From an uncultured Candidatus Saccharibacteria bacterium (lineage in GTDB: Bacteria > Patescibacteriota > Saccharimonadia > Saccharimonadales > Saccharimonadaceae): a stretch of DNA of 53,445 nt. Shown piece after piece: positions 1-53,445 of this stretch (positions are counted from its first letter, which is position 1; every line of letters starts with the position of its first letter). The stretch lies in contig CAMYXA010000004.1 of the NCBI GenBank assembly GCA_947302975.1, positions 1 to 53,445 on the forward strand, written 5' to 3'. A program made the position numbers and the translations under genes. The notes beneath the pieces were generated by a model. It ran no database searches and was not told where the DNA came from. It saw nothing but the letters and a program-made list of their open reading frames with translations.

Positions 1-52
1 TCTGACCTCGTCTACGTCAAAGACGCGCTCTAGCCAACTGAGCTAACCGCCC
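1..52 (-). tRNA. tRNA-Val(GAC), 3' part outside window
   Basis: Read on the minus strand, the 5' half of a tRNA is clear: acceptor strand GGGCGGT, D-arm with AGCTCAGTTGG, and anticodon stem CGTCT/AGACG around loop TTGACGT, giving anticodon GAC (valine). The variable loop is present but the T-arm and 3' end lie beyond base 1. A promoter sits 28 bases upstream (80-108). Confidence 0.88.
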
Positions 53-79
53 AAATTGTTAAATATGCCTTATCTTTTA

Positions 80-108
80 ATTATACCACAGATTCGGCAT
101 TTTGTAAA
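80..108 (-). promoter_or_regulatory. Promoter of tRNA-Val
   Basis: On the minus strand, TTTACA (103-108) and TATAAT (80-85) are separated by 17 bp, with TATAAT preceded by TGG (extended -10). The tRNA 5' end is 27 bases further on. Confidence 0.7.
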
Positions 109-179
109 TAAGGGGTCAAAATCCCCGAACATTTCGATTATAGCACGATTGAATAAAAAATCTAGAGCATTTCTCGTGG

Positions 180-185
180 TATAAT
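180..185 (+). promoter_or_regulatory. Extended -10 box of murT
   Basis: TGG-TATAAT lies 9 bases before the murT ATG. There is no -35 match at 17 bp and no Shine-Dalgarno sequence, so the mRNA would have almost no leader. Confidence 0.6.
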
Positions 186-194
186 AAGATTAAG

Positions 195-1430
195 ATGAAA
201 CATCTCAGTATTTTTCTTGGCAAAAGCGTCCAAAGACTCACGAGTCTAAAGAAGACTGGTGGCTCCGCTTTGCCTGGTCTTATTGTCGAAAAAACCGACC
301 CAAAATTCATCGGCAAAATTCTCTCGAAACTTCCATACGGAGTCGTTGTTGTCTCTGGTACGAACGGAAAAACCACCACCACGAAAGTTATCTCCGAACT
401 TTTCGAAAAGAACGGCCTCAAGGTCTTCACGAATAAAACCGGCAGCAACTTTGTACGCGGCGTAATCTCGGCAATCCTAAAAAACATCAAACTAACCGGA
501 AAATTTGACTATGACATTGCTGTATTGGAACTTGACGAAGCCCATGCCGTGAAATTCAGTGAAGTTGCACCAATCGATTATGCTTTGCTCCTAAATGTCC
601 AGCGCGACCAACTCGATCGCTTCGGCGAAATCGATCACACCGCTGACCTCCTTCAGAAAATCGCTTCAAAAACCAAGAAAACCACTATCTTAAATCGCGA
701 AGATCCGCGTGTTTCGAAAATTAAAGCCAAAAACACGAAATTCTTTGGTCTCTCCAAAGAAATGCTAGATAAATTCCCGTCCGACGATGACCTGATCGAA
801 AAATCTGAGATTAAAGTTTCGGATCAGCCTGCTGCGGTAATCTTGAAAAACCTAAAAGGTAACACCGCAACCTATCAAGTCGGCGAGGAATCGGAATCTG
901 TCGAGCTGGAACTAAAAGGCATCTATAACGCCTATAATGTTGCCGGCGCCCTGGCGCTTGTCGCAGAGGTTTTAAAAGATAAAAATCCAAAAGAACTAGT
1001 CGGGGAACTAAAAGATATTAAATCGGCTTTTGGCCGCGGTGAAGTTCTGAAGGTGGGCGACACTGAAGTCGAAATTTTGCTCGTCAAAAATCCGTCTGCC
1101 TTTCAGCTTAGCCTTGCTTCGTTCGCGGACAAAGATCATGATTATATGATCGCCATAAACGACAACATCGCAGATGGTCGTGATGTTTCCTGGCTCTGGA
1201 ATGTAGATTTTAGCGGCCTCAAAAATGTCAAAGTCGTTTCCGGAATTCGTGCTACGGACATGGCGCTTCGCCTAAAGTATGACAACGTTGAATTTGGCGA
1301 AGTTGAGGAAGATCTCGAAAAGGCTATCAAGAAGCTTGTAAAGTCTGGCCCAAACAAAAAGCGCATCTTTACGACCTACACTGCCATGCTTGAAATCCGC
1401 AAAATCATCTCAGGAAGGAGTTTGCTATGA
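195..1430 (+). CDS. murT: Lipid II isoglutaminyl synthase, ligase subunit MurT
   Basis: MurT activates the alpha-carboxyl of D-Glu in the peptidoglycan stem peptide with ATP. Its partner GatD supplies ammonia, giving D-isoglutamine. The 411-residue protein has the Mur-ligase P-loop GTNGKTT at residues 55-61, a central ligase domain, and a C-terminal DUF1727-type region with DGRDVSWLWNVDF, where family members carry a catalytic Asp. The gene overlaps gatD by four bases (ATGA), the usual murT-gatD arrangement. Its TGA stop shows that UGA is not reassigned here. Oddity: the protein contains no cysteine, so the Cys4 zinc ribbon of staphylococcal and pneumococcal MurT is missing. The start follows a -10 box by 9 bases, without a Shine-Dalgarno sequence. 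Confidence 0.9.
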   Translation: MKHLSIFLGKSVQRLTSLKKTGGSALPGLIVEKTDPKFIGKILSKLPYGVVVVSGTNGKTTTTKVISELFEKNGLKVFTNKTGSNFVRGVISAILKNIKLTGKFDYDIAVLELDEAHAVKFSEVAPIDYALLLNVQRDQLDRFGEIDHTADLLQKIASKTKKTTILNREDPRVSKIKAKNTKFFGLSKEMLDKFPSDDDLIEKSEIKVSDQPAAVILKNLKGNTATYQVGEESESVELELKGIYNAYNVAGALALVAEVLKDKNPKELVGELKDIKSAFGRGEVLKVGDTEVEILLVKNPSAFQLSLASFADKDHDYMIAINDNIADGRDVSWLWNVDFSGLKNVKVVSGIRATDMALRLKYDNVEFGEVEEDLEKAIKKLVKSGPNKKRIFTTYTAMLEIRKIISGRSLL

Positions 1431-2140
1431 CAATCAATATCCTCCATCTCTATCCAAAAGAAATGAATCTTTATGGTGACCACGGCAACATTTTGGCCCT
1501 AACTCGTCGCCTCGAGTGGCGCGGCCACAAAACAAACGTAATTCATTATGAGCCGGGTATGGAAATTCCAAAAGACGTCGATATTATTTTTGGCGGCGGC
1601 GGCCAGGATTCCGGGCAGGGAAAAATCGAGAAAGATTTAAAGAAAATCGCCAAAGTTCTGAAAGAGAAAATCGAAGCTGGCGTGCCAACGCTTCTTATCT
1701 GCGGCCTCTATCAGCTCATGGGTAAATACTTTGAAACCGCCGAGGGTCAGAGAATCGAAGGAACCGGCGTACTCGACCTATACACCAAGGCCGGACCGAC
1801 TCGCCTCATTGGTAACATCGTCATAGACTCAGAAGTATTTGGCGAAGTTGTCGGCTATGAAAACCACTCTGGGCTCACCTATCTTGGTGAGGGTCTAAAA
1901 CCGTTCGGCGAAGTAAAAATTGGTGACGGCAACAACGACAAAGATTCTGGCGAAGGAGTCAGATATAAGAACTGTATCGGTACCTATCTTCACGGTCCAA
2001 TCCTGCCAAAGAATCCAAAAGTTACGGATTTCTTAATCAAGACTGCCCTAAAAAACAAGGGTGAATCCATTGACTTGAGGCCGCTAGACGATGCGGTTGA
2101 AAACAAAGCCCATAAAGTCGCCGCTTCAAGACCACGCTAA
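1427..2140 (+). CDS. gatD: Lipid II isoglutaminyl synthase, glutaminase subunit GatD
   Basis: GatD is a class I glutamine amidotransferase-like subunit that hydrolyses glutamine and passes ammonia to MurT. The 237-residue length is close to known GatD proteins. The nucleophile is Cys92 in LLICGLYQLMG and the histidine is His189 in TYLHGP; both sit at the spacing seen in staphylococcal GatD (family knowledge). The N-terminal stretch INILHLYPKEMNLYGDHGN is typical of GatD/CobB-like amidotransferases. Translation is probably coupled to murT through the ATGA overlap. The gene ends just before the promoter of the first FISUMP gene, so murT-gatD forms a two-gene unit. Confidence 0.92.
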   Translation: MTINILHLYPKEMNLYGDHGNILALTRRLEWRGHKTNVIHYEPGMEIPKDVDIIFGGGGQDSGQGKIEKDLKKIAKVLKEKIEAGVPTLLICGLYQLMGKYFETAEGQRIEGTGVLDLYTKAGPTRLIGNIVIDSEVFGEVVGYENHSGLTYLGEGLKPFGEVKIGDGNNDKDSGEGVRYKNCIGTYLHGPILPKNPKVTDFLIKTALKNKGESIDLRPLDDAVENKAHKVAASRPR

Positions 2141-2142
2141 TC

Positions 2143-2171
2143 TTGACTTTTTATACCTCTTATGCTATGTT
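2143..2171 (+). promoter_or_regulatory. Promoter of first FISUMP gene
   Basis: TTGACT (2143-2148), 17 bp, TATGTT (2166-2171). It starts three bases after the gatD stop. The same TTGACT plus TTATGCTA layout recurs before the second FISUMP gene (4366). Confidence 0.65.
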
Positions 2172-2196
2172 AGACATAGATAAAGGTCATACAAAA

Positions 2197-3738
2197 ATGA
2201 AAAAACAAACAAAAAAATCTTTGGCACTTGCTGCTTTAGCAATTCCTTTTGCTATGTCTAGCAGCGCCTTTGCCGAAACCTCCGGCACCACAACTGTCAA
2301 CATCGAGGTTGACGAAACTCTGTCACTAGTTCTCAGCACGGACAACATTAATTTTAATGCTATCGGTGGCGAGCTCATGACGAACAACATGACGATTACC
2401 GGCTCGACCAACTCCGCCGCTGGCTACTCTATAAGCGTGAACACGAATAATGATTATACCGAGTTGAAGCATTCCAATACGAATGTCTCAGCTTCTGTTC
2501 CAACCTTGTCTTCTGCAACAACCATGGCTTCATTCCCGGACATTGCCTGGGGTTACACTAATTCTCTAGCTAATGCAAGCGACATAGTTTCAAACGACAC
2601 GACCTTTAATCCAATACCGGCAGTAGCTACAAAGATTTTCCAATCTTCAGCAAACGGTTCATCGAACCATATTTTCACAACCGGCATCAAGGCCAACAAT
2701 AGCCTTCCAGCCGGTACCTACTCAAATGACCTTCTCTTTACAATCGTTGCAAATCCAGTACCACAAAACAATATCGAAACCGGAATGAATGATGATGGTG
2801 TTGAACCAATCATTGATCCAATTTCTGGTAATCCTTACTTCCCAATGCAGGGTATGACCCCAGAAATCTGCCAAGCTGCAACCCTCGAGGAGCAAGTTCA
2901 ACTCATCGATATCCGCGATAAGAAACTTTACTGGGTTACAAAACTCGCTGACGGAAATTGTTGGATGACGCAAAACCTTGACTTCGACATTCCTTCTACT
3001 GCGCTTTCGTCGACCACTACAAACTTAACTCAATATGGTGTTGATGGATATACAGCCAGCGAAGGGTATAGCAAGGACGGGGATATTATCTATTGGACGC
3101 CAAACAGTGCCACCATTCCAGCATCAGCCATTGGCACTACTGGCACCATTTCTGGCTGGCAAGTAGATCATGATCATCCGTACTCAGCAGACCCAGGCAC
3201 TTGGTATAGTACAGATACCTGGTATGACAATGACACTGAAACTAATTATCTAGCAGGCAACCAAGGCGATAAATTCTCTAGAACCCCATACTCTGGGAAT
3301 GGTGCTCACGGGCATGTGGGTAACTATTATAACTGGTCTGCCGCGATTGCGACAAACGATGCTTCTGGCTACACTAGCTCGACATATCAAAATTTATCAG
3401 AGAATCCGAAGAACTCTATCTGTCCAAAAGGCTGGAGATTGCCAGTTATAGCTGAATACTCAAATGGTGAATTGGGTGCCAATGAATTCTACAACCTGGG
3501 TTATAGCTATGGCAGCACGAGCAATGATGAGCATATTTCTGGAAGTCCAGTCTGGTTAATCCGCACCGGTTGGGTTACTGGCGGCCTAAGCAGCGCCGGT
3601 AGCAACGGTTTGTATTGGTCTAGCACTGTCGCCAACGAGATGAGTGCGCACGATCTCTACTTCCATCACTGGGGCTTTAATCCAAAAAACTACTACGGCA
3701 AAGGTAACGGTGCATCCATTCGCTGCGTCGCCGAGTAA
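2197..3738 (+). CDS. Secreted FISUMP-domain surface protein 1
   Basis: The start is taken at 2197 (MKKQTKKS), because AAAGGT precedes it and an ATG further upstream would place coding sequence inside the promoter. The 513-residue product has a Sec signal peptide (about 1-26, cleavage after AFA), then a Ser/Thr/Asn-rich, probably all-beta domain to about 185. The C-terminal half is a FISUMP domain (Fibrobacter succinogenes major paralogous domain, TIGR02145-type), with DIRDKKLYWVTKLADGNCWM, SICPKGWRLP, YWSSTV and the terminal IRCVAE. It has exactly four cysteines, at positions shared with the 6136 paralogue. No sorting signal, lipobox or C-terminal anchor is seen. FISUMP proteins are extracellular; a role in attachment to host or partner cells is inference. 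Confidence 0.85.
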   Translation: MKKQTKKSLALAALAIPFAMSSSAFAETSGTTTVNIEVDETLSLVLSTDNINFNAIGGELMTNNMTITGSTNSAAGYSISVNTNNDYTELKHSNTNVSASVPTLSSATTMASFPDIAWGYTNSLANASDIVSNDTTFNPIPAVATKIFQSSANGSSNHIFTTGIKANNSLPAGTYSNDLLFTIVANPVPQNNIETGMNDDGVEPIIDPISGNPYFPMQGMTPEICQAATLEEQVQLIDIRDKKLYWVTKLADGNCWMTQNLDFDIPSTALSSTTTNLTQYGVDGYTASEGYSKDGDIIYWTPNSATIPASAIGTTGTISGWQVDHDHPYSADPGTWYSTDTWYDNDTETNYLAGNQGDKFSRTPYSGNGAHGHVGNYYNWSAAIATNDASGYTSSTYQNLSENPKNSICPKGWRLPVIAEYSNGELGANEFYNLGYSYGSTSNDEHISGSPVWLIRTGWVTGGLSSAGSNGLYWSSTVANEMSAHDLYFHHWGFNPKNYYGKGNGASIRCVAE

Positions 3739-3792
3739 AACCTAGGCTTTTTACGGTATAGCCGAAAGCGGATTCCAAAAACACCAAGGGGG

Positions 3793-3820
3793 TTGATTTT
3801 GGAGCCCTATATGCTAATAA
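3793..3820 (+). promoter_or_regulatory. Possible promoter for structured RNA
   Basis: TTGATT (3793-3798), 16 bp, then TAATAA (3815-3820) preceded by TGC as an extended -10. It would start RNA near 3827, just upstream of the hairpins at 3904-3954. Confidence 0.4.
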
Positions 3821-3826
3821 TCTCAG

Positions 3827-3955
3827 CGGGTTGGAGAAAATTTTAGTTGTTCTGTCTGTGGGGCCCGTTAATTCCAAATGGGAATATTTGGACGTGGTGG
3901 TAGGGGTCTCACTGAACGGCAGTCAGGAATGTTAGAGACTCCTGGGAAGGAGATT
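3827..3955 (+). ncRNA. Structured leader with Shine-Dalgarno sequestration potential
   Basis: GGGGTCTC (3903-3910) can pair with GAGACTCC (3935-3942) around an inner hairpin ACTG-aacgg-CAGT. The CTCC of that second arm can instead pair with the GGAG of the ribosome binding site (GGAAGGAG, about 3945-3952) of the small ORF at 3956. The two pairings exclude each other, the layout of a translational switch. No known riboswitch consensus was recognised. Confidence 0.35.
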
Positions 3956-4042
3956 ATGAGCTTAGAACTTAAGATATTGAAGTTCAAAATCAAACTTTCT
4001 GTAAGAAGATCAAAAACTAAAAAAGTGACTAGCAGGAACTAG
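3956..4042 (+). CDS. Small basic peptide, 28 residues
   Basis: ATG preceded at 3-4 bases by GGAAGGAG, one of the strongest ribosome binding sites in the window. The 28-residue product starts MSLELKILKFKIKLSVRRSK and ends in TSRN, with about ten Lys/Arg and no cysteine. Its last codons overlap the terminator stem of the opposite-strand small RNA. It could be a leader peptide, a toxin-like peptide or a chance ORF. Only the binding site and upstream structure support translation. Confidence 0.35.
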   Translation: MSLELKILKFKIKLSVRRSKTKKVTSRN

Positions 4043-4047
4043 TCACT
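4016..4047 (-). terminator. Terminator of minus-strand small RNA
   Basis: Nine-base perfect stem (4024-4032 with 4039-4047), six-base loop, then TTTTTTAGTTTTTG on the minus strand. The plus strand lacks a T-run after it, so it acts leftward. Confidence 0.7.
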
Positions 4048-4092
4048 CCAACACAAACACCGCGTCATCACCCTGAGGGTGATGCGGTTTAT
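4018..4092 (-). ncRNA. Candidate ~75-nt small RNA with two hairpins
   Basis: On the minus strand an extended -10 (TGATATAAT, 4099-4104) is followed by a hairpin of ATCACCC/GGGTGAT extended by CCGC/GCGG around a 3-base bulge. After a short linker comes a perfect terminator, AGTGACTAG-ttcctg-CTAGTCACT with a T-run (4047-4016). No ORF longer than three codons begins in it. This promoter-RNA-terminator unit is complete by itself. No known family was recognised. Confidence 0.5.
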
Positions 4093-4134
4093 GAAATCAT
4101 TATATCACAAAAAACCACAATCTTCAATAGTAAA

Positions 4135-4170
4135 GGGGGCTCCGGGACGCTCACTTCGTTCGCTAGCCGT
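4135..4170. repeat. REP-like imperfect palindrome
   Basis: GGCT (4138-4141) and AGCC (4165-4168) flank a GC-rich imperfect palindrome containing CGCTCACTTCGTTCGCT. It is non-coding and its style (GGCTCCGG side) recalls the palindrome inserted in pheT at 53006. Relatedness of the two is a guess. Confidence 0.3.
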
Positions 4171-4189
4171 CACCACACAAAAAAAACAA

Positions 4190-4212
4190 AAAATAACCCT
4201 CTGGGTTATTTT
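4190..4212 (-). terminator. Terminator after tRNA-Phe
   Basis: AAAATAACCC/GGGTTATTTT with a 3-base loop, followed on the minus strand by a T-rich run. It ends the leftward tRNA-Phe transcript. Confidence 0.7.
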
Positions 4213-4225
4213 CTTGTTTTTTGCT

Positions 4226-4301
4226 TGGTGGCTCCGGTCGGACTTGAACCAACGACACAAGGCTCTTCAGGCCTCTGCTCTACCAACTGAGCTACAGAGC
4301 C
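4226..4301 (-). tRNA. tRNA-Phe(GAA)
   Basis: Complete cloverleaf on the minus strand: acceptor GGCTCTG/CGGAGCC with one G-T pair, D-arm AGCTCAGTTGGTAGAGC, anticodon loop CTGAAGA (GAA), T-arm with GGTTCAAGTCC. The CCA end is encoded (4226-4228). It sits between two FISUMP genes and is transcribed against them. Confidence 0.95.
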
Positions 4302-4312
4302 AAGCTTAGATA

Positions 4313-4340
4313 ATTATATCATGCCGAGCAGAAAATACAA
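4313..4340 (-). promoter_or_regulatory. Promoter of tRNA-Phe
   Basis: Minus strand TTGTAT (4335-4340), 16 bp, TATAAT (4313-4318) preceded by TGA (extended -10). The tRNA starts 11 bases after the -10 box. Confidence 0.65.
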
Positions 4341-4365
4341 CCATCTCTTTGTGTAAGTGCCTCGA

Positions 4366-4394
4366 TTGACTTCGCATCTCCCTTATGCTAATCT
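4366..4394 (+). promoter_or_regulatory. Promoter of second FISUMP gene
   Basis: TTGACT (4366-4371). At 17 bp the -10 would be TAATCT (4389-4394), a weak match. The flanking TTATGCTA copies the layout of the promoter at 2143, which supports the location. Confidence 0.5.
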
Positions 4395-4409
4395 TGAAAG
4401 AGAAAAGTT

Positions 4410-6065
4410 ATGCAAAAGGTGAGAGGAAATTTAAGCAAAACTTTTATACTCGTATTGTTTGCAATTATTTTTGCTACTCCAGATTTGGCTCATGCTGAAA
4501 CCTCTAGCTCCTCAACGATTTCTTTTGATGTTGGTGAAACCATTTCAATAGTCCTCGGTTCGGAATCTATCAATTTCTCTAGCACAGACAACGAACTTAT
4601 GTCTCGTAATATGACCGTGACTGGCTCAACGAACTCTGCTGCTGGCTACACGATTTCTCTTAACACGAGCAACAACTATACAGATTTGAAACATACGAAT
4701 CCAGGTGTCCAGGCTGTCATCCCGACCATCTCCGAGGATACCTCAGTAGCGAATTTCCCGTCCAATTATTGGGGCTACACGGAAGGCTTATCAACAGCAA
4801 ATTCTGTGCCAACCAACGAAACGATCTTTAAACCAATCCCACTAAATCCAACCAATATCTTCGCAACGGCCGAAAACGGCGATGCCACCCACATTTTTAC
4901 TACCGGTATTAAGACAGATAGCTCGCTTCCGGCCGGTCTGTATTCTAACGAGTTGGTCTTTACAATTGTTGCAAAAATAGTCCTTCCGACTCCGCCAGGG
5001 ACCGAAGGCGGTAGTATTAATGATCCGGGCGGCGGAAACTCTGGCCAAGTCTATCCAGCAAATTCGCTCGCTCGCGCATTTGAGCTTGCCTATGTCTCAG
5101 CTGGTAAGCCAATATATGTTAGCGACTCAGACGCAGCTATCGGTTGGCGCCCAATGGTTGAAAATGAAGATATTACTGGCCGTAGTGTTCGTTTTGCTAT
5201 CCAAGACATTGACCTTACATTCACGGATGGCCTCGTAACCCATAGTGTTTGCGAGTGGGCTGCTCAATCCACTAATGCATTAGCCATTGATTTGCGTGAT
5301 GGTACATCATATAGAGTTGGTAAGCTCAAGGATAATCGATGCTGGATACTAGATAACCTGGCGCTCAACCCAACCTTGCAGACCGCAAAAACCCGCATGG
5401 TCGGAAACACCAACGGTAGTGACGCCGCGGTAAATAATTTCATTAACGGCGGTGGTGGGCAATCCGGATGGTCTACCGGTGCTGTAGCGTACGAGGGCAG
5501 TTCTAGTGTTTATAATCAACCACGCATCCAGACGGGCAGCATGAATAGCTTGCCGCAGGGCAACGATCCACTCGCTGCTGAAGTTGCCGCAGGGGGATGG
5601 AAAACCGGCGTCTATTATAACTACTGTGCTGCTACCCTGGGAACATATTGCTATGGCGAAAACAGCGGTATTGATAAGAACCCAAATTCCGCAATTGATG
5701 CCGAATTCGATATTTGTCCAAAAGGGTGGAGATTGCCAACTGGTGGGCCAATATCCTCTGTTGGAACCAATGCTGGTGGAGGCGAATGGCAACTTGCATA
5801 TGATGCTTATGAGAGCGAAGGTGATAGTGACGCGCAGTACTTTGCTTTCAGGAGGGCCCATCAATTGCCTCTGGGTGGATACTATAGCTGGGGTGGCGCC
5901 TATCAATCTGGTGTAAGCTTGTCGGTGTGGTCTTCGACTTTTTATGACAGCAACTATGCATATTACCTGACCATGTTTTCTAACGATAGCGAGGGCAACG
6001 TAGCTAGGCTGCAGAACGCCAACTATCGCACTGGTGGCCGTTCGGTGCGCTGCGTAGCTAAATAG
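4410..6065 (+). CDS. Secreted FISUMP-domain surface protein 2
   Basis: 551 residues. A signal peptide (about 1-29, cleavage after AHA) is followed by the same N-terminal beta-type domain as its neighbours, with SINFS, NSAAGYTISLNTSN and LPAGLYSNELVFTIVAK. A Gly/Pro-rich linker (about 195-215) leads to a FISUMP domain with IDLRDGTSYRVGKLKDNRCW, DICPKGWRLP and VRCVAK. It differs from paralogues 1 and 3 in the middle of the FISUMP domain and has six cysteines instead of four, the extra pair being in NYCAATLGTYCYG. It has its own promoter and no terminator before the promoter of the third gene. An extracellular location is well supported; ligand and function are unknown. Confidence 0.83.
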   Translation: MQKVRGNLSKTFILVLFAIIFATPDLAHAETSSSSTISFDVGETISIVLGSESINFSSTDNELMSRNMTVTGSTNSAAGYTISLNTSNNYTDLKHTNPGVQAVIPTISEDTSVANFPSNYWGYTEGLSTANSVPTNETIFKPIPLNPTNIFATAENGDATHIFTTGIKTDSSLPAGLYSNELVFTIVAKIVLPTPPGTEGGSINDPGGGNSGQVYPANSLARAFELAYVSAGKPIYVSDSDAAIGWRPMVENEDITGRSVRFAIQDIDLTFTDGLVTHSVCEWAAQSTNALAIDLRDGTSYRVGKLKDNRCWILDNLALNPTLQTAKTRMVGNTNGSDAAVNNFINGGGGQSGWSTGAVAYEGSSSVYNQPRIQTGSMNSLPQGNDPLAAEVAAGGWKTGVYYNYCAATLGTYCYGENSGIDKNPNSAIDAEFDICPKGWRLPTGGPISSVGTNAGGGEWQLAYDAYESEGDSDAQYFAFRRAHQLPLGGYYSWGGAYQSGVSLSVWSSTFYDSNYAYYLTMFSNDSEGNVARLQNANYRTGGRSVRCVAK

Positions 6066-6080
6066 ACGCCTAATCATCTC

Positions 6081-6109
6081 TTGACAAAATCCCAGTTTTC
6101 GCTTATACT
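6081..6109 (+). promoter_or_regulatory. Promoter of third FISUMP gene
   Basis: TTGACA (6081-6086), exactly 17 bp, TATACT (6104-6109): a near-consensus promoter. AAAGGT precedes the ATG at 6136. Confidence 0.8.
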
Positions 6110-6135
6110 TATTTACAGATAAAGGTCAAACAAAA

Positions 6136-7749
6136 ATGAAAAAACACACATACAAATCTATTGCACTTGCTACGTTGGCAGTTCCTTTCGCCATGTCTAG
6201 CAGCGTTTTTGCAGATACATCCGGCTCTGCAACAGTTAATATTCAAGTAGACGAAACTCTGTCTATCGTTTTAGGCTCAGAGTCTATAAACTTTTCTCAG
6301 GCAGATAATAGCCTCATGTCTCGAAGCATGACTGTGGCCGGTGCGACCAATGCTGCAGCTGGTTACACGATCTCTTTTAGTGCGAACAATGAATATACAG
6401 ATTTGAAGCATACAAATTCAAATGTTAATGCTAGCATTCCGACTCTTTCTGAAAATGTTTCTGCTGCTAGCTTCCCGATCAATCACTGGGGCTACGCAGA
6501 TAGTTTGACCTCTGTTGGCGCCGAACCAACCAACGAAACAACCTTCAAAAAAGTTCCTTTGAACCCAACAAATGTCTTCGCGACGGAAACGAATGGTGAA
6601 AGCACTCACATATTCACAGTTGGCGTTAAGGCTGACAACAATATGGCATCCGGTACTTACTCGAATGACCTTCTCTTTACAATCGTTGCAAACCCAGTGC
6701 CAAGAAACGGCATTGAATCCGCAATGATTGACGCCGGAGTTTCACCAATTGCCGTTGATGTCGTAGATCCAGTGACTAGCGCAGTATCTCATGAATCTTA
6801 CTACCCAATGCAAGCTATGTCCTCATCAATCTGTGACTCCGCAGCTGTTAATGAACAATTCCAGCTCGTCGACTCTCGCGACAATAAGGTCTACTGGGCT
6901 GCAAAACTTGCTGACGGCCACTGCTGGATGACCCAAAACCTTGACTTTGACCTCAATTCTGCCGTAACACTTACTTCAGAAAACACCAACCTGAAATACT
7001 ACGACACTGGCGCAGGCTATGCCGCAAACGGATTTGACTATGTTATGTATAGTTCACAACATGGATATAGTTATGATGAACAAACCGGCGTCATCTCCTG
7101 GACGCCAGATTCCAGCACGATCGATATGACCGCCGGCAATTACGGCGATTGGGTAAAGAGCTATGCTCTACCTATTTCCGCTGACCCTGGAAACTGGTAC
7201 TATGCCGATCAATTCTTAACCCCAGCAACCAAAAATTATATGACTGGCAATGGCGGTGACTACTTTAGTCAAACTCCATTTGCTGGCAATGGTATGCACG
7301 GACACGTCGGAAACTATTACAACTGGACTGCCGCTGCTGCTTCAAATGTTAACAGATGGACCGATGCTAGGGGTGGCACCTACAGCAACATAGCAGACAA
7401 CCCGCAAAACTCTATCTGTCCAAAAGGCTGGAGACTTCCTACTATCTCTGGCGACTCTGCCGACGTTGCTGGCAGTACGAACGAATTTGCAAGGTTGAAT
7501 ACTCTATATAATGGCGGTTTGCTTAATACTTCTGCAGGCCTTGAGGGCGCCCCATTCTATCATGTCCGCGCTGGCGTTATATCGTCCGACAACTATGTAT
7601 ATAACATGGGTAGAGGTTCAAAATACTGGTCATCGACCGTCGTTCATAGTATGACGCACTACGTTGCTGATATTGAGGGTGGCTCAGTCAACACGGCCTA
7701 TAGCAACGACAACTACTACGGCTTCAACGTACGCTGTATCGCTGAATAA
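6136..7749 (+). CDS. Secreted FISUMP-domain surface protein 3
   Basis: 537 residues with a signal peptide (about 1-26, cleavage after VFA), the shared N-terminal domain (27 to about 185) and a FISUMP domain with VDSRDNKVYWAAKLADGHCW, SICPKGWRLP, KYWSSTV and VRCIAE. It is closest to protein 1, sharing GNG-HGHVGNYYNW and the four cysteine positions. The ribosome-binding region and start (AAAGGTCAAACAAAAATG) are almost identical to those of protein 1, consistent with recent duplication. The stop is followed within 20 bases by the promoter of the CDF gene. Each of the three genes has its own promoter, which would allow independent expression. Antigenic or adhesive diversity is inference. Confidence 0.85.
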   Translation: MKKHTYKSIALATLAVPFAMSSSVFADTSGSATVNIQVDETLSIVLGSESINFSQADNSLMSRSMTVAGATNAAAGYTISFSANNEYTDLKHTNSNVNASIPTLSENVSAASFPINHWGYADSLTSVGAEPTNETTFKKVPLNPTNVFATETNGESTHIFTVGVKADNNMASGTYSNDLLFTIVANPVPRNGIESAMIDAGVSPIAVDVVDPVTSAVSHESYYPMQAMSSSICDSAAVNEQFQLVDSRDNKVYWAAKLADGHCWMTQNLDFDLNSAVTLTSENTNLKYYDTGAGYAANGFDYVMYSSQHGYSYDEQTGVISWTPDSSTIDMTAGNYGDWVKSYALPISADPGNWYYADQFLTPATKNYMTGNGGDYFSQTPFAGNGMHGHVGNYYNWTAAAASNVNRWTDARGGTYSNIADNPQNSICPKGWRLPTISGDSADVAGSTNEFARLNTLYNGGLLNTSAGLEGAPFYHVRAGVISSDNYVYNMGRGSKYWSSTVVHSMTHYVADIEGGSVNTAYSNDNYYGFNVRCIAE

Positions 7750-7764
7750 ACCCGCACATTGTGC

Positions 7765-7770
7765 TAAAAT
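7765..7770 (+). promoter_or_regulatory. Extended -10, leaderless start of CDF gene
   Basis: TGC-TAAAAT ends 6 bases before the ATG at 7777, so the predicted transcription start coincides with the start codon. GAGG occurs but lies only 3 bases before the ATG. Confidence 0.6.
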
Positions 7771-7776
7771 GAGGTA

Positions 7777-8670
7777 ATGAAAACCGAAAAATCATTACTT
7801 ACTGCATTTATCCTGAATCTATTCTTCGCAGCCTTTGAATTCATCGGCGGAGCAATTTCTGGCAGTATCGCCATCTCCTCCGATGCAATTCATGACCTCG
7901 GCGACTGCATCACTCTTGGCATCGCCTACGCTCTTGAGAAAAAGAGCCACTCCGGCCCAGACAAGAAGCATACTTACGGCTATTCGCGCTACTCTACGCT
8001 TGGCGCGCTGATTACGACCACAATCCTCATCGCAGGCGCTATCTTCATTATCTCGGAAGCAGTCGAAACTATTCTTTCTGGGGGAGAGCCGGAAATTGAA
8101 GGCGACATCATGTTGATCTTTGCTGCCGTCGGTCTCGTCTTTAATCTTGTTGCCATGTTTGTGACTCGTCGTAGGCACAATGCTAATGAGCGAGCTATTA
8201 ATATTCATATTCTTGAGGATGCCCTCGGTAATTTGTTGATTCTGGTTGGTGCAGTCGTGATTAATCTCACTGGCCTCACTATTCTCGACCCGATCATGTC
8301 CATCGCCGTTGCTTCGCTTATTATAATTATGTCGATTAGAAACATTCGCCCTGTCAGCATTGTTTTTCTCGAGATGACGCCGGACCATCTTTCGGTCGAA
8401 AAAATCCGCAAAGAACTTCTTGAGAATCCCGAAATAGAAGATGTCCATCATCTCCACTTCTGGAATATCGACGAAGAGCACATCTATGTCACTTTGCATG
8501 TCGTGACAAACAATCCAATCAAGGCTAAGCATGAAGTTCGCGAAATCTTGGAGCGCCACAAAATTAATCACGTCACTATCGAAACTGAAACCGCCAAAGA
8601 AGCTTGCGAAGATCACGACCATACTGTCGATGCTCCGAGTGTCCGTCACCACCACCATCACCATCACTAG
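7777..8670 (+). CDS. Cation diffusion facilitator (zinc-type) exporter
   Basis: A proton-coupled divalent cation exporter of the CzcD/ZitB group in the cytoplasmic membrane. The 297 residues show six hydrophobic segments in the first 210. The metal site is visible as SDAIHDLGD in segment 2 and HILEDALGN (HxxxD-type) in segment 5. A cytoplasmic C-terminal domain carries VHHLHFWNIDEEHIYVTLHV. The protein ends in a natural run of seven histidines after an HDH motif, likely an extra metal-binding tail. Zinc is the likeliest substrate from the family; cobalt or cadmium cannot be excluded. It is flanked upstream by the FISUMP genes and downstream, after 17 bases, by hisS with its own -10 box. Confidence 0.88.
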   Translation: MKTEKSLLTAFILNLFFAAFEFIGGAISGSIAISSDAIHDLGDCITLGIAYALEKKSHSGPDKKHTYGYSRYSTLGALITTTILIAGAIFIISEAVETILSGGEPEIEGDIMLIFAAVGLVFNLVAMFVTRRRHNANERAINIHILEDALGNLLILVGAVVINLTGLTILDPIMSIAVASLIIIMSIRNIRPVSIVFLEMTPDHLSVEKIRKELLENPEIEDVHHLHFWNIDEEHIYVTLHVVTNNPIKAKHEVREILERHKINHVTIETETAKEACEDHDHTVDAPSVRHHHHHHH

Positions 8671-8675
8671 TGTGA

Positions 8676-8681
8676 TATAAT
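8676..8681 (+). promoter_or_regulatory. Extended -10, leaderless start of hisS
   Basis: TGA-TATAAT ends 6 bases before the hisS ATG at 8688. There is no Shine-Dalgarno sequence. Confidence 0.65.
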
Positions 8682-8687
8682 ATTCTC

Positions 8688-9983
8688 ATGAAAAAGATTA
8701 ATACTTCACCAATCTCTGGAACCCAAGAGCTACTTCCGGGTGCCCAGGCCATCTTCGATAGTATCAAAGCTAAAATTAGTGAAGTATATCATGCCCACGG
8801 TTTTATAAGGATTGAGACTCCAATTATTGATCGCGCTGAAATCCTTTTTGCGAAAGCCGGTGGCGACACTGAAAAACAGGTTTACCGCGTATTCAAGACT
8901 GCCGAAACTGCTGAAAAAGCCGACGAGGCTCTTCGCTTCGACCACACCGTCCCTCTAGCTCGCTATGTCGTCGAACACGAAAATGACCTAAGCTTCCCAT
9001 TCAAGGCTACTCAAATCGGTCGCAACTTCCGCGGTGAGCGTGCCCAAAAAGGTCGCTATCGCGAGTTCTATCAGTGTGATATTGATATTATTGGCCGAAA
9101 CAGTCTCCCAATTAGCTACGATGCTGATATTATCTCGACTCTTCTTGATGCCTACGGCACCTTCCTTGAGACGCCAGTCGTTGCGCGTATCAACAACCGC
9201 AAAATCCTTTCTGGCCTCATCAGCGCCCTCGGTTTAGTTGAAAAATCTGCCGATATCTTTGACATCATTGACCACGCCGAAAAAGTCCCACTCGAAGCCA
9301 CGAAAGAACGCTTCGAAAACATCGGTCTTTCTGAAAACGAAATCAACAAAATGGTAGCCTTCACGAATCTTCACGGCTCCCGTGATGTCGTTATTGGTAA
9401 TCTCTCGAAGTTAGATCTAAACAATGAAACCTTCACAGAAGGCGTCAATGAGCTCGACCAAGTCTTGAAACTCCTCGAAGCTGAAGGTTATGCTGGAAAA
9501 TACGAAGCCGATATGAAGATTGTTCGCGGTCTAGATTACTATACTGGCACGGTTTTCGAATTTAACCTCCCAGAGCATAAAGAGATTGGCTCCGTTGGTG
9601 GCGGCGGTCGCTATGAAAACCTCGCTGGCAACTTTACCGACCAATTCCTTCCAGGCGTTGGTGGCTCCATCGGTCTCACCCGTTTGTTCTATGTTTTAAA
9701 CGAGAACGGACTTCTAAAATCTGACGCCGAGAAACTCATCGACTACGAAATCATCCCTGTTTCCGAAAACGAAAACGGCTACGCCATGGGCCTCGCTAAG
9801 AAACTTCGCGAAAAAGGCTTCGTTGTTGACGTCGTTTTGACTGACAAAAAGCTTGGCGACAAGATGACTTACGCCGCAAAAATCGCCAAGAATGGCGTTG
9901 TGGTCGGCGAAACCGAAATTGTGACTGGCAATCTGAAAGTCAAGAACTTCGCTACTGGCGAAACATCCGACCTTATCATCTAA
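8688..9983 (+). CDS. hisS: Histidyl-tRNA synthetase
   Basis: A class II synthetase that charges tRNA-His. The 431 residues match the family length. Visible are the N-terminal SGTQELLPG, motif 1 region (YHAHGFIRIETPIIDRAEILF), motif 2 with FRGERAQKGRYREFYQCDIDIIG, the histidine-A loop RGLDYYTGTVFEF, motif 3 GGGGRYENLAG...GGSIGLTRLF, and a C-terminal anticodon-binding domain (about 335-431). It is followed after one base by the Erm-like gene, so the two are probably co-transcribed and translationally coupled. Confidence 0.96.
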   Translation: MKKINTSPISGTQELLPGAQAIFDSIKAKISEVYHAHGFIRIETPIIDRAEILFAKAGGDTEKQVYRVFKTAETAEKADEALRFDHTVPLARYVVEHENDLSFPFKATQIGRNFRGERAQKGRYREFYQCDIDIIGRNSLPISYDADIISTLLDAYGTFLETPVVARINNRKILSGLISALGLVEKSADIFDIIDHAEKVPLEATKERFENIGLSENEINKMVAFTNLHGSRDVVIGNLSKLDLNNETFTEGVNELDQVLKLLEAEGYAGKYEADMKIVRGLDYYTGTVFEFNLPEHKEIGSVGGGGRYENLAGNFTDQFLPGVGGSIGLTRLFYVLNENGLLKSDAEKLIDYEIIPVSENENGYAMGLAKKLREKGFVVDVVLTDKKLGDKMTYAAKIAKNGVVVGETEIVTGNLKVKNFATGETSDLII

Positions 9984-9984
9984 T

Positions 9985-10542
9985 ATGCGAAATCCCGAAC
10001 TCTCTCAACATTTCCTACGTTCGCCGAGACTGGCGTTAATGTTGATTGGTCACTCAAACCTCAAACACCGCGACACGGTCGTGGAAATCGGTGCTGGCTC
10101 CGGCGTTATTACGAGTGCCCTCTCGAAGCGCGTGACCAAGGTCATCGCCATTGAACCAGACCGCGAAACCGCGAGGAAACTCCGTGAAAACCTCGAAAAA
10201 CGGGGAATCGAAAACGTAGAAATCGTTGAAAAGGATTTCATGGATTTTGAATTGCCAGATGGCCCCTACAAAGTTTTTAGTAATCCGCCATTTCATCTTA
10301 GCTCAGCCATTGTCCATAAATTAATCGAGAGCAAGAATCCGCCAGAATCCTTCTATCTCATTCTTCAAAAGCAATTTGCTCTAAAACTTCTAAATACCGA
10401 CCGTCACTACACTTCTCAGCTCGGCCAGGAATTAATCACGAAATATCAAACCAAAATCAAATATCCTCTAAAACCAACCGACTTCACCCCGCCACCGGCG
10501 GTTCCAACGGTGCTTTTTGAAGCTAAAATAATCAAAGGCTAA
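9985..10542 (+). CDS. Short Erm-like rRNA adenine N6-methyltransferase
   Basis: A SAM-dependent methylase of the KsgA/Erm family, 185 residues. It shows SQHFLRSPR at the N-terminus, SAM motif I VEIGAGSG (about 34-41) and the catalytic motif SNPPF, where RsmA/KsgA has NIPY. Erm(X) and mycobacterial Erm(37) also carry NPPF, and Erm(37) is similarly short, lacking the C-terminal helical domain (family knowledge). A separate rsmA is at 13250, so this is not the KsgA orthologue. Methylation of 23S rRNA, possibly at the macrolide site, is inference. There is no Shine-Dalgarno sequence; the start lies one base after the hisS stop. Confidence 0.72.
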   Translation: MRNPELSQHFLRSPRLALMLIGHSNLKHRDTVVEIGAGSGVITSALSKRVTKVIAIEPDRETARKLRENLEKRGIENVEIVEKDFMDFELPDGPYKVFSNPPFHLSSAIVHKLIESKNPPESFYLILQKQFALKLLNTDRHYTSQLGQELITKYQTKIKYPLKPTDFTPPPAVPTVLFEAKIIKG

Positions 10543-10543
10543 C

Positions 10544-11245
10544 TTATTTGTTTCTGAGACCCTTGTCAAAGTAGTGTTTTTTGGCATAACTCCAGTCCCA
10601 AGATGGATCAAAGCCAGAGGATTCAAATTTATTGAACTTGAAATATGGCAGTTGGCCCTTTGTGACATCGAAGGTTTTCCTAGCGTTTTCAATTAATTCG
10701 GCGAGGGTTTTGTCCTCGTTAACGCAGGTATCAAAATCGCCACTCAAACCAATTTGGTGGCCGAGATCAATCCAAAATGCCTTATCAAGGGAATTCATCA
10801 TTGAGAAGGCGGATTTGCCATAGGTGGCGAAGTAGTTGTTCCAGATCGTCGCAATCGCGAGTCTATAATAATCCCAGAAACGGCCCTCATCTCGTGCACA
10901 AAGCGTAGCCTCAGCAGAGTAACGCGAGTTAATCGGCCTGGCTTCACCATATTCATACAAGAAATCCGAGAGTTTGACCTCGAATAAAACATCATTTTCT
11001 TCGAGGTATTGTTTGAACTCTTCCTCGTTATTAATAATAGCAACCTCAAAGGCGACGCAATATGGACACATCATGTCGGTATAAGTCACAAAGTAATTCT
11101 CGGCATCCATCGAGCCAATCGTCGTACGCTCATCCCAGACTTTTTCGGAATTCGGGGTCTTTTTATTTGCCGCAATCACGCCAAAACCAAGTACGCCAAG
11201 AATCAAAACAATCGCGACAATCCTAATTATTTTTCCCGCTTTCAC
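10544..11245 (-). CDS. Membrane-anchored DsbA-like thioredoxin-fold protein
   Basis: 233 residues with one N-terminal membrane segment (about 7-26) and an extracytoplasmic thioredoxin-like domain. The active-site motif is C60-P-Y-C63 within TDMMCPYCVAF, and a cis-proline loop is visible as GQLPYFKFN. It probably introduces or shuffles disulfides in exported proteins. It starts with GTG, six bases after AAAGGAGG, and the start lies inside the end of the upstream gene (23-base overlap). Its partner is the CPTC membrane protein. Convergent with the Erm-like gene, with only a 1-base gap. Confidence 0.82.
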   Translation of the reverse strand: MKAGKIIRIVAIVLILGVLGFGVIAANKKTPNSEKVWDERTTIGSMDAENYFVTYTDMMCPYCVAFEVAIINNEEEFKQYLEENDVLFEVKLSDFLYEYGEARPINSRYSAEATLCARDEGRFWDYYRLAIATIWNNYFATYGKSAFSMMNSLDKAFWIDLGHQIGLSGDFDTCVNEDKTLAELIENARKTFDVTKGQLPYFKFNKFESSGFDPSWDWSYAKKHYFDKGLRNK

Positions 11246-11840
11246 GTGCCTCCTTTTTCTTTAAATATCTTTCATTGACGATTATAACATACGTCTCTTC
11301 ACCGAGCCTCTTCATGGCTAAAACCGCCACGATAATAGCAATAACCGTTACAGCGGTCGAGATCGCACCAGTCATGGCTAGGCCACTGGTCGAGAATAGC
11401 GTTCCGAGAAGTGGCGTAAGAAGTGTTGTTCCGCAAGTTGGGCAGCCAGCGCCTAGTGCAATGAGTCCGGCCACAATTCCGGCCTTCTCGACGTTGGCGG
11501 AGTTCTGGCCACGCTTCTTTTGCCAGAGAAGGACGATCAATCCAATCAAGATACTCTGGAGAACTGTAATTGAGAATATTGGTAGCCAATCGAAGAAGAT
11601 CTGGTTAACGCCGAAAATGGCCAGGAATGCATCTCTTAAGATCTCCATCGCAGTTCCAAAAGATTCACCCATCAGGGAGAACTTCGAAAAACCACCTGAT
11701 AATAGATTCATTAGCGTTCCGAAGAATGCGAAGGAAATCAAAAAGCCAATCCAGAACTTGCGCTCCTTTGTCGCCATCAAAATACCTTTGCCGGCCAAAT
11801 TAAAGCCATCCAGCCATTTTGCAATGTTCGGTTTTTTCAT
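11223..11840 (-). CDS. Polytopic membrane protein with CPTC motif
   Basis: 205 residues with about four or five hydrophobic segments (roughly 30-48, 86-106, 120-132, 138-180) and a Lys-rich cytoplasmic tail. The segment GAGCPTCGTTLLTPLLGTLF (131-150) places a C-x-x-C pair (133 and 136) at the start of a membrane helix. The gene overlaps the DsbA-like gene, so the two are coupled. It may re-oxidise or reduce the DsbA-like partner, as DsbB or CcdA proteins do elsewhere, but it is not recognisably either. Start ATG has GGAGG at 5 bases; an extended -10 (TGC-TAATAT, 11864-11869) lies upstream. Confidence 0.6.
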   Translation of the reverse strand: MKKPNIAKWLDGFNLAGKGILMATKERKFWIGFLISFAFFGTLMNLLSGGFSKFSLMGESFGTAMEILRDAFLAIFGVNQIFFDWLPIFSITVLQSILIGLIVLLWQKKRGQNSANVEKAGIVAGLIALGAGCPTCGTTLLTPLLGTLFSTSGLAMTGAISTAVTVIAIIVAVLAMKRLGEETYVIIVNERYLKKKEARESGKNN

Positions 11841-11863
11841 TTTCCTCCACGTTTACTAGTTCT

Positions 11864-11869
11864 ATATTA
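11864..11869 (-). promoter_or_regulatory. -10 box of the redox gene pair
   Basis: Minus-strand TGC-TAATAT, 23 bases before the ATG at 11840, leaving room for the GGAGG ribosome binding site. Confidence 0.5.
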
Positions 11870-11995
11870 GCATAAAAACTACCAAAATTTAAAATAATAT
11901 CACAAAATAATCTCGCGAAAAATCAATAGTAAAACCCCGACCCACCCCTGTGAAGCATAAGGATATTAGAACATAAAGAATTTTAAAAATCAATG

Positions 11996-12023
11996 TTGAC
12001 ACACAATGTGCCTATGCTAAAAT
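11996..12023 (+). promoter_or_regulatory. Promoter of candidate RNA
   Basis: TTGACA (11996-12001), 16 bp, TAAAAT (12018-12023) preceded by TGC (extended -10). Downstream there is no ORF until 12175. Confidence 0.75.
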
Positions 12024-12029
12024 AGAATC

Positions 12030-12153
12030 AGAATTCGGGTAAAGTTGAGAGATACCGGAATTCGGGTGGAGAGTGTAGAGTTATCTTGGCAAAGGATTTC
12101 CCACCTAGAAATTGAGAAAATAAAGGGCACACGCAAGCGTAGTGCCGTTTTTT
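12030..12153 (+). ncRNA. Candidate stand-alone structured RNA, ~124 nt
   Basis: Between a strong promoter and a strong terminator lies non-coding sequence. GAATTCGGGT (12031-12040) pairs with ACCGGAATTC (12054-12063) with a single mismatch. A second copy of GAATTCGGGT runs into GGTGG (12065-12069), which can pair with CCACC (12101-12105). The downstream gene has its own -10 box after the terminator, which argues for an independent RNA. A cis-acting leader whose readthrough feeds the gene at 12175 cannot be ruled out. No known family was recognised. Confidence 0.55.
12126..12153 (+). terminator. Terminator of candidate RNA
   Basis: GGCAC/GTGCC with inner ACGC/GCGT, then GTTTTTT. Confidence 0.8.
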
Positions 12154-12159
12154 GTATGA

Positions 12160-12165
12160 TATAAT
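12160..12165 (+). promoter_or_regulatory. Extended -10 of the G5-domain gene
   Basis: TGA-TATAAT directly after the preceding terminator, 9 bases before the ATG at 12175. There is no Shine-Dalgarno sequence. Confidence 0.6.
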
Positions 12166-12174
12166 ACTCTACGT

Positions 12175-13260
12175 ATGAGGATTTCGAAAAAGTTCGATTA
12201 CTCTCTTATAGGAATTACCGGGTTTTTATTCGGCCTTGTTTTTGTAAGCTTCCTCTGGCATCAAGCCGCTGACTCTTTCGCCGAATCCGATCAGATTGTC
12301 GTAAAAGACTCTTATTACGTGACCATCTTCGACGACGGTGAGAAAACCATTATCAAGACCACTCCAAAAACCGTTTCCGAAGTTCTAAATAATCTCAAGA
12401 TCATCATTAATCCAAATGACCGCGTTGAGCCATCTCTGGATACAGTGATCGATGTCGATAACTACTTTGTGAATATCTACCGTGCCCGCCCAGTCATTAT
12501 TAGGGAAGGTTTCAAGGAACGCTACGTCAATACCGCCAGTCGCGACGCTCGCACTATCGCAAAAGATGCTGGCATTACAGTCTGTGATGGTGACAATTTT
12601 GTTCTAGTTCCGAACAGCCACTTCCTCGAGACCGGCATCGCCGCAGTTTATGAAATTAACCGCAACGGCGACTGTATCTCAACCGAAACCGTCGAAATTC
12701 CGTTTAGTGAAAGAAAAATCAAGGATTACAATATCACCCCAGGTGCAACCGAGATTCGCCAGCTTGGCGAAGTTGGACGAAAAGAGGTCGTTATTAAGAC
12801 TACATACAGGAACAACGAGGAAATCTCTCGCGAAATCATCTCTGAAGCTGTGGTTAAGGAGCCAGTTGAGCGCATCATCGCAGTCGGAGTTAGTGAAATC
12901 GAGCGCCATCCGCTCACTCCAGGTATGGGGCGCAATCGCTACACCGTAAAACGCGACGACGGCGTCGTTATCGAGCGCCAAGAAACCTATTACGACCTCA
13001 ATATGAGCAAGGTTATGCAGAACGCTATGCGTTGGAGCGGTTGTAACCACAGTGGTCACTACTCTGTCCGCGATGACGGCGCCAAGGTTGACGATGATGG
13101 CTATGTCTTAGTCGCTGCCGAACTCTCACGCTATCCGCGCTGTTCTGTCGTCGAGACCTCGCTGGGGCTTGGAAAAGTTTATGACACTGGTTCGTTTGCC
13201 GAGACGAATCCAGAGCAATTTGATTTGGCAACAGATTGGACTAATAGAAATGGCTCTTAA
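12175..13260 (+). CDS. Secreted DUF348/G5/3D-domain cell-wall protein
   Basis: 361 residues. An N-terminal membrane segment or signal anchor (about 10-33) precedes DUF348-like repeats (about 42-150, with VTIFDDGEKTIIKTTPKTVSEVL). A G5 domain follows (about 175-240, PFSERKIKDYNITPGATE to VKEPVERIIAVG). The C-terminal part resembles a 3D domain, with DGYVLVAAELSRYPRCSVVETS, a GLG turn and VYDTGSF. The order resembles YabE and the non-catalytic part of RpfB of Gram-positive bacteria, which act on peptidoglycan. No lysozyme-like Rpf domain is present, so catalysis would rest on the 3D fold. Three cysteines lie in the last 70 residues. The gene overlaps rsmA by 11 bases, as yabE lies near rsmA in Bacillus. 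Confidence 0.75.
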   Translation: MRISKKFDYSLIGITGFLFGLVFVSFLWHQAADSFAESDQIVVKDSYYVTIFDDGEKTIIKTTPKTVSEVLNNLKIIINPNDRVEPSLDTVIDVDNYFVNIYRARPVIIREGFKERYVNTASRDARTIAKDAGITVCDGDNFVLVPNSHFLETGIAAVYEINRNGDCISTETVEIPFSERKIKDYNITPGATEIRQLGEVGRKEVVIKTTYRNNEEISREIISEAVVKEPVERIIAVGVSEIERHPLTPGMGRNRYTVKRDDGVVIERQETYYDLNMSKVMQNAMRWSGCNHSGHYSVRDDGAKVDDDGYVLVAAELSRYPRCSVVETSLGLGKVYDTGSFAETNPEQFDLATDWTNRNGS

Positions 13261-14005
13261 AAACAACAAATCACTAGGTCAACACTGGCTCAAAAACCGC
13301 GTCATCTTGGACGATATCGCTGATTTCGCCGTAAAAGAAGGGGTGGAAAACTGCCTCGAGATCGGTCCAGGTCTTGGCACCTTAACTAGCTCGCTTCTTA
13401 AGCGATTCAAAAAGGTTACCTCTGTTGAATTTGACGAAAACCTAGCCAAAAATCTGCCGAAATCCTTCCCGGGCAAGAATCTTGAAGTTATCAATGCAGA
13501 CTTCTTAAAATTCGATCTAAACACCGTAGAAGGCCCCTACAGCGTTGCTGGAAATATACCTTACTACATCACCAGTCCGATCATTGAACGCCTCCTACTA
13601 GCCGAGAATAAGCCAGAGAGGATAGTTCTTCTCATTCAGAAGGAAGTTGCCGAAAGAATCGCCGCTGAAGACGGCAAGCAATCTGTTTTGTCTCTGTTCG
13701 TCCAGAACCGTGCTGACGTCGAACTTGGCCCAGTGGTTGTAAAAGGCGAATTTACTCCTCCACCAAAAGTTGATAGCGAAATCATTATCCTGAATCCAAA
13801 AGCTCCAGAAATCAAAGAAGAAGTTTTTAAGCTTATCAAAACCGGCTTTAGCTCCCCAAGAAAGAAATTAATCGCCAATCTTGCCGGGCCAAAATCTAAG
13901 GAAGAACTAAAAAATCTCTTCGAAAAACTCGGTCTTGATGAAAACGCCCGCCCAGCTGATCTCAGTCTAAAAGACTGGGAACGTCTCCATGAATCTATGC
14001 TATAA
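13250..14005 (+). CDS. rsmA: 16S rRNA dimethyladenosine transferase RsmA (KsgA)
   Basis: Dimethylates two adjacent adenines near the 3' end of 16S rRNA. The 251 residues start at MALKNNKSLGQHWLKN, chosen because earlier in-frame starts fall deep in the preceding gene. SAM motif I is CLEIGPGLGTL, the catalytic motif is NIPYYITSPII, and the C-terminal helical domain (about 185-251) with SSPRKKL is present. No Shine-Dalgarno sequence is seen; translation is probably coupled to the overlapping upstream gene. Confidence 0.95.
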   Translation: MALKNNKSLGQHWLKNRVILDDIADFAVKEGVENCLEIGPGLGTLTSSLLKRFKKVTSVEFDENLAKNLPKSFPGKNLEVINADFLKFDLNTVEGPYSVAGNIPYYITSPIIERLLLAENKPERIVLLIQKEVAERIAAEDGKQSVLSLFVQNRADVELGPVVVKGEFTPPPKVDSEIIILNPKAPEIKEEVFKLIKTGFSSPRKKLIANLAGPKSKEELKNLFEKLGLDENARPADLSLKDWERLHESML

Positions 14006-14006
14006 T
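14001..14006 (+). promoter_or_regulatory. Extended -10 of serS
   Basis: TGC-TATAAT overlapping the rsmA stop codon, 9 bases before the serS ATG at 14016. There is no Shine-Dalgarno sequence. Confidence 0.6.
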
Positions 14007-14015
14007 GAAAGTATT

Positions 14016-15266
14016 ATGCTAGATATAAACTTCATCCGCGAAAACCTCGATTTGGTCCAAAAGTCAGCCAAAGAGAAGGGTTACACAATTGACATCAAAA
14101 AAGTTATTGAGCTGGATGATTCCCGAAAGTCCGTTCTTCAGGAGACTGAAGAGCTTCGCCGCAAGCGCAACGAAATCGCTGCCCAGATGAAGGGTGGCAA
14201 GCCTGATCCGAAGCTTATCGAAGAGGGAAAAACCGTCAAGGAACAGCTCGTCTCCCTGGAAGAGAAGCTTGCTTCTGCTGAAAAAGAATTGAAAGCAGCC
14301 GCAAAATCTATTCCAAACATCATTTTTGATGATGTCCCTTTGGGTGGCGAAGAATGCAGTGTCGAAGTTGCCTCTTGGGGTGGTAAAAAACCAGCCGAAG
14401 AAGGTGTCGACCATCTCGACTATGCTATCTCTCGTGGCTGGGTAGATTTTGATCGCGGCGCAAAAGTTGCTGGTGCAAAATTCTATTACCTCAAAGATGA
14501 ACTCGCACTTCTTGAAAACGCCCTCATTCAATACGGTATCAAGAAAGTCACCGAAAAAGGATTCCATTTTATCACTGTTCCAGATCTCGTCAGCTCCAAG
14601 GTTCTCGAAGGTACTGGCTTCTGCCCACGCACTTCAGAACAATCTGATGAATACTATATTGAGGGTGAAGATCTAGCTCTTATTGCAACCGCCGAAATCG
14701 CCCTCACCGGTTATCACATGGATGAAATCATCGACGAAAAAGATCTTCCAATCTGCTACGCTGGCCTTTCAGCTTGTTTCCGCAAGGAAGCTGGTTCCGC
14801 TGGAAAGCATACTCGTGGTCTCTTCCGTGTTCATCAATTCAATAAGCTCGAAATGTATGTCTTCTGTCTCCCAGAGAAGTCCAAAGAAATGCACGAAACT
14901 ATCCGCGGGATCGAAGAGGAAATCTGGCAAGAACTCGGCATTCCATACCATGTCATCAATAACGCTGCTGGCGACCTCGGTTTCCCAGCCGCTAAGAAAT
15001 ATGACATTGAATACTGGTCTCCAGTTGATCAAACCTATCGCGAAATCACCAGCTGTTCTAACTGTACCGATTTCCAGGCGCGCAACTTGAACATTCGTGT
15101 CCGCCGCGCCGATGGCAAGATTGAAGTTTTGCATACTCTAAACGGTACTGCCGTCTCTCTAGCACGCACCATGGTTGCTATGATTGAAAACTACGCAAAA
15201 ATGGGTGAAAAAATGAAAGTTCCAGAGGCCTTGAGGCCATATCTAAACAACAAGGAGGAAATCTAA
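14016..15266 (+). CDS. serS: Seryl-tRNA synthetase
   Basis: A class II synthetase that charges tRNA-Ser. The start at 14016 gives the canonical N-terminus MLDINFIRENLDLVQ; an upstream in-frame ATG would overlap the -10 box. 416 residues: an N-terminal antiparallel coiled-coil arm (about 25-100, charged, with LRRKRNEIAAQMKGG), then the catalytic core with TSEQSDEYYIEGEDL, motif 2 CFRKEAGSAGKHTRGLFRVHQF and motif 3 LNGTAVSLARTMVAMIE. The hpf ribosome binding site lies inside its last codons. Confidence 0.96.
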   Translation: MLDINFIRENLDLVQKSAKEKGYTIDIKKVIELDDSRKSVLQETEELRRKRNEIAAQMKGGKPDPKLIEEGKTVKEQLVSLEEKLASAEKELKAAAKSIPNIIFDDVPLGGEECSVEVASWGGKKPAEEGVDHLDYAISRGWVDFDRGAKVAGAKFYYLKDELALLENALIQYGIKKVTEKGFHFITVPDLVSSKVLEGTGFCPRTSEQSDEYYIEGEDLALIATAEIALTGYHMDEIIDEKDLPICYAGLSACFRKEAGSAGKHTRGLFRVHQFNKLEMYVFCLPEKSKEMHETIRGIEEEIWQELGIPYHVINNAAGDLGFPAAKKYDIEYWSPVDQTYREITSCSNCTDFQARNLNIRVRRADGKIEVLHTLNGTAVSLARTMVAMIENYAKMGEKMKVPEALRPYLNNKEEI

Positions 15267-15267
15267 T

Positions 15268-15630
15268 ATGATCGAGAAGATCGAAATTACTGGCAGTAAC
15301 TACAAAGTTGAGGAAACATTCAAAAAATATGCCACTAAGCGCATCGGAAAACTCGATCGCTATCTTCCACGCGCCACCAAAAAAGATGTCGTTGTTAAGA
15401 TTATGGTTACCAGCACCGAGCGTGCTCATGGTGAAAAATTTGAAATTTCTGTCGCTATGGATATTCCAGGTGGCAAGGTTATTGCTGCAAAAGATGAGTG
15501 CTCAAACGTCTTTGCTGGCATCGATTTAGTCGAAGCTAAGCTTACCGGCCAAATCCGCCGTTTCAAGCTTGAACAAACCCCACACATGCAGAAAAAATCG
15601 TTCAGGAATCTCTTTATTAAGAGAAAATAG
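15268..15630 (+). CDS. hpf: Ribosome hibernation promoting factor (HPF/RaiA family)
   Basis: Binds the decoding region of idle 30S subunits and blocks translation in stationary phase. The 120-residue protein has the family pattern: IEITGSNYKVEETFKKYATKRIGKLDRYLP, a central KIMVTSTERAHGEKFEISVAM, and DLVEAKLTGQIRRFK. It is a short form lacking the C-terminal dimerisation domain of long HPF. AGGAGG precedes the ATG at 8 bases and is encoded inside the end of serS, so the pair is one operon. Confidence 0.85.
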   Translation: MIEKIEITGSNYKVEETFKKYATKRIGKLDRYLPRATKKDVVVKIMVTSTERAHGEKFEISVAMDIPGGKVIAAKDECSNVFAGIDLVEAKLTGQIRRFKLEQTPHMQKKSFRNLFIKRK

Positions 15631-15676
15631 TGTGCTAGAATTAAGAGAAGATAAATAATTTCCGTTGGAGGTCTAA

Positions 15677-18484
15677 TTGGCTATGGCTAAGAAACACGTC
15701 GAGTCTAAAGGTGCGGTGGCGAAAAAAGTTAAAGAGAAAAAACCTACAGACAAGCTTGCAGACAAAACTGCAATGACTAAGTTTTTACAGGGTATTTTTG
15801 GTGATGCGCAAAAGAAAATTTTGAAGCGCATGTGGAAGAAAGCTCAAGAGATTAATGCTCTTGAAGAGAAATATGAGAAGATGTCTGACGAAGATCTCGC
15901 CGCTCAGACTGAAGTCTTCAAGAAGAAGATCAATAAGGCCCTTAAGAAATCCTCCACCGAAGAAGCCGCTCAAAAATCCTCCAAAAAAGCTAAAAAAGCT
16001 TTGAAAAAGCTCAACAGTGATTCGAAAATCCTCGACGAAATCCTTCCAGATGCATTCGCAGTCGCCCGCGAAGCCTCAAAACGCGTCCTCAAGATGCGCC
16101 CATACGATGTCCAGCTTATCGGTGGTATTGCTCTTCACGAAGGCAATGTTGCCGAGATGAAGACTGGCGAAGGTAAGACCCTCGTTGCTATGCTTCCAGC
16201 CTACCTCAACGCTCTTACCGGCCGCGGTGTCCACGTTGTGACCGTAAACGACTATCTCGCCCAGCGTGATGCTGGTTGGAATGGCCCAATCTATGATTTT
16301 CTCGGCATGAGCGTCGGCGTTATCATCAACAACGCCTCATTCGTCTACGACAAGACTTACGAAAACGAAGAACACGACGATGAACGCTTCCGTCACTTGA
16401 GACCAGCCACCCGCAAGGAAGCCTATAATGCTGATATCACCTACGGCACCAACAATGAATTCGGCTTCGACTACCTCCGTGACAATATGACCTCAGAGGT
16501 TCAATATCTTCGTCAACGCGAGTTAAACTTCGCTATCGTCGATGAGGTGGACTCCATCTTGATCGATGAGGCCCGCACCCCGCTCATCATCTCAGCTCCA
16601 GCTGGCGATAATCCAGATGCCTACTATCAATTTGCGAAAATCGCTAATCGTCTCACCGAAGAAGACTACGTCTTCGATGAAAAGCGCCGTTCTGTCACCT
16701 TGAGCGACAAGGGTATCGAAAAAGTTCAAAATATCCTCGGCGTCGACAACCTTTATTCGACCAAAAACACCCGCCTTGTTTACCACATGGACCAAGCTCT
16801 TCGCGCCGAAGTCGTCTTCAAACGTGATAAAGACTATGTCGTAACCAACTCTGGCGAAGTTATTATCGTCGACGAACACACTGGACGTCTCATGCAAGGT
16901 CGCCGCTACAACGAAGGCCTCCATCAGGCTATTGAGGCCAAGGAAGGCGTTGTGGTGAAAGAGGAGTCCATGACTCTTGCTACCATTTCATTCCAGAACT
17001 TCTTCCGTCTCTATCGCAAGCTCTCTGGTATGACTGGTACTGCATTTACCGAGGCTGAGGAATTCCAACAAATCTATGCCCTCGATGTAATCCAAATTCC
17101 ACCAAACAAGCCAATCGCCCGTGTCGATAAGGACGACCTGATCTATAAGACCAAAGCCGCCAAACTCAAAGCTATCGCTTCCGAGATTAAGAAATATCAC
17201 GCTAAAGGCCAACCAGTGCTTGTCGGTTCTGGTTCAATCGCCAATAACGAGGAAATCGCTCGCTATCTTGATGCTGAGCACATTCCATACGAAATCTTGA
17301 ACGCTAAGAACAACGAACGTGAAGCTGCTATTATCGCCAAAGCTGGCGAAAAAGGCGCCATCACACTTGCTACCAACATGGCCGGTCGTGGTACCGATAT
17401 TAAACTTGGCGAGGGCGTCAAGGAACTTGGTGGTCTCGTTGTGATTGGCTCTGAACGTCATGATTCACGCCGCGTCGACAACCAGCTCCGTGGTCGTGGC
17501 GGCCGTCAGGGTGACCCAGGAACCACTCAATTCTTCGTCTCTTGCGAAGATGACCTTATGCGTATCTTCCAAGGCGATCGCGTGAAGATGCTCATGACCC
17601 GTCTCGGTGTTGCTGATGATCAGCCAATTCAAACCCGCGCCATCTCAAGAACTCTTGAATCTGCTCAGAAACGCATTGAAGGTTTCAATTTCGACTCCCG
17701 CAAGAACGTCGTTCAATACGATAACGTCATCAACCGCCATCGTAAAGTCGTCTACATGATTCGCCGCAAGATTCTCGAAGGTGAGGATATCTTCTCTGAG
17801 ATTAAACGTCTCATGCGCGACGAGGCCGAAACTTTGACTGTCCAATCTTCTCGTGTCAATAAGAACTTCGACGAAGAATTCAAAGCTGTCTTCGATTTCG
17901 ACGATGATTTGATCCACGGAATCGGTCTCATCCGCAAGGAAAACGAGCGCAAGAAGCTTGCTCTCGAAGCTATCGAAGAAGCATATCACAACAAAGAGCT
18001 CGAATTCGGCGAAGATGTTATGCGCAAAGTCGAGCGTGAAGTTTACCTCAAGGTTCTCGATACTCTCTGGATGCAACACCTTGAGAATATGCAACACCTC
18101 CGCGAGGGAATTCACTGGCGCTCTGTTGGTCAACGTGATCCACTCGTTGAATATCGTTCTGAATCTCAGAAGCTCTTCGATGGTCTCCAGCGTAGCCTCC
18201 GTGAGGAAGTCTTGAAGATTCTCCTTTCGATTACTCCAGCTGAAGCTCGTGCCACCGATGTTATTGACGGCGAATCCTACGATTCAGACCTTACCAAGAT
18301 GGCTGAAACTGCAACCGAAAAAGGCGTCAATGAAATCAGTAAGGGCGACAAGAATCTCGATTCCGAGTTCAAGAAATCCTCTGGCACTAAGACTACTGCA
18401 AATGCTCCAAAGAAATCTCGCAAGAATGAGATCAAGAAAAAGAAGAAGCAGTCTCGTCAAAACAAGAAAAAAGGACGTCGTTAA
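15677..18484 (+). CDS. secA: Preprotein translocase ATPase SecA
   Basis: The motor ATPase that drives unfolded preproteins through SecYEG. 935 residues. Walker A is KTGEGKTLVA (about 162-171), Walker B is VDEVDSILIDEARTP (about 288-302), and the second helicase half has NMAGRGTDIKL and the QLRGRGGRQGDPG arginine-finger region. A Lys/Ser-rich stretch (about 84-115) interrupts the N-terminal part. The C-terminus is a basic tail, without the zinc-binding SEC-C motif, so SecB-type binding is unlikely. The likely start is TTG at 15677, five bases after GGAGG; the alternative ATG at 15683 is 11 bases away. It is the expected export route for the FISUMP proteins here. Confidence 0.95.
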   Translation: MAMAKKHVESKGAVAKKVKEKKPTDKLADKTAMTKFLQGIFGDAQKKILKRMWKKAQEINALEEKYEKMSDEDLAAQTEVFKKKINKALKKSSTEEAAQKSSKKAKKALKKLNSDSKILDEILPDAFAVAREASKRVLKMRPYDVQLIGGIALHEGNVAEMKTGEGKTLVAMLPAYLNALTGRGVHVVTVNDYLAQRDAGWNGPIYDFLGMSVGVIINNASFVYDKTYENEEHDDERFRHLRPATRKEAYNADITYGTNNEFGFDYLRDNMTSEVQYLRQRELNFAIVDEVDSILIDEARTPLIISAPAGDNPDAYYQFAKIANRLTEEDYVFDEKRRSVTLSDKGIEKVQNILGVDNLYSTKNTRLVYHMDQALRAEVVFKRDKDYVVTNSGEVIIVDEHTGRLMQGRRYNEGLHQAIEAKEGVVVKEESMTLATISFQNFFRLYRKLSGMTGTAFTEAEEFQQIYALDVIQIPPNKPIARVDKDDLIYKTKAAKLKAIASEIKKYHAKGQPVLVGSGSIANNEEIARYLDAEHIPYEILNAKNNEREAAIIAKAGEKGAITLATNMAGRGTDIKLGEGVKELGGLVVIGSERHDSRRVDNQLRGRGGRQGDPGTTQFFVSCEDDLMRIFQGDRVKMLMTRLGVADDQPIQTRAISRTLESAQKRIEGFNFDSRKNVVQYDNVINRHRKVVYMIRRKILEGEDIFSEIKRLMRDEAETLTVQSSRVNKNFDEEFKAVFDFDDDLIHGIGLIRKENERKKLALEAIEEAYHNKELEFGEDVMRKVEREVYLKVLDTLWMQHLENMQHLREGIHWRSVGQRDPLVEYRSESQKLFDGLQRSLREEVLKILLSITPAEARATDVIDGESYDSDLTKMAETATEKGVNEISKGDKNLDSEFKKSSGTKTTANAPKKSRKNEIKKKKKQSRQNKKKGRR

Positions 18485-18514
18485 CGTCGCAAAAATCCAA
18501 GTAGAGTCTGGATA

Positions 18515-19786
18515 ATGAAACATTCTGTTGAAGAAATAACGTTGAAAAATGGCGCTAAGGGTCTTCTTATTGATGTTCCTGGCGCCAGTGTGATGGCTAC
18601 GCGCATTCAGTTCCGCGCTGGTATGCGCTATGCCAAAAGCCCAGAAGTTTATGAGATTCCACACATCGTGGAACATCTTGCTTTTGGTGCCAACGCCAGA
18701 TACAAAGACGAGCAAGCCTTCGAAGCCGACTTCACCAAAAACGGCGCCTATCACAACGCTTGGACCTCAGATATTTCTGTCTGCTATGAAACCGAATGTG
18801 CTGATTTTGAATGGGATCGCATCATGGATCTTCAAGGGGTTTCGATTTGCGAACCACGCTTCAATGAGGAAGAGCTGAAAGCCGAAAAAGGCAACGTCCG
18901 CTCCGAACTTACCGGGTATATGAACAACTATTATCGTTTGCTTTGGCCACGCCTTCAGCGTGAAGTTGGTGAGGATATCTTGGATCTCCAGGAACGCATC
19001 AAAACCATCCCGAATATCGAGCTAAAAGATATTCGCGAGCACTATCGCCGCACCCACACCGCCAAGAATATGTCATTTATCGTCGCCGGCAAGGTGCACT
19101 CCAGGAAGCATGAAATCATCAAGATGCTCGAAGATTGGAAGCTTAAGGAAGGCTATAAATTCACGATCCCAATGGATGAGATGCATTCTGCGGAAGCTGT
19201 TTCTATCCGTCGCAAGGATGCCTCAAATATCACCTTTGGTTTTTCTCTTATTACCAAGCGCCATCTTGAGCCAAACGAAGTTTTCGCTATGAATTGTCTC
19301 AATCATATTTTGAACGGAACCACGAACTCCAAGATTTTTGGTGCCGCCAGAAAACGTGGCCTCATCTATGGGATGGGCTCATCAGTTTCTTCGAACGCCC
19401 ACTGTTCGTATTGGGATTTTGACGGCGAAGTTAACGTTGAAAACGCTGAAGAACTCTTCAAATTGATCCAAAAAGAGCTCACGAAGGCATTGAATGGTGA
19501 GATTTCTGATAAAGATTTCGAAGCCGCCAAATCTTATGCCACCGGTCGCTTCCAGATGGGTGCTCAAACTGTGGGCCAAATCGCTGACTATTATGCCGAA
19601 AACTATTTCTTAAACGGCGATATCGAAAAATATGAAGACATTCCAAAAGCCATTCAGTCTATCGATAAAACCAAGATGATCGAGCTTGCTCGCGAATTTG
19701 CCGACTCTGGTGTCCGCGCCCTCGTGACGGTTTCAAGCGTCGAAAAATCCGTTATTTCCGGCCTCGAAGCGTATCTAAACTTCTAA
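18515..19786 (+). CDS. M16-family zinc metallopeptidase
   Basis: An insulinase/mitochondrial-processing-peptidase-like protein of 423 residues. The inverted zinc motif HxxEH is H50-I-V-E53-H54, and the distal glutamate lies in the LKAEKGNVRSEL segment (about 121-132). A second, inactive M16 domain fills the C-terminal half (VSIRRKDASNITFGF and beyond). No signal peptide is visible, so it is either cytoplasmic or exported by an unseen route. Bacterial M16 enzymes degrade peptides or signal-peptide remnants; proximity to secA is suggestive only. The start has no clear Shine-Dalgarno sequence. Confidence 0.85.
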   Translation: MKHSVEEITLKNGAKGLLIDVPGASVMATRIQFRAGMRYAKSPEVYEIPHIVEHLAFGANARYKDEQAFEADFTKNGAYHNAWTSDISVCYETECADFEWDRIMDLQGVSICEPRFNEEELKAEKGNVRSELTGYMNNYYRLLWPRLQREVGEDILDLQERIKTIPNIELKDIREHYRRTHTAKNMSFIVAGKVHSRKHEIIKMLEDWKLKEGYKFTIPMDEMHSAEAVSIRRKDASNITFGFSLITKRHLEPNEVFAMNCLNHILNGTTNSKIFGAARKRGLIYGMGSSVSSNAHCSYWDFDGEVNVENAEELFKLIQKELTKALNGEISDKDFEAAKSYATGRFQMGAQTVGQIADYYAENYFLNGDIEKYEDIPKAIQSIDKTKMIELAREFADSGVRALVTVSSVEKSVISGLEAYLNF

Positions 19787-21079
19787 TTAAATTTCAGTGA
19801 AATTTTTTACGAAATCCTGCACCGGATATTCGTTTTTGTAGCTAAAACCTTGTGGGGCTGGCACTTCAAGAGGAAGATCAGCATATCCCTCGAGCTTTTT
19901 GTGATATGCCTCGCGAAGTTCGTTGACTTCACCCACACATTCAAACGGTTTTTCGGCTCCATCCACCCCAAGAAGACCTTTAAAATCGTTGATAAGTTTC
20001 GGGTTCTCAAATAAATCATTTCCAAACAGAATAGTAAGTTCGCTAGCCGGCACAAATGGCGCAAAAACTAGGAATGAGTTGGCACACTTGGCACATTCGC
20101 CGCACCAAGTTAGCTTGGTGTTATTAACTTTTTGGCGATAGTTGGCGACGTTGCAGGAGCTAAACGAGTGACCGTATTTTTCCCAGCACTTTTCGGCGAA
20201 AAGCTCGGCGATTCTAAGCTCGGAATAACCCCTGATTAATGACCCAACTTGTATCTCGGAAGAAACATAGCGATGTACATATTCGGCAAAATACTTTTCG
20301 GCGGTCCAGGTCTTGCTCCACTGGTGGTTAACGGCTAAATCGCCCGCCTCGGAATCAGCAATAATCGAATGTGGCTCCTCGCCCTCGTGTCCGATACTGG
20401 TGATAACTGTGCTGCGATGATCCAAGACCGCTTGGATAAGTGCATAGCTCATCAAGATATAGGTAACTGGAACGTGACCATTGAGATATCCAGGCTTAGA
20501 CGAAGCTTCGTTCAACCCCTTAATATCCACCTCGCGAATCACGTGGTCAACCGCAGGACTAATCTCGTCAATCACCTCTGGATGGTTAGCGGTGCTGCCA
20601 GCATAAAACGCCACCCAATCTTTTTCTTCTTCATCGAGTAGTGTTGCGGTGAGAATCGAATCCTTGCCGCCAGATTGCAGCGCCAAAACGCGGCCCTTGC
20701 CAAACGGCAAAGCCACCTTGGTCAAATTCTCCTCAAGTGAAGGCTTAAACGAGACCAAATCCTTCCTTGAAAGATGATTCTCAAAGGCAAACTGCGAAAG
20801 CCCCTCGTTATAAACTAGATTCAAAAACTTGGCCGTGAACCTGTCGATCTCAAAAGGCAAAATTGCGCCCTTTGTTGGATGAGCCTTATAATAAGAGGTT
20901 CCAGCCAAAAGAAAGCTAAGCTTCAAGGCTCGGTCCAAGATCTCGTCGAGAGCTGATGAATATTCGATATTCTTCTTGAAGTGCACAGTTTCGGTGAAAA
21001 GAAGTCCCTCCGCGTCGGTATAGCGAAAGTTCGCTACGAACGTATTTTTATCAAAATCATAGCCCACGAAACGAAACAT
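19787..21079 (-). CDS. murL: UDP-MurNAc-L-Ala-L-Glu epimerase MurL (predicted)
   Basis: 430 residues with a PP-loop ATP-binding motif LALQSGGKDS (132-141) and a CGECAKC cluster (326-332). This combination next to a murD gene matches MurL, described in Xanthomonas, where MurD2 adds L-Glu and MurL epimerises it in an ATP-dependent reaction to D-Glu within the nucleotide precursor (established knowledge). The start overlaps the murD stop by one base (TAATG), so the two are translationally coupled. Assignment rests on the motif, length and neighbour. A different PP-loop enzyme is the main alternative. Confidence 0.75.
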   Translation of the reverse strand: MFRFVGYDFDKNTFVANFRYTDAEGLLFTETVHFKKNIEYSSALDEILDRALKLSFLLAGTSYYKAHPTKGAILPFEIDRFTAKFLNLVYNEGLSQFAFENHLSRKDLVSFKPSLEENLTKVALPFGKGRVLALQSGGKDSILTATLLDEEEKDWVAFYAGSTANHPEVIDEISPAVDHVIREVDIKGLNEASSKPGYLNGHVPVTYILMSYALIQAVLDHRSTVITSIGHEGEEPHSIIADSEAGDLAVNHQWSKTWTAEKYFAEYVHRYVSSEIQVGSLIRGYSELRIAELFAEKCWEKYGHSFSSCNVANYRQKVNNTKLTWCGECAKCANSFLVFAPFVPASELTILFGNDLFENPKLINDFKGLLGVDGAEKPFECVGEVNELREAYHKKLEGYADLPLEVPAPQGFSYKNEYPVQDFVKNFTEI

Positions 21080-22305
21080 TATTTTAGTCCTTCTACGTAT
21101 TTATGGAACAATTCGCCGCGTTCGCTGAAGTTTTTGAACATATCGAACGAGGCAGCACCAGGGGACATCAAAACGATGGCCGGCTTTTTGAATTCTTCGG
21201 CGAGAACCTGAGCGCGTGAGACTGCCTGCTCGAGAGTGTCGGCAAACTCATATTTGTCTTCTGGCTCACCCTCGGAAAGTTTTCCGCGAGTTTCACCAAT
21301 CAAAATCGCCTTTTTCACGTTTGGACTCTCAAAAATCACCTTTTTGTTTGGCGTGAGGTCGAGTCCACGGTCTTTGCCGCCGGCAATCAAGATGGTTGGG
21401 TAATCTTTAAACACCTTCACAGCAACATCGAGCGAAGGATAAGTTGCGGAGTAATTATCGTCATAATATTTAACGTCACGAAGTTCGCGCACGAACTCTA
21501 CGCGATGTGGCAAGCCGCGGAAATTCTCGAATGCATTCTTGATCTTGGCGAAATTCTTATCCACAAAATCGTTCACATCCATATCATAGTAGCAAGCAGC
21601 CGCGACCAACGCTGCCTTCGCGTTTTCTTTGTTATGATCACCCGGAACGCCTAGGGAATCGACTAGCTCAGTAATTTTGTCGCTCTCGACCGGATAACCA
21701 ATCTTGGTTCCTGGAGAAAGCTGCGCAAGGCGCTCAGAATTTTCGTTAAACTTGTAATAAACACAATAATCTTCAGGCGATTGGTAAGCCGCGATGTGTC
21801 CCTTAGCATTCCAATAATCTTCAAGGCTATAGTGGCGATCGAGATGATCTTGCTCGACGCGGACGAGAACTGCAATATGTGGTGACTTCTCGAGATCCCA
21901 AAGCTGGAAGCTGGACATTTCGTAAACCACAACATCGTCTGGCTTTAATTCATCAAGCACGGAAATTGACGGAATTCCGATATTCCCAACTAGATGCACG
22001 CTAGCGCCTACGGCCTTCAAAATTGCTACTGTGAGGCAGCAAGTGGTGCCTTTACCCTTGGTACCGGTCACGCCGATAATTGGGCATGGACAATGATCAA
22101 AGAAATACCTGGTCATGCTGGAAGCGCCCGGAAGCGGCCTAACCGAAGGGCTTCTAAGCACCAAATCAAACTCAGACAAATCTTCCTTGCGGATTTCTTC
22201 ATCTGTGAAATGATCAAAAACCTTAAATTCGGCATTAAACTTCTTGGAAAAATATTCTTCAGAGGCTTGGCCTTCTTTGCCATAGCCTAGCAATGCGATT
22301 TTCAT
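21079..22305 (-). CDS. murD: MurD-type UDP-MurNAc-L-alanine:glutamate ligase
   Basis: A cytoplasmic Mur ligase of 408 residues that adds glutamate to UDP-MurNAc-L-Ala. Visible are an N-terminal Rossmann-like domain (LLGYGKEGQAS), the P-loop VTGTKGKGTT (79-88), the central-domain YEMSSFQLW and VEQDHLDRHYSLEDYWNAKGHI, NFRGLPHRVEFV, YYDDNYSATYPS and the C-terminal IAGGKDRG. Pairing with murL suggests it is the L-Glu-adding MurD2 type, but substrate chirality cannot be read from sequence here. The promoter is leaderless. Confidence 0.9.
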   Translation of the reverse strand: MKIALLGYGKEGQASEEYFSKKFNAEFKVFDHFTDEEIRKEDLSEFDLVLRSPSVRPLPGASSMTRYFFDHCPCPIIGVTGTKGKGTTCCLTVAILKAVGASVHLVGNIGIPSISVLDELKPDDVVVYEMSSFQLWDLEKSPHIAVLVRVEQDHLDRHYSLEDYWNAKGHIAAYQSPEDYCVYYKFNENSERLAQLSPGTKIGYPVESDKITELVDSLGVPGDHNKENAKAALVAAACYYDMDVNDFVDKNFAKIKNAFENFRGLPHRVEFVRELRDVKYYDDNYSATYPSLDVAVKVFKDYPTILIAGGKDRGLDLTPNKKVIFESPNVKKAILIGETRGKLSEGEPEDKYEFADTLEQAVSRAQVLAEEFKKPAIVLMSPGAASFDMFKNFSERGELFHKYVEGLK

Positions 22306-22311
22306 ATCTTA

Positions 22312-22317
22312 ATTATA
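22312..22317 (-). promoter_or_regulatory. Extended -10, leaderless start of murD-murL
   Basis: Minus-strand TGA-TATAAT ends 6 bases before the murD ATG. There is no Shine-Dalgarno sequence. Confidence 0.65.
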
Positions 22318-22362
22318 TCACCAAAAAAGAATTAGCCCTAAAAGAGCTAATTCTTTTAACGG

Positions 22363-22620
22363 TTATCTTTGTGTGAGGTGCCAAGAGAGGTCGATCGAGT
22401 TAAACTCGAGACGAAGCCTTTCTCGTCCAGCCAAGACATCGAAGATGTGGAGAGTTGCTTTGCCCGCAAAGCGAATATGCGTGCGGAGCAGCTCGGTGAT
22501 TTCGGTTTCGACTCCGCCAGGTCGCTTAAAGGTAAGCGGCTGGCAAGGCGTCATTTCGTAACCGAAAAGTGCCATCACCTCGACCCGTTCGTCTTGGTTA
22601 TTAAGAATTGTATTTTTCAT
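22363..22620 (-). CDS. Small orphan protein, 85 residues
   Basis: The family is not recognised. Start ATG has AAGGAG four bases upstream. The product is probably mostly beta strand (alternating pattern in VEVMALFGYEMTPCQPLTF, KATLHIFDVL, RLRLEFNSIDLSWHL) with a conserved-looking FKRPGG turn. It has no signal peptide or membrane segment and one cysteine. It resembles, loosely, small actinobacterial DUF6504-type proteins, but this is weak. What stands out is the 130-base structured leader before it. The gene is real on the strength of its promoter, leader and ribosome binding site; function unknown. Confidence 0.65.
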   Translation of the reverse strand: MKNTILNNQDERVEVMALFGYEMTPCQPLTFKRPGGVETEITELLRTHIRFAGKATLHIFDVLAGRERLRLEFNSIDLSWHLTQR

Positions 22621-22752
22621 AAAGACTCCTTGAAATTATTAAAAGAGTCATTTATGCGAGCCCGATTTATTGGCTCCTGGCTACGGTCATAAATGACGAT
22701 AACCGCAGCTTTTAGCTTTTCTCTATGCCAGTGACCGAAGTATAGCTAGAGA
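22621..22752 (-). promoter_or_regulatory. Riboswitch-like structured leader
   Basis: Three helices can form on the minus strand. Helix A pairs 22684-22690 with 22699-22705 (7 bp, one G-T). Helix B pairs 22688-22697 with 22647-22656 (10 bp perfect, GTCATTTATG/CATAAATGAC) and encloses a GAGCC/GGCTC hairpin. Helix C pairs GACTC (22645-22649) with the GAGTC containing the Shine-Dalgarno bases (22624-22628). A and B share 22688-22690 and B and C share 22647-22649, so each pair is mutually exclusive. This is the layout of a translational on/off switch. No known ligand class was recognised. Confidence 0.5.
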
Positions 22753-22759
22753 TACCCTT

Positions 22760-22765
22760 ATTATA
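22760..22765 (-). promoter_or_regulatory. Extended -10 before structured leader
   Basis: Minus-strand TGG-TATAAT. The predicted start, near 22752, gives a leader of about 130 bases. Confidence 0.6.
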
Positions 22766-22788
22766 CCAAAAACGGCTCATAAGCGTGA

Positions 22789-22794
22789 TACAAT
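22789..22794 (+). promoter_or_regulatory. Extended -10, leaderless start of ABC gene
   Basis: TGA-TACAAT ends 6 bases before the ATG at 22801. It is divergent from the orphan-gene promoter, with 23 bases between the two -10 boxes. Confidence 0.6.
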
Positions 22795-22800
22795 AAAAGT

Positions 22801-23520
22801 ATGAAAAAAATCGTTGAAGTAAAAAACTTCAAGATGAGCTTTAATGGAAAAACCGTCATTAAAGATCTCGATTTTGAAGTTAACAAAGGGGAAATTTTCG
22901 GCCTTCTCGGTTCCAATGGCTCCGGCAAGACCACAACTATCCGCACGCTTTTAAATCTCTACGAACCGACCGGCGGCGAGCTGCTCGTCGATGGTAAAAG
23001 ATTCGACGCCAACTCTGACGTAACCGTTGGTTATCTCCCAGAAGAGCGTGGCCTCTACAAGAAGGAAACCGTCATCGACACCATGGTCTATTTCGGAAAC
23101 TTGAAGGGCCTCAAAAACCCATATGAATGGTCCAAAAAATATCTCAGTCGCGTCGGCCTTGCCGATAAGCTAAACGAGAAGACCGAAAAACTTTCCACCG
23201 GTCAACAGCAAAAAGTTCAGCTCGGTATCTGTATTATGAATAATCCAGAGCTCTTAATTCTTGATGAACCAACCAAGGGTTTCGACCCGGTCAACCGCAA
23301 GCTCCTCATGAATATCATCGATGAGCTCCATCAAAAGGGAACCACAATCATCCTGATTACCCACTACATGGACGAAGTCGAACGTCTCTGCGACCGCGCT
23401 GTTCTTCTTAAGGATGGCGTTGCCCACGCTTATGGCACTATCTCAGAAATCAAGAAAAAATTCGGCAATAAGTCACTCGATGAAATCTTTGTCGAGGTTT
23501 ATGGAGGTATCGATGAGTAA
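22801..23520 (+). CDS. ABC transporter ATP-binding protein (NatA/YhaQ type)
   Basis: 239-residue nucleotide-binding subunit of an ABC-2 exporter. Walker A is GLLGSNGSGKTTT (about 33-45), the signature is LSTGQQQKVQLG, Walker B is LLILDEPTKGFDP, and the switch histidine is in ITHYMDEVE. The family includes sodium, antibiotic and lipid exporters. The permease follows with an 8-base overlap, so the two form one transporter. It is leaderless. Confidence 0.93.
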   Translation: MKKIVEVKNFKMSFNGKTVIKDLDFEVNKGEIFGLLGSNGSGKTTTIRTLLNLYEPTGGELLVDGKRFDANSDVTVGYLPEERGLYKKETVIDTMVYFGNLKGLKNPYEWSKKYLSRVGLADKLNEKTEKLSTGQQQKVQLGICIMNNPELLILDEPTKGFDPVNRKLLMNIIDELHQKGTTIILITHYMDEVERLCDRAVLLKDGVAHAYGTISEIKKKFGNKSLDEIFVEVYGGIDE

Positions 23521-24724
23521 AATTGGTATAGTCTTTAAATTTGAAACCATCCGTCAGCTCAAGAAGCCATCCTTCTGGATTTCTCTCTTGCTTCTTCCAG
23601 TAGCGATTTTGTCCATTTTTGGTCTCTCCGCTCTCCAGAGTACCAGTATTGAAGATAATATCTCTGGCACGGATTTTAGTGAGAAAAAAGTCGGTCTCAC
23701 CGATGAAGCCGGCATCTTCTCCGAAGAAAACCCGATGTTCGTGAAGGTTGAATCAGAAGAAAAAGGTATCGAAAGCATCAACAATAAGTCTCTCGACCTC
23801 TATTACTATGTTCCGGCCAACTTCGCGAGCCAGGCTTCGGTCAAAATCTACGATCGCGCTGAAGATACTCGCCTCATGTCCTTCAACCAGATTCCATTTG
23901 CGAGCGCACTCAAGGCCGAGATCTATAAGCACATCGATCCAAAAGATATTGCTATCATCGAAAACAACGTTCAATACGAAACTATTGATCTAGATGAAGA
24001 GGGTAAACCAACCAGTGTCATGGGGCGCGCGATTATTCCGCTCGCCATCTTGGTTGTGTTCTACATCCTAATCTGTGTCTTCGGTAACCGTCTCACTATG
24101 GCACTCGTCGAAGAAAAAGAGAACCGCATTTCTGAGATGATTCTAACCTCAATTTCGGCCAAAAGCCTCGTGATTGGGAAAATCCTTAGCCTCATCGTGC
24201 TCGGCTTCGTCCAAATTGCCGTGTTTGTGATCCCAATTATCGCCGGCGTCATCATCTATCGTGACAATCCGATGGTTGCAAGCATCCTTTCGTCGATCCA
24301 ACTCGACCCATGGGCTATTATCAGTAACCTCTTGCTCCTCGTCTTGTCCTACTTCCTCTTTGCTGGAGCTTGTACCCTTACTGGCTCACTCGTTCCAACC
24401 GCCCGCGACGCCTCGCAATATATAGGTATCGCAATAATGGGTACGATTATGCCACTCATATTCTTCCAGAACTTCTTCTCAACCGATCCAAACATCGTCA
24501 CCTACATCCTTTCATATTTCCCACTCTCGGCCCCAATCGCCTTGATGCTTCGAAATGCAGTTGGCAGCTTGCCAACCTACGAGCTCATCCTTGGCATTCT
24601 GGACCTCGCTATTTCGTCCTCCGTCATCCTCTGGCTCACCGTGAGAAGCTTCCAAAAGAACGCCATCAACTTCTCTGTTGTGAAACCACATTTCGGTAAA
24701 CGAAAAAGCTGGAAACGCGCCTAA
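23513..24724 (+). CDS. ABC-2 type permease (NatB/YhaP-like)
   Basis: 403 residues, starting at MSKIGIVFKFETIRQLKKPSFW with GGAGG five bases before. The first membrane segment is at about 20-40. A large extracytoplasmic loop (about 45-180) precedes five or more membrane segments between 180 and 385, including ENRISEMILTSISAKSLVIGKI, typical of the NatB family. Substrate unknown; Na+ or a toxic compound are family-based guesses. A strong terminator follows at 24731. Confidence 0.85.
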   Translation: MSKIGIVFKFETIRQLKKPSFWISLLLLPVAILSIFGLSALQSTSIEDNISGTDFSEKKVGLTDEAGIFSEENPMFVKVESEEKGIESINNKSLDLYYYVPANFASQASVKIYDRAEDTRLMSFNQIPFASALKAEIYKHIDPKDIAIIENNVQYETIDLDEEGKPTSVMGRAIIPLAILVVFYILICVFGNRLTMALVEEKENRISEMILTSISAKSLVIGKILSLIVLGFVQIAVFVIPIIAGVIIYRDNPMVASILSSIQLDPWAIISNLLLLVLSYFLFAGACTLTGSLVPTARDASQYIGIAIMGTIMPLIFFQNFFSTDPNIVTYILSYFPLSAPIALMLRNAVGSLPTYELILGILDLAISSSVILWLTVRSFQKNAINFSVVKPHFGKRKSWKRA

Positions 24725-24730
24725 CAAAAA

Positions 24731-24755
24731 TGCCGGCCTAGAGCCGGCAATTTTT
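24731..24755. terminator. Terminator after ABC operon
   Basis: TGCCGGC/GCCGGCA with a 5-base loop, A-run before and T-run after. Confidence 0.85.
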
Positions 24756-24759
24756 GTGT

Positions 24760-24765
24760 TATAAT
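24760..24765 (+). promoter_or_regulatory. Extended -10, leaderless start of dus
   Basis: TGT-TATAAT directly after the terminator, ending 6 bases before the ATG at 24772. Confidence 0.65.
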
Positions 24766-24771
24766 ATAAAA

Positions 24772-25728
24772 ATGAATATTTGGCAAGAGCTACCGAAACC
24801 ATTTCTCATCCTCGCCCCAATGGAGGGTGTAACAGATATGGCTTTTCGCCAGGTGATCGCAAAAGCTGGTCGCCCAGACCTTTTTTATACCGAATTCACG
24901 AACGTCTCTAGCTTTGCTTCAGAAAAAGGTCGCCACAACGCCCTTGAGCGCCTTAAAGTTGCCGACACAGATGCGCCAATTATTGCTCAGATTTGGGGTA
25001 AAAACCCTGATCATTTTTCGGAGCTCAGCTCAGCGCTTGAGTCGCTTGGCTTCTCAGGCGTGGACCTAAACTTCGGCTGCCCAGACAAACACGTCAACAA
25101 GGCTGGCGGTGGCGCCGCCATGATCAAAACTCCAGAGCTTGCCGTCGAATGCTACCGCAAGGTCAAAGCCGCCACAAATCTCCCAGTTTCGATCAAAACC
25201 CGCCTCGGGTTCACCTATCTTGACGAATATAAAACCTGGCTCCCAACTCTCTTAAACGAGCACCCAGCCGCGCTCACGGTCCATCTTCGCACCCGCAAGG
25301 AAATGTCGAAGGTCGCCGCGCACTATGAACTGATCCCAGAAATCCTCAAAATGCGCGCTGAAATCAGCCCGGAAACCAAGCTCATCATCAATGGCGACAT
25401 CAAAGATCGTGCCGCCGCGCTCGAGCTTCATCAAAAGTTCCCAGAGGTGGATGGCTTTATGATTGGCCGCGGTGTCTTCCAAAACCCATACTGTTTCACA
25501 GATCACATCGGCACCCACGACGAATTGATGGAACTCTTGAAGCTGCACCTCGATTATTACGAAGCGATGTTTAGCGCCTCGGACGAAACTCACTACCCGT
25601 ACGAACCCCTCAAGCATTTCTACAAAATCTACATCAATAATTTCCCGGGCGCCTCTGATCTCCGCGCAAAATTGATGGAAACTCACTCCATCGCCGAAGC
25701 TCGAGAAATCTTGAAGGCCCAGCTCTAG
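24772..25728 (+). CDS. dus: tRNA-dihydrouridine synthase
   Basis: An FMN enzyme that reduces uridines in the tRNA D-loop. The start at 24772 (MNIWQELPKPF) follows the -10 box by 6 bases; the earlier ATG overlaps that box. 318 residues: the TIM barrel opens with LAPMEGVTDMAFR, the catalytic cysteine lies in DLNFGCPDKHVNKAGGGAAM, then SIKTRLGF, HLRTRKEMSKV, ING-DIKDR and IGRGVFQNPY. A C-terminal helical domain follows. Which uridine position it modifies cannot be read from the sequence. Confidence 0.93.
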   Translation: MNIWQELPKPFLILAPMEGVTDMAFRQVIAKAGRPDLFYTEFTNVSSFASEKGRHNALERLKVADTDAPIIAQIWGKNPDHFSELSSALESLGFSGVDLNFGCPDKHVNKAGGGAAMIKTPELAVECYRKVKAATNLPVSIKTRLGFTYLDEYKTWLPTLLNEHPAALTVHLRTRKEMSKVAAHYELIPEILKMRAEISPETKLIINGDIKDRAAALELHQKFPEVDGFMIGRGVFQNPYCFTDHIGTHDELMELLKLHLDYYEAMFSASDETHYPYEPLKHFYKIYINNFPGASDLRAKLMETHSIAEAREILKAQL

Positions 25729-25733
25729 AGAAA

Positions 25734-25762
25734 TTGACAAAACACGAGCAATATGCTATAAT
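25734..25762 (+). promoter_or_regulatory. Consensus promoter of orphan gene at 25827
   Basis: TTGACA, 17 bp, TGC-TATAAT: a perfect match to both consensus hexamers and the strongest promoter in the window. Confidence 0.85.
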
Positions 25763-25771
25763 TAGATAAAT

Positions 25772-25793
25772 ATGGCCTTTGCCATTGTTTTTT
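25772..25793 (+). terminator. Possible attenuator in leader
   Basis: ATGGC-cttt-GCCAT followed by TGTTTTTT begins only a few bases after the predicted transcription start. The stem is short (5 bp), so termination efficiency is uncertain. Confidence 0.4.
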
Positions 25794-25826
25794 AACAGAC
25801 GTGCAACTAGAAATGGAGGGAAAGCT

Positions 25827-26459
25827 ATGAGTAAATATTCGGATGTACTGGAAAAATTCGGAGATCTTAAGAGGAAGTATGATGATGAGCGGAATACTGA
25901 TGAGAAAGAGAAGATTCGCGAAGAAGCAAAGGTGTACGCAGAGGACTTTTTAAAGACAGGCTTTGACCCGGAATCGCTCATCAATGTGCTGGGGTTTGAG
26001 TGTGTCTTAGATCACTTTGATCTGGCCGACGAGGATGTTCTTGATCTGGCCCGCAAGGAGTGGGTAAAAAAGAATATCAAGGGCGTTTTCAAGCAGAATT
26101 TTGAGAACCTGCTCTACGGTATCACCCCAACCTTCGTGGCAAAGAACTGTGACAAGACTCATCTCCATGATCTCGCCTCCGACGGAATGCTGGTCAAGTT
26201 CTATGTAAACAAAGGTGGCGACCCTGATGCTTTATTTAACAGGGTAGTCGATATCTACGGATATGAAGACTATGATGTAGTCTCAATTATCATTAGCTAC
26301 GGATTAGTCTCCGAATTTGATGAGGAGAAGTTGAGAGAATCCTTTGCGGCAGCAGAGCTGAATGATACCGATAAGGGCTACTACGTAAGCCTGCTGAAAG
26401 CTACTGGCTTCTGGGATTACGAGGGTGCTGAGAATCTTGTCAGCGGAAAACTCTTCTAA
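25827..26459 (+). CDS. Orphan helical protein, 210 residues
   Basis: The family is not recognised. The start at 25827 (MSKYSDVLEKFGDLKRKY) is set by GGAGGG seven bases before. The protein is acidic and mostly helical, with no signal peptide or membrane segment. It contains short repeated helical units ending in Gly (LIKFYVNKGGDPDALFNRV-like, SIIISYGLVSEFDEEKL, SLLKATGFWDYEGAENLV), which recall ankyrin or HEAT-like helical hairpins; this is an impression only. Unlike its leaderless neighbours it has a perfect promoter, a 57-base leader with a possible attenuator, and its own terminator. This suggests high but regulated expression. Confidence 0.7.
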   Translation: MSKYSDVLEKFGDLKRKYDDERNTDEKEKIREEAKVYAEDFLKTGFDPESLINVLGFECVLDHFDLADEDVLDLARKEWVKKNIKGVFKQNFENLLYGITPTFVAKNCDKTHLHDLASDGMLVKFYVNKGGDPDALFNRVVDIYGYEDYDVVSIIISYGLVSEFDEEKLRESFAAAELNDTDKGYYVSLLKATGFWDYEGAENLVSGKLF

Positions 26460-26470
26460 GCACGTCAAAG

Positions 26471-26500
26471 AGCGCTCGATCAAAAGTCGGGCGCTTTTTT
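26471..26500 (+). terminator. Terminator after orphan gene
   Basis: AGCGCTCGA/TCGGGCGCT (9 bp, one G-T) followed by six T. Confidence 0.85.
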
Positions 26501-26521
26501 GCGCGAAACTCTTGTTTACGC

Positions 26522-26527
26522 TATAAT
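26522..26527 (+). promoter_or_regulatory. -10 box, leaderless start of prfB
   Basis: TATAAT ends 7 bases before the ATG at 26535. There is no extended -10 and no Shine-Dalgarno sequence. Confidence 0.6.
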
Positions 26528-26534
26528 TGGCACT

Positions 26535-27608
26535 ATGCAAGATTCACTAAAACGCCTCGAGACATTGTCTGAAAATGTGGCTGCCGCCTGGGAAAAACTC
26601 AAGATGGCAGATAAACTCGCGTCTCTTAAAAAGCTCGAGGAAGAGGTGAATGAACCTGAACTTTGGCAAAATCCAGATCGCGCCAGAGAAAAGAATCAGG
26701 AACTCGCAAAACTTACCGACGAGGTCCAGCCTTGGCAACTCTTGAAGACGCAAACCGAAGACCTAAAAGAGCTCCTCGCGCTTGGCGACGAAGAGTTGAA
26801 AGATGAGCTAGACTCCCAGATTTCGGCCATGGAAGAAACTTTTGCAAACCTCAAAAAAGCCCTGAGGTTTAACAGCCCTTACGACAGCAAGGACGCAATT
26901 TTAAGAATAACCGCCGGCGTCGGCGGAACCGAAGCTATGGACTGGTCTGGCATGCTCGAACGCATGTATCTCAGATTCGCTGAGCAAAACGGCTTCAAGG
27001 CCACCCAAATCGAGCGCCAAGAAGGTGAGGAAGCGGGTATCAAAACCGGTGTCTACGAAATCTCCGGCCCAAACGCCTATGGCACATTGAAATCAGAGCA
27101 CGGCGTTCATCGCCTAGTTCGCCTCTCGCCATTCAATGCAAACAATCTTCGCCAAACTTCGTTCGCTCTCGTCGAAATTCTCCCTGTTATCAAAGCTGAT
27201 ACAGACGTTAAAATCGACGAAAAAGACCTCCGTATCGACGTCTATCATTCCGGTGGTCATGGTGGCCAATCCGTTAACACAACCAACTCCGCCGTCCGCA
27301 TCACCCATCTTCCAACTAACACCGTCGTCGCAATCCAAAACGAGCGCTCCCAGCTCCAAAACAAAGAGAAAGCCATGGAAATTCTCCGCGGCAAACTCGT
27401 CCAGATGCAACTCGAACAGCACGCCGCCACGATCGGCGAGCTCCGCGCTGGTGAATCCGCCGGCTGGGGCCAGCAAATCCGAAACTACGTCCTCCAGCCA
27501 TATCGTCTCGTCAAAGACACCCGCACCGGCCACGAAGAAACCGACACCGACGCCGTCCTAGACGGCAAAATCGGCAGCTTTATCGACGCCTACCTCGAGA
27601 GTCTCTAG
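26535..27608 (+). CDS. prfB: Peptide chain release factor 2
   Basis: Reads UAA and UGA stop codons and triggers peptide release. The stop-reading tripeptide is S198-P-F200, which marks RF2 rather than RF1 (PxT), and the catalytic GGQ is at 243-245 in GGHGGQSVN. The 357-residue ORF is continuous: the programmed frameshift near codon 25 that regulates RF2 in many bacteria is absent. Its presence agrees with UGA being used as a stop. The start at 26535 follows the -10 box; an upstream in-frame ATG would lie before it. Confidence 0.95.
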   Translation: MQDSLKRLETLSENVAAAWEKLKMADKLASLKKLEEEVNEPELWQNPDRAREKNQELAKLTDEVQPWQLLKTQTEDLKELLALGDEELKDELDSQISAMEETFANLKKALRFNSPYDSKDAILRITAGVGGTEAMDWSGMLERMYLRFAEQNGFKATQIERQEGEEAGIKTGVYEISGPNAYGTLKSEHGVHRLVRLSPFNANNLRQTSFALVEILPVIKADTDVKIDEKDLRIDVYHSGGHGGQSVNTTNSAVRITHLPTNTVVAIQNERSQLQNKEKAMEILRGKLVQMQLEQHAATIGELRAGESAGWGQQIRNYVLQPYRLVKDTRTGHEETDTDAVLDGKIGSFIDAYLESL

Positions 27609-27626
27609 GCCAAAAATCGCCACCAC

Positions 27627-27655
27627 TTGAATTTCAAGAGAAAAAATGTTATAAT
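27627..27655 (+). promoter_or_regulatory. Promoter of orphan gene at 27710
   Basis: TTGAAT (27627-27632), 17 bp, TGT-TATAAT (27650-27655). The leader has a T7 run at 27681-27687 before the GGAGG. Confidence 0.7.
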
Positions 27656-27709
27656 AGAAGATGTAGTGGGTGTCCATTAATTTTTTTCTCATAAAAGGAG
27701 GTGGCTTAT

Positions 27710-28117
27710 ATGAGAAGACCAAGAGAACTGAACGGTGATATAGTTTTTATAGGCAGAACCGGAAAGATGATGCGACCGGCAGCGGAAAACGAGGTTCGTT
27801 TTCACTTTAAGCTCTATGATGAAATAACGAATTCAATTTCATATTTCACTGCTGTTCTAACCATCGTGGGCTATGACGTCGAGACCGAAACGCTCATCCT
27901 CGCAGCCTATAAGAATAGTGGCATCAATATCGTTACGGCCGCATCGGCTGCAAAAGCGTTTCTTCGTCATACTGGAAGTATCGCAACCGCGAAGAACTAT
28001 CTCGGCCTCAATGTAAAGGAGGTAGTAAGAAACGTCCAGATCATCCTCGTCGAGGAAGAAACATCCATCACCATGCCGAAACACATTTCGGTTTCAGGAC
28101 TTAAAGCGCAGGGTTAA
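27710..28117 (+). CDS. Orphan protein, 135 residues
   Basis: The family is not recognised. AAAGGAGG (27695-27702) sets the ATG at 27710 (MRRPRELNGD); a GTG at 27701 is too close. It has an apparent alpha/beta composition: strands in VFIGRTG, VRFHFKLYD, YFTAVLTIVGYD and VQIILVEEE, and a helix around TAASAAKAFLRHTG. There is no signal peptide, membrane segment or cysteine. Like the gene at 25827 it is a single-gene unit with a consensus-type promoter, Shine-Dalgarno sequence and strong terminator, placed directly before the ribosomal operon. Its stop codon lies in the loop of the terminator hairpin. Confidence 0.7.
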   Translation: MRRPRELNGDIVFIGRTGKMMRPAAENEVRFHFKLYDEITNSISYFTAVLTIVGYDVETETLILAAYKNSGINIVTAASAAKAFLRHTGSIATAKNYLGLNVKEVVRNVQIILVEEETSITMPKHISVSGLKAQG

Positions 28118-28134
28118 TCCCTGCGCTATTTTTT
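28105..28134 (+). terminator. Terminator overlapping orphan-gene stop
   Basis: Perfect AGCGCAGGG/CCCTGCGCT stem. The five-base loop TTAAT contains the stop codon TAA. ATTTTTTG follows. Confidence 0.9.
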
Positions 28135-28179
28135 GCGCAAAAAATCACGAAAAATCCTCAAATTTTAAGATAAAAACCC

Positions 28180-28208
28180 TTGTAAATCACCAAGAAACGT
28201 GATAAAAT
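28180..28208 (+). promoter_or_regulatory. Promoter of ribosomal-protein operon
   Basis: TTGTAA (28180-28185), 17 bp, TGA-TAAAAT (28203-28208). It drives rplC and the following genes. Confidence 0.75.
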
Positions 28209-28219
28209 AGCTGTGTTAT

Positions 28220-28266
28220 CTAGACGAAGGAGTAGGTCCACCCCTGGAAACCACTCGTAGGTCTAG
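28220..28266 (+). promoter_or_regulatory. Structured leader of L3 operon
   Basis: One long interrupted hairpin: CTAGAC (28220-28225) with GTCTAG (28261-28266), then GAGT-a-GGT (28230-28237) with ACC-ACTC (28250-28256) leaving one bulged A, then CCA/TGG around CCCC. Ribosomal-protein operons are often controlled by a product binding its leader (L4 in E. coli S10). The same is inferred here; the binding protein is unknown. Confidence 0.6.
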
Positions 28267-28305
28267 TTTTAATAGTGTTAAAAAATTTAAGGGAAAGGAA
28301 ATAGA

Positions 28306-28926
28306 ATGCAAGTCATTCTCGGCACCAAAATTGGTATGACCCAGATCATCGGCGCAGATGGCGTTGTAACTCCTGTTACAATCCTTCAAGCCGGCCCAGC
28401 CACAGTGACTCAGATTAAAACCGTCGAAACCGATGGTTATAACGCTGTGCAGGTGGGTTACGGTCAGGGTAAGAATCTGAGCAAGTCGGTTTCCGGCCAC
28501 CTCAAAAAGGCTGGAGAAAATATCAACCCTAAGGTCCTTAAGGAATTCCGCGTTGAGGAACTTCCTGAAGGCATGAAACTTGGTGACGTTATCACCGTCG
28601 AAAGCTTCAACCTTGGTGATAAGGTCGCTGTGACCGGTATCTCAAAAGGTAAAGGCTTCGCTGGTACCGTCAAGCGCTGGAACTTCCAGGAATCCCGCAA
28701 TACCCACGGCTTCAAGGGTGACATTCGTAAAGTCGGTTCTATCGGCTCAATGTACCCACAAAAAGTCTTCAAGGGTAAAAGGATGCCAGGACGTATGGGC
28801 CACGACCAAGTTACTGTTAAAAATCTTGTTGTCGCCTACATCGACAAAGAAAACAACCTCCTTGGCCTCAAGGGCGCTGTCCCAGGTCCAAAGAACGGCA
28901 TCATAAGCGTGGAGGGAAAGGACTAA
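28306..28926 (+). CDS. rplC: Ribosomal protein L3
   Basis: 206 residues. L3 binds 23S rRNA near the peptidyl-transferase centre. The start MQVILGTKIGMTQI is canonical, and the signature GFAGTVKRWNF and the loop RMPGRMGHDQVTVKNL are present. It is the first gene of the operon; rpsJ (S10), which normally precedes it, is not in the window. AAAGGAAA precedes the ATG. Confidence 0.97.
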   Translation: MQVILGTKIGMTQIIGADGVVTPVTILQAGPATVTQIKTVETDGYNAVQVGYGQGKNLSKSVSGHLKKAGENINPKVLKEFRVEELPEGMKLGDVITVESFNLGDKVAVTGISKGKGFAGTVKRWNFQESRNTHGFKGDIRKVGSIGSMYPQKVFKGKRMPGRMGHDQVTVKNLVVAYIDKENNLLGLKGAVPGPKNGIISVEGKD

Positions 28927-28927
28927 T

Positions 28928-29530
28928 ATGGCTACATTAAACAAAGATGTCTTCGGCCTCTCAGTCGAAAACCACGAACTTATCAAACTCGCTTATGACG
29001 CATACCTCGCAAACTCACGCAGCTCTCATGCAAAAACCATGACCCGCGCAGAAGTTAGCGGTGGTGGTAAAAAACCATGGAAACAAAAAGGTACTGGTCG
29101 CGCACGCTTCGGCTCATCCCGCAACCCTATCTGGCGCCATGGTGGTGTTGCCTTCGGTCGCACCGGTGAAGAAAACTTCACCAAGAGACTTAGCAAAACC
29201 GCTAAGAAAGTCGCTATTCGTCAGGCTCTCAGCCTTAAGAATGCCGACAAAGCTATCATCACTATCGAAACCTTTGCTTGCCCTAAAGGCAAAACCAAAG
29301 AAACTATCGAAATGTTGAAAGCTAACAAAATCGCTGAAAACGCAAACGTTCTCTTGGTAGTTTCAGAAAAAGACGAACTCGTCCTTCGCGCAACCAACAA
29401 CGTTGCTAACCTCAAGGCTGTTCGCCCAACTTACCTCAACGTTTTCGATATCATGAACGCAGACAAAATCGTTATTACTGAAAAAGCTTTGCCAATGATC
29501 AAAGATTGGCTAATCGGAGAGGAGAAGTAA
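28928..29530 (+). CDS. rplD: Ribosomal protein L4
   Basis: 200 residues. L4 lines the exit tunnel and in enterobacteria also represses its own operon. The extended tunnel loop is clear (SRSSHAKTMTRAEVSGGGKKPWKQKGTGRARFGSS region, residues about 30-65). Gap to L3 one base; GGAGGGAAAGG lies before the start. Confidence 0.97.
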   Translation: MATLNKDVFGLSVENHELIKLAYDAYLANSRSSHAKTMTRAEVSGGGKKPWKQKGTGRARFGSSRNPIWRHGGVAFGRTGEENFTKRLSKTAKKVAIRQALSLKNADKAIITIETFACPKGKTKETIEMLKANKIAENANVLLVVSEKDELVLRATNNVANLKAVRPTYLNVFDIMNADKIVITEKALPMIKDWLIGEEK

Positions 29531-29531
29531 T

Positions 29532-29954
29532 ATGGCAACCAAAGAAACCAATATCAAACTCCACCTCTTGGAACCACGCGCAACCGAGAAAACCTATCGT
29601 GAACAAGCTAAGCGCACCTATGCTTTCGTCGTCAAAAAGACCGACACCAAGCAAGCAATCGCAAAGCTCGTTGAAAAAGAATTTGGTGTTACCGTCACCG
29701 ATATCCGCACTTTGATTCGCGACGGCAAGAAAACCAAATTTAGCAAAGGCAAACACGCTTATCCAGGCATCACTCATCGCCAGGACAAGAAAATCGCCTA
29801 CGTTACATTGAAAGATGGCGACTCAATCAAAGTATTTGAAGAGCCAGAAGCTGATAAAAAGGCTGAAAAAGCCGTAAAAAGCGACGCAAAGGAAGCCAAA
29901 AAAGCTGAAAAAGCTAAAAAGGCAGACAAGAATGCCGCTAAGGAGAATAAATAA
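29532..29954 (+). CDS. rplW: Ribosomal protein L23 with Lys/Ala-rich tail
   Basis: 140 residues. L23 sits at the tunnel exit and binds trigger factor and SRP. The conserved core covers residues 1 to about 98 (EKTYREQAKRTYAFVVKK, KTKFSKGKHAY). The last 40 residues are a repetitive Lys/Ala/Glu tail absent from most L23 proteins. It overlaps rplB by one base (TAATG). Confidence 0.95.
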   Translation: MATKETNIKLHLLEPRATEKTYREQAKRTYAFVVKKTDTKQAIAKLVEKEFGVTVTDIRTLIRDGKKTKFSKGKHAYPGITHRQDKKIAYVTLKDGDSIKVFEEPEADKKAEKAVKSDAKEAKKAEKAKKADKNAAKENK

Positions 29955-30790
29955 TGAGTATTAAAGCTTATCGCCCAACTACTCCAGCCCAACGTCAAAA
30001 AACGACTGAGGACTACGATCAAATCACGACCAAGAAGCCTCTAAAATCCCTTCTTCAATCCAAGAAGCAAATGGCTGGTAAAAACAATGCTGGTCGTATC
30101 ACCGTCCGCCATCGTGGTGGTGGTGTCAAACGCCATTATCGTATCTTGACTCACAACCTTCCAAAGAATCTTACTTTGACCGTTGAAGAGATCGAGTACG
30201 ATCCAAACCGCAGCGCACGTATCGCTCGTGTTAAGGATCAAAACGGTGTTTATTACTATGTTATTGCTGACACCAAGATGACTAAGGGTACCACCTTCTC
30301 AACTGGTGACGAAGCTTCTGTTGAAGATTCCAACCGTATGGCTCTCGAAAACATCCCAGTCGGTACCTTCGTTTACGCAATCGAAATCACCCCAGGCCGC
30401 GGCGCTCAAATGGTCCGCGCAGCTGGTGCTTCTGCTCAGCTCATGGCAAAAGAGAACGGCTATGCCACTCTTAAGATGCCATCTGGCGAAGTTCGCAAAG
30501 TTCTCGCAACCTGCGAAGCTTCTATCGGTGTAGTTTCCAACCTTCAGCACCAAAACGTTAAGATCGGTTCAGCTGGTCGCCGCCGCCGCAAAGGCATTCG
30601 CCCAACGGTTCGTGGTGTCGTTATGAACGCAACCGACCACCCACACGGTGGTGGTGACGGTGGTCGCCACGGTACTGGTAAAGCACCACGTACTCCATGG
30701 GGCCAACTCACTCTCGGTTATCGTACCCGTCATAATAAGAAAACTAATAAAATGATCGTGCGCAGTCGCCACGAAGGAAAGAGGAAATAA
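29954..30790 (+). CDS. rplB: Ribosomal protein L2
   Basis: 278 residues. L2 is needed for subunit joining and peptidyl transfer. Conserved features: [17 protein letters not shown], the [10 protein letters not shown] strand, and the C-terminal [20 protein letters not shown] loop with the functional histidine region. It overlaps both neighbours by one base. Confidence 0.97.
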
Positions 30791-31083
30791 TGTCTCGTAG
30801 CCTTAAAAAAGGTCTATTCATAGACTACAAACTCGCAAAGAAAGTTGCCGCTCTCTCCGCCGAAGACCGCACCGTTATTAAGACTTGGGCTCGCCAGTCA
30901 ACCATCTCTCCAGAAATGGTCGGCCGCACCATCGCCGTTCACAACGGTCGCATGCATGTCCCAGTTTTCATCTCGGAAAATATGGTCGGTCACAAGCTTG
31001 GTGAATTCGCGCCAACTCGTAAATTTAAACGCCACGGTGGTAAAAAAGCTGCTGAGGCCGCTGCTGCGAAAGGAAACAACTAA
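30790..31083 (+). CDS. rpsS: Ribosomal protein S19
   Basis: 97 residues. S19 sits in the 30S head. It has the canonical [12 protein letters not shown] start and the core [22 protein letters not shown] short Ala/Lys tail follows the core. The start shares one base with the rplB stop. Confidence 0.96.
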
Positions 31084-31085
31084 TT

Positions 31086-31460
31086 ATGACTACTACTCAT
31101 TTCGCACACGCATATGAAAAAGGTATCGACAGCCAGCCAAGGAAAACTAGCGTAGTCGCTAGCCTCGTCCGCGATCGTTATGTCGCCGACGCTGTCGTCA
31201 TCCTTGAAAACACCCCACGCCGCGCAGCTAAAGCTGTCCGCAAGGCTATTGAATCAGCAAATGCAAACCTCTTGAACAACTCAAAGGTTTCCATTGATCC
31301 AAAAACTGTTCGTATCTCACGCATCTCAGTAACTGCAGGCACACGCATGCGTCGTTATGTCCCAGCTTCTCGTGGTCGCGCTTTGCCATACGAAAAGGTA
31401 TCAAGTAACATCTTTGTCGAGGTCGCCGGCGAAGAAAAAGTAAAGAAGGAGAACAAGTAA
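31086..31460 (+). CDS. rplV: Ribosomal protein L22
   Basis: 124 residues. L22 lines the exit tunnel opposite L4. Recognised by PRKTSVVASLVRDRYVADAVVIL, the NTPRRAAKAVRKAIESANAN segment and the tunnel hairpin with RKMRRYVPASRGRA-like sequence (TRMRRYVPASRGRALPYEK). Confidence 0.95.
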   Translation: MTTTHFAHAYEKGIDSQPRKTSVVASLVRDRYVADAVVILENTPRRAAKAVRKAIESANANLLNNSKVSIDPKTVRISRISVTAGTRMRRYVPASRGRALPYEKVSSNIFVEVAGEEKVKKENK

Positions 31461-31461
31461 C

Positions 31462-32091
31462 ATGGGTCAGAAGGTTAATCCCATCTCTTACCGTCTCCAA
31501 GTCAGCAAAGACTGGTCTTCCAAATGGTTTACTTTGAAGAAGTCCGACTTCCGCAAGTACTTGGCCGAAGACGCTAAGATCCGCGAAGTGGTCGAAAACC
31601 GCTTCAAGGCTCGCCCGACTATTGCTAAGGTCAATATCGAGCGCTCCGCCAACCTTACCACCGTTATCATCTTCACCGCTAAAGCTGGTGCAGTGATCGG
31701 CAAGCAGGGTGCAGGCATCAACGAACTCAAAAAAGAGCTCGAAAAAATCGTTGACACCCCAATTCGTATCAACGTTGAAGAAATTAAAAAACCAGAACTA
31801 AACGCCAAACTCGTCGCTGAAAACATCGGTTTCCAACTCGGAAAACGTATGAACTTCCGCCGCGCAGTCAAGATGGCACTTCAATCAACCATGAACGCTG
31901 GTGCAAAAGGTGTTCGTATCGAAGTTTCTGGACGTCTTAACGGTGCTGAAATGTCCCGCCGTGAAAAGTTCATCGAAGGCTCAGTGCCTCTACATACTCT
32001 TCGCGCCGACATCGATTTCCACTGCTTCCACGCTCCAACCATCGCTGGTATCGTTGGTGTTAAAGTTTGGATCTACAAGGGAGAGAAATAA
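31462..32091 (+). CDS. rpsC: Ribosomal protein S3
   Basis: 209 residues. S3 guards the mRNA entry channel. Start MGQKVNPISYRL is canonical. The KH domain has the GXXG-type loop VIGKQGAGINELKKEL, and the C-terminal domain has GRLNGAEMSRREKFIEGSVPLHTLRADIDF. AGGAG precedes the ATG. Confidence 0.97.
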   Translation: MGQKVNPISYRLQVSKDWSSKWFTLKKSDFRKYLAEDAKIREVVENRFKARPTIAKVNIERSANLTTVIIFTAKAGAVIGKQGAGINELKKELEKIVDTPIRINVEEIKKPELNAKLVAENIGFQLGKRMNFRRAVKMALQSTMNAGAKGVRIEVSGRLNGAEMSRREKFIEGSVPLHTLRADIDFHCFHAPTIAGIVGVKVWIYKGEK

Positions 32092-32093
32092 TT

Positions 32094-32513
32094 ATGGCTA
32101 TTTTACTTCCAAAGAAAACTGCACACCGCAAGGTTCGCAAAGGTAAAAACGAAGGCGTCGCAACCCGCTGTAACACGGTTGCTTTCGGTGATTACGGTCT
32201 CATGTCTATGGACAACGAGCGCGTAACTAGCCGCCAAATCGAAGCTGCCCGCCAGGCTATCACTCGTTACATCAAACGTGGTGGTAAAATCTGGATCCGC
32301 ATCTTCCCACACACCCCAGTCACCAAGAAGCCTCTCGACGTTAAAATGGGTTCCGGTAAAGGTGAACCACAATTCTTCGTCGCTAAGGTCAAAGCTGGCA
32401 CAGTTATGTTTGAAATCGCTGATGTTACTGAAGAGCAAGCCAAAGAAGCCCTTCGCTTGGCTTCCCACAAGCTCCCAGTACGCTGCAAAATAATTAAGAA
32501 AGAGGAGTTCTAA
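32094..32513 (+). CDS. rplP: Ribosomal protein L16
   Basis: 139 residues. L16 contacts the A-site tRNA elbow. The start at 32094 (MAILLPKKTAHRKVRKGKN) is canonical; the upstream in-frame ATG overlaps rpsC. Core: FGDYGLMSMDNERVTSRQIEAARQAITRYIKRGGK and KMGSGKGEPQFFVAKVK. rpsQ follows after one base, so rpmC (L29), which normally lies between, is missing here. Confidence 0.96.
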   Translation: MAILLPKKTAHRKVRKGKNEGVATRCNTVAFGDYGLMSMDNERVTSRQIEAARQAITRYIKRGGKIWIRIFPHTPVTKKPLDVKMGSGKGEPQFFVAKVKAGTVMFEIADVTEEQAKEALRLASHKLPVRCKIIKKEEF

Positions 32514-32514
32514 T

Positions 32515-32814
32515 ATGGCACACACATTAGCAGGGATCGTTACCTCGGACAAGCGTGATAAGACCATTACCGTCTCCATCGCCAGCCGTGAAACACACCC
32601 TCTCTATCGCAAGCAATATACTCACACTCGTAAGTACACTGCTCACGATGAAAGCAACGAAGCAAAACTCGGCGATCGTGTCGAGATCGTAGAATGCCGC
32701 CCATTCTCAAAGACCAAATCCTACAAATTGGTTAAGGTCCTCGAGCGTGCTCACGGCACCGTCGAACTAAAAGAAGAAGTCACCGACGTTCTCCCAGAAA
32801 AGGAGGAAGCATAA
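32515..32814 (+). CDS. rpsQ: Ribosomal protein S17
   Basis: 99 residues. S17 is an OB-fold protein binding 16S helices 7 and 11. Core: [37 protein letters not shown] and [20 protein letters not shown]. An acidic tail of about 17 residues extends the core. Confidence 0.95.
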
Positions 32815-32815
32815 T

Positions 32816-33184
32816 ATGATACAACAGGAAACCCGTCTTAAAGTAGCCGACAACAGCGGCGCCAAGGAACTTGGTGTCATCCGCGTTCTCGGCGGTACCC
32901 GCGCCCGCTACGCACATGTTGGCGATATCGTCACTTGTAGCGTTAAAGACGCTGATCCACATGGCAACACCAAGAAGAAAGCTGTCGTTAAGGCAGTTAT
33001 CGTCCGCACTGTTGCTCCAATTCGCCGTCCTGATGGATCAACCATCCGCTTCGATGAAAACGCCGCCGTCCTCGTGAACGACGATAAGACTCCAAAAGGC
33101 ACCCGTGTCTTTGGTCCTATCCCACGTGAACTTCGTGACCTCGGCTTCAACAAGATTATCAGCTTAGCACCGGAGGTACTCTAA
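32816..33184 (+). CDS. rplN: Ribosomal protein L14
   Basis: 122 residues. L14 forms the bridge between subunits. It has the canonical [20 protein letters not shown] start, and [23 protein letters not shown] is present. AAAAGGAGG encoded at the end of rpsQ serves as ribosome binding site. Confidence 0.97.
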
Positions 33185-33185
33185 T

Positions 33186-33464
33186 ATGGCACAGAATTTG
33201 AAAACCGGTGATAAGGTTATGATCATTGCAGGCGCCAAAAAAGGCACTTCCGCCAAGATCGTTAAGGTCAAAGACGGCAAAGCTTGCCTCGAAGGCATCG
33301 GCATTCGCGAACGTCACATGAAGAAATCTTATTTGAACCCACGCGGTGGCAAGAAAGATATTCATGTTGGTATCGATCTCTCAAACTTGAAGCTCGTTGA
33401 AGCTGCTAAGTCAGAGAAGAAAGCTGAGAAAAAATCCGCTAAAGCTAAGAAAGGAGCTAAATAA
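33186..33464 (+). CDS. rplX: Ribosomal protein L24
   Basis: 92 residues. L24 starts large-subunit assembly. The KOW motif is GDKVMIIAGAKKGTSAKIVKV; the core ends near residue 72 and a Lys/Ala tail follows. It overlaps rplE by one base. Confidence 0.93.
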   Translation: MAQNLKTGDKVMIIAGAKKGTSAKIVKVKDGKACLEGIGIRERHMKKSYLNPRGGKKDIHVGIDLSNLKLVEAAKSEKKAEKKSAKAKKGAK

Positions 33465-34036
33465 TGGCAGATGCTAAATATGTACCACGCCTAAAGGAGC
33501 TCTACACTAAAGAGCTTAAGGCGAAACTCATGAAGGAACTCGATATCAAGAACGTTAGCCAAGTTCCTGAACTTAAAAAAGTTATCGTTTCTTGCGGTGT
33601 TGGCAAAAAACGTGAAGATAAGAAATTCACCGAGACTGTCGAGCTTACTCTCGCCAAAATTACTGGCCAAGCTCCAACCTCACGCCTCGCTAAGAAATCA
33701 ATCGCAACCTTCAAAATCCGTAAAGGCATGGGTGCCCCAGTTGGTTACCTCGTGACCCTTCGTAACGACAAGATGTACGAATTTGTCGATCGTCTTATCA
33801 ATATTGCACTTCCACACGTTCGTGACTTCCACGGCGTTTCTAAGACTGCATTTGATAAACAAGGTAACTACAACCTCGGTCTCAAAGAACAAACCGTCTT
33901 CCCAGAAATCACCTTCGAAGATGCTTCAGTTCTTCACGGCCTTGAAGTAACATTCATTATTAAAAATGGTTCAAAGGAAGGAAGCCTAAAATTGTTAGAA
34001 CTCTTCGGAATGCCGTTTGTTAAGGAGGAAAAGTAA
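33464..34036 (+). CDS. rplE: Ribosomal protein L5
   Basis: 190 residues. L5 binds 5S rRNA and contacts the P-site tRNA. Conserved: [61 protein letters not shown] and [15 protein letters not shown]. Ends with GGAGG next to the rpsN start. Confidence 0.97.
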
Positions 34037-34037
34037 G

Positions 34038-34307
34038 ATGGCTAAGAAATCTGCAGTCCTCCGCGACGAAAAACGCCGCAAAATGTACGAAAAATACGCT
34101 GCAAAGCGTGCTGAGCTTAAAGCTGCTGGTGACCAAGAAGGTCTCCAAAAGCTCCCAAAGAACAGCTCAATCACTCGTCTCAAAAACCGTGACCTCCTCG
34201 ATGGTCGTCCACGTGGTTATATGCGCCGCTTCGGTATGAGCCGTATTACCTTCCGTGAAAAAGCAAGCAAGGGCGAAATCCCTGGTGTAACAAAGAGTAG
34301 CTGGTAG
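34038..34307 (+). CDS. rpsN: Ribosomal protein S14 (zinc-free type)
   Basis: 89 residues, starting at 34038 ([20 protein letters not shown]). The C-terminal [31 protein letters not shown] is diagnostic. No cysteines are present, so it is the long, zinc-independent form. Confidence 0.95.
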
Positions 34308-34322
34308 GAGAAAGGAAAAGAT

Positions 34323-34724
34323 ATGTCATTACAATCAACAGATCAAATCGCTGACCTCATCACCCGCATTCGTAACGCTGACATGGTCGGCAAAAAAGAA
34401 ATCCGTGTCGCTACCTCCAAGCTAAAAGTTGCCGTTATTGACACCCTCGTCAAAAATGGCTACCTCAAGAGTTACGATGTTGAGGAAGGTAAACCACGTG
34501 GTATTCTCCACGTTGTGATTGCTGACGCTAACGAAGCTTCTCGCATCAATGAAATCGAGAAAGTTTCTAAGCCAGGTCGCCGTGTCTACACTGCCGCCGA
34601 AGATATCCCAACCATCAAATCTGGTCGTGGTATCGTCATCATCTCAACCTCCAAAGGTTTGATGACCGGCAAGGAAGCCAAGAAGAATCGTCTTGGTGGC
34701 GAAATCCTCGTCAAAGTTTGGTAA
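34323..34724 (+). CDS. rpsH: Ribosomal protein S8
   Basis: 133 residues. S8 binds the central domain of 16S rRNA and in E. coli represses the spc operon. Core: DQIADLITRIRNADMVGKKEI, LVKNGYLKSYDV, SKPGRRVY and GIVIISTSKGLMTGKEAKK. A strong terminator follows, so the usual S8-L6 continuity is broken. Confidence 0.96.
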   Translation: MSLQSTDQIADLITRIRNADMVGKKEIRVATSKLKVAVIDTLVKNGYLKSYDVEEGKPRGILHVVIADANEASRINEIEKVSKPGRRVYTAAEDIPTIKSGRGIVIISTSKGLMTGKEAKKNRLGGEILVKVW

Positions 34725-34744
34725 AAGTTTGACCGCTTCACGAA

Positions 34745-34774
34745 AATATCTCCCTTCCACGGGAGATATTTTTT
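34745..34774 (+). terminator. Terminator after S8
   Basis: AATATCTCCC/GGGAGATATT perfect 10-bp stem, 6-base loop, then four more T. It ends the L3-S8 transcription unit. Confidence 0.9.
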
Positions 34775-34821
34775 GCGCCGCTCTAACAGGGGTAAAACTT
34801 TACAAATTAGCATAAACGTGA

Positions 34822-34827
34822 TATAAT
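34822..34827 (+). promoter_or_regulatory. Extended -10 of DUF167 gene
   Basis: TGA-TATAAT, 11 bases before the ATG at 34839. There is no Shine-Dalgarno sequence. Confidence 0.55.
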
Positions 34828-34838
34828 AAGAAAATAGT

Positions 34839-35057
34839 ATGAAAATCACCGTCATCGTAAAAACCGGCTCGAAAAAAGGCCCTCTCGTGGAGCCTGTTTC
34901 CGACACTTCGCTTCGAGTCTATCTTCGCGAAAAGCCGCACGATGGCGAGGCCAACGCGGCCCTCATGAAGCTCCTGTCAGACCACTTAAACGTTCCAAAA
35001 ACTTCAATCAAAATCGTGGCTGGCGCAAAATCTCACGTCAAAATTATAGAGTGCTAA
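34839..35057 (+). CDS. DUF167 (UPF0235/YggU) family protein
   Basis: 72 residues covering the whole small alpha/beta domain: MKITVIVKTGSKKGPLVEPV, SLRVYLREKPHDGEANAALMKLL and VPKTSIKIVAGAKSHVKII. The family is widespread with no settled function. It is a single-gene unit with its own promoter and terminator, inserted between S8 and L6. Confidence 0.88.
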   Translation: MKITVIVKTGSKKGPLVEPVSDTSLRVYLREKPHDGEANAALMKLLSDHLNVPKTSIKIVAGAKSHVKIIEC

Positions 35058-35079
35058 TCTTAAAAATTAGCACTTTTTT
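35051..35079 (+). terminator. Terminator after DUF167 gene
   Basis: GTGCTAAT (35051-35058) with ATTAGCAC (35066-35073), then six T. The stem includes the stop codon. Confidence 0.88.
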
Positions 35080-35083
35080 GTGC

Positions 35084-35112
35084 TTGCGCTTTTATTCGAA
35101 ACCGCATATACT
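35084..35112 (+). promoter_or_regulatory. Promoter of adhesin gene
   Basis: TTGCGC (35084-35089), 17 bp, TATACT (35107-35112). A ribosome binding site AAGGAG follows at 35132-35137. Confidence 0.6.
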
Positions 35113-35143
35113 TAAATAAGAGTAAAAGAGTAAGGAGTTAAAA

Positions 35144-37759
35144 GTGGAGGACACTAAGAGAAGGTTTCTCATTATGGCCTGTGCGTCAATTGGCGTGATG
35201 GCTATTTTTGGTGCTGTTTATGGCATCATCAACAATAACAACGCGGATCAGAACGTTCCGGAAACTGCCGTTCAGACCAAACCAAACAAAAACACTAGAA
35301 TTTCAATCCCAAAAACCTCAGCAGACGAAGAATCTGAAGAGGAAACAGCGGAAACCACACTCCCATCCGATGAACAAATCGCAGCTTATGTAAACCAACA
35401 TACCTATGATGGTGTCGCTCAGAACACTGGCGTTCCATCAAATTCTGGCACGGACACCCCAACCAACCCAGAAAATCCAACCAATCCAGAGAATCCGACT
35501 AACCCGACCGAGCCAGAAACCCCAGCTGAACCAGATCCAACTAATCCAGACGACCCAACCTACGGCGACTATATTCACGAAGGCGACGGAGTTGAACTTT
35601 CTGACGAAGTTGTCTATATGCAGAACTTCGAATACAGCCGCTTTGGCGAGATGGAATACGACACTGAATATGAAATTGTCGACGCTCGCGATGGCAAAGC
35701 CTACACGATCAAAAAGGTCCAAATGAACCGAAAAGACCATGTTGTCATGGTTGAAGACTTGCAACTCGGCTCAACCGAGAAACCAATGGTTTTGACTCCA
35801 ACCTACTCAAATGTCAAAGAAACCACCATCCTTCCGAAGAGCTCTGATATCGCGGAACTCGACGAAAACTCTACCGAGCCAAATAACTCCATCAACATCG
35901 ATGGCGACACTTATCTCTACTCTCCAATCGCCGCCCTCGCAGGCCAAGATGACTCCTCCAAATTGGAAGCATATAACGACTATAACGGCGAAGTCTCAAT
36001 CTGTCCAAAAGGTTGGCGCCTACCGGCCGTCATGGAAGACTATGTCTATAGGGGCTACGACACCGAAACTGATTTCTCAGAAGAGACCCATGCGGTAAGT
36101 AATGGCTATGGTGATGAAACACATTATGCTTCTTCAACTTGGCGTAGATTTGTCAATAACGACGCCACCATCTATGCCCATGCAAGTGATGGCTTTCATG
36201 AACGCTCGGTGGCCGATCCTCAAAACGTCCATGTACGCTGTATCTTCGGTGCACCACTCTATGAACACGCAATCGTAACATATGACGGCAATGGCGGCAC
36301 TCTTGAATTTGCCGGCAAAGAGGGAATGGACAGGATCTCAGTCGGTCAATCTTATTCAAAAGCATCCAATGACTACTGGGAAGCAATGTATCCATCACTC
36401 GCGGTCTACCATCAGATGCCATATCCAAAGTTTGAGGTTTCTAACTGGGATGGCCCATCACCAACCCGTGAAGGCTACGTCTTCTTTGGCTGGGCTCTAG
36501 ATAAAAACGCCACCACGCCAGACTATACAGTCGATAGCTACATTGGATTTAATGAGGATATCACGCTCTACGCCGTTTGGCTCTCCGAGAATGACACTGT
36601 CACCATCACTAGGAATAGTAATGGCTACGTTGAACCTGTTGATTCAGAAACAATTTACGGCGGACGCGAAGTTGTTGAAATTAATCAGAATGACTTCACT
36701 AAGCTCGACGGCAACGTCTATATCGCCAAGATCAATGCGCACGGCGTATGTGAGTATAGCAACTCTACTGTCATGAGAATCAACTACAATCTTGCTGCCG
36801 GGGACAAGCTTTATATCTACAATACCTATGAAGAAGCAGAGTGGTTCAGGGATGATGAAGTGGCAATCGAAGCGAACGGTCTATATGTGGATATACTAAC
36901 CGGTTCTGGAACCATTAATCTTGATATGAACACGGAGTCTTCGGTCGGTCTCATTCTCGTAAAGAGCGGCAATTCAACCTTGAATATCAAGGCAATTGGT
37001 GGCCGCTGCGAAATTGAGCCAAGCAAACATTGGTGGAACCAAGGTGGATTTGAATCCCAGGGTTATCGTCTACTAGGTTGGTCGACTGATCCGAACGCTA
37101 CCGAGCCAACGTATGGGGCATGGCTATACGACAACGACGATCTTCTCCCACTCGATTTCATCACGGAAGATACGACACTCTATGCAATCTGGGAACAGCC
37201 AAGTAGCATAACTTTGAACGTCGCTCCATCTAACTTCTCGGATGGCAGCACAACTAGGACCTTCAGATACTTCCCTTCAAGCGATGCTCATGCTGAAGTC
37301 TTCACTACAGACGACGATGAAGTAAAGCGAGAAGTCCATTATCGCGGTGGACCAAACTACGCATTCGTCAAATTAACCGAAGAGCAGGAAGATGCTGGCG
37401 CAAGAGTCTGCGTTATTGAAGGTACTCTTCCAGACATTCCGATGGTACGCGCTTGTTCTGGAGCTTCAATCGATACCAACAGGGGTGGCACGAATTCAGT
37501 ATTTAAGGCTGACATAATCACTGTCTTTGTTGACTTCGGAGATCTCCCAGCGGGTTCCGAGATTGAAGTCTATGTGAGCGGCGACGTCGACTGGGTTGAT
37601 GATGGCGACATGGAGTTCTACCCTCAGGATCAAGATTCATTCGTCGGCTGGTCAACTACCCCTAATACCGCCACACCAGAATTCTTGCCGGATGAATTAC
37701 GATACTACATGATGTTCGGGCCGAAAAACGCAACCCTTTACGCAGCCTACGCTGAGTAA
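35144..37759 (+). CDS. Large FISUMP/InlB-repeat surface adhesin
   Basis: 871 residues, GTG start seven bases after AAGGAG. An N-terminal membrane anchor (about 8-28) has no clear cleavage site, followed by a Thr/Glu-rich spacer and a Pro/Asn/Thr/Glu repeat (about 95-142, PTNPENPTNP-type). A FISUMP domain spans about 165-370 (IVDARDGKAYTIKKVQM, SICPKGWRLP, VRCIFG). Then come Listeria-Bacteroides (InlB B-type) repeats, with GYVFFGWALDKNATTPDY/TLYAVW, GYRLLGWSTDPNATEPTYG/TLYAIW and SFVGWSTTPNTATPEF/TLYAAYAE. The anchor-stalk-head plan is that of a surface adhesin. It lies inside the ribosomal-protein cluster, bounded by terminators on both sides. Confidence 0.82.
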   Translation: MEDTKRRFLIMACASIGVMAIFGAVYGIINNNNADQNVPETAVQTKPNKNTRISIPKTSADEESEEETAETTLPSDEQIAAYVNQHTYDGVAQNTGVPSNSGTDTPTNPENPTNPENPTNPTEPETPAEPDPTNPDDPTYGDYIHEGDGVELSDEVVYMQNFEYSRFGEMEYDTEYEIVDARDGKAYTIKKVQMNRKDHVVMVEDLQLGSTEKPMVLTPTYSNVKETTILPKSSDIAELDENSTEPNNSINIDGDTYLYSPIAALAGQDDSSKLEAYNDYNGEVSICPKGWRLPAVMEDYVYRGYDTETDFSEETHAVSNGYGDETHYASSTWRRFVNNDATIYAHASDGFHERSVADPQNVHVRCIFGAPLYEHAIVTYDGNGGTLEFAGKEGMDRISVGQSYSKASNDYWEAMYPSLAVYHQMPYPKFEVSNWDGPSPTREGYVFFGWALDKNATTPDYTVDSYIGFNEDITLYAVWLSENDTVTITRNSNGYVEPVDSETIYGGREVVEINQNDFTKLDGNVYIAKINAHGVCEYSNSTVMRINYNLAAGDKLYIYNTYEEAEWFRDDEVAIEANGLYVDILTGSGTINLDMNTESSVGLILVKSGNSTLNIKAIGGRCEIEPSKHWWNQGGFESQGYRLLGWSTDPNATEPTYGAWLYDNDDLLPLDFITEDTTLYAIWEQPSSITLNVAPSNFSDGSTTRTFRYFPSSDAHAEVFTTDDDEVKREVHYRGGPNYAFVKLTEEQEDAGARVCVIEGTLPDIPMVRACSGASIDTNRGGTNSVFKADIITVFVDFGDLPAGSEIEVYVSGDVDWVDDGDMEFYPQDQDSFVGWSTTPNTATPEFLPDELRYYMMFGPKNATLYAAYAE

Positions 37760-37760
37760 T

Positions 37761-37788
37761 AAAAATCCCGCGAAAATGCGGGATTTTT
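37761..37788. terminator. Terminator after adhesin gene
   Basis: AAAAATCCCGC/GCGGGATTTTT, 6-base loop. Confidence 0.9.
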
Positions 37789-37789
37789 C

Positions 37790-37818
37790 TTGTATTTTAA
37801 GGGGCGATATGGTATAAT
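37790..37818 (+). promoter_or_regulatory. Promoter of L6-L15 operon
   Basis: TTGTAT (37790-37795), 17 bp, TGG-TATAAT (37813-37818). A 22-base leader with AAGGG precedes the L6 start. Confidence 0.75.
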
Positions 37819-37846
37819 TACCAAGATATTAACAATAAGGGAAAAT

Positions 37847-38383
37847 ATGAGTCGTATCGGAAAACAACCTATCGATATTCCGGCAGGAGTGACAATTACG
37901 GTCGGCGACAAAGAGATTACTGTCGCAGGACCAAAAGGTTCACTCGTTGTCCCGGTTCAACCTCAGACCGAAACTAAGGTCGAAGGTACTCAAATCGTCG
38001 TCACTAGAAAAGATGACGAACCAAAATCTCGTGCTTGGCATGGCCTTCAGCGCGCATTGCTCAACAATGCCGTCCAAGGTGTAACCAAAGGTTTCGAGAA
38101 AAAACTAGAAATTAATGGTGTCGGCTTCCGTCTATCTGGCGGTGGCAAGTCCATCGAAATGGCCCTCGGTTTTTCACACCCAGTGAAATACGAAGCTCCA
38201 GAAGGTGTCGAACTCACCACTAACAAAATGGAAATCACTGTCTCTGGCATCGACAAACAAAAGGTCGGCCAAGTTGCAGCTGAAATCCGTAGCCTTAAGA
38301 AACCAGAACCATACAAGGGTAAAGGTATCAAATATGTTGATGAAGTTATCATCCGTAAGGCTGGAAAGGCAGGTAAGAAGTAA
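37847..38383 (+). CDS. rplF: Ribosomal protein L6
   Basis: 178 residues from 37847 (MSRIGKQPIDIPAGV), canonical start preceded by AAGGG. Two homologous halves are visible, with WHGLQRALLNNAVQGVTKGFEKKLEINGVGFR in the first and KKPEPYKGKGIKYVDEVIIRKAGKAGKK at the end. First gene of the second ribosomal operon. Confidence 0.97.
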   Translation: MSRIGKQPIDIPAGVTITVGDKEITVAGPKGSLVVPVQPQTETKVEGTQIVVTRKDDEPKSRAWHGLQRALLNNAVQGVTKGFEKKLEINGVGFRLSGGGKSIEMALGFSHPVKYEAPEGVELTTNKMEITVSGIDKQKVGQVAAEIRSLKKPEPYKGKGIKYVDEVIIRKAGKAGKK

Positions 38384-38712
38384 TGAAAGCTGAATTTAGA
38401 GCTAATCGTACTCGTGCGAAGATTCACGGTACTGCAGAACGCCCACGCCTAAGCGTGAATTTCTCAAATCTTCACATCACTGCCCAAATCATCAATGATG
38501 ACAAAGGTGTTACCCTCGCTTACGCCACCACCGTTGGCCAAAAGCTCACTGGCACCAAAACCGAGAAAGCTGCCGAAATTGGTAAGCAAATCGCAGCCAA
38601 AGCCAAGAAAGCAAAAATCTCCAAAGTCGTCTTTGATCGTGGCTCAAAACTATATGCTGGTCGCATGTCCGCTCTTGCTGACGCTGCCCGCAAGGAAGGA
38701 TTGGAATTCTAA
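38383..38712 (+). CDS. rplR: Ribosomal protein L18
   Basis: 109 residues. L18 binds 5S rRNA. Core: GTAERPRLSVNFSNLHITAQIIND, IGKQIAAKAKKAKISKVVFDRGSKLYAGRMSALADAARKEGLEF. Start overlaps the rplF stop by one base. Confidence 0.95.
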   Translation: MKAEFRANRTRAKIHGTAERPRLSVNFSNLHITAQIINDDKGVTLAYATTVGQKLTGTKTEKAAEIGKQIAAKAKKAKISKVVFDRGSKLYAGRMSALADAARKEGLEF

Positions 38713-38714
38713 TC

Positions 38715-39335
38715 ATGGCCGAAGAAGCAAAAGTTATTAACAAAGCTGGTACTCTCAAAATGACCGACGAGGTCGCTGCAAAGAAAGATACCAAAGACAT
38801 CAATGGCAAACGCATTGATCGCCGCAATCGCCGTGATCGTGTCAAAGCCGATGTTGCTCCAAAAGAATTCGACGAAATCACCATCGCTGTCGATCGCGTT
38901 TCTCGCACCGTCGCTGGTGGTCGCCGCATGCGCTTCAAAGCACTTGTTGCTATTGGAAATCACAAGAACAAAGTTGGTATTGGCGTAGCCAAAGGTAACG
39001 ACGTTACCACCGCTGTCGCAAAAGCCACTTCAAAAGCTAAAAAGACAATGATTACCTTCGCTATGGATGGTGAAACTATCTGCCACGAAGTCGAAGCCAA
39101 GGTCACTGGCGCAAACATCATCATGAAGCCAGCTGCTCCTGGTACCGGTATTATCGCCGGCGGTACCGTCCGTTCTATCATGGGTCTCACCGGAGTCAAG
39201 AACCTCATTTCTAAATCTCTCGGTTCAACCAACAAGGTAAACATTGCTTACGCTGTTATTGAAGGTTTGAAAGCTCAAGTTCCTCGCTCTGAGTGGACTG
39301 GTGCTAAAAAAGCCGCCAAAAAGGAGACTAAGTAA
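38715..39335 (+). CDS. rpsE: Ribosomal protein S5
   Basis: 206 residues, longer at the N-terminus than usual (about 55 extra charged residues before EFDEITIAVDRVSRTV). Core: GGRRMRFKALVAIGNHKNKVGIGVAKGNDV and VTGANIIMKPAAPGTGIIAGGTVRSIMGLTGVKN. Next gene is rplO, so rpmD (L30) is absent from its usual place. Confidence 0.96.
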   Translation: MAEEAKVINKAGTLKMTDEVAAKKDTKDINGKRIDRRNRRDRVKADVAPKEFDEITIAVDRVSRTVAGGRRMRFKALVAIGNHKNKVGIGVAKGNDVTTAVAKATSKAKKTMITFAMDGETICHEVEAKVTGANIIMKPAAPGTGIIAGGTVRSIMGLTGVKNLISKSLGSTNKVNIAYAVIEGLKAQVPRSEWTGAKKAAKKETK

Positions 39336-39799
39336 TGAAATATAATGATTTAGTTGTTGAGAGAAATTCTCGCCCAACCCGCAAGGGTCGTGGTATCTCC
39401 GCTGGCCAAGGTAAAACCGCTGGCCGTGGTACCAAAGGTCAAAAAGCCCGCACCGGTCACCGCAAAATGGCTGCCGGATTCATGGGTGGCCAACGTGCCA
39501 TCATGCAAGCTATTCCAAAGCTCAAAGGCTTCAAGAGCTTGCACGCTAAGGCTGAAGTCGTCTACACCGATCGTTTGAACGATCTCAAAGGCAACGTCGA
39601 CAACTTCGTCCTCGCAGATAAGAATCTTATCTCAACCCCATACACCAAAGTCAAGGTTATCACCCGCGGTGAACTCACTGCTAAGATCGACCTCGAGACT
39701 CAATTCGCTTCCAAAACTGCAATCGCAGCATTGAAAAATGCCGGTGGTAGCTTCAAAAAAGTTCCTACCCCAATGCGCCCAGCCAAGAAAGCTGAATAA
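39335..39799 (+). CDS. rplO: Ribosomal protein L15
   Basis: 154 residues. Conserved N-terminal RKGRGISAGQGKTAGRGTKGQKARTG and the globular C-terminal domain. It ends the operon; secY, which usually follows, is not here. Confidence 0.95.
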   Translation: MKYNDLVVERNSRPTRKGRGISAGQGKTAGRGTKGQKARTGHRKMAAGFMGGQRAIMQAIPKLKGFKSLHAKAEVVYTDRLNDLKGNVDNFVLADKNLISTPYTKVKVITRGELTAKIDLETQFASKTAIAALKNAGGSFKKVPTPMRPAKKAE

Positions 39800-39804
39800 T
39801 TATA

Positions 39805-39832
39805 AAAGATGGTCCTTCGGGGCCATCTTTTT
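39805..39832 (+). terminator. Terminator after L15
   Basis: AGATGGTCC-ttcg-GGGCCATCT (one G-T) followed by T-run. Confidence 0.88.
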
Positions 39833-39880
39833 GTTGGGAAAATGTAGTATAATTAAGAGAGTAAAAAGTGGAGAAAACCT

Positions 39881-40597
39881 ATGAATCAGGACGCGCTGAA
39901 AACCAGCACTAAACAAAGAATTATTATCGCTCTCATCGCGATTGTGATGCTTGGCTCAATTATTGCCTCATATGCTGCAATCGTCATTGGCGGCAACGGC
40001 TCATCAAAGAAAACTAGCCAAACTAGCGACAACGAACTCGTCGAAAAAGCTCAAAAAGAATATGATGCTGCCGCAAACGAAATCTACGGTAACCAAGATT
40101 ATTTCAATGAATTCGTTGCAATGAAGAATAATGTCGTTGCCTTCAACGAAGTTTCCGCAAATGAAAACGGCTTGGTCGCAAAAGATTTGAAAGTCGGTTC
40201 CGGACGCGAACTCGCTGATGGCGATCTCAACTATGTCGCCTTCTATATCGGCTTCTGTGCCGACGAGAGCATCTTCGATTCGTCTCTCAACTCAACCACA
40301 AACCCAACCGCATTCAAGGGTGGTCTTGATGTCACCTCAATCGGCTCACTTATCGAAGGTTGGAACCTTGGTGTTGTCGGTATGAAACTCGGCGGCATCC
40401 GTGAAGTCACTATCCCAGGCGAACTCGCCTATGGCAGCGCCATGGAAATTTGCGGCGGTTTGAACAAGCCTCTCAAATTCATTATCATGGCCGTCGATCA
40501 AACCGATAAGCTCAATCTCGCCAGAACCAAACTTCAATACGCTCAAATGGGAATCGACTACGATAGTCTAAACGTCCAGTCTGGCGCCGAGGAATAA
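39881..40597 (+). CDS. Membrane-anchored FKBP-type peptidyl-prolyl isomerase
   Basis: 238 residues with an N-terminal membrane anchor (about 14-36) and an extracytoplasmic FKBP domain (about 105-215): LNYVAFYIGFCADESIFDSS, LIEGWNLGVVGMKLGGIREVTIPGELAYGS and LKFIIMAVD. It would speed proline isomerisation of exported proteins. A GTGGAGA site precedes the ATG, and TATAAT lies at 39848. The stop overlaps the exonuclease I start by one base (TAATG). Confidence 0.88.
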   Translation: MNQDALKTSTKQRIIIALIAIVMLGSIIASYAAIVIGGNGSSKKTSQTSDNELVEKAQKEYDAAANEIYGNQDYFNEFVAMKNNVVAFNEVSANENGLVAKDLKVGSGRELADGDLNYVAFYIGFCADESIFDSSLNSTTNPTAFKGGLDVTSIGSLIEGWNLGVVGMKLGGIREVTIPGELAYGSAMEICGGLNKPLKFIIMAVDQTDKLNLARTKLQYAQMGIDYDSLNVQSGAEE

Positions 40598-41940
40598 TGA
40601 ATAAACAAACCTTCTTCTTTTACGATTTGGAAACGTCGGGCTTAAGTCCACGTGACGATCGTATTATGCAGTTTGCCGGTCAGCGCACCGATCTTGATTT
40701 AAATCCAATCGGTGAGCCAATCAATGTGCTCCTCAAAATCAACGACGACACGTTGCCAAGCCCAAGTGCCATCATGGTGACAAAGATTACCCCACAGAGC
40801 ACTCTTCGCGATGGCCTGACCGAAGCTGAATTTGCCAAATTCGTAACCGAAGAAGTTTTCACTCCAAACACAATCGCTGTTGGATATAACACAGTCCGTT
40901 TTGATGATGAATTTATGCGCCACCTATTTTGGCGTACATTCTACGATCCATATGAATTTGAGTGGAAAGATGGTCGCAGTCGCTGGGATCTTCTCGACGT
41001 AGTTCGCCTCACCCGCGCGCTTCGCCCGGAGGGAATTAACTGGCCGGTCACGGAAGATGGCAAGGCCACCAACCGTCTCGAACTCATCACGAAGCTCAAC
41101 AACATTTCTCACGAACACGCCCACGATGCCGAAGCCGATGTCCAGGCCTCAATCGATGTCGCAAGATTAATTCGCGACAAGCAACCAGATCTATTCAACT
41201 TCCTATTTAAGATTCGTGGCAAAAACGACGTCAAGAAAATTGTGAACCTAGAGAACAAAACTCCGTTCGTCTATGCTTGTGGCCGCTACTCGGCGGAGCA
41301 CGAAAAGACCACGGTCGCCTTTCCTTTGACGGCTGGCCAAAACGGCAACGTCATGGTTTTTGATCTTCGTTACAATCTCGAAGAAATGGACCCAGAAAAA
41401 ACCTATCCAATCGTCAAAGAACTTTGCCTCAACAAATGTCCAGCCGTGGCGCCACTTGGTGTTCTCGACAAAGCTGATGGTTGGAAGAAGATTGGACTCA
41501 CCAAGGAAACGGTCGATAAGAACCTCGAAATCCTTTTGACTCATCCAGAGTTTGCTGAAAAAATGCGCGAAAAAGTTGAGAATCATCCTGAATATGCTCC
41601 ATCTATCGATCCGGAATCAGCGCTCTATGACGGCTTCTTGAACGACCGTGATCGCATTCGTTGCGAAGCAGTCCGAAACGCCAAGGAAAACGAACTTGCC
41701 GACTTCAACCCAGAATTTGTCGACGAACGTCTCCCGGAACTTCTCTTGCACTACAAGGCCAAAAACTTCCCACGCACCCTGACTTCCGACGAAGAAGAAA
41801 AATGGCAAGCCTATCGCCACGCTCGCCTCGAGCGCCAGGCGCCAAAGTTCTTACTCGAGCTCGAAAAGGTAACCGACGATTACATCAAAGAAGAGCTAAG
41901 ACTCTACTATGAATCCCTAAACGACAGTGACTATTCATAA
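40597..41940 (+). CDS. sbcB: Exodeoxyribonuclease I
   Basis: A 3'-5' single-strand DNA exonuclease of the DEDDh family used in repair and recombination. 447 residues: ExoI motif FFYDLETSGLSPRDDRIMQFAG with D10 and E12, VGYNTVRFDDEFMRHLFWRTFYDPY, the ExoIII motif with HEHAHDAEADVQASI, and the SH3-like and C-terminal helical regions seen in E. coli ExoI. It is translationally coupled to the FKBP gene, an unexpected partner. Confidence 0.92.
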   Translation: MNKQTFFFYDLETSGLSPRDDRIMQFAGQRTDLDLNPIGEPINVLLKINDDTLPSPSAIMVTKITPQSTLRDGLTEAEFAKFVTEEVFTPNTIAVGYNTVRFDDEFMRHLFWRTFYDPYEFEWKDGRSRWDLLDVVRLTRALRPEGINWPVTEDGKATNRLELITKLNNISHEHAHDAEADVQASIDVARLIRDKQPDLFNFLFKIRGKNDVKKIVNLENKTPFVYACGRYSAEHEKTTVAFPLTAGQNGNVMVFDLRYNLEEMDPEKTYPIVKELCLNKCPAVAPLGVLDKADGWKKIGLTKETVDKNLEILLTHPEFAEKMREKVENHPEYAPSIDPESALYDGFLNDRDRIRCEAVRNAKENELADFNPEFVDERLPELLLHYKAKNFPRTLTSDEEEKWQAYRHARLERQAPKFLLELEKVTDDYIKEELRLYYESLNDSDYS

Positions 41941-41949
41941 AACTTATGC

Positions 41950-41955
41950 TAAAAT
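41950..41955 (+). promoter_or_regulatory. Extended -10 of ldh
   Basis: TGC-TAAAAT, followed at 11 bases by AAAGGTGG (ribosome binding site), with ATG at 41977. Confidence 0.6.
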
Positions 41956-41976
41956 AGTCTAAAGAAAGGTGGGCAA

Positions 41977-42924
41977 ATGTCGAATAAAGTAATGATTGTT
42001 GGTACTGGTAACGTTGGCGCGTCAATCGCCTTTGCTATTTTGAACCAACGTACCGCCGTGAACGAACTTATCCTGACAGATATCATCGCAAAAGATGCTG
42101 AAGGTGAAGCGATGGATCTTTCTGATGCTCTCGCCGTCGCTCCAAGCTACCTCAAGATTAAGAATGGAACCTACAAAGATGCCAAGGATTGCGACATTGT
42201 CGTGATTGCTGCTGGCGCTCCGCAAAAGACTGGCGAAACCCGTCTTAACCTCTTGAAGAAAAACGCCAACATCTTGAAGGGCATGGTCGACCAAATCATG
42301 GATTCCGGATTCAAAGGTATTTTTATTGTCGTCACTAATCCAATGGATGTTATGTCTTATCTCGTTTGGAAATTCTCCGGCCTCCCATCCGAAAAAGTTA
42401 TCGGCACTGGCACAATTCTAGATTCCGCCCGCCTTCGCGAGAGACTGTCTGAATATCTGAGCATTCATCCAAAATCCGTCCACGCTTATCAAATTGGTGA
42501 GCATGGTGATTCTGAATTCGCGCTTTGGTCTGCCGCAACCGCAGGTGGCCAAAAAATCACCACCATGCTAAAACCAGAAATCCTCGACGAAATCGAAGAT
42601 TATGTCAGAAACGAAGCCTACGCCATTATCAACCGCAAAGGTTCAACCCACTATGGAATTGGTGCCTGCGTGGTCCAAATCTTGAACTGCATCTTGAATG
42701 ATGAAAAGCGCGTTCTTTCTGTCTCTCACTATCACGACTTTGACGATGTTTATTACGGTTGCCCAGCAGTTGTCGGTAAAAACGGCATCATCCGCTCGGT
42801 CGACGTCGAAATGTCTGAGGGTGAGGGGATTAAACTCGCAAAAACTGTCGGAGTTTTGAAAAAAGCGATCAGCAGCCTAAAAGTCGAAGGCTGCCCTAAA
42901 CTTGACCGTCCTAAGCATAAGTAG
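41977..42924 (+). CDS. ldh: L-lactate dehydrogenase
   Basis: Reduces pyruvate to lactate with NADH, regenerating NAD+ in fermentation. 315 residues: NAD-binding VGTGNVGASIAFAIL, the substrate loop APQKTGETRLNLL (Gln before KTGETR marks lactate over malate specificity), VTNPMDVMSYLVWKFSG, and the catalytic GEHGDSEFALWS. Single gene with a Shine-Dalgarno sequence. It fits the fermentative life inferred for Saccharibacteria. Confidence 0.94.
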   Translation: MSNKVMIVGTGNVGASIAFAILNQRTAVNELILTDIIAKDAEGEAMDLSDALAVAPSYLKIKNGTYKDAKDCDIVVIAAGAPQKTGETRLNLLKKNANILKGMVDQIMDSGFKGIFIVVTNPMDVMSYLVWKFSGLPSEKVIGTGTILDSARLRERLSEYLSIHPKSVHAYQIGEHGDSEFALWSAATAGGQKITTMLKPEILDEIEDYVRNEAYAIINRKGSTHYGIGACVVQILNCILNDEKRVLSVSHYHDFDDVYYGCPAVVGKNGIIRSVDVEMSEGEGIKLAKTVGVLKKAISSLKVEGCPKLDRPKHK

Positions 42925-42971
42925 TAAAGTATTTAATAGTTATCGATAAAATATTAACTTAAAGGAACAAA

Positions 42972-44078
42972 ATGGATCCATTACTAAATAATACAACTCC
43001 AAAACCACCGGTCCCAGCACCAATGCCACCGACCGACAACATGCCAAACATCCCATCCGCAGGCGCTGCCCCAGCTCCAGCTGCTCCAGCTCCAGCTGCA
43101 GCACCGGCACCAGCACCAGCCCCGGCACCAGCCCCAGTCGCTGCTGCTCCAAGCATGGAAGCTGCTCCAGCTCCAGTTATGTCAGTCGAAAATGCCTTTG
43201 TGGGCACTCAGGCTCCATCTCCAATCTCTATGGGTGCAACCGAACCTTTGACTGAACCAGATCCAATCCCAGAACCAGATCCAATCGAAGAAGCTTTGAA
43301 GGCTCCAATTCGTGCAGCTGATCCTGTTCCTGGTTCAATTGGTAGCGCGGTTTCTGTTCCTTCCGACGCTCCAGCTGTTCCGGACAACATGATGCCACCA
43401 ATGGCTGGCGCTTCTGTCCCAACCACTCCACTAAACAATGTTGCCTTCAACACTGAGCCAACCAAAATGACGGATCCAATGGCCAAAAAGCAACAAAAGA
43501 ACCAAAAATCTATCATCATTATTGCAATCATCGGCGTCTTGCTTCTTGTTGGTGTTGGCGTTGCTATCCTCATTATGACTATGAACAACAAAAAGCCAGC
43601 CCCAGCTCCAGCTCCAGAACCAGTTCAGGTTATCGACAAAACCCCAGAAGCGGGAACTACGGTCTGTACTTATGAAGGAACCGACGATGAGCTCGCTCTC
43701 TACGAAGGTGCAACCAGCTTCTCAAAAGAAGTCAGAATGAAATTCGACAATAGCGATCTCTTGACCGAAATTAAATTCTCAACCACTGTTGGTTTTGATG
43801 ATATTGAATTCTCCGAAGCCATCAAGACTAAACTCGACAATGACTACAAAGAAGAATACGGATTCCTTGGCTTTGAAAAAGACCCATATACTACCGAAAT
43901 CCTAACCAACGAAGACGAAATTGTTCTTTCGTTTGGTACAGACGACGTGGATGATATTGACGACAATAGCAAGGATCTTATGTCTCTCATCAATGACGAA
44001 GATGGCAACATCGACCTCACCTACGAAACAATCACCGGAACCTACGCTGATCTTGGTTTCACCTGCGAAGACAAATAA
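42972..44078 (+). CDS. Pro/Ala-rich single-pass membrane protein
   Basis: 368 residues. A Pro/Ala-rich, low-complexity N-terminal region (about 1-165, with PAPAPAPAP runs) precedes one membrane helix (about 176-199, IIIIAIIGVLLLVGVGVAIL). The C-terminal domain (about 215-368) starts VCTYEGTDDELALYEG and ends GFTCEDK, with two cysteines that could pair. That domain loosely resembles DUF1307/YehR-type lipoprotein domains. The topology places the disordered part inside and the folded domain outside. AAAGGAAC precedes the ATG. Function unknown. Confidence 0.7.
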   Translation: MDPLLNNTTPKPPVPAPMPPTDNMPNIPSAGAAPAPAAPAPAAAPAPAPAPAPAPVAAAPSMEAAPAPVMSVENAFVGTQAPSPISMGATEPLTEPDPIPEPDPIEEALKAPIRAADPVPGSIGSAVSVPSDAPAVPDNMMPPMAGASVPTTPLNNVAFNTEPTKMTDPMAKKQQKNQKSIIIIAIIGVLLLVGVGVAILIMTMNNKKPAPAPAPEPVQVIDKTPEAGTTVCTYEGTDDELALYEGATSFSKEVRMKFDNSDLLTEIKFSTTVGFDDIEFSEAIKTKLDNDYKEEYGFLGFEKDPYTTEILTNEDEIVLSFGTDDVDDIDDNSKDLMSLINDEDGNIDLTYETITGTYADLGFTCEDK

Positions 44079-44088
44079 TTGAGAAAAG

Positions 44089-44113
44089 CCGGGCATGGGG
44101 AGCCCGGTTTTTT
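44089..44113 (+). terminator. Terminator before metG
   Basis: CCGGGC (44089-44094) with GCCCGG (44102-44107), then six T. Confidence 0.88.
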
Positions 44114-44137
44114 GTTGCAAAAACATCGAAAAGATTG

Positions 44138-44143
44138 TAAAAT
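44138..44143 (+). promoter_or_regulatory. -10 box, leaderless start of metG
   Basis: TAAAAT ends 6 bases before the ATG at 44150. There is no Shine-Dalgarno sequence. Confidence 0.55.
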
Positions 44144-44149
44144 TATTTC

Positions 44150-45586
44150 ATGTCAAAGATATATCTAACAACGGCAATCCCATACGTAAACGGCGCCCCA
44201 CATATTGGCCACGCTATGGATTATATTATTGCCGATTCTTATTCTCGCTATCATAAGTTGCTTGGCGACGATGTCCGCTTCCAGGCTGGGACCGACGAGC
44301 ATGGCAACAAAATCTACCGCAAGGCTGCGGAGAACAATCTCCCAGTCCAAGAATATGTAGATGGCAACGCTCAGAAGTTTAAAGATTTCATCAAAAAACT
44401 CGACGTTGAATATACCGACTTTATCCGCACTACTAACGAGGATCACATGCGTCGCTGCCAAAAGATTTGGGAAAAACTTAGCGACCATATTTATTCATCT
44501 CGCTACGAAGGTTGGTATTGCGCTGGCTGTGAAGGCTACGTTACCCAGACCGAATATGACGAAAACGGCGGCATCTGTCCAGATCACCAAAAATCATACG
44601 AAAAGCTTTCTGAAGAGAATTATTATTTCCGCATTTCCGATTTCAAAGATCAAATCCGCGAAAAAATCGAAAACGACGAAGTGAAAATCCTTCCAGAATT
44701 CCGCAAGAGGGAAATGTTGAAACTTCTCGAAGATTCTCCAGATGTCTCTTTCTCTCGTCCAACTTCTCAGCTCACTTGGGGTGTGCCAGTTCCTGGCGAC
44801 GAATCTCAGGTTATGTATGTCTGGATTGATGCACTTTCAAACTACATCACTGTCCTCGGCTTCCCGGAAGAAGACATTTCCGAATGGTGGCCAGCAGCTG
44901 TCCAGTTTGTCGGAAAAGACATCTTGCGTTTCCACTCAATTATTTGGCTCGCAATGCTTATTGGCCTCGACTTGCCACTTCCAAAAGTGATTTGTTCACA
45001 CGGTCACATTTTGGCGAACGGCCAAAAGATGTCAAAGTCGATCGGCAACGTGGTTGATCCAAACGAAGCAATCGAAAAATACGGCATCGATGCCTTCCGC
45101 TACTACTTCCTTCGTCATGTCGACACCTTCACCGATGGCGACTTCACTTGGGAAAAATATGAAAGCGCCTACAAAACTGAACTCGCAAATGATCTTGGCA
45201 ACCTCGTTCAACGCCTCGCTACTATGGCTCACAAAAACGGCGTGAAATATGATATTTCCGACAAGGATTCTGCAAACGAAATCCTGAAAGACAACCCAGA
45301 CTATAAAGTCATGATGGATAATTTTGAATTCTCGAAAGCTTTCGATTATGCCTGGGAAAAAGTCCAGAACATCAACAAACGTATTGATGATGAGAAACCA
45401 TGGATGCTTGCAAAAGCCGGCGAAACCGAAAAACTCGAGGACGTGCTGAAATCTCTCGTTCGCGACATGATCGCTGCAAACACGCTTCTTGTTCCATTCC
45501 TTCCATCCGCAACTGAAAAGATTAAAGCTGTCTTCGAGGCAGAAGAAATTCTTCCACCAAGCACGCCACTCTTTCCAAAAGACTAA
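44150..45586 (+). CDS. metG: Methionyl-tRNA synthetase
   Basis: A class I synthetase that charges tRNA-Met. 478 residues: HIGH motif at 18-21 (APHIGHAMDY), zinc ligands CAGC and CPDH (two CxxC/H half-sites) in the connective domain, KMSKS at 293-297, then an anticodon-binding helical domain. The C-terminal tRNA-binding domain of long MetG forms is absent. Leaderless. Confidence 0.95.
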   Translation: MSKIYLTTAIPYVNGAPHIGHAMDYIIADSYSRYHKLLGDDVRFQAGTDEHGNKIYRKAAENNLPVQEYVDGNAQKFKDFIKKLDVEYTDFIRTTNEDHMRRCQKIWEKLSDHIYSSRYEGWYCAGCEGYVTQTEYDENGGICPDHQKSYEKLSEENYYFRISDFKDQIREKIENDEVKILPEFRKREMLKLLEDSPDVSFSRPTSQLTWGVPVPGDESQVMYVWIDALSNYITVLGFPEEDISEWWPAAVQFVGKDILRFHSIIWLAMLIGLDLPLPKVICSHGHILANGQKMSKSIGNVVDPNEAIEKYGIDAFRYYFLRHVDTFTDGDFTWEKYESAYKTELANDLGNLVQRLATMAHKNGVKYDISDKDSANEILKDNPDYKVMMDNFEFSKAFDYAWEKVQNINKRIDDEKPWMLAKAGETEKLEDVLKSLVRDMIAANTLLVPFLPSATEKIKAVFEAEEILPPSTPLFPKD

Positions 45587-45587
45587 A

Positions 45588-45619
45588 AAATACGCTACCA
45601 ATTCGGTAGCGTATTTTTT
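45588..45619. terminator. Bidirectional terminator between metG and aquaporin gene
   Basis: AATACGCTACC/GGTAGCGTATT with a 5-base loop, A-run on the left and T-run on the right. It serves both convergent genes. Confidence 0.88.
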
Positions 45620-45629
45620 GTTTGCTTAA

Positions 45630-46547
45630 TTAAGCGTTCTTTTCGCCAGAAAGTTTGCTAGCAAAGTCGGCAATGTAAGCACCGAGGATGCCACCAATCA
45701 TTGGGAAGAGAGCGTAGGTAGCGAGAGCGGAGCAGACACCACCAAAGATTTCGCCAAATCCTTCACCAGCGGTTGGGAAGATTTGATACATCAAAGCAAC
45801 TGCAGGGTTGAAGGCGAAGTTGTTGCTGAGGCCAAGGAAGGCAGCAGAAACGACATAGCCGATAACGACAGCAGTGATGATACCACCAGCAACGACAGCT
45901 GCAGAAGTGAATGCACTGCGCTTGTAGGCGGTTGCGCGAGTTGCAAAGAAGCCGATGATAGCAGCACCGAGGAACTCGACGGCGGTAACGATGCCGAAGT
46001 TACCTTCAGCAACAGCAGCCATAGCTGGCATTGGATAGGCGGAATCGCCACCAGCAAGGCAGAAGGCGTTGAAGATCATCCAACCAAGCCATGCACCGAT
46101 GATTTGAGCGATGATATAAAGAACACCGCGGATCACGGACATACGGCGGGTAGCCATCATACCGGCAGTAATGATTGGGTTGAGTTGTGCACCAGAGATG
46201 CCATAGACAACGATAAGAATTGCAATGACTGCAAAGGTTGCATATTGGCTAATGGTCACAGGACCAAGCATAGAAATAGCGAAGAGAACGAGGGTAAGAA
46301 GCATCGTTCCAAGAATTTCACCAACAAGAGCGCCATAAAGGGTAGGCTTCTTGAAGATGGTTAGGATGCTTTCGTTTTCTTCATATTTTTTACCAAAGAA
46401 TCCTGAGAAGATTCCTTTTTTCTCCACCGTTTTTGTTTCAACCGGAGTTGCGACTGGCTTGACGGTCTTGACTGTCTTTTTTGCAGCAGCAGTTTTCGGT
46501 TTTGCAGCAGTTTTCTTTGCCGCAGTCTTTGGCTTTGTTGTTGCCAT
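45630..46547 (-). CDS. Aquaporin/glycerol-channel (MIP) family protein
   Basis: 305 residues. A cytoplasmic, histone H1-like Lys/Ala/Pro-rich head (about 1-45) precedes six membrane segments (about 70-295). The two half-helix motifs are GAQLNPIITAG (NPI at 123-125, altered from NPA) and NNFAFNPAVAL (NPA at 247-249). The position after the second motif is Ala-Val, unlike the Arg of classical aquaporins (NPAR), so the selectivity filter is unusual. It may pass water, glycerol or another small neutral solute. AGGAGG lies 5 bases before the ATG. Confidence 0.8.
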   Translation of the reverse strand: MATTKPKTAAKKTAAKPKTAAAKKTVKTVKPVATPVETKTVEKKGIFSGFFGKKYEENESILTIFKKPTLYGALVGEILGTMLLTLVLFAISMLGPVTISQYATFAVIAILIVVYGISGAQLNPIITAGMMATRRMSVIRGVLYIIAQIIGAWLGWMIFNAFCLAGGDSAYPMPAMAAVAEGNFGIVTAVEFLGAAIIGFFATRATAYKRSAFTSAAVVAGGIITAVVIGYVVSAAFLGLSNNFAFNPAVALMYQIFPTAGEGFGEIFGGVCSALATYALFPMIGGILGAYIADFASKLSGEKNA

Positions 46548-46575
46548 TATGACCTCCTTTAATAATAATGCTTTT

Positions 46576-46604
46576 ATTATAACACAATATTTCTATGATA
46601 TAAT
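46576..46604. promoter_or_regulatory. Divergent promoter pair
   Basis: Minus-strand TGT-TATAAT (46576-46581) for the aquaporin gene and plus-strand TGA-TATAAT (46599-46604) for the gene at 46612 lie 17 bp apart. Each -10 occupies the other's -35 position, so simultaneous use seems unlikely. Confidence 0.6.
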
Positions 46605-46611
46605 GAAAAAC

Positions 46612-46839
46612 ATGGGTATCATCGTAAATAAAGACGAAGAAAAAAACAGTCGCCTGACCGACCGCATCAATGCTGACCTTCGTGAAAAAATGTCAGAAAC
46701 TTCAAAAATTGCTACTGATCCGGATCTCGCGGAAGACTCCGAATATGTAAAAGATATGAAAAAGACCGGAAAATTCGGCTGGGTTTGGATTGTTTTGATC
46801 GTCCTTGCGATCATCTCTCTTGTCGTGATTCTAATCTAG
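46612..46839 (+). CDS. Small C-terminally anchored membrane protein
   Basis: 75 residues from MGIIVNKDEEKNSR. The start is set by the -10 box ending 7 bases before; another in-frame ATG lies inside that box. A charged soluble part (about 1-52) is followed by one C-terminal membrane helix (WIVLIVLAIISLVVILI) with nothing after it, a tail-anchored plan. No family recognised. Leaderless. Confidence 0.6.
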   Translation: MGIIVNKDEEKNSRLTDRINADLREKMSETSKIATDPDLAEDSEYVKDMKKTGKFGWVWIVLIVLAIISLVVILI

Positions 46840-46885
46840 TTTCGCCCTGGAAAAAACCACAAGCATCATATATAATATATGGTAT

Positions 46886-49800
46886 ATGGCTACCCCTGCT
46901 AGTGGTGCAAAACCTACTAATGCCTCACAGGCCATTAAGGGTTCAGAAAGAAGTTCAATGAGCCCTGAATTTTTGAGTGGAGACAAGAATAGTAAACAAG
47001 ACGCCGCCAAAAAAGGACTAAGAAATCTCGAGCAGGAAAGCACCGAGGGTGGATTTTATAATAACGGCGCCGGCGAAGACGCAGGCGACGTAGATACTAG
47101 CCGTTTCTCCGAAAATAACCCGGACTCCGGCTACACAAACGCAGTTTCTGGATATGACGACGATGACGAAGATGATGAAGAAGAGGCCCCTTCCCGTGCA
47201 AGAAAAGGCCCACTAATTGCGATACTTAGTGCAATCTTGGGACTTGGCGCCATCATGGGCGGCTCACAAGCGATGCTCCCATTCAGTCTTCTCGAACAGC
47301 TAAAAAGCACGTATGATTCTATTTCGACATCAATGCAATCGCGTTCGAGAGTCTTCTTGCGAAAGCAATTAAACAACGGAAATTTGGAAGACCCGATCAA
47401 GAAGAAATATTTTGGCTTCATGAAGGGCTCCGGCGCAACCTTTTCACTATCTGAAAAGCAGAGGACCAAGCTCGAAAGTGAGGGTATTCATACCGCAGAC
47501 ATTAAAGACGCTAACGGCAATACTAGAACTATCATGCTATTCGATGATGGCTCTGGAAGTCTCAAAGTTGTCACTCCTGATGCGGATCTTGCGGAGGACA
47601 TCAGTGCCGGGAGGGTCACGATCGGCGATGATGTTACTTTTGATGGAATGCGCGTCGACACGAGCGGCACAATGGATTTTGAAACCAAGTTTTCCGACTC
47701 CGCCGACTTTAGAAATGGTTACATCAAAAGCTCCCGCACCTGGCGTGGCGCCATCGGGGCGTGGTTCGATACAATGACTGTTAGATTCCTTCAAAGTAAC
47801 AACCTAACTAGAAACCGCTTCAAAGATTTTCAGGACCGCGTTAATGCCGAATCTGAAGGTAATACTAGGGGGAAAATTATTGCAGACATGATGCGCACCG
47901 GGAAACAGGATGTGGATATGGAGAGTGGCGAAAGGGAGGTTAAAGCTACTGCTGAAGGACAAGATGCTAATGGAAATACTGTCAGAACCAGTATCGAGGA
48001 TATTGACGCGGATGGTAATTATCTCGGGACCGCTTCGGGCGAAAGAATAAGGCTGAATAGCGGGACTGTAGAAGTATCGAGTGAACCAAACCTTAGTACG
48101 GCCAAAATGGATATCAATGATGCGGAAGGAAACTTTAAAAAAATTGTAAGTAAGCAAAAAGCTGAATCATCAAAAGGTGGCAGCTCAGTTGCAAATATGG
48201 CTGTGAACAGTATCTGTGCAGTCACTGCATTTATTGGTACCGTCCAAGTAGCAATTGCTGCCCAACAAGGTCTCCAGTTAATACAGCTAGTGAGCAGCTA
48301 TTTTGAAGCAATCGATAAAGTCAAAGCAGGCGATGGTGTTGATTCTCCGATAAACGAGATGTCGACTTGGCTTACCCAGCCAGCTGATGTAGTAGTTGCT
48401 GAGCAGGCCGACGGTTCTATTGAGAACATGGAGAATGAATCTTTCTACGACATGAAGGATGTTACGAAAAAGACCGGCACGACAGCGATGCAATCTGAGG
48501 GGATAGCATACCTCTATGGTGGCGGAAGGATAAATCCCAGCGATCCGAGCGTAGGAAACTTTAATATCGCCTCCAAAATTGAAGGCGTAATGAAGGGGAT
48601 TGGTGCAGGTATGTCGACCTTTGCGGCGTGCGCCGCGGCAAAAATGACTACGGCAATAATTGGCGCGATTACGGACATGGTCGAGCTTTTTACATGTCTC
48701 ATTCCGGGCGTTGGGTGGGCGAAATGCTTGTTTGATCTAGGGGCGAAATTTGTTGGGAGCGTGGGCTCTAGTATTGCTATTGCGACCGCCATATCGTCAG
48801 CGGCAAAAGTGTTGGCTCCAATATTTATCTCTGCGTTCACAAAAGATCTTTTGTCCGGGATAGCTGGGGAAGATTTAGGTAACGCACTAGTTTCTGGTTC
48901 AAATATCTTTATGTCGGCAAACGCTAGGAATGGCGGACAAGCTGTTGCTTCCCGTGATGCGTATATTGCTTATCGGGTAGAGCAGGAAAAGGTCCTTGCA
49001 GAAAAAGCAAGATATGAAAGAGAGACATTAAGTCCGTTCGACGCTTCATCTCCGAATACTTTTCTTGGAAGTCTCACGAATCAGTTGATAAAGTTTAGCA
49101 CTACTACGAGTGCCCCGGCAAATATCATTTCCTTTGCTGGAGGAATAGTATCTAGTGCCTTCAAATCACTGCTTCCTACCGCATCGGCAGTTGATATTTC
49201 AGAAGATATTATGACCGAGGAAGAGTTTGAAAACCTTTGCCCAACGCTTGCATCAATTGGTGCAATTGGTGATGCTTATTGCAATCCATATGTTATTACT
49301 GATACCAGTACACTCGGAATGGATCCTGAGGATGTGGTCGACAAGATTAAATCACAACTAATCGACAATGGCGATGACGATCCGGAAACCGGAAAGATTA
49401 AGAAGTATTCGAACCTTGCGAATTATATATTATACTGTGATGGAAGAAGCTCAACGTTCGGTGTTGCAGATACGAACATTGCTCAACATTTTGAGAAACT
49501 CACCCTAAATATCGATCCGAATACGGGAACAGCAGTAGGGGATTATGCAGTTGATACTTTATCAAACTCATTCAATGCGGCAGTTGGTGCAATTCCTATT
49601 GTCGGAGATGCGGTAGATATTATTTCGAACGGCAATCAACTTTATAACATGGGATGGATCTCTGGTGAGTCCTGCGTCATCGGTAATACCGCTGCCACGA
49701 CAATCGACGCGAGTGTAAATTCAGAATTGAAGGACAAAATCGACGACCATGGTCGCTCGATAGACTGGGAAGAAGCAAAATACTACCAGCGATTTGTTGA

Positions 49801-50149
49801 AGATCAAAGACTCCTCGAGAGTATGGATAGCGACTATAAATCCGTTGTCTCAGTATTCCTAGATGAATATTACGAAGAGAACCCACTAGATGATAGCTAT
49901 GAGGGCATTTTGGCTAGGGCATCGGGTCTAAGCAAAGAGACAATTGTTGCGATGTTAGACTATGTCAATTATCAAAACTATATAGCAAATTATGACCCTG
50001 GGACACGATATTCGTTCGTAGATACAGAGGACGGTGATAGTGTTAGGTATAACATCCAAGAAGAAGAGATGGATATACCAGCTCCATTCATAGCAGTTAT
50101 CAGAAATACTAATTACGGAATGACGAGAACCGCAAATATCACAGCATAA
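46886..50149 (+). CDS. Giant membrane-associated protein of unknown function
   Basis: 1087 residues. Not recognised. An acidic, disordered head (1 to about 105, with a DDDDEDDEEE run) is followed by one membrane segment (about 110-130). A soluble region with Asp/Gly-rich, beta-like repeats (DANGNTRTIMLFDDGSG, DAEGNFKKI; about 190-430) comes next. Hydrophobic stretches lie at about 430-470, 574-660 and 740-765, then a C-terminal soluble part with cysteines (about 775-1087). There is no signal peptidase site or sorting motif. The topology suggests part of a membrane complex or a secretion or conjugation-like machine, but no motif supports that. The -10 box TATAAT (46871) is 9 bases upstream. 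A strong terminator follows. Confidence 0.6.
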   Translation: MATPASGAKPTNASQAIKGSERSSMSPEFLSGDKNSKQDAAKKGLRNLEQESTEGGFYNNGAGEDAGDVDTSRFSENNPDSGYTNAVSGYDDDDEDDEEEAPSRARKGPLIAILSAILGLGAIMGGSQAMLPFSLLEQLKSTYDSISTSMQSRSRVFLRKQLNNGNLEDPIKKKYFGFMKGSGATFSLSEKQRTKLESEGIHTADIKDANGNTRTIMLFDDGSGSLKVVTPDADLAEDISAGRVTIGDDVTFDGMRVDTSGTMDFETKFSDSADFRNGYIKSSRTWRGAIGAWFDTMTVRFLQSNNLTRNRFKDFQDRVNAESEGNTRGKIIADMMRTGKQDVDMESGEREVKATAEGQDANGNTVRTSIEDIDADGNYLGTASGERIRLNSGTVEVSSEPNLSTAKMDINDAEGNFKKIVSKQKAESSKGGSSVANMAVNSICAVTAFIGTVQVAIAAQQGLQLIQLVSSYFEAIDKVKAGDGVDSPINEMSTWLTQPADVVVAEQADGSIENMENESFYDMKDVTKKTGTTAMQSEGIAYLYGGGRINPSDPSVGNFNIASKIEGVMKGIGAGMSTFAACAAAKMTTAIIGAITDMVELFTCLIPGVGWAKCLFDLGAKFVGSVGSSIAIATAISSAAKVLAPIFISAFTKDLLSGIAGEDLGNALVSGSNIFMSANARNGGQAVASRDAYIAYRVEQEKVLAEKARYERETLSPFDASSPNTFLGSLTNQLIKFSTTTSAPANIISFAGGIVSSAFKSLLPTASAVDISEDIMTEEEFENLCPTLASIGAIGDAYCNPYVITDTSTLGMDPEDVVDKIKSQLIDNGDDDPETGKIKKYSNLANYILYCDGRSSTFGVADTNIAQHFEKLTLNIDPNTGTAVGDYAVDTLSNSFNAAVGAIPIVGDAVDIISNGNQLYNMGWISGESCVIGNTAATTIDASVNSELKDKIDDHGRSIDWEEAKYYQRFVEDQRLLESMDSDYKSVVSVFLDEYYEENPLDDSYEGILARASGLSKETIVAMLDYVNYQNYIANYDPGTRYSFVDTEDGDSVRYNIQEEEMDIPAPFIAVIRNTNYGMTRTANITA

Positions 50150-50175
50150 AAAATCGCCCGCTCGGGCGATTTTTT
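50150..50175. terminator. Bidirectional terminator
   Basis: ATCGCCC/GGGCGAT around GCTC with A-run and T-run. It separates the convergent genes ending at 50149 and 50191. Confidence 0.88.
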
Positions 50176-50190
50176 GAATGGAATCTCGGA

Positions 50191-51132
50191 TTAATTCCAG
50201 TTGGAAAGGCCATTCCAATCTAGGGCGTCGGATGCATCGTATGCAAAGTGATCAAAAGCATCAATTCGGGATTCTACGGAATTAAAGTCGTCGGTAGTCC
50301 AAATTTCGTCATCAAACTCAATGTTTGCAGTTTGGCCGGAATTATCGCCGCGATACATATACGACAGCTCGCCTTCGTTTTCGCTCGCATTGTCGTGATA
50401 TCTAATGCTGCTATCATTCGGTCTAATGCCAATTTGGACATAGCTTGTAACATTGCCTCCGGCGTCTCTGAACTGGAAAGAGAACACACTGTCTCCTTCT
50501 AAGTGCTTGTATCCTAACGCTGCAGCATAATCGTCCAAATGGAACGTGTCGCCTTCCCAATAGTCATCACGGTTGACTCGGTTCTCATTTTCATTATCAT
50601 CGATAACGTCGATATCCCCATCAACTCCACCATCAATGATCTCACCATTGCCACCATCGGTATTGCCATGGTCAATCGTGACATTTCCATCATCGTCGAT
50701 GTCGACCGTGATATTTCCACCATTGTTATTATCAAATTCGTCGTCTAGGTCGATTTGATCATCCTGGTCCTCGATGTCGACTGAGTTCCCAGGTTGATTG
50801 TTGTCGTCATTAACTCTGCCACAATTGGCAAGGAGTGCAACGGTGCCAGCCATGGCAACGGCTGCAATCGCAGCGCGAGCAATATTCTTCTTGGATTGAG
50901 CGGAATTCTTAAGTTTTTCGGAGATTTTTTGAATCAAATTTTGCTTAGAAACTTCAGTTTCGTCTTTGACGGCGTCGCCAAATCTTTCTTGGTCATTTGG
51001 TGTGCCAGCGCGGAAGCTTTCGAAAGCCTCGTTTTCGCTAATGACTGGCTCAACGTCTTTGAGCTGATCGGAAGCGTCGCTCACCGCCTCATTATTTCTT
51101 TGATCACGTGGGAAAATTCCAAAATTCGTCAT
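50191..51132 (-). CDS. Asp-rich, lipobox-containing surface protein
   Basis: 313 residues. A charged N-terminal part (about 1-82) precedes a hydrophobic segment (about 85-107) ending in ALLANCG, which resembles a lipobox. The long charged part before it is unlike a standard lipoprotein signal, so it may be a membrane anchor instead. Next is an Asp/Asn/Gly-rich stretch (about 108-185, with DIDDDGNVTIDHG) like calcium-binding repeats. The C-terminal domain (about 190-313) is rich in aromatic and acidic residues. It starts one base after the stop of the 57-residue gene upstream and forms an operon with it. Function unknown. Confidence 0.65.
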   Translation of the reverse strand: MTNFGIFPRDQRNNEAVSDASDQLKDVEPVISENEAFESFRAGTPNDQERFGDAVKDETEVSKQNLIQKISEKLKNSAQSKKNIARAAIAAVAMAGTVALLANCGRVNDDNNQPGNSVDIEDQDDQIDLDDEFDNNNGGNITVDIDDDGNVTIDHGNTDGGNGEIIDGGVDGDIDVIDDNENENRVNRDDYWEGDTFHLDDYAAALGYKHLEGDSVFSFQFRDAGGNVTSYVQIGIRPNDSSIRYHDNASENEGELSYMYRGDNSGQTANIEFDDEIWTTDDFNSVESRIDAFDHFAYDASDALDWNGLSNWN

Positions 51133-51133
51133 A

Positions 51134-51307
51134 TTACTCCTCGTCCAATGCTTTCTTAGCGACCTCGGCGGCGCTAATATTAAATTCTTTCATAAGCTCT
51201 TTGGCTTGTTCTTCACTCACCTCGCCAGCATCAAGCATGGAATTGAGTTTTTTGAGGCCCTCTTCCGGCAAAAGATTGAGCAGGGCATCGACAAATTTGT
51301 CTTCCAT
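51134..51307 (-). CDS. Small acidic helical protein, 57 residues
   Basis: Starts MEDKFVDALLNLLPEEGLKK and ends KKALDEE. Amphipathic helices, no membrane segment, no cysteine. AAGGAG seven bases before the ATG and a promoter upstream support it. It precedes the Asp-rich protein gene with a one-base gap (TAATATG), implying coupled translation. It could be a partner or chaperone of that protein; function unknown. Confidence 0.65.
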   Translation of the reverse strand: MEDKFVDALLNLLPEEGLKKLNSMLDAGEVSEEQAKELMKEFNISAAEVAKKALDEE

Positions 51308-51330
51308 TTTATTCTCCTTAAGTTAAATTA

Positions 51331-51359
51331 ATTTTAAGCTTAAACTGAAGAAATAGCAA
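51331..51359 (-). promoter_or_regulatory. Promoter of the 57-residue and Asp-rich genes
   Basis: Minus-strand TTGCTA (51354-51359), 17 bp, TAAAAT (51331-51336), followed by AAGGAG near the start codon. Confidence 0.65.
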
Positions 51360-51407
51360 GAGCACTTTGAGGTGATTTTGTGGTTTTACGTATCTTATAG
51401 AAGGTGA

Positions 51408-51413
51408 TATAAT
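51408..51413 (+). promoter_or_regulatory. Extended -10, leaderless start of pheS
   Basis: TGA-TATAAT ends 7 bases before the ATG at 51421. There is no Shine-Dalgarno sequence. Confidence 0.65.
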
Positions 51414-51420
51414 ATATGCT

Positions 51421-52377
51421 ATGCAAGATCTTGAGAAATTAAAAGCTAATTTAAAGGCGCTGAACGCTGAATACGCCAAAATTAAAGACGTTCCGGCCGA
51501 GAAACGCGCCGAGTTTGGTCGTGAAATCAACGAAAAGAAAATGGCCATTCTTGAACAAATCAAAGCCGCTGAAGAAGCTGCGCTTGAGTCTGAAGTCGAG
51601 CCACTCGATATCACTGCTCCTGTCGCTCCAAACCAGAAAATGCCTGAATTTATTTCTTCCGAAAATGGCTCTGCGCATCCGCTCATGACTGAGTTGGATC
51701 GCGTGATCGAAATCTACCAAATGATGGGTTTCGATGTCGTCGAGCCTCGTCAACTTGATGACGAATTTCACATGTTTGATAGCTTGAATTTCTCCAAAGG
51801 TCATCCGGCTCGCGATGGCTATGATACTTTTCGCACCGAAGAAGGTTTCATTCCTCCAGCCCACACTTCAACCATGCAACACCGCGTTCTCAAGGCTTAC
51901 AAAAAGAATCTCGAAGAGGGGAAAGATATTGCTGTCGTGGTTCCTGGTCGCGTATTCAGAAACGAAGATGTCGACGCCACCCACGAACACACTTTCTATC
52001 AGTGCGAAGGTGTCTATGTCTCAAAAGATTGCACCATGGGTAACATGCTCGGAATCTTGCGTGAATTCTTTGAAAAATACTACGAGCAAAAACTCGATAT
52101 TTCGACTCAACCGGGTTACTTCCCATTCACCGAACCATCTCTCGAATTCAAGATCGAAAAACCAAAAGCGCTCGGCGGCAAAAAAGGCGAATTCATCGAG
52201 ATGCTTGGTTGTGGCATGATTCATCCAAATGTGCTCAAAATGGCCGGCATCGACCCAACCGTTTATCATGGCTTCGCCTGGGGCGGTGGCATCGATCGCC
52301 TCGTCATGCTCCGTTATGGACTTAAAGATGTCCGCAATTTCGAATCCGGCAAACTTAATTTCTTGAAGGAGTTTTAA
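51421..52377 (+). CDS. pheS: Phenylalanyl-tRNA synthetase alpha subunit
   Basis: The catalytic subunit of the alpha2-beta2 class II enzyme. 318 residues: a shortened N-terminal coiled coil (about 1-60), then HPLMTELDRVIEIYQMMGFDVVE, DTFRTEEGFIPPAHTSTMQHR, the motif 2 region GRVFRNEDVDATHEHTFYQCEG, and motif 3 GFAWGGGIDRLVMLRYG. pheT follows after one base; AAGGAG at the pheS end serves it. Confidence 0.95.
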   Translation: MQDLEKLKANLKALNAEYAKIKDVPAEKRAEFGREINEKKMAILEQIKAAEEAALESEVEPLDITAPVAPNQKMPEFISSENGSAHPLMTELDRVIEIYQMMGFDVVEPRQLDDEFHMFDSLNFSKGHPARDGYDTFRTEEGFIPPAHTSTMQHRVLKAYKKNLEEGKDIAVVVPGRVFRNEDVDATHEHTFYQCEGVYVSKDCTMGNMLGILREFFEKYYEQKLDISTQPGYFPFTEPSLEFKIEKPKALGGKKGEFIEMLGCGMIHPNVLKMAGIDPTVYHGFAWGGGIDRLVMLRYGLKDVRNFESGKLNFLKEF

Positions 52378-52378
52378 A

Positions 52379-53445
52379 ATGAGAATTTCACTAAATTGGC
52401 TCAAGAAATTCGTCAATATTAATATCGACAACGCCGAACTCGAAAAAATCATCGATTCGCGCCTTGTTGAAATCGAAGAGGTTATTGATGAATCCAAAAA
52501 ATACGACAACATTTTTGTCGCTAAAGTTATTGAATGTGAAGGTATTCCAGAAACTCACCTTCATCTTTGCAAAATCGACGCCGGAGACCACGAACTAGCT
52601 GATGAAGACGGACTAGTCCAAGTTGTTTGTGGTGCACCAAACGTCCACGCCGGCATGCTTGCGGCCTGGATTGCTCCTGGCGCCATCGTCCCACAAAGTG
52701 TTCATGAAGACGCTCCATTTGTTATCGGTAAGCGCAAAATGCTCGGCCAATACGATTCGTTCGGCATGCTTGCCGGTGCCGATGAGCTCGACTTTGGCGA
52801 CGACCATTCCGGAATTGTCGAAATCGATCCAGAAATGGCCAAACCTGGCGACAAACTCGCCGATGTCTTTGAATTAAATGACACGATTCTCGACATCGAA
52901 AACAAATCCTTGACGCACCGCCCAGACTGTTTCGGTATTATCGGCTTCGCTCGCGAGGTTGCCGGCATCCTAGGTCAACAATTCAATACTGAAGGGGCGA
53001 ATGCTAGGTTCTTAGCGCAACCCGCAGGCTACGGCCGAGGATTAGGAGCCGAGCCCCGTAACGACGGGCGCGAGGACTCCGGCGATAAGAACCTTAACAT
53101 CGCCACTTCTGGCATTGTCATTGCTGACTCTGCCCTTTGTCCTCGCTACTCAGCTCTCGTTCTAAAGAAACACGGTGAACTCAAGAAGAAATACCTCACC
53201 TGGGTCGACACCATGCTCTCAAAATCTGGCATGCGCCCAGTTGATCCAATCGTCGATGCCACCAATTTCTTGATGCTTCTAACTGGCCAACCACTTCACG
53301 CCTTTGACTACGACAAATTCCTCGCTGTCGGCGGAACCACGGAACCAAAAATTGGAGTTCGCCTAGCTGAAAAAGGTGAGAAATTAACCTTGCTTGATGA
53401 TACCGAAATTGAACTTATCGATACCGACATTGTTATTACGAGCAA
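52379..53445 (+). CDS. pheT: Phenylalanyl-tRNA synthetase beta subunit, 5' part
   Basis: The tRNA-binding and editing subunit. 355 codons lie in the window and the gene runs past its end. It opens MRISLNWLKKFVNINIDNAE, then an OB-fold tRNA-binding domain (about 45-150, VVCGAPNVHAGMLAAWIAPG). DIENKSLTHRPDCFGIIGFAREVAGILG follows at about 176-203, then the B3 region (DATNFLMLLTGQPLHAFDYDKF). Between residues about 207 and 240 the reading frame passes through a palindromic element, adding about 30 residues not expected in PheT. The frame stays open. Confidence 0.93.
   Translation, partial: MRISLNWLKKFVNINIDNAELEKIIDSRLVEIEEVIDESKKYDNIFVAKVIECEGIPETHLHLCKIDAGDHELADEDGLVQVVCGAPNVHAGMLAAWIAPGAIVPQSVHEDAPFVIGKRKMLGQYDSFGMLAGADELDFGDDHSGIVEIDPEMAKPGDKLADVFELNDTILDIENKSLTHRPDCFGIIGFAREVAGILGQQFNTEGANARFLAQPAGYGRGLGAEPRNDGREDSGDKNLNIATSGIVIADSALCPRYSALVLKKHGELKKKYLTWVDTMLSKSGMRPVDPIVDATNFLMLLTGQPLHAFDYDKFLAVGGTTEPKIGVRLAEKGEKLTLLDDTEIELIDTDIVITS
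53006..53094. repeat. Palindromic element inserted in frame in pheT
   Basis: Terminal inverted repeats AGGTTCTTA (53006-53014) and TAAGAACCT (53086-53094) are perfect; after one mismatch CGC/GCG extends the stem. Inner hairpins include GGAG/CTCC and CCCGT-aacg-ACGGG. It is more GC-rich than its surroundings and encodes RFLAQPAGYGRGLGAEPRND and about ten further residues in the pheT frame. This resembles Rickettsia palindromic elements in plan, not in sequence. Confidence 0.7.

Follow-up and report, generated by a model that had tools for sequence, protein, structure and literature searches.

Saccharibacteria are very small and live on other bacteria. In an uncultured member of this group, a gene for an 85-aa protein is preceded by a leader of approximately 130 nt, and the questions raised by this locus are whether the leader is a structured RNA that controls the gene and what might trigger it. 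The window denotes the whole stretch of DNA that was analysed (53,445 nucleotides). The gene (22363..22620) and all elements of the leader are located on the - strand. Among 118 orthologs of the gene, the differences at the first, second, and third codon positions are 0.22, 0.17, and 0.54, and the third position differs most. An extended -10 promoter element, TGGTATAAT (22760..22768, -), was identified from the sequence and from comparative spacing. The end of the -10 hexamer lies 6 nt upstream of the first hairpin of the leader (P1) in 106/118 homologous loci. Based on this spacing, the 5' end of the mRNA, where we infer the start site, probably coincides with the beginning of P1 or adjoins it. 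The gene is followed by a probable intrinsic terminator that consists of a 12-bp stem (AAAAGAATTAGC/GCTAATTCTTTT) and a T run (22323..22357, -). This terminator was recognised from the sequence, and the terminator scan did not report the stem-loop at 22323-22357. A terminator at this position would make the transcription unit of the 85-aa gene monocistronic, which it probably is. Elsewhere in the window, positions 19787-21079 (-) encode a 430-aa protein without a Pfam match that adjoins a peptidase M16 gene and is found near the leader in 13/118 loci.

The minimum free energy of the leader is -47 kcal/mol, compared with -27.3 +/- 3.6 kcal/mol for dinucleotide shuffles (z -5.46), and none of the 200 shuffles is as good. 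P1 (22720..22752) is a 5' hairpin that is capped by the tetraloop ACUUCGGU (YNMG). It exhibits a conserved 1x3 internal loop where U22742 lies opposite C22731-A22732-C22733. P2 (22680..22709) is an 11-bp hairpin (22699-22709/22680-22690) with a near-invariant loop, CGUCAUUU (22691-22698). P3 (22658..22676) is the hairpin GAGCC/GGCUC (22672-22676/22658-22662), and its loop length varies between leaders. The loop of P2 contains the 5' strand of a candidate pseudoknot, GUCAUUU (22691..22697), and the 3' strand is AAAUGAC (22647..22653). P4 (22624..22649) is a helix that covers the Shine-Dalgarno (SD) region, where GACUCU (22649-22644) pairs with 22624-22629 within AGGAGUC. The SD sequence itself is AAGGAG (22626..22631), and its GGAG core is present in 118/118 leaders tested. 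The GAC at 22647-22649 is shared by the 3' strand of the pseudoknot and P4, whose 5' end it forms.

The first-pass annotation of the window had proposed a 7-bp helix, a 10-bp helix that excludes it, and a further helix that would hide the SD bases. These pairings are present in the leader. The 7-bp helix (CGGUUAU/AUGACCG, 22699-22705/22684-22690) is the inner part of the 11-bp hairpin P2. The 10-bp pairing of GUCAUUUAUG (22697-22688) with CAUAAAUGAC (22656-22647) is perfect. A perfect 10-bp helix occurs in 3/300 dinucleotide shuffles of the 132-nt leader, where the longest helix is 6.3 bp on average. The helix that hides the SD corresponds to GACUCU (22649-22644) with 22624-22629, and positions 22647-22649 are common to it and the 10-bp pairing. 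The mutual exclusion of the first two helices was correct only for three base pairs (22688-22690). Since only 3/10 base pairs clash with the hairpin stem and the P2 loop accounts for seven to eight of the ten, the rest is compatible as a hairpin with a 7-8 bp pseudoknot. The true exclusion is between the pseudoknot and the anti-SD helix P4.

The leader and the gene are distributed together among the bacteria of the genus Ca. Nanosyncoccus. The protein is present in 119/147 genomes of this genus, and the RNA, searched with covariance model R1, is also present in 119/147 genomes. The tallies and the listed absences are identical, and the genomes without the gene among those listed are also without the leader. 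The window genome has exactly one strong R1 copy, and each genome checked has one strong copy directly upstream of the gene. Weak R1 matches on the opposite strand (for instance 22536-22656, +) were set aside since they overlap the partly palindromic SD and anti-SD segments. A usable gene start was available at 118 loci, which supplied the reading frames, starts, and leaders for comparison, and a recognisable leader was found at 118/118 complete loci. The neighbours of the gene are changeable. A divergent ABC gene is found near it in 4/118 loci, murD in 23/118, and dus in 69/118, and the conservation of the leader is not explained by synteny. Among the relatives, Candidatus Nanosyncoccus alces is named, and the other close ones belong to Saccharibacteria that were sampled from gut and rumen.

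The first-pass annotation had named conservation and covariation of the helices at homologous loci as the check on its reading, and both were found. The alignment (A4) consists of 99 model-aligned leaders and includes further genera of the family. The helices P1 to P4 are paired in 93.6% of cells, and 377 cells are changed on both sides compared with 108 in shuffled alignments (0/500 shuffles as high). The signal is lost when the helix partners are slid against each other. Changes on both sides are found in 7/9 outer pairs of P1 and in 9/10 counted pairs of P2. A null that preserves the phylogeny, similar in kind to that of R-scape, was also applied with our own script, where a FastTree tree was built, the substitutions of each column were re-thrown on its branches, and column pairs were scored by G-test with APC. 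Seven column pairs have E<0.05 against this null. Six of them are model pairs of P1 and P2, and the remaining one (55-95) is stacked on P2. The P1 pair is columns 9-26 (E=0.04), and P2 has five pairs and the one stacked on its outer end (E<0.04). Hence, P1 and P2 covary, also when phylogeny is taken into account. Within these leaders (type A), there is little variation in P3, P4, and the pseudoknot, and covariation is uninformative there apart from rare compensated changes in P3, which are GUGCC/GGCAC in one leader (L118) and GAGGU/ACCUC in two others (L166 and L167). P3 is 100% paired and P4 is paired in 98.1% of cells in the 99 leaders. Between the P2 loop GUCAUUU and the AAAUGAC strand, 99.7% of cells are complementary, and the sole changes are from U-A to U-G.

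The same alignment bears on whether the leader is a functional RNA or conserved DNA, namely an operator or an overlapping gene. The very high sequence conservation and the partly palindromic anti-SD and SD segments would suit such DNA. However, the bases of P2 change freely but pairwise, the lengths of the hairpin loops vary, and the leader showed no coding signal. The antisense or DNA-operator reading is disfavoured by the covariation and was rejected, and conserved DNA as the explanation of the leader is extremely improbable. The leader is very probably a structured RNA that controls translation of the 85-aa gene.

The control would be exerted through the competition between the pseudoknot and P4. 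In the OFF state, P4 would pair GACUCU with the SD region and ribosomes would be blocked. In the ON state, the P2 loop GUCAUUU would take AAAUGAC as a pseudoknot, GAC would leave P4, and the SD would be freed. The folding results are consistent with the first of these states. The SD core GGAG is approximately 98% paired in nested folds of the 118 leaders, and 37% of it is unpaired when the pseudoknot strands are blocked in folding. The nested model favours P4 (mean -44.6 versus -33.7), the bare pseudoknot duplex adds only about -5, and P4 is thus ahead by roughly 6 kcal/mol. That the ON state is not favoured energetically counts against the switch proposed here. Since P4 is favoured, the ON state would need a stabilising partner or would depend on kinetics and co-transcriptional order. 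The ON state could form first because the strands of the pseudoknot are transcribed before the SD, and a factor that stays bound at P1 would then decide whether P4 takes over.

A change of temperature has to be considered as the trigger. The mRNA of E. coli cspA forms two exclusive conformations (PMC4166951), and the thermoregulator of cspA (Rfam RF01766) resembles the system described here in its logic and product size, where paralogous small all-beta proteins are preceded by leaders with exclusive conformations (PMC4166951). The present leader differs from it by the absence of a sequence or covariance model match in Rfam, and the product is not a cold-shock domain according to Pfam. In nested folds of the 118 leaders, which represent helices without pseudoknots, approximately 97-98% of the SD remains paired at temperatures between 20 and 60 C, and simple melting is therefore not supported. 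The hosts of the lineage in the window are also warm-blooded animals. A temperature switch of the cspA kind is very unlikely.

The leaders of paralogous genes show which parts of the RNA are shared. Most other genera of the order have a B-type protein with a different leader of the same layout (type B). The P1 of type B exhibits the same core (A-N-AC / GU-CCC-U) with a longer apical part. The core can be written as A-N-(AC)..(GU)-C-M-C-U across the leaders of paralogous genes (type B and distant). The hairpin loop GAAACG of type B is complementary to a downstream CGUUUC over 6-7 bp in 20/20 leaders, and the anti-SD helix of type B (UUCUCNAA / UUNGAGGA) overlaps the CGUUUC strand. One leader (L201) exhibits a matched change, where GAACGG in the loop is matched by CCGUUC in the strand, and one pair of the type-B anti-SD helix varies between A-U, U-A, and G-C. 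The type-B leaders also exhibit an internal loop that is large and invariant (UCACU..AAGCGUCCCU). The B genes of three genera of one family of the order (genera g8, g28, and g29 of f1) have an A-like P1 that is capped by YNMG, and the P1 core is all that they have in common with type A. In two genomes of Ca. Nanosyncoccus (L120 and L121), a B paralog without P1 is located directly behind another open reading frame. At six loci from other families of the order, the leaders are longer (approximately 250 nt) and exhibit an extra conserved 5' domain (GUGUGGGCU...UUCCUCC.UACAG) ahead of the P1 region. At three further loci (L177, L182, and L202), gene B is separated from the type-B leader by an extra small ORF with the pattern YIE..R..RPE.ID..LE.RMKEF..RR, and ORFs similar to it were seen at four more loci (L217, L218, L221, and L222).

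The P1 core was found to be confined to the leaders of one gene family. In 120 genomes, all matches to the P1 pattern AYACYNMGGTCMCTGG precede family genes except one, which is in a genome (G040) where it has no adjoining family gene. One of the matches (L223) precedes a further family paralog. With the type-B model R2, we searched 345 genomes and fetched 13 of the weaker or second matches. Eleven of these 13 precede very distant family members (profile E from 1e-9 to 1e-34), and the remaining two are without P1. Thus, the RNA motif led to relatives that had been missed by the search with a single protein. No association with metabolic or transport genes was found, and the credible RNA matches examined precede one small-protein family.

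This confinement is predicted by autogenous control, and it fits autoregulation at least as well as a metabolite riboswitch. The encoded protein or a paralog, bound at the internal loop of P1 and repressing its own synthesis, would be the likeliest trigger. We propose autoregulation as a tentative answer that falls somewhat short of probable. Several observations count against it. The protein fold has no match to a known RNA-binding protein, the family genes at 20 loci from other classes showed no such leader, the B paralog of L120 and L121 is without its own P1, and the type-B and distant leaders contain aptamer-like elements, which are internal loops that are larger and invariant or additional 5' domains.

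The last of these observations points to the main rival, a metabolite or ion riboswitch, where P1 (with P2 and the pseudoknot) would be the aptamer and a ligand would stabilise the pseudoknot or P4 and set translation. Such a riboswitch would account for the conserved unpaired nucleotides in the P1 loop, for the large invariant loop of type B and the longer, more complex distant leaders, for the independence of the leader from gene neighbours, and for a covarying structure with a pseudoknot and an overlapping expression platform where P4 buries the SD. However, the RNA precedes one protein family only and no transporter or enzyme gene hints at a ligand, the P1 of type A is no more than a hairpin with a 1x3 loop, and no Rfam riboswitch resembles it. 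The term riboswitch-like used in the first-pass annotation is apt for a structured leader that is capable of switching and can hide the SD, and no evidence was found for the metabolite that the term implies. We consider the riboswitch a serious candidate that is nevertheless rather unlikely.

Another factor might act at P1 in trans, such as a ribosomal protein, an RNA chaperone, or a small RNA, or P1 might merely stabilise the 5' end. The probable location of P1 at the 5' end of the mRNA (106/118 loci by spacing) is in line with both, and the form of P1 tends to follow lineage, as in the A-like P1 of the B genes in g8, g28, and g29. The P1 pattern precedes no other gene family in the 120 genomes, so a general factor would have a regulon of a single family, and end protection leaves the invariant bases of the internal loop unexplained. 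We regard these possibilities as quite unlikely.

The encoded protein is not an orphan, as the first-pass annotation had called its gene. The family spans 230/345 genomes and 87/148 genera of the order and 39/169 sampled genera of the phylum. Two AlphaFold models exhibit a confident all-beta fold of seven strands (pLDDT 88.7 and 89.9). The fold search with these two models gave no PDB match below E 0.1 and no match to a known RNA-binding protein, and the best viral match is an uncharacterised phage protein (E 0.027). Sequence searches against Pfam, NCBIfam, PHROGs, and PDB returned nothing solid for the protein. Two phylum-level members (G581 and G482) exceed the cut-off of DUF6504 (Pfam PF20114, 24.2 bits) at the family gene, and others are just below it. 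Based on these members, the family resembles a branch of DUF6504 that has diverged. DUF6504 is not matched by the window protein or by its close relatives, and their relation to it is therefore indirect.

The family gene is located just downstream of a LexA-type gene in 5/20 phylum-level loci, and two of these (L321 and L337) have a small Cys-containing ORF between both genes. This neighbourhood is a hint of a DNA-damage setting. The window genome also has a LexA-type domain, which is located elsewhere in the genome. At four loci outside the order (L322, L333, L338, and L339), direct repeats that resemble TTCGG-N5-TTCG are found just upstream of the family gene (GAACGTTTGTTC in L322), and these repeats are possible transcription-factor sites of the SOS type. 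None of the 20 family loci from other classes of the phylum showed a leader of the P1 type, and the RNA thus seems to be characteristic of the order studied here.

The RNA family is real, well supported, and not previously catalogued. Rfam release 15 (4227 models) gave one tRNA only at gathering thresholds over the whole window. For the leader, two chance matches to eukaryotic snoRNAs were the only results at E<=10 with permissive filters, in agreement with the first-pass annotation, which had recognised no known riboswitch class. Twenty homologous and paralogous loci gave tRNAs and one sub-threshold sX4 match that overlaps a tRNA, and no description of the leader RNA was found in the literature search.

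Two groups of known leaders can be compared with it. The leaders of ribosomal-protein operons (such as S15, L20, and L10) are autogenous. The present leader is similar to them as a cis leader that precedes one protein family only, with a hairpin as the candidate protein site and a putative translational switch, and it differs from them in that the product is not a ribosomal protein, there is no Rfam match, and protein binding is putative. In translational riboswitches of the preQ1-II and SAM-II type, a pseudoknot is linked to SD sequestration. The present leader is similar to these riboswitches in that a hairpin loop pairs with a strand that adjoins the SD region and the SD is hidden in one state. 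It differs from them by the absence of a matching consensus and of a metabolic gene association, and its pseudoknot would compete with the helix that hides the SD, unlike a pseudoknot that itself hides the SD.

Taken as a whole, the preferred explanation is that the leader of approximately 130 nt is a cis-acting on/off switch of translation that belongs to a new RNA family and is triggered by protein, which is plausible at a strength just below what would be called probable. A broader reading would place order-wide RNA sensors of at least two architectures (A and B) with one P1 core in front of the DUF6504-like family, which lies beside lexA-type genes in other Patescibacteria, and P1 would bind a small molecule or a damage-related signal. 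This broader reading is unlikely.

To our knowledge, there has been very little work on how Patescibacteria regulate their genes. The leader is defined well enough by its covariation, its invariant core, its competing helices, and its association with one gene family for a direct reporter test. The findings in this work also name a small-protein family that most sampled genomes of the order contain and that extends to much of the phylum, and give its predicted fold, and the apparent link to DUF6504 and the lexA-type neighbours are a first handle on the function of the protein. If the order-wide sensors were true, these bacteria would have a layer of control at the RNA level over a possible stress-response protein.
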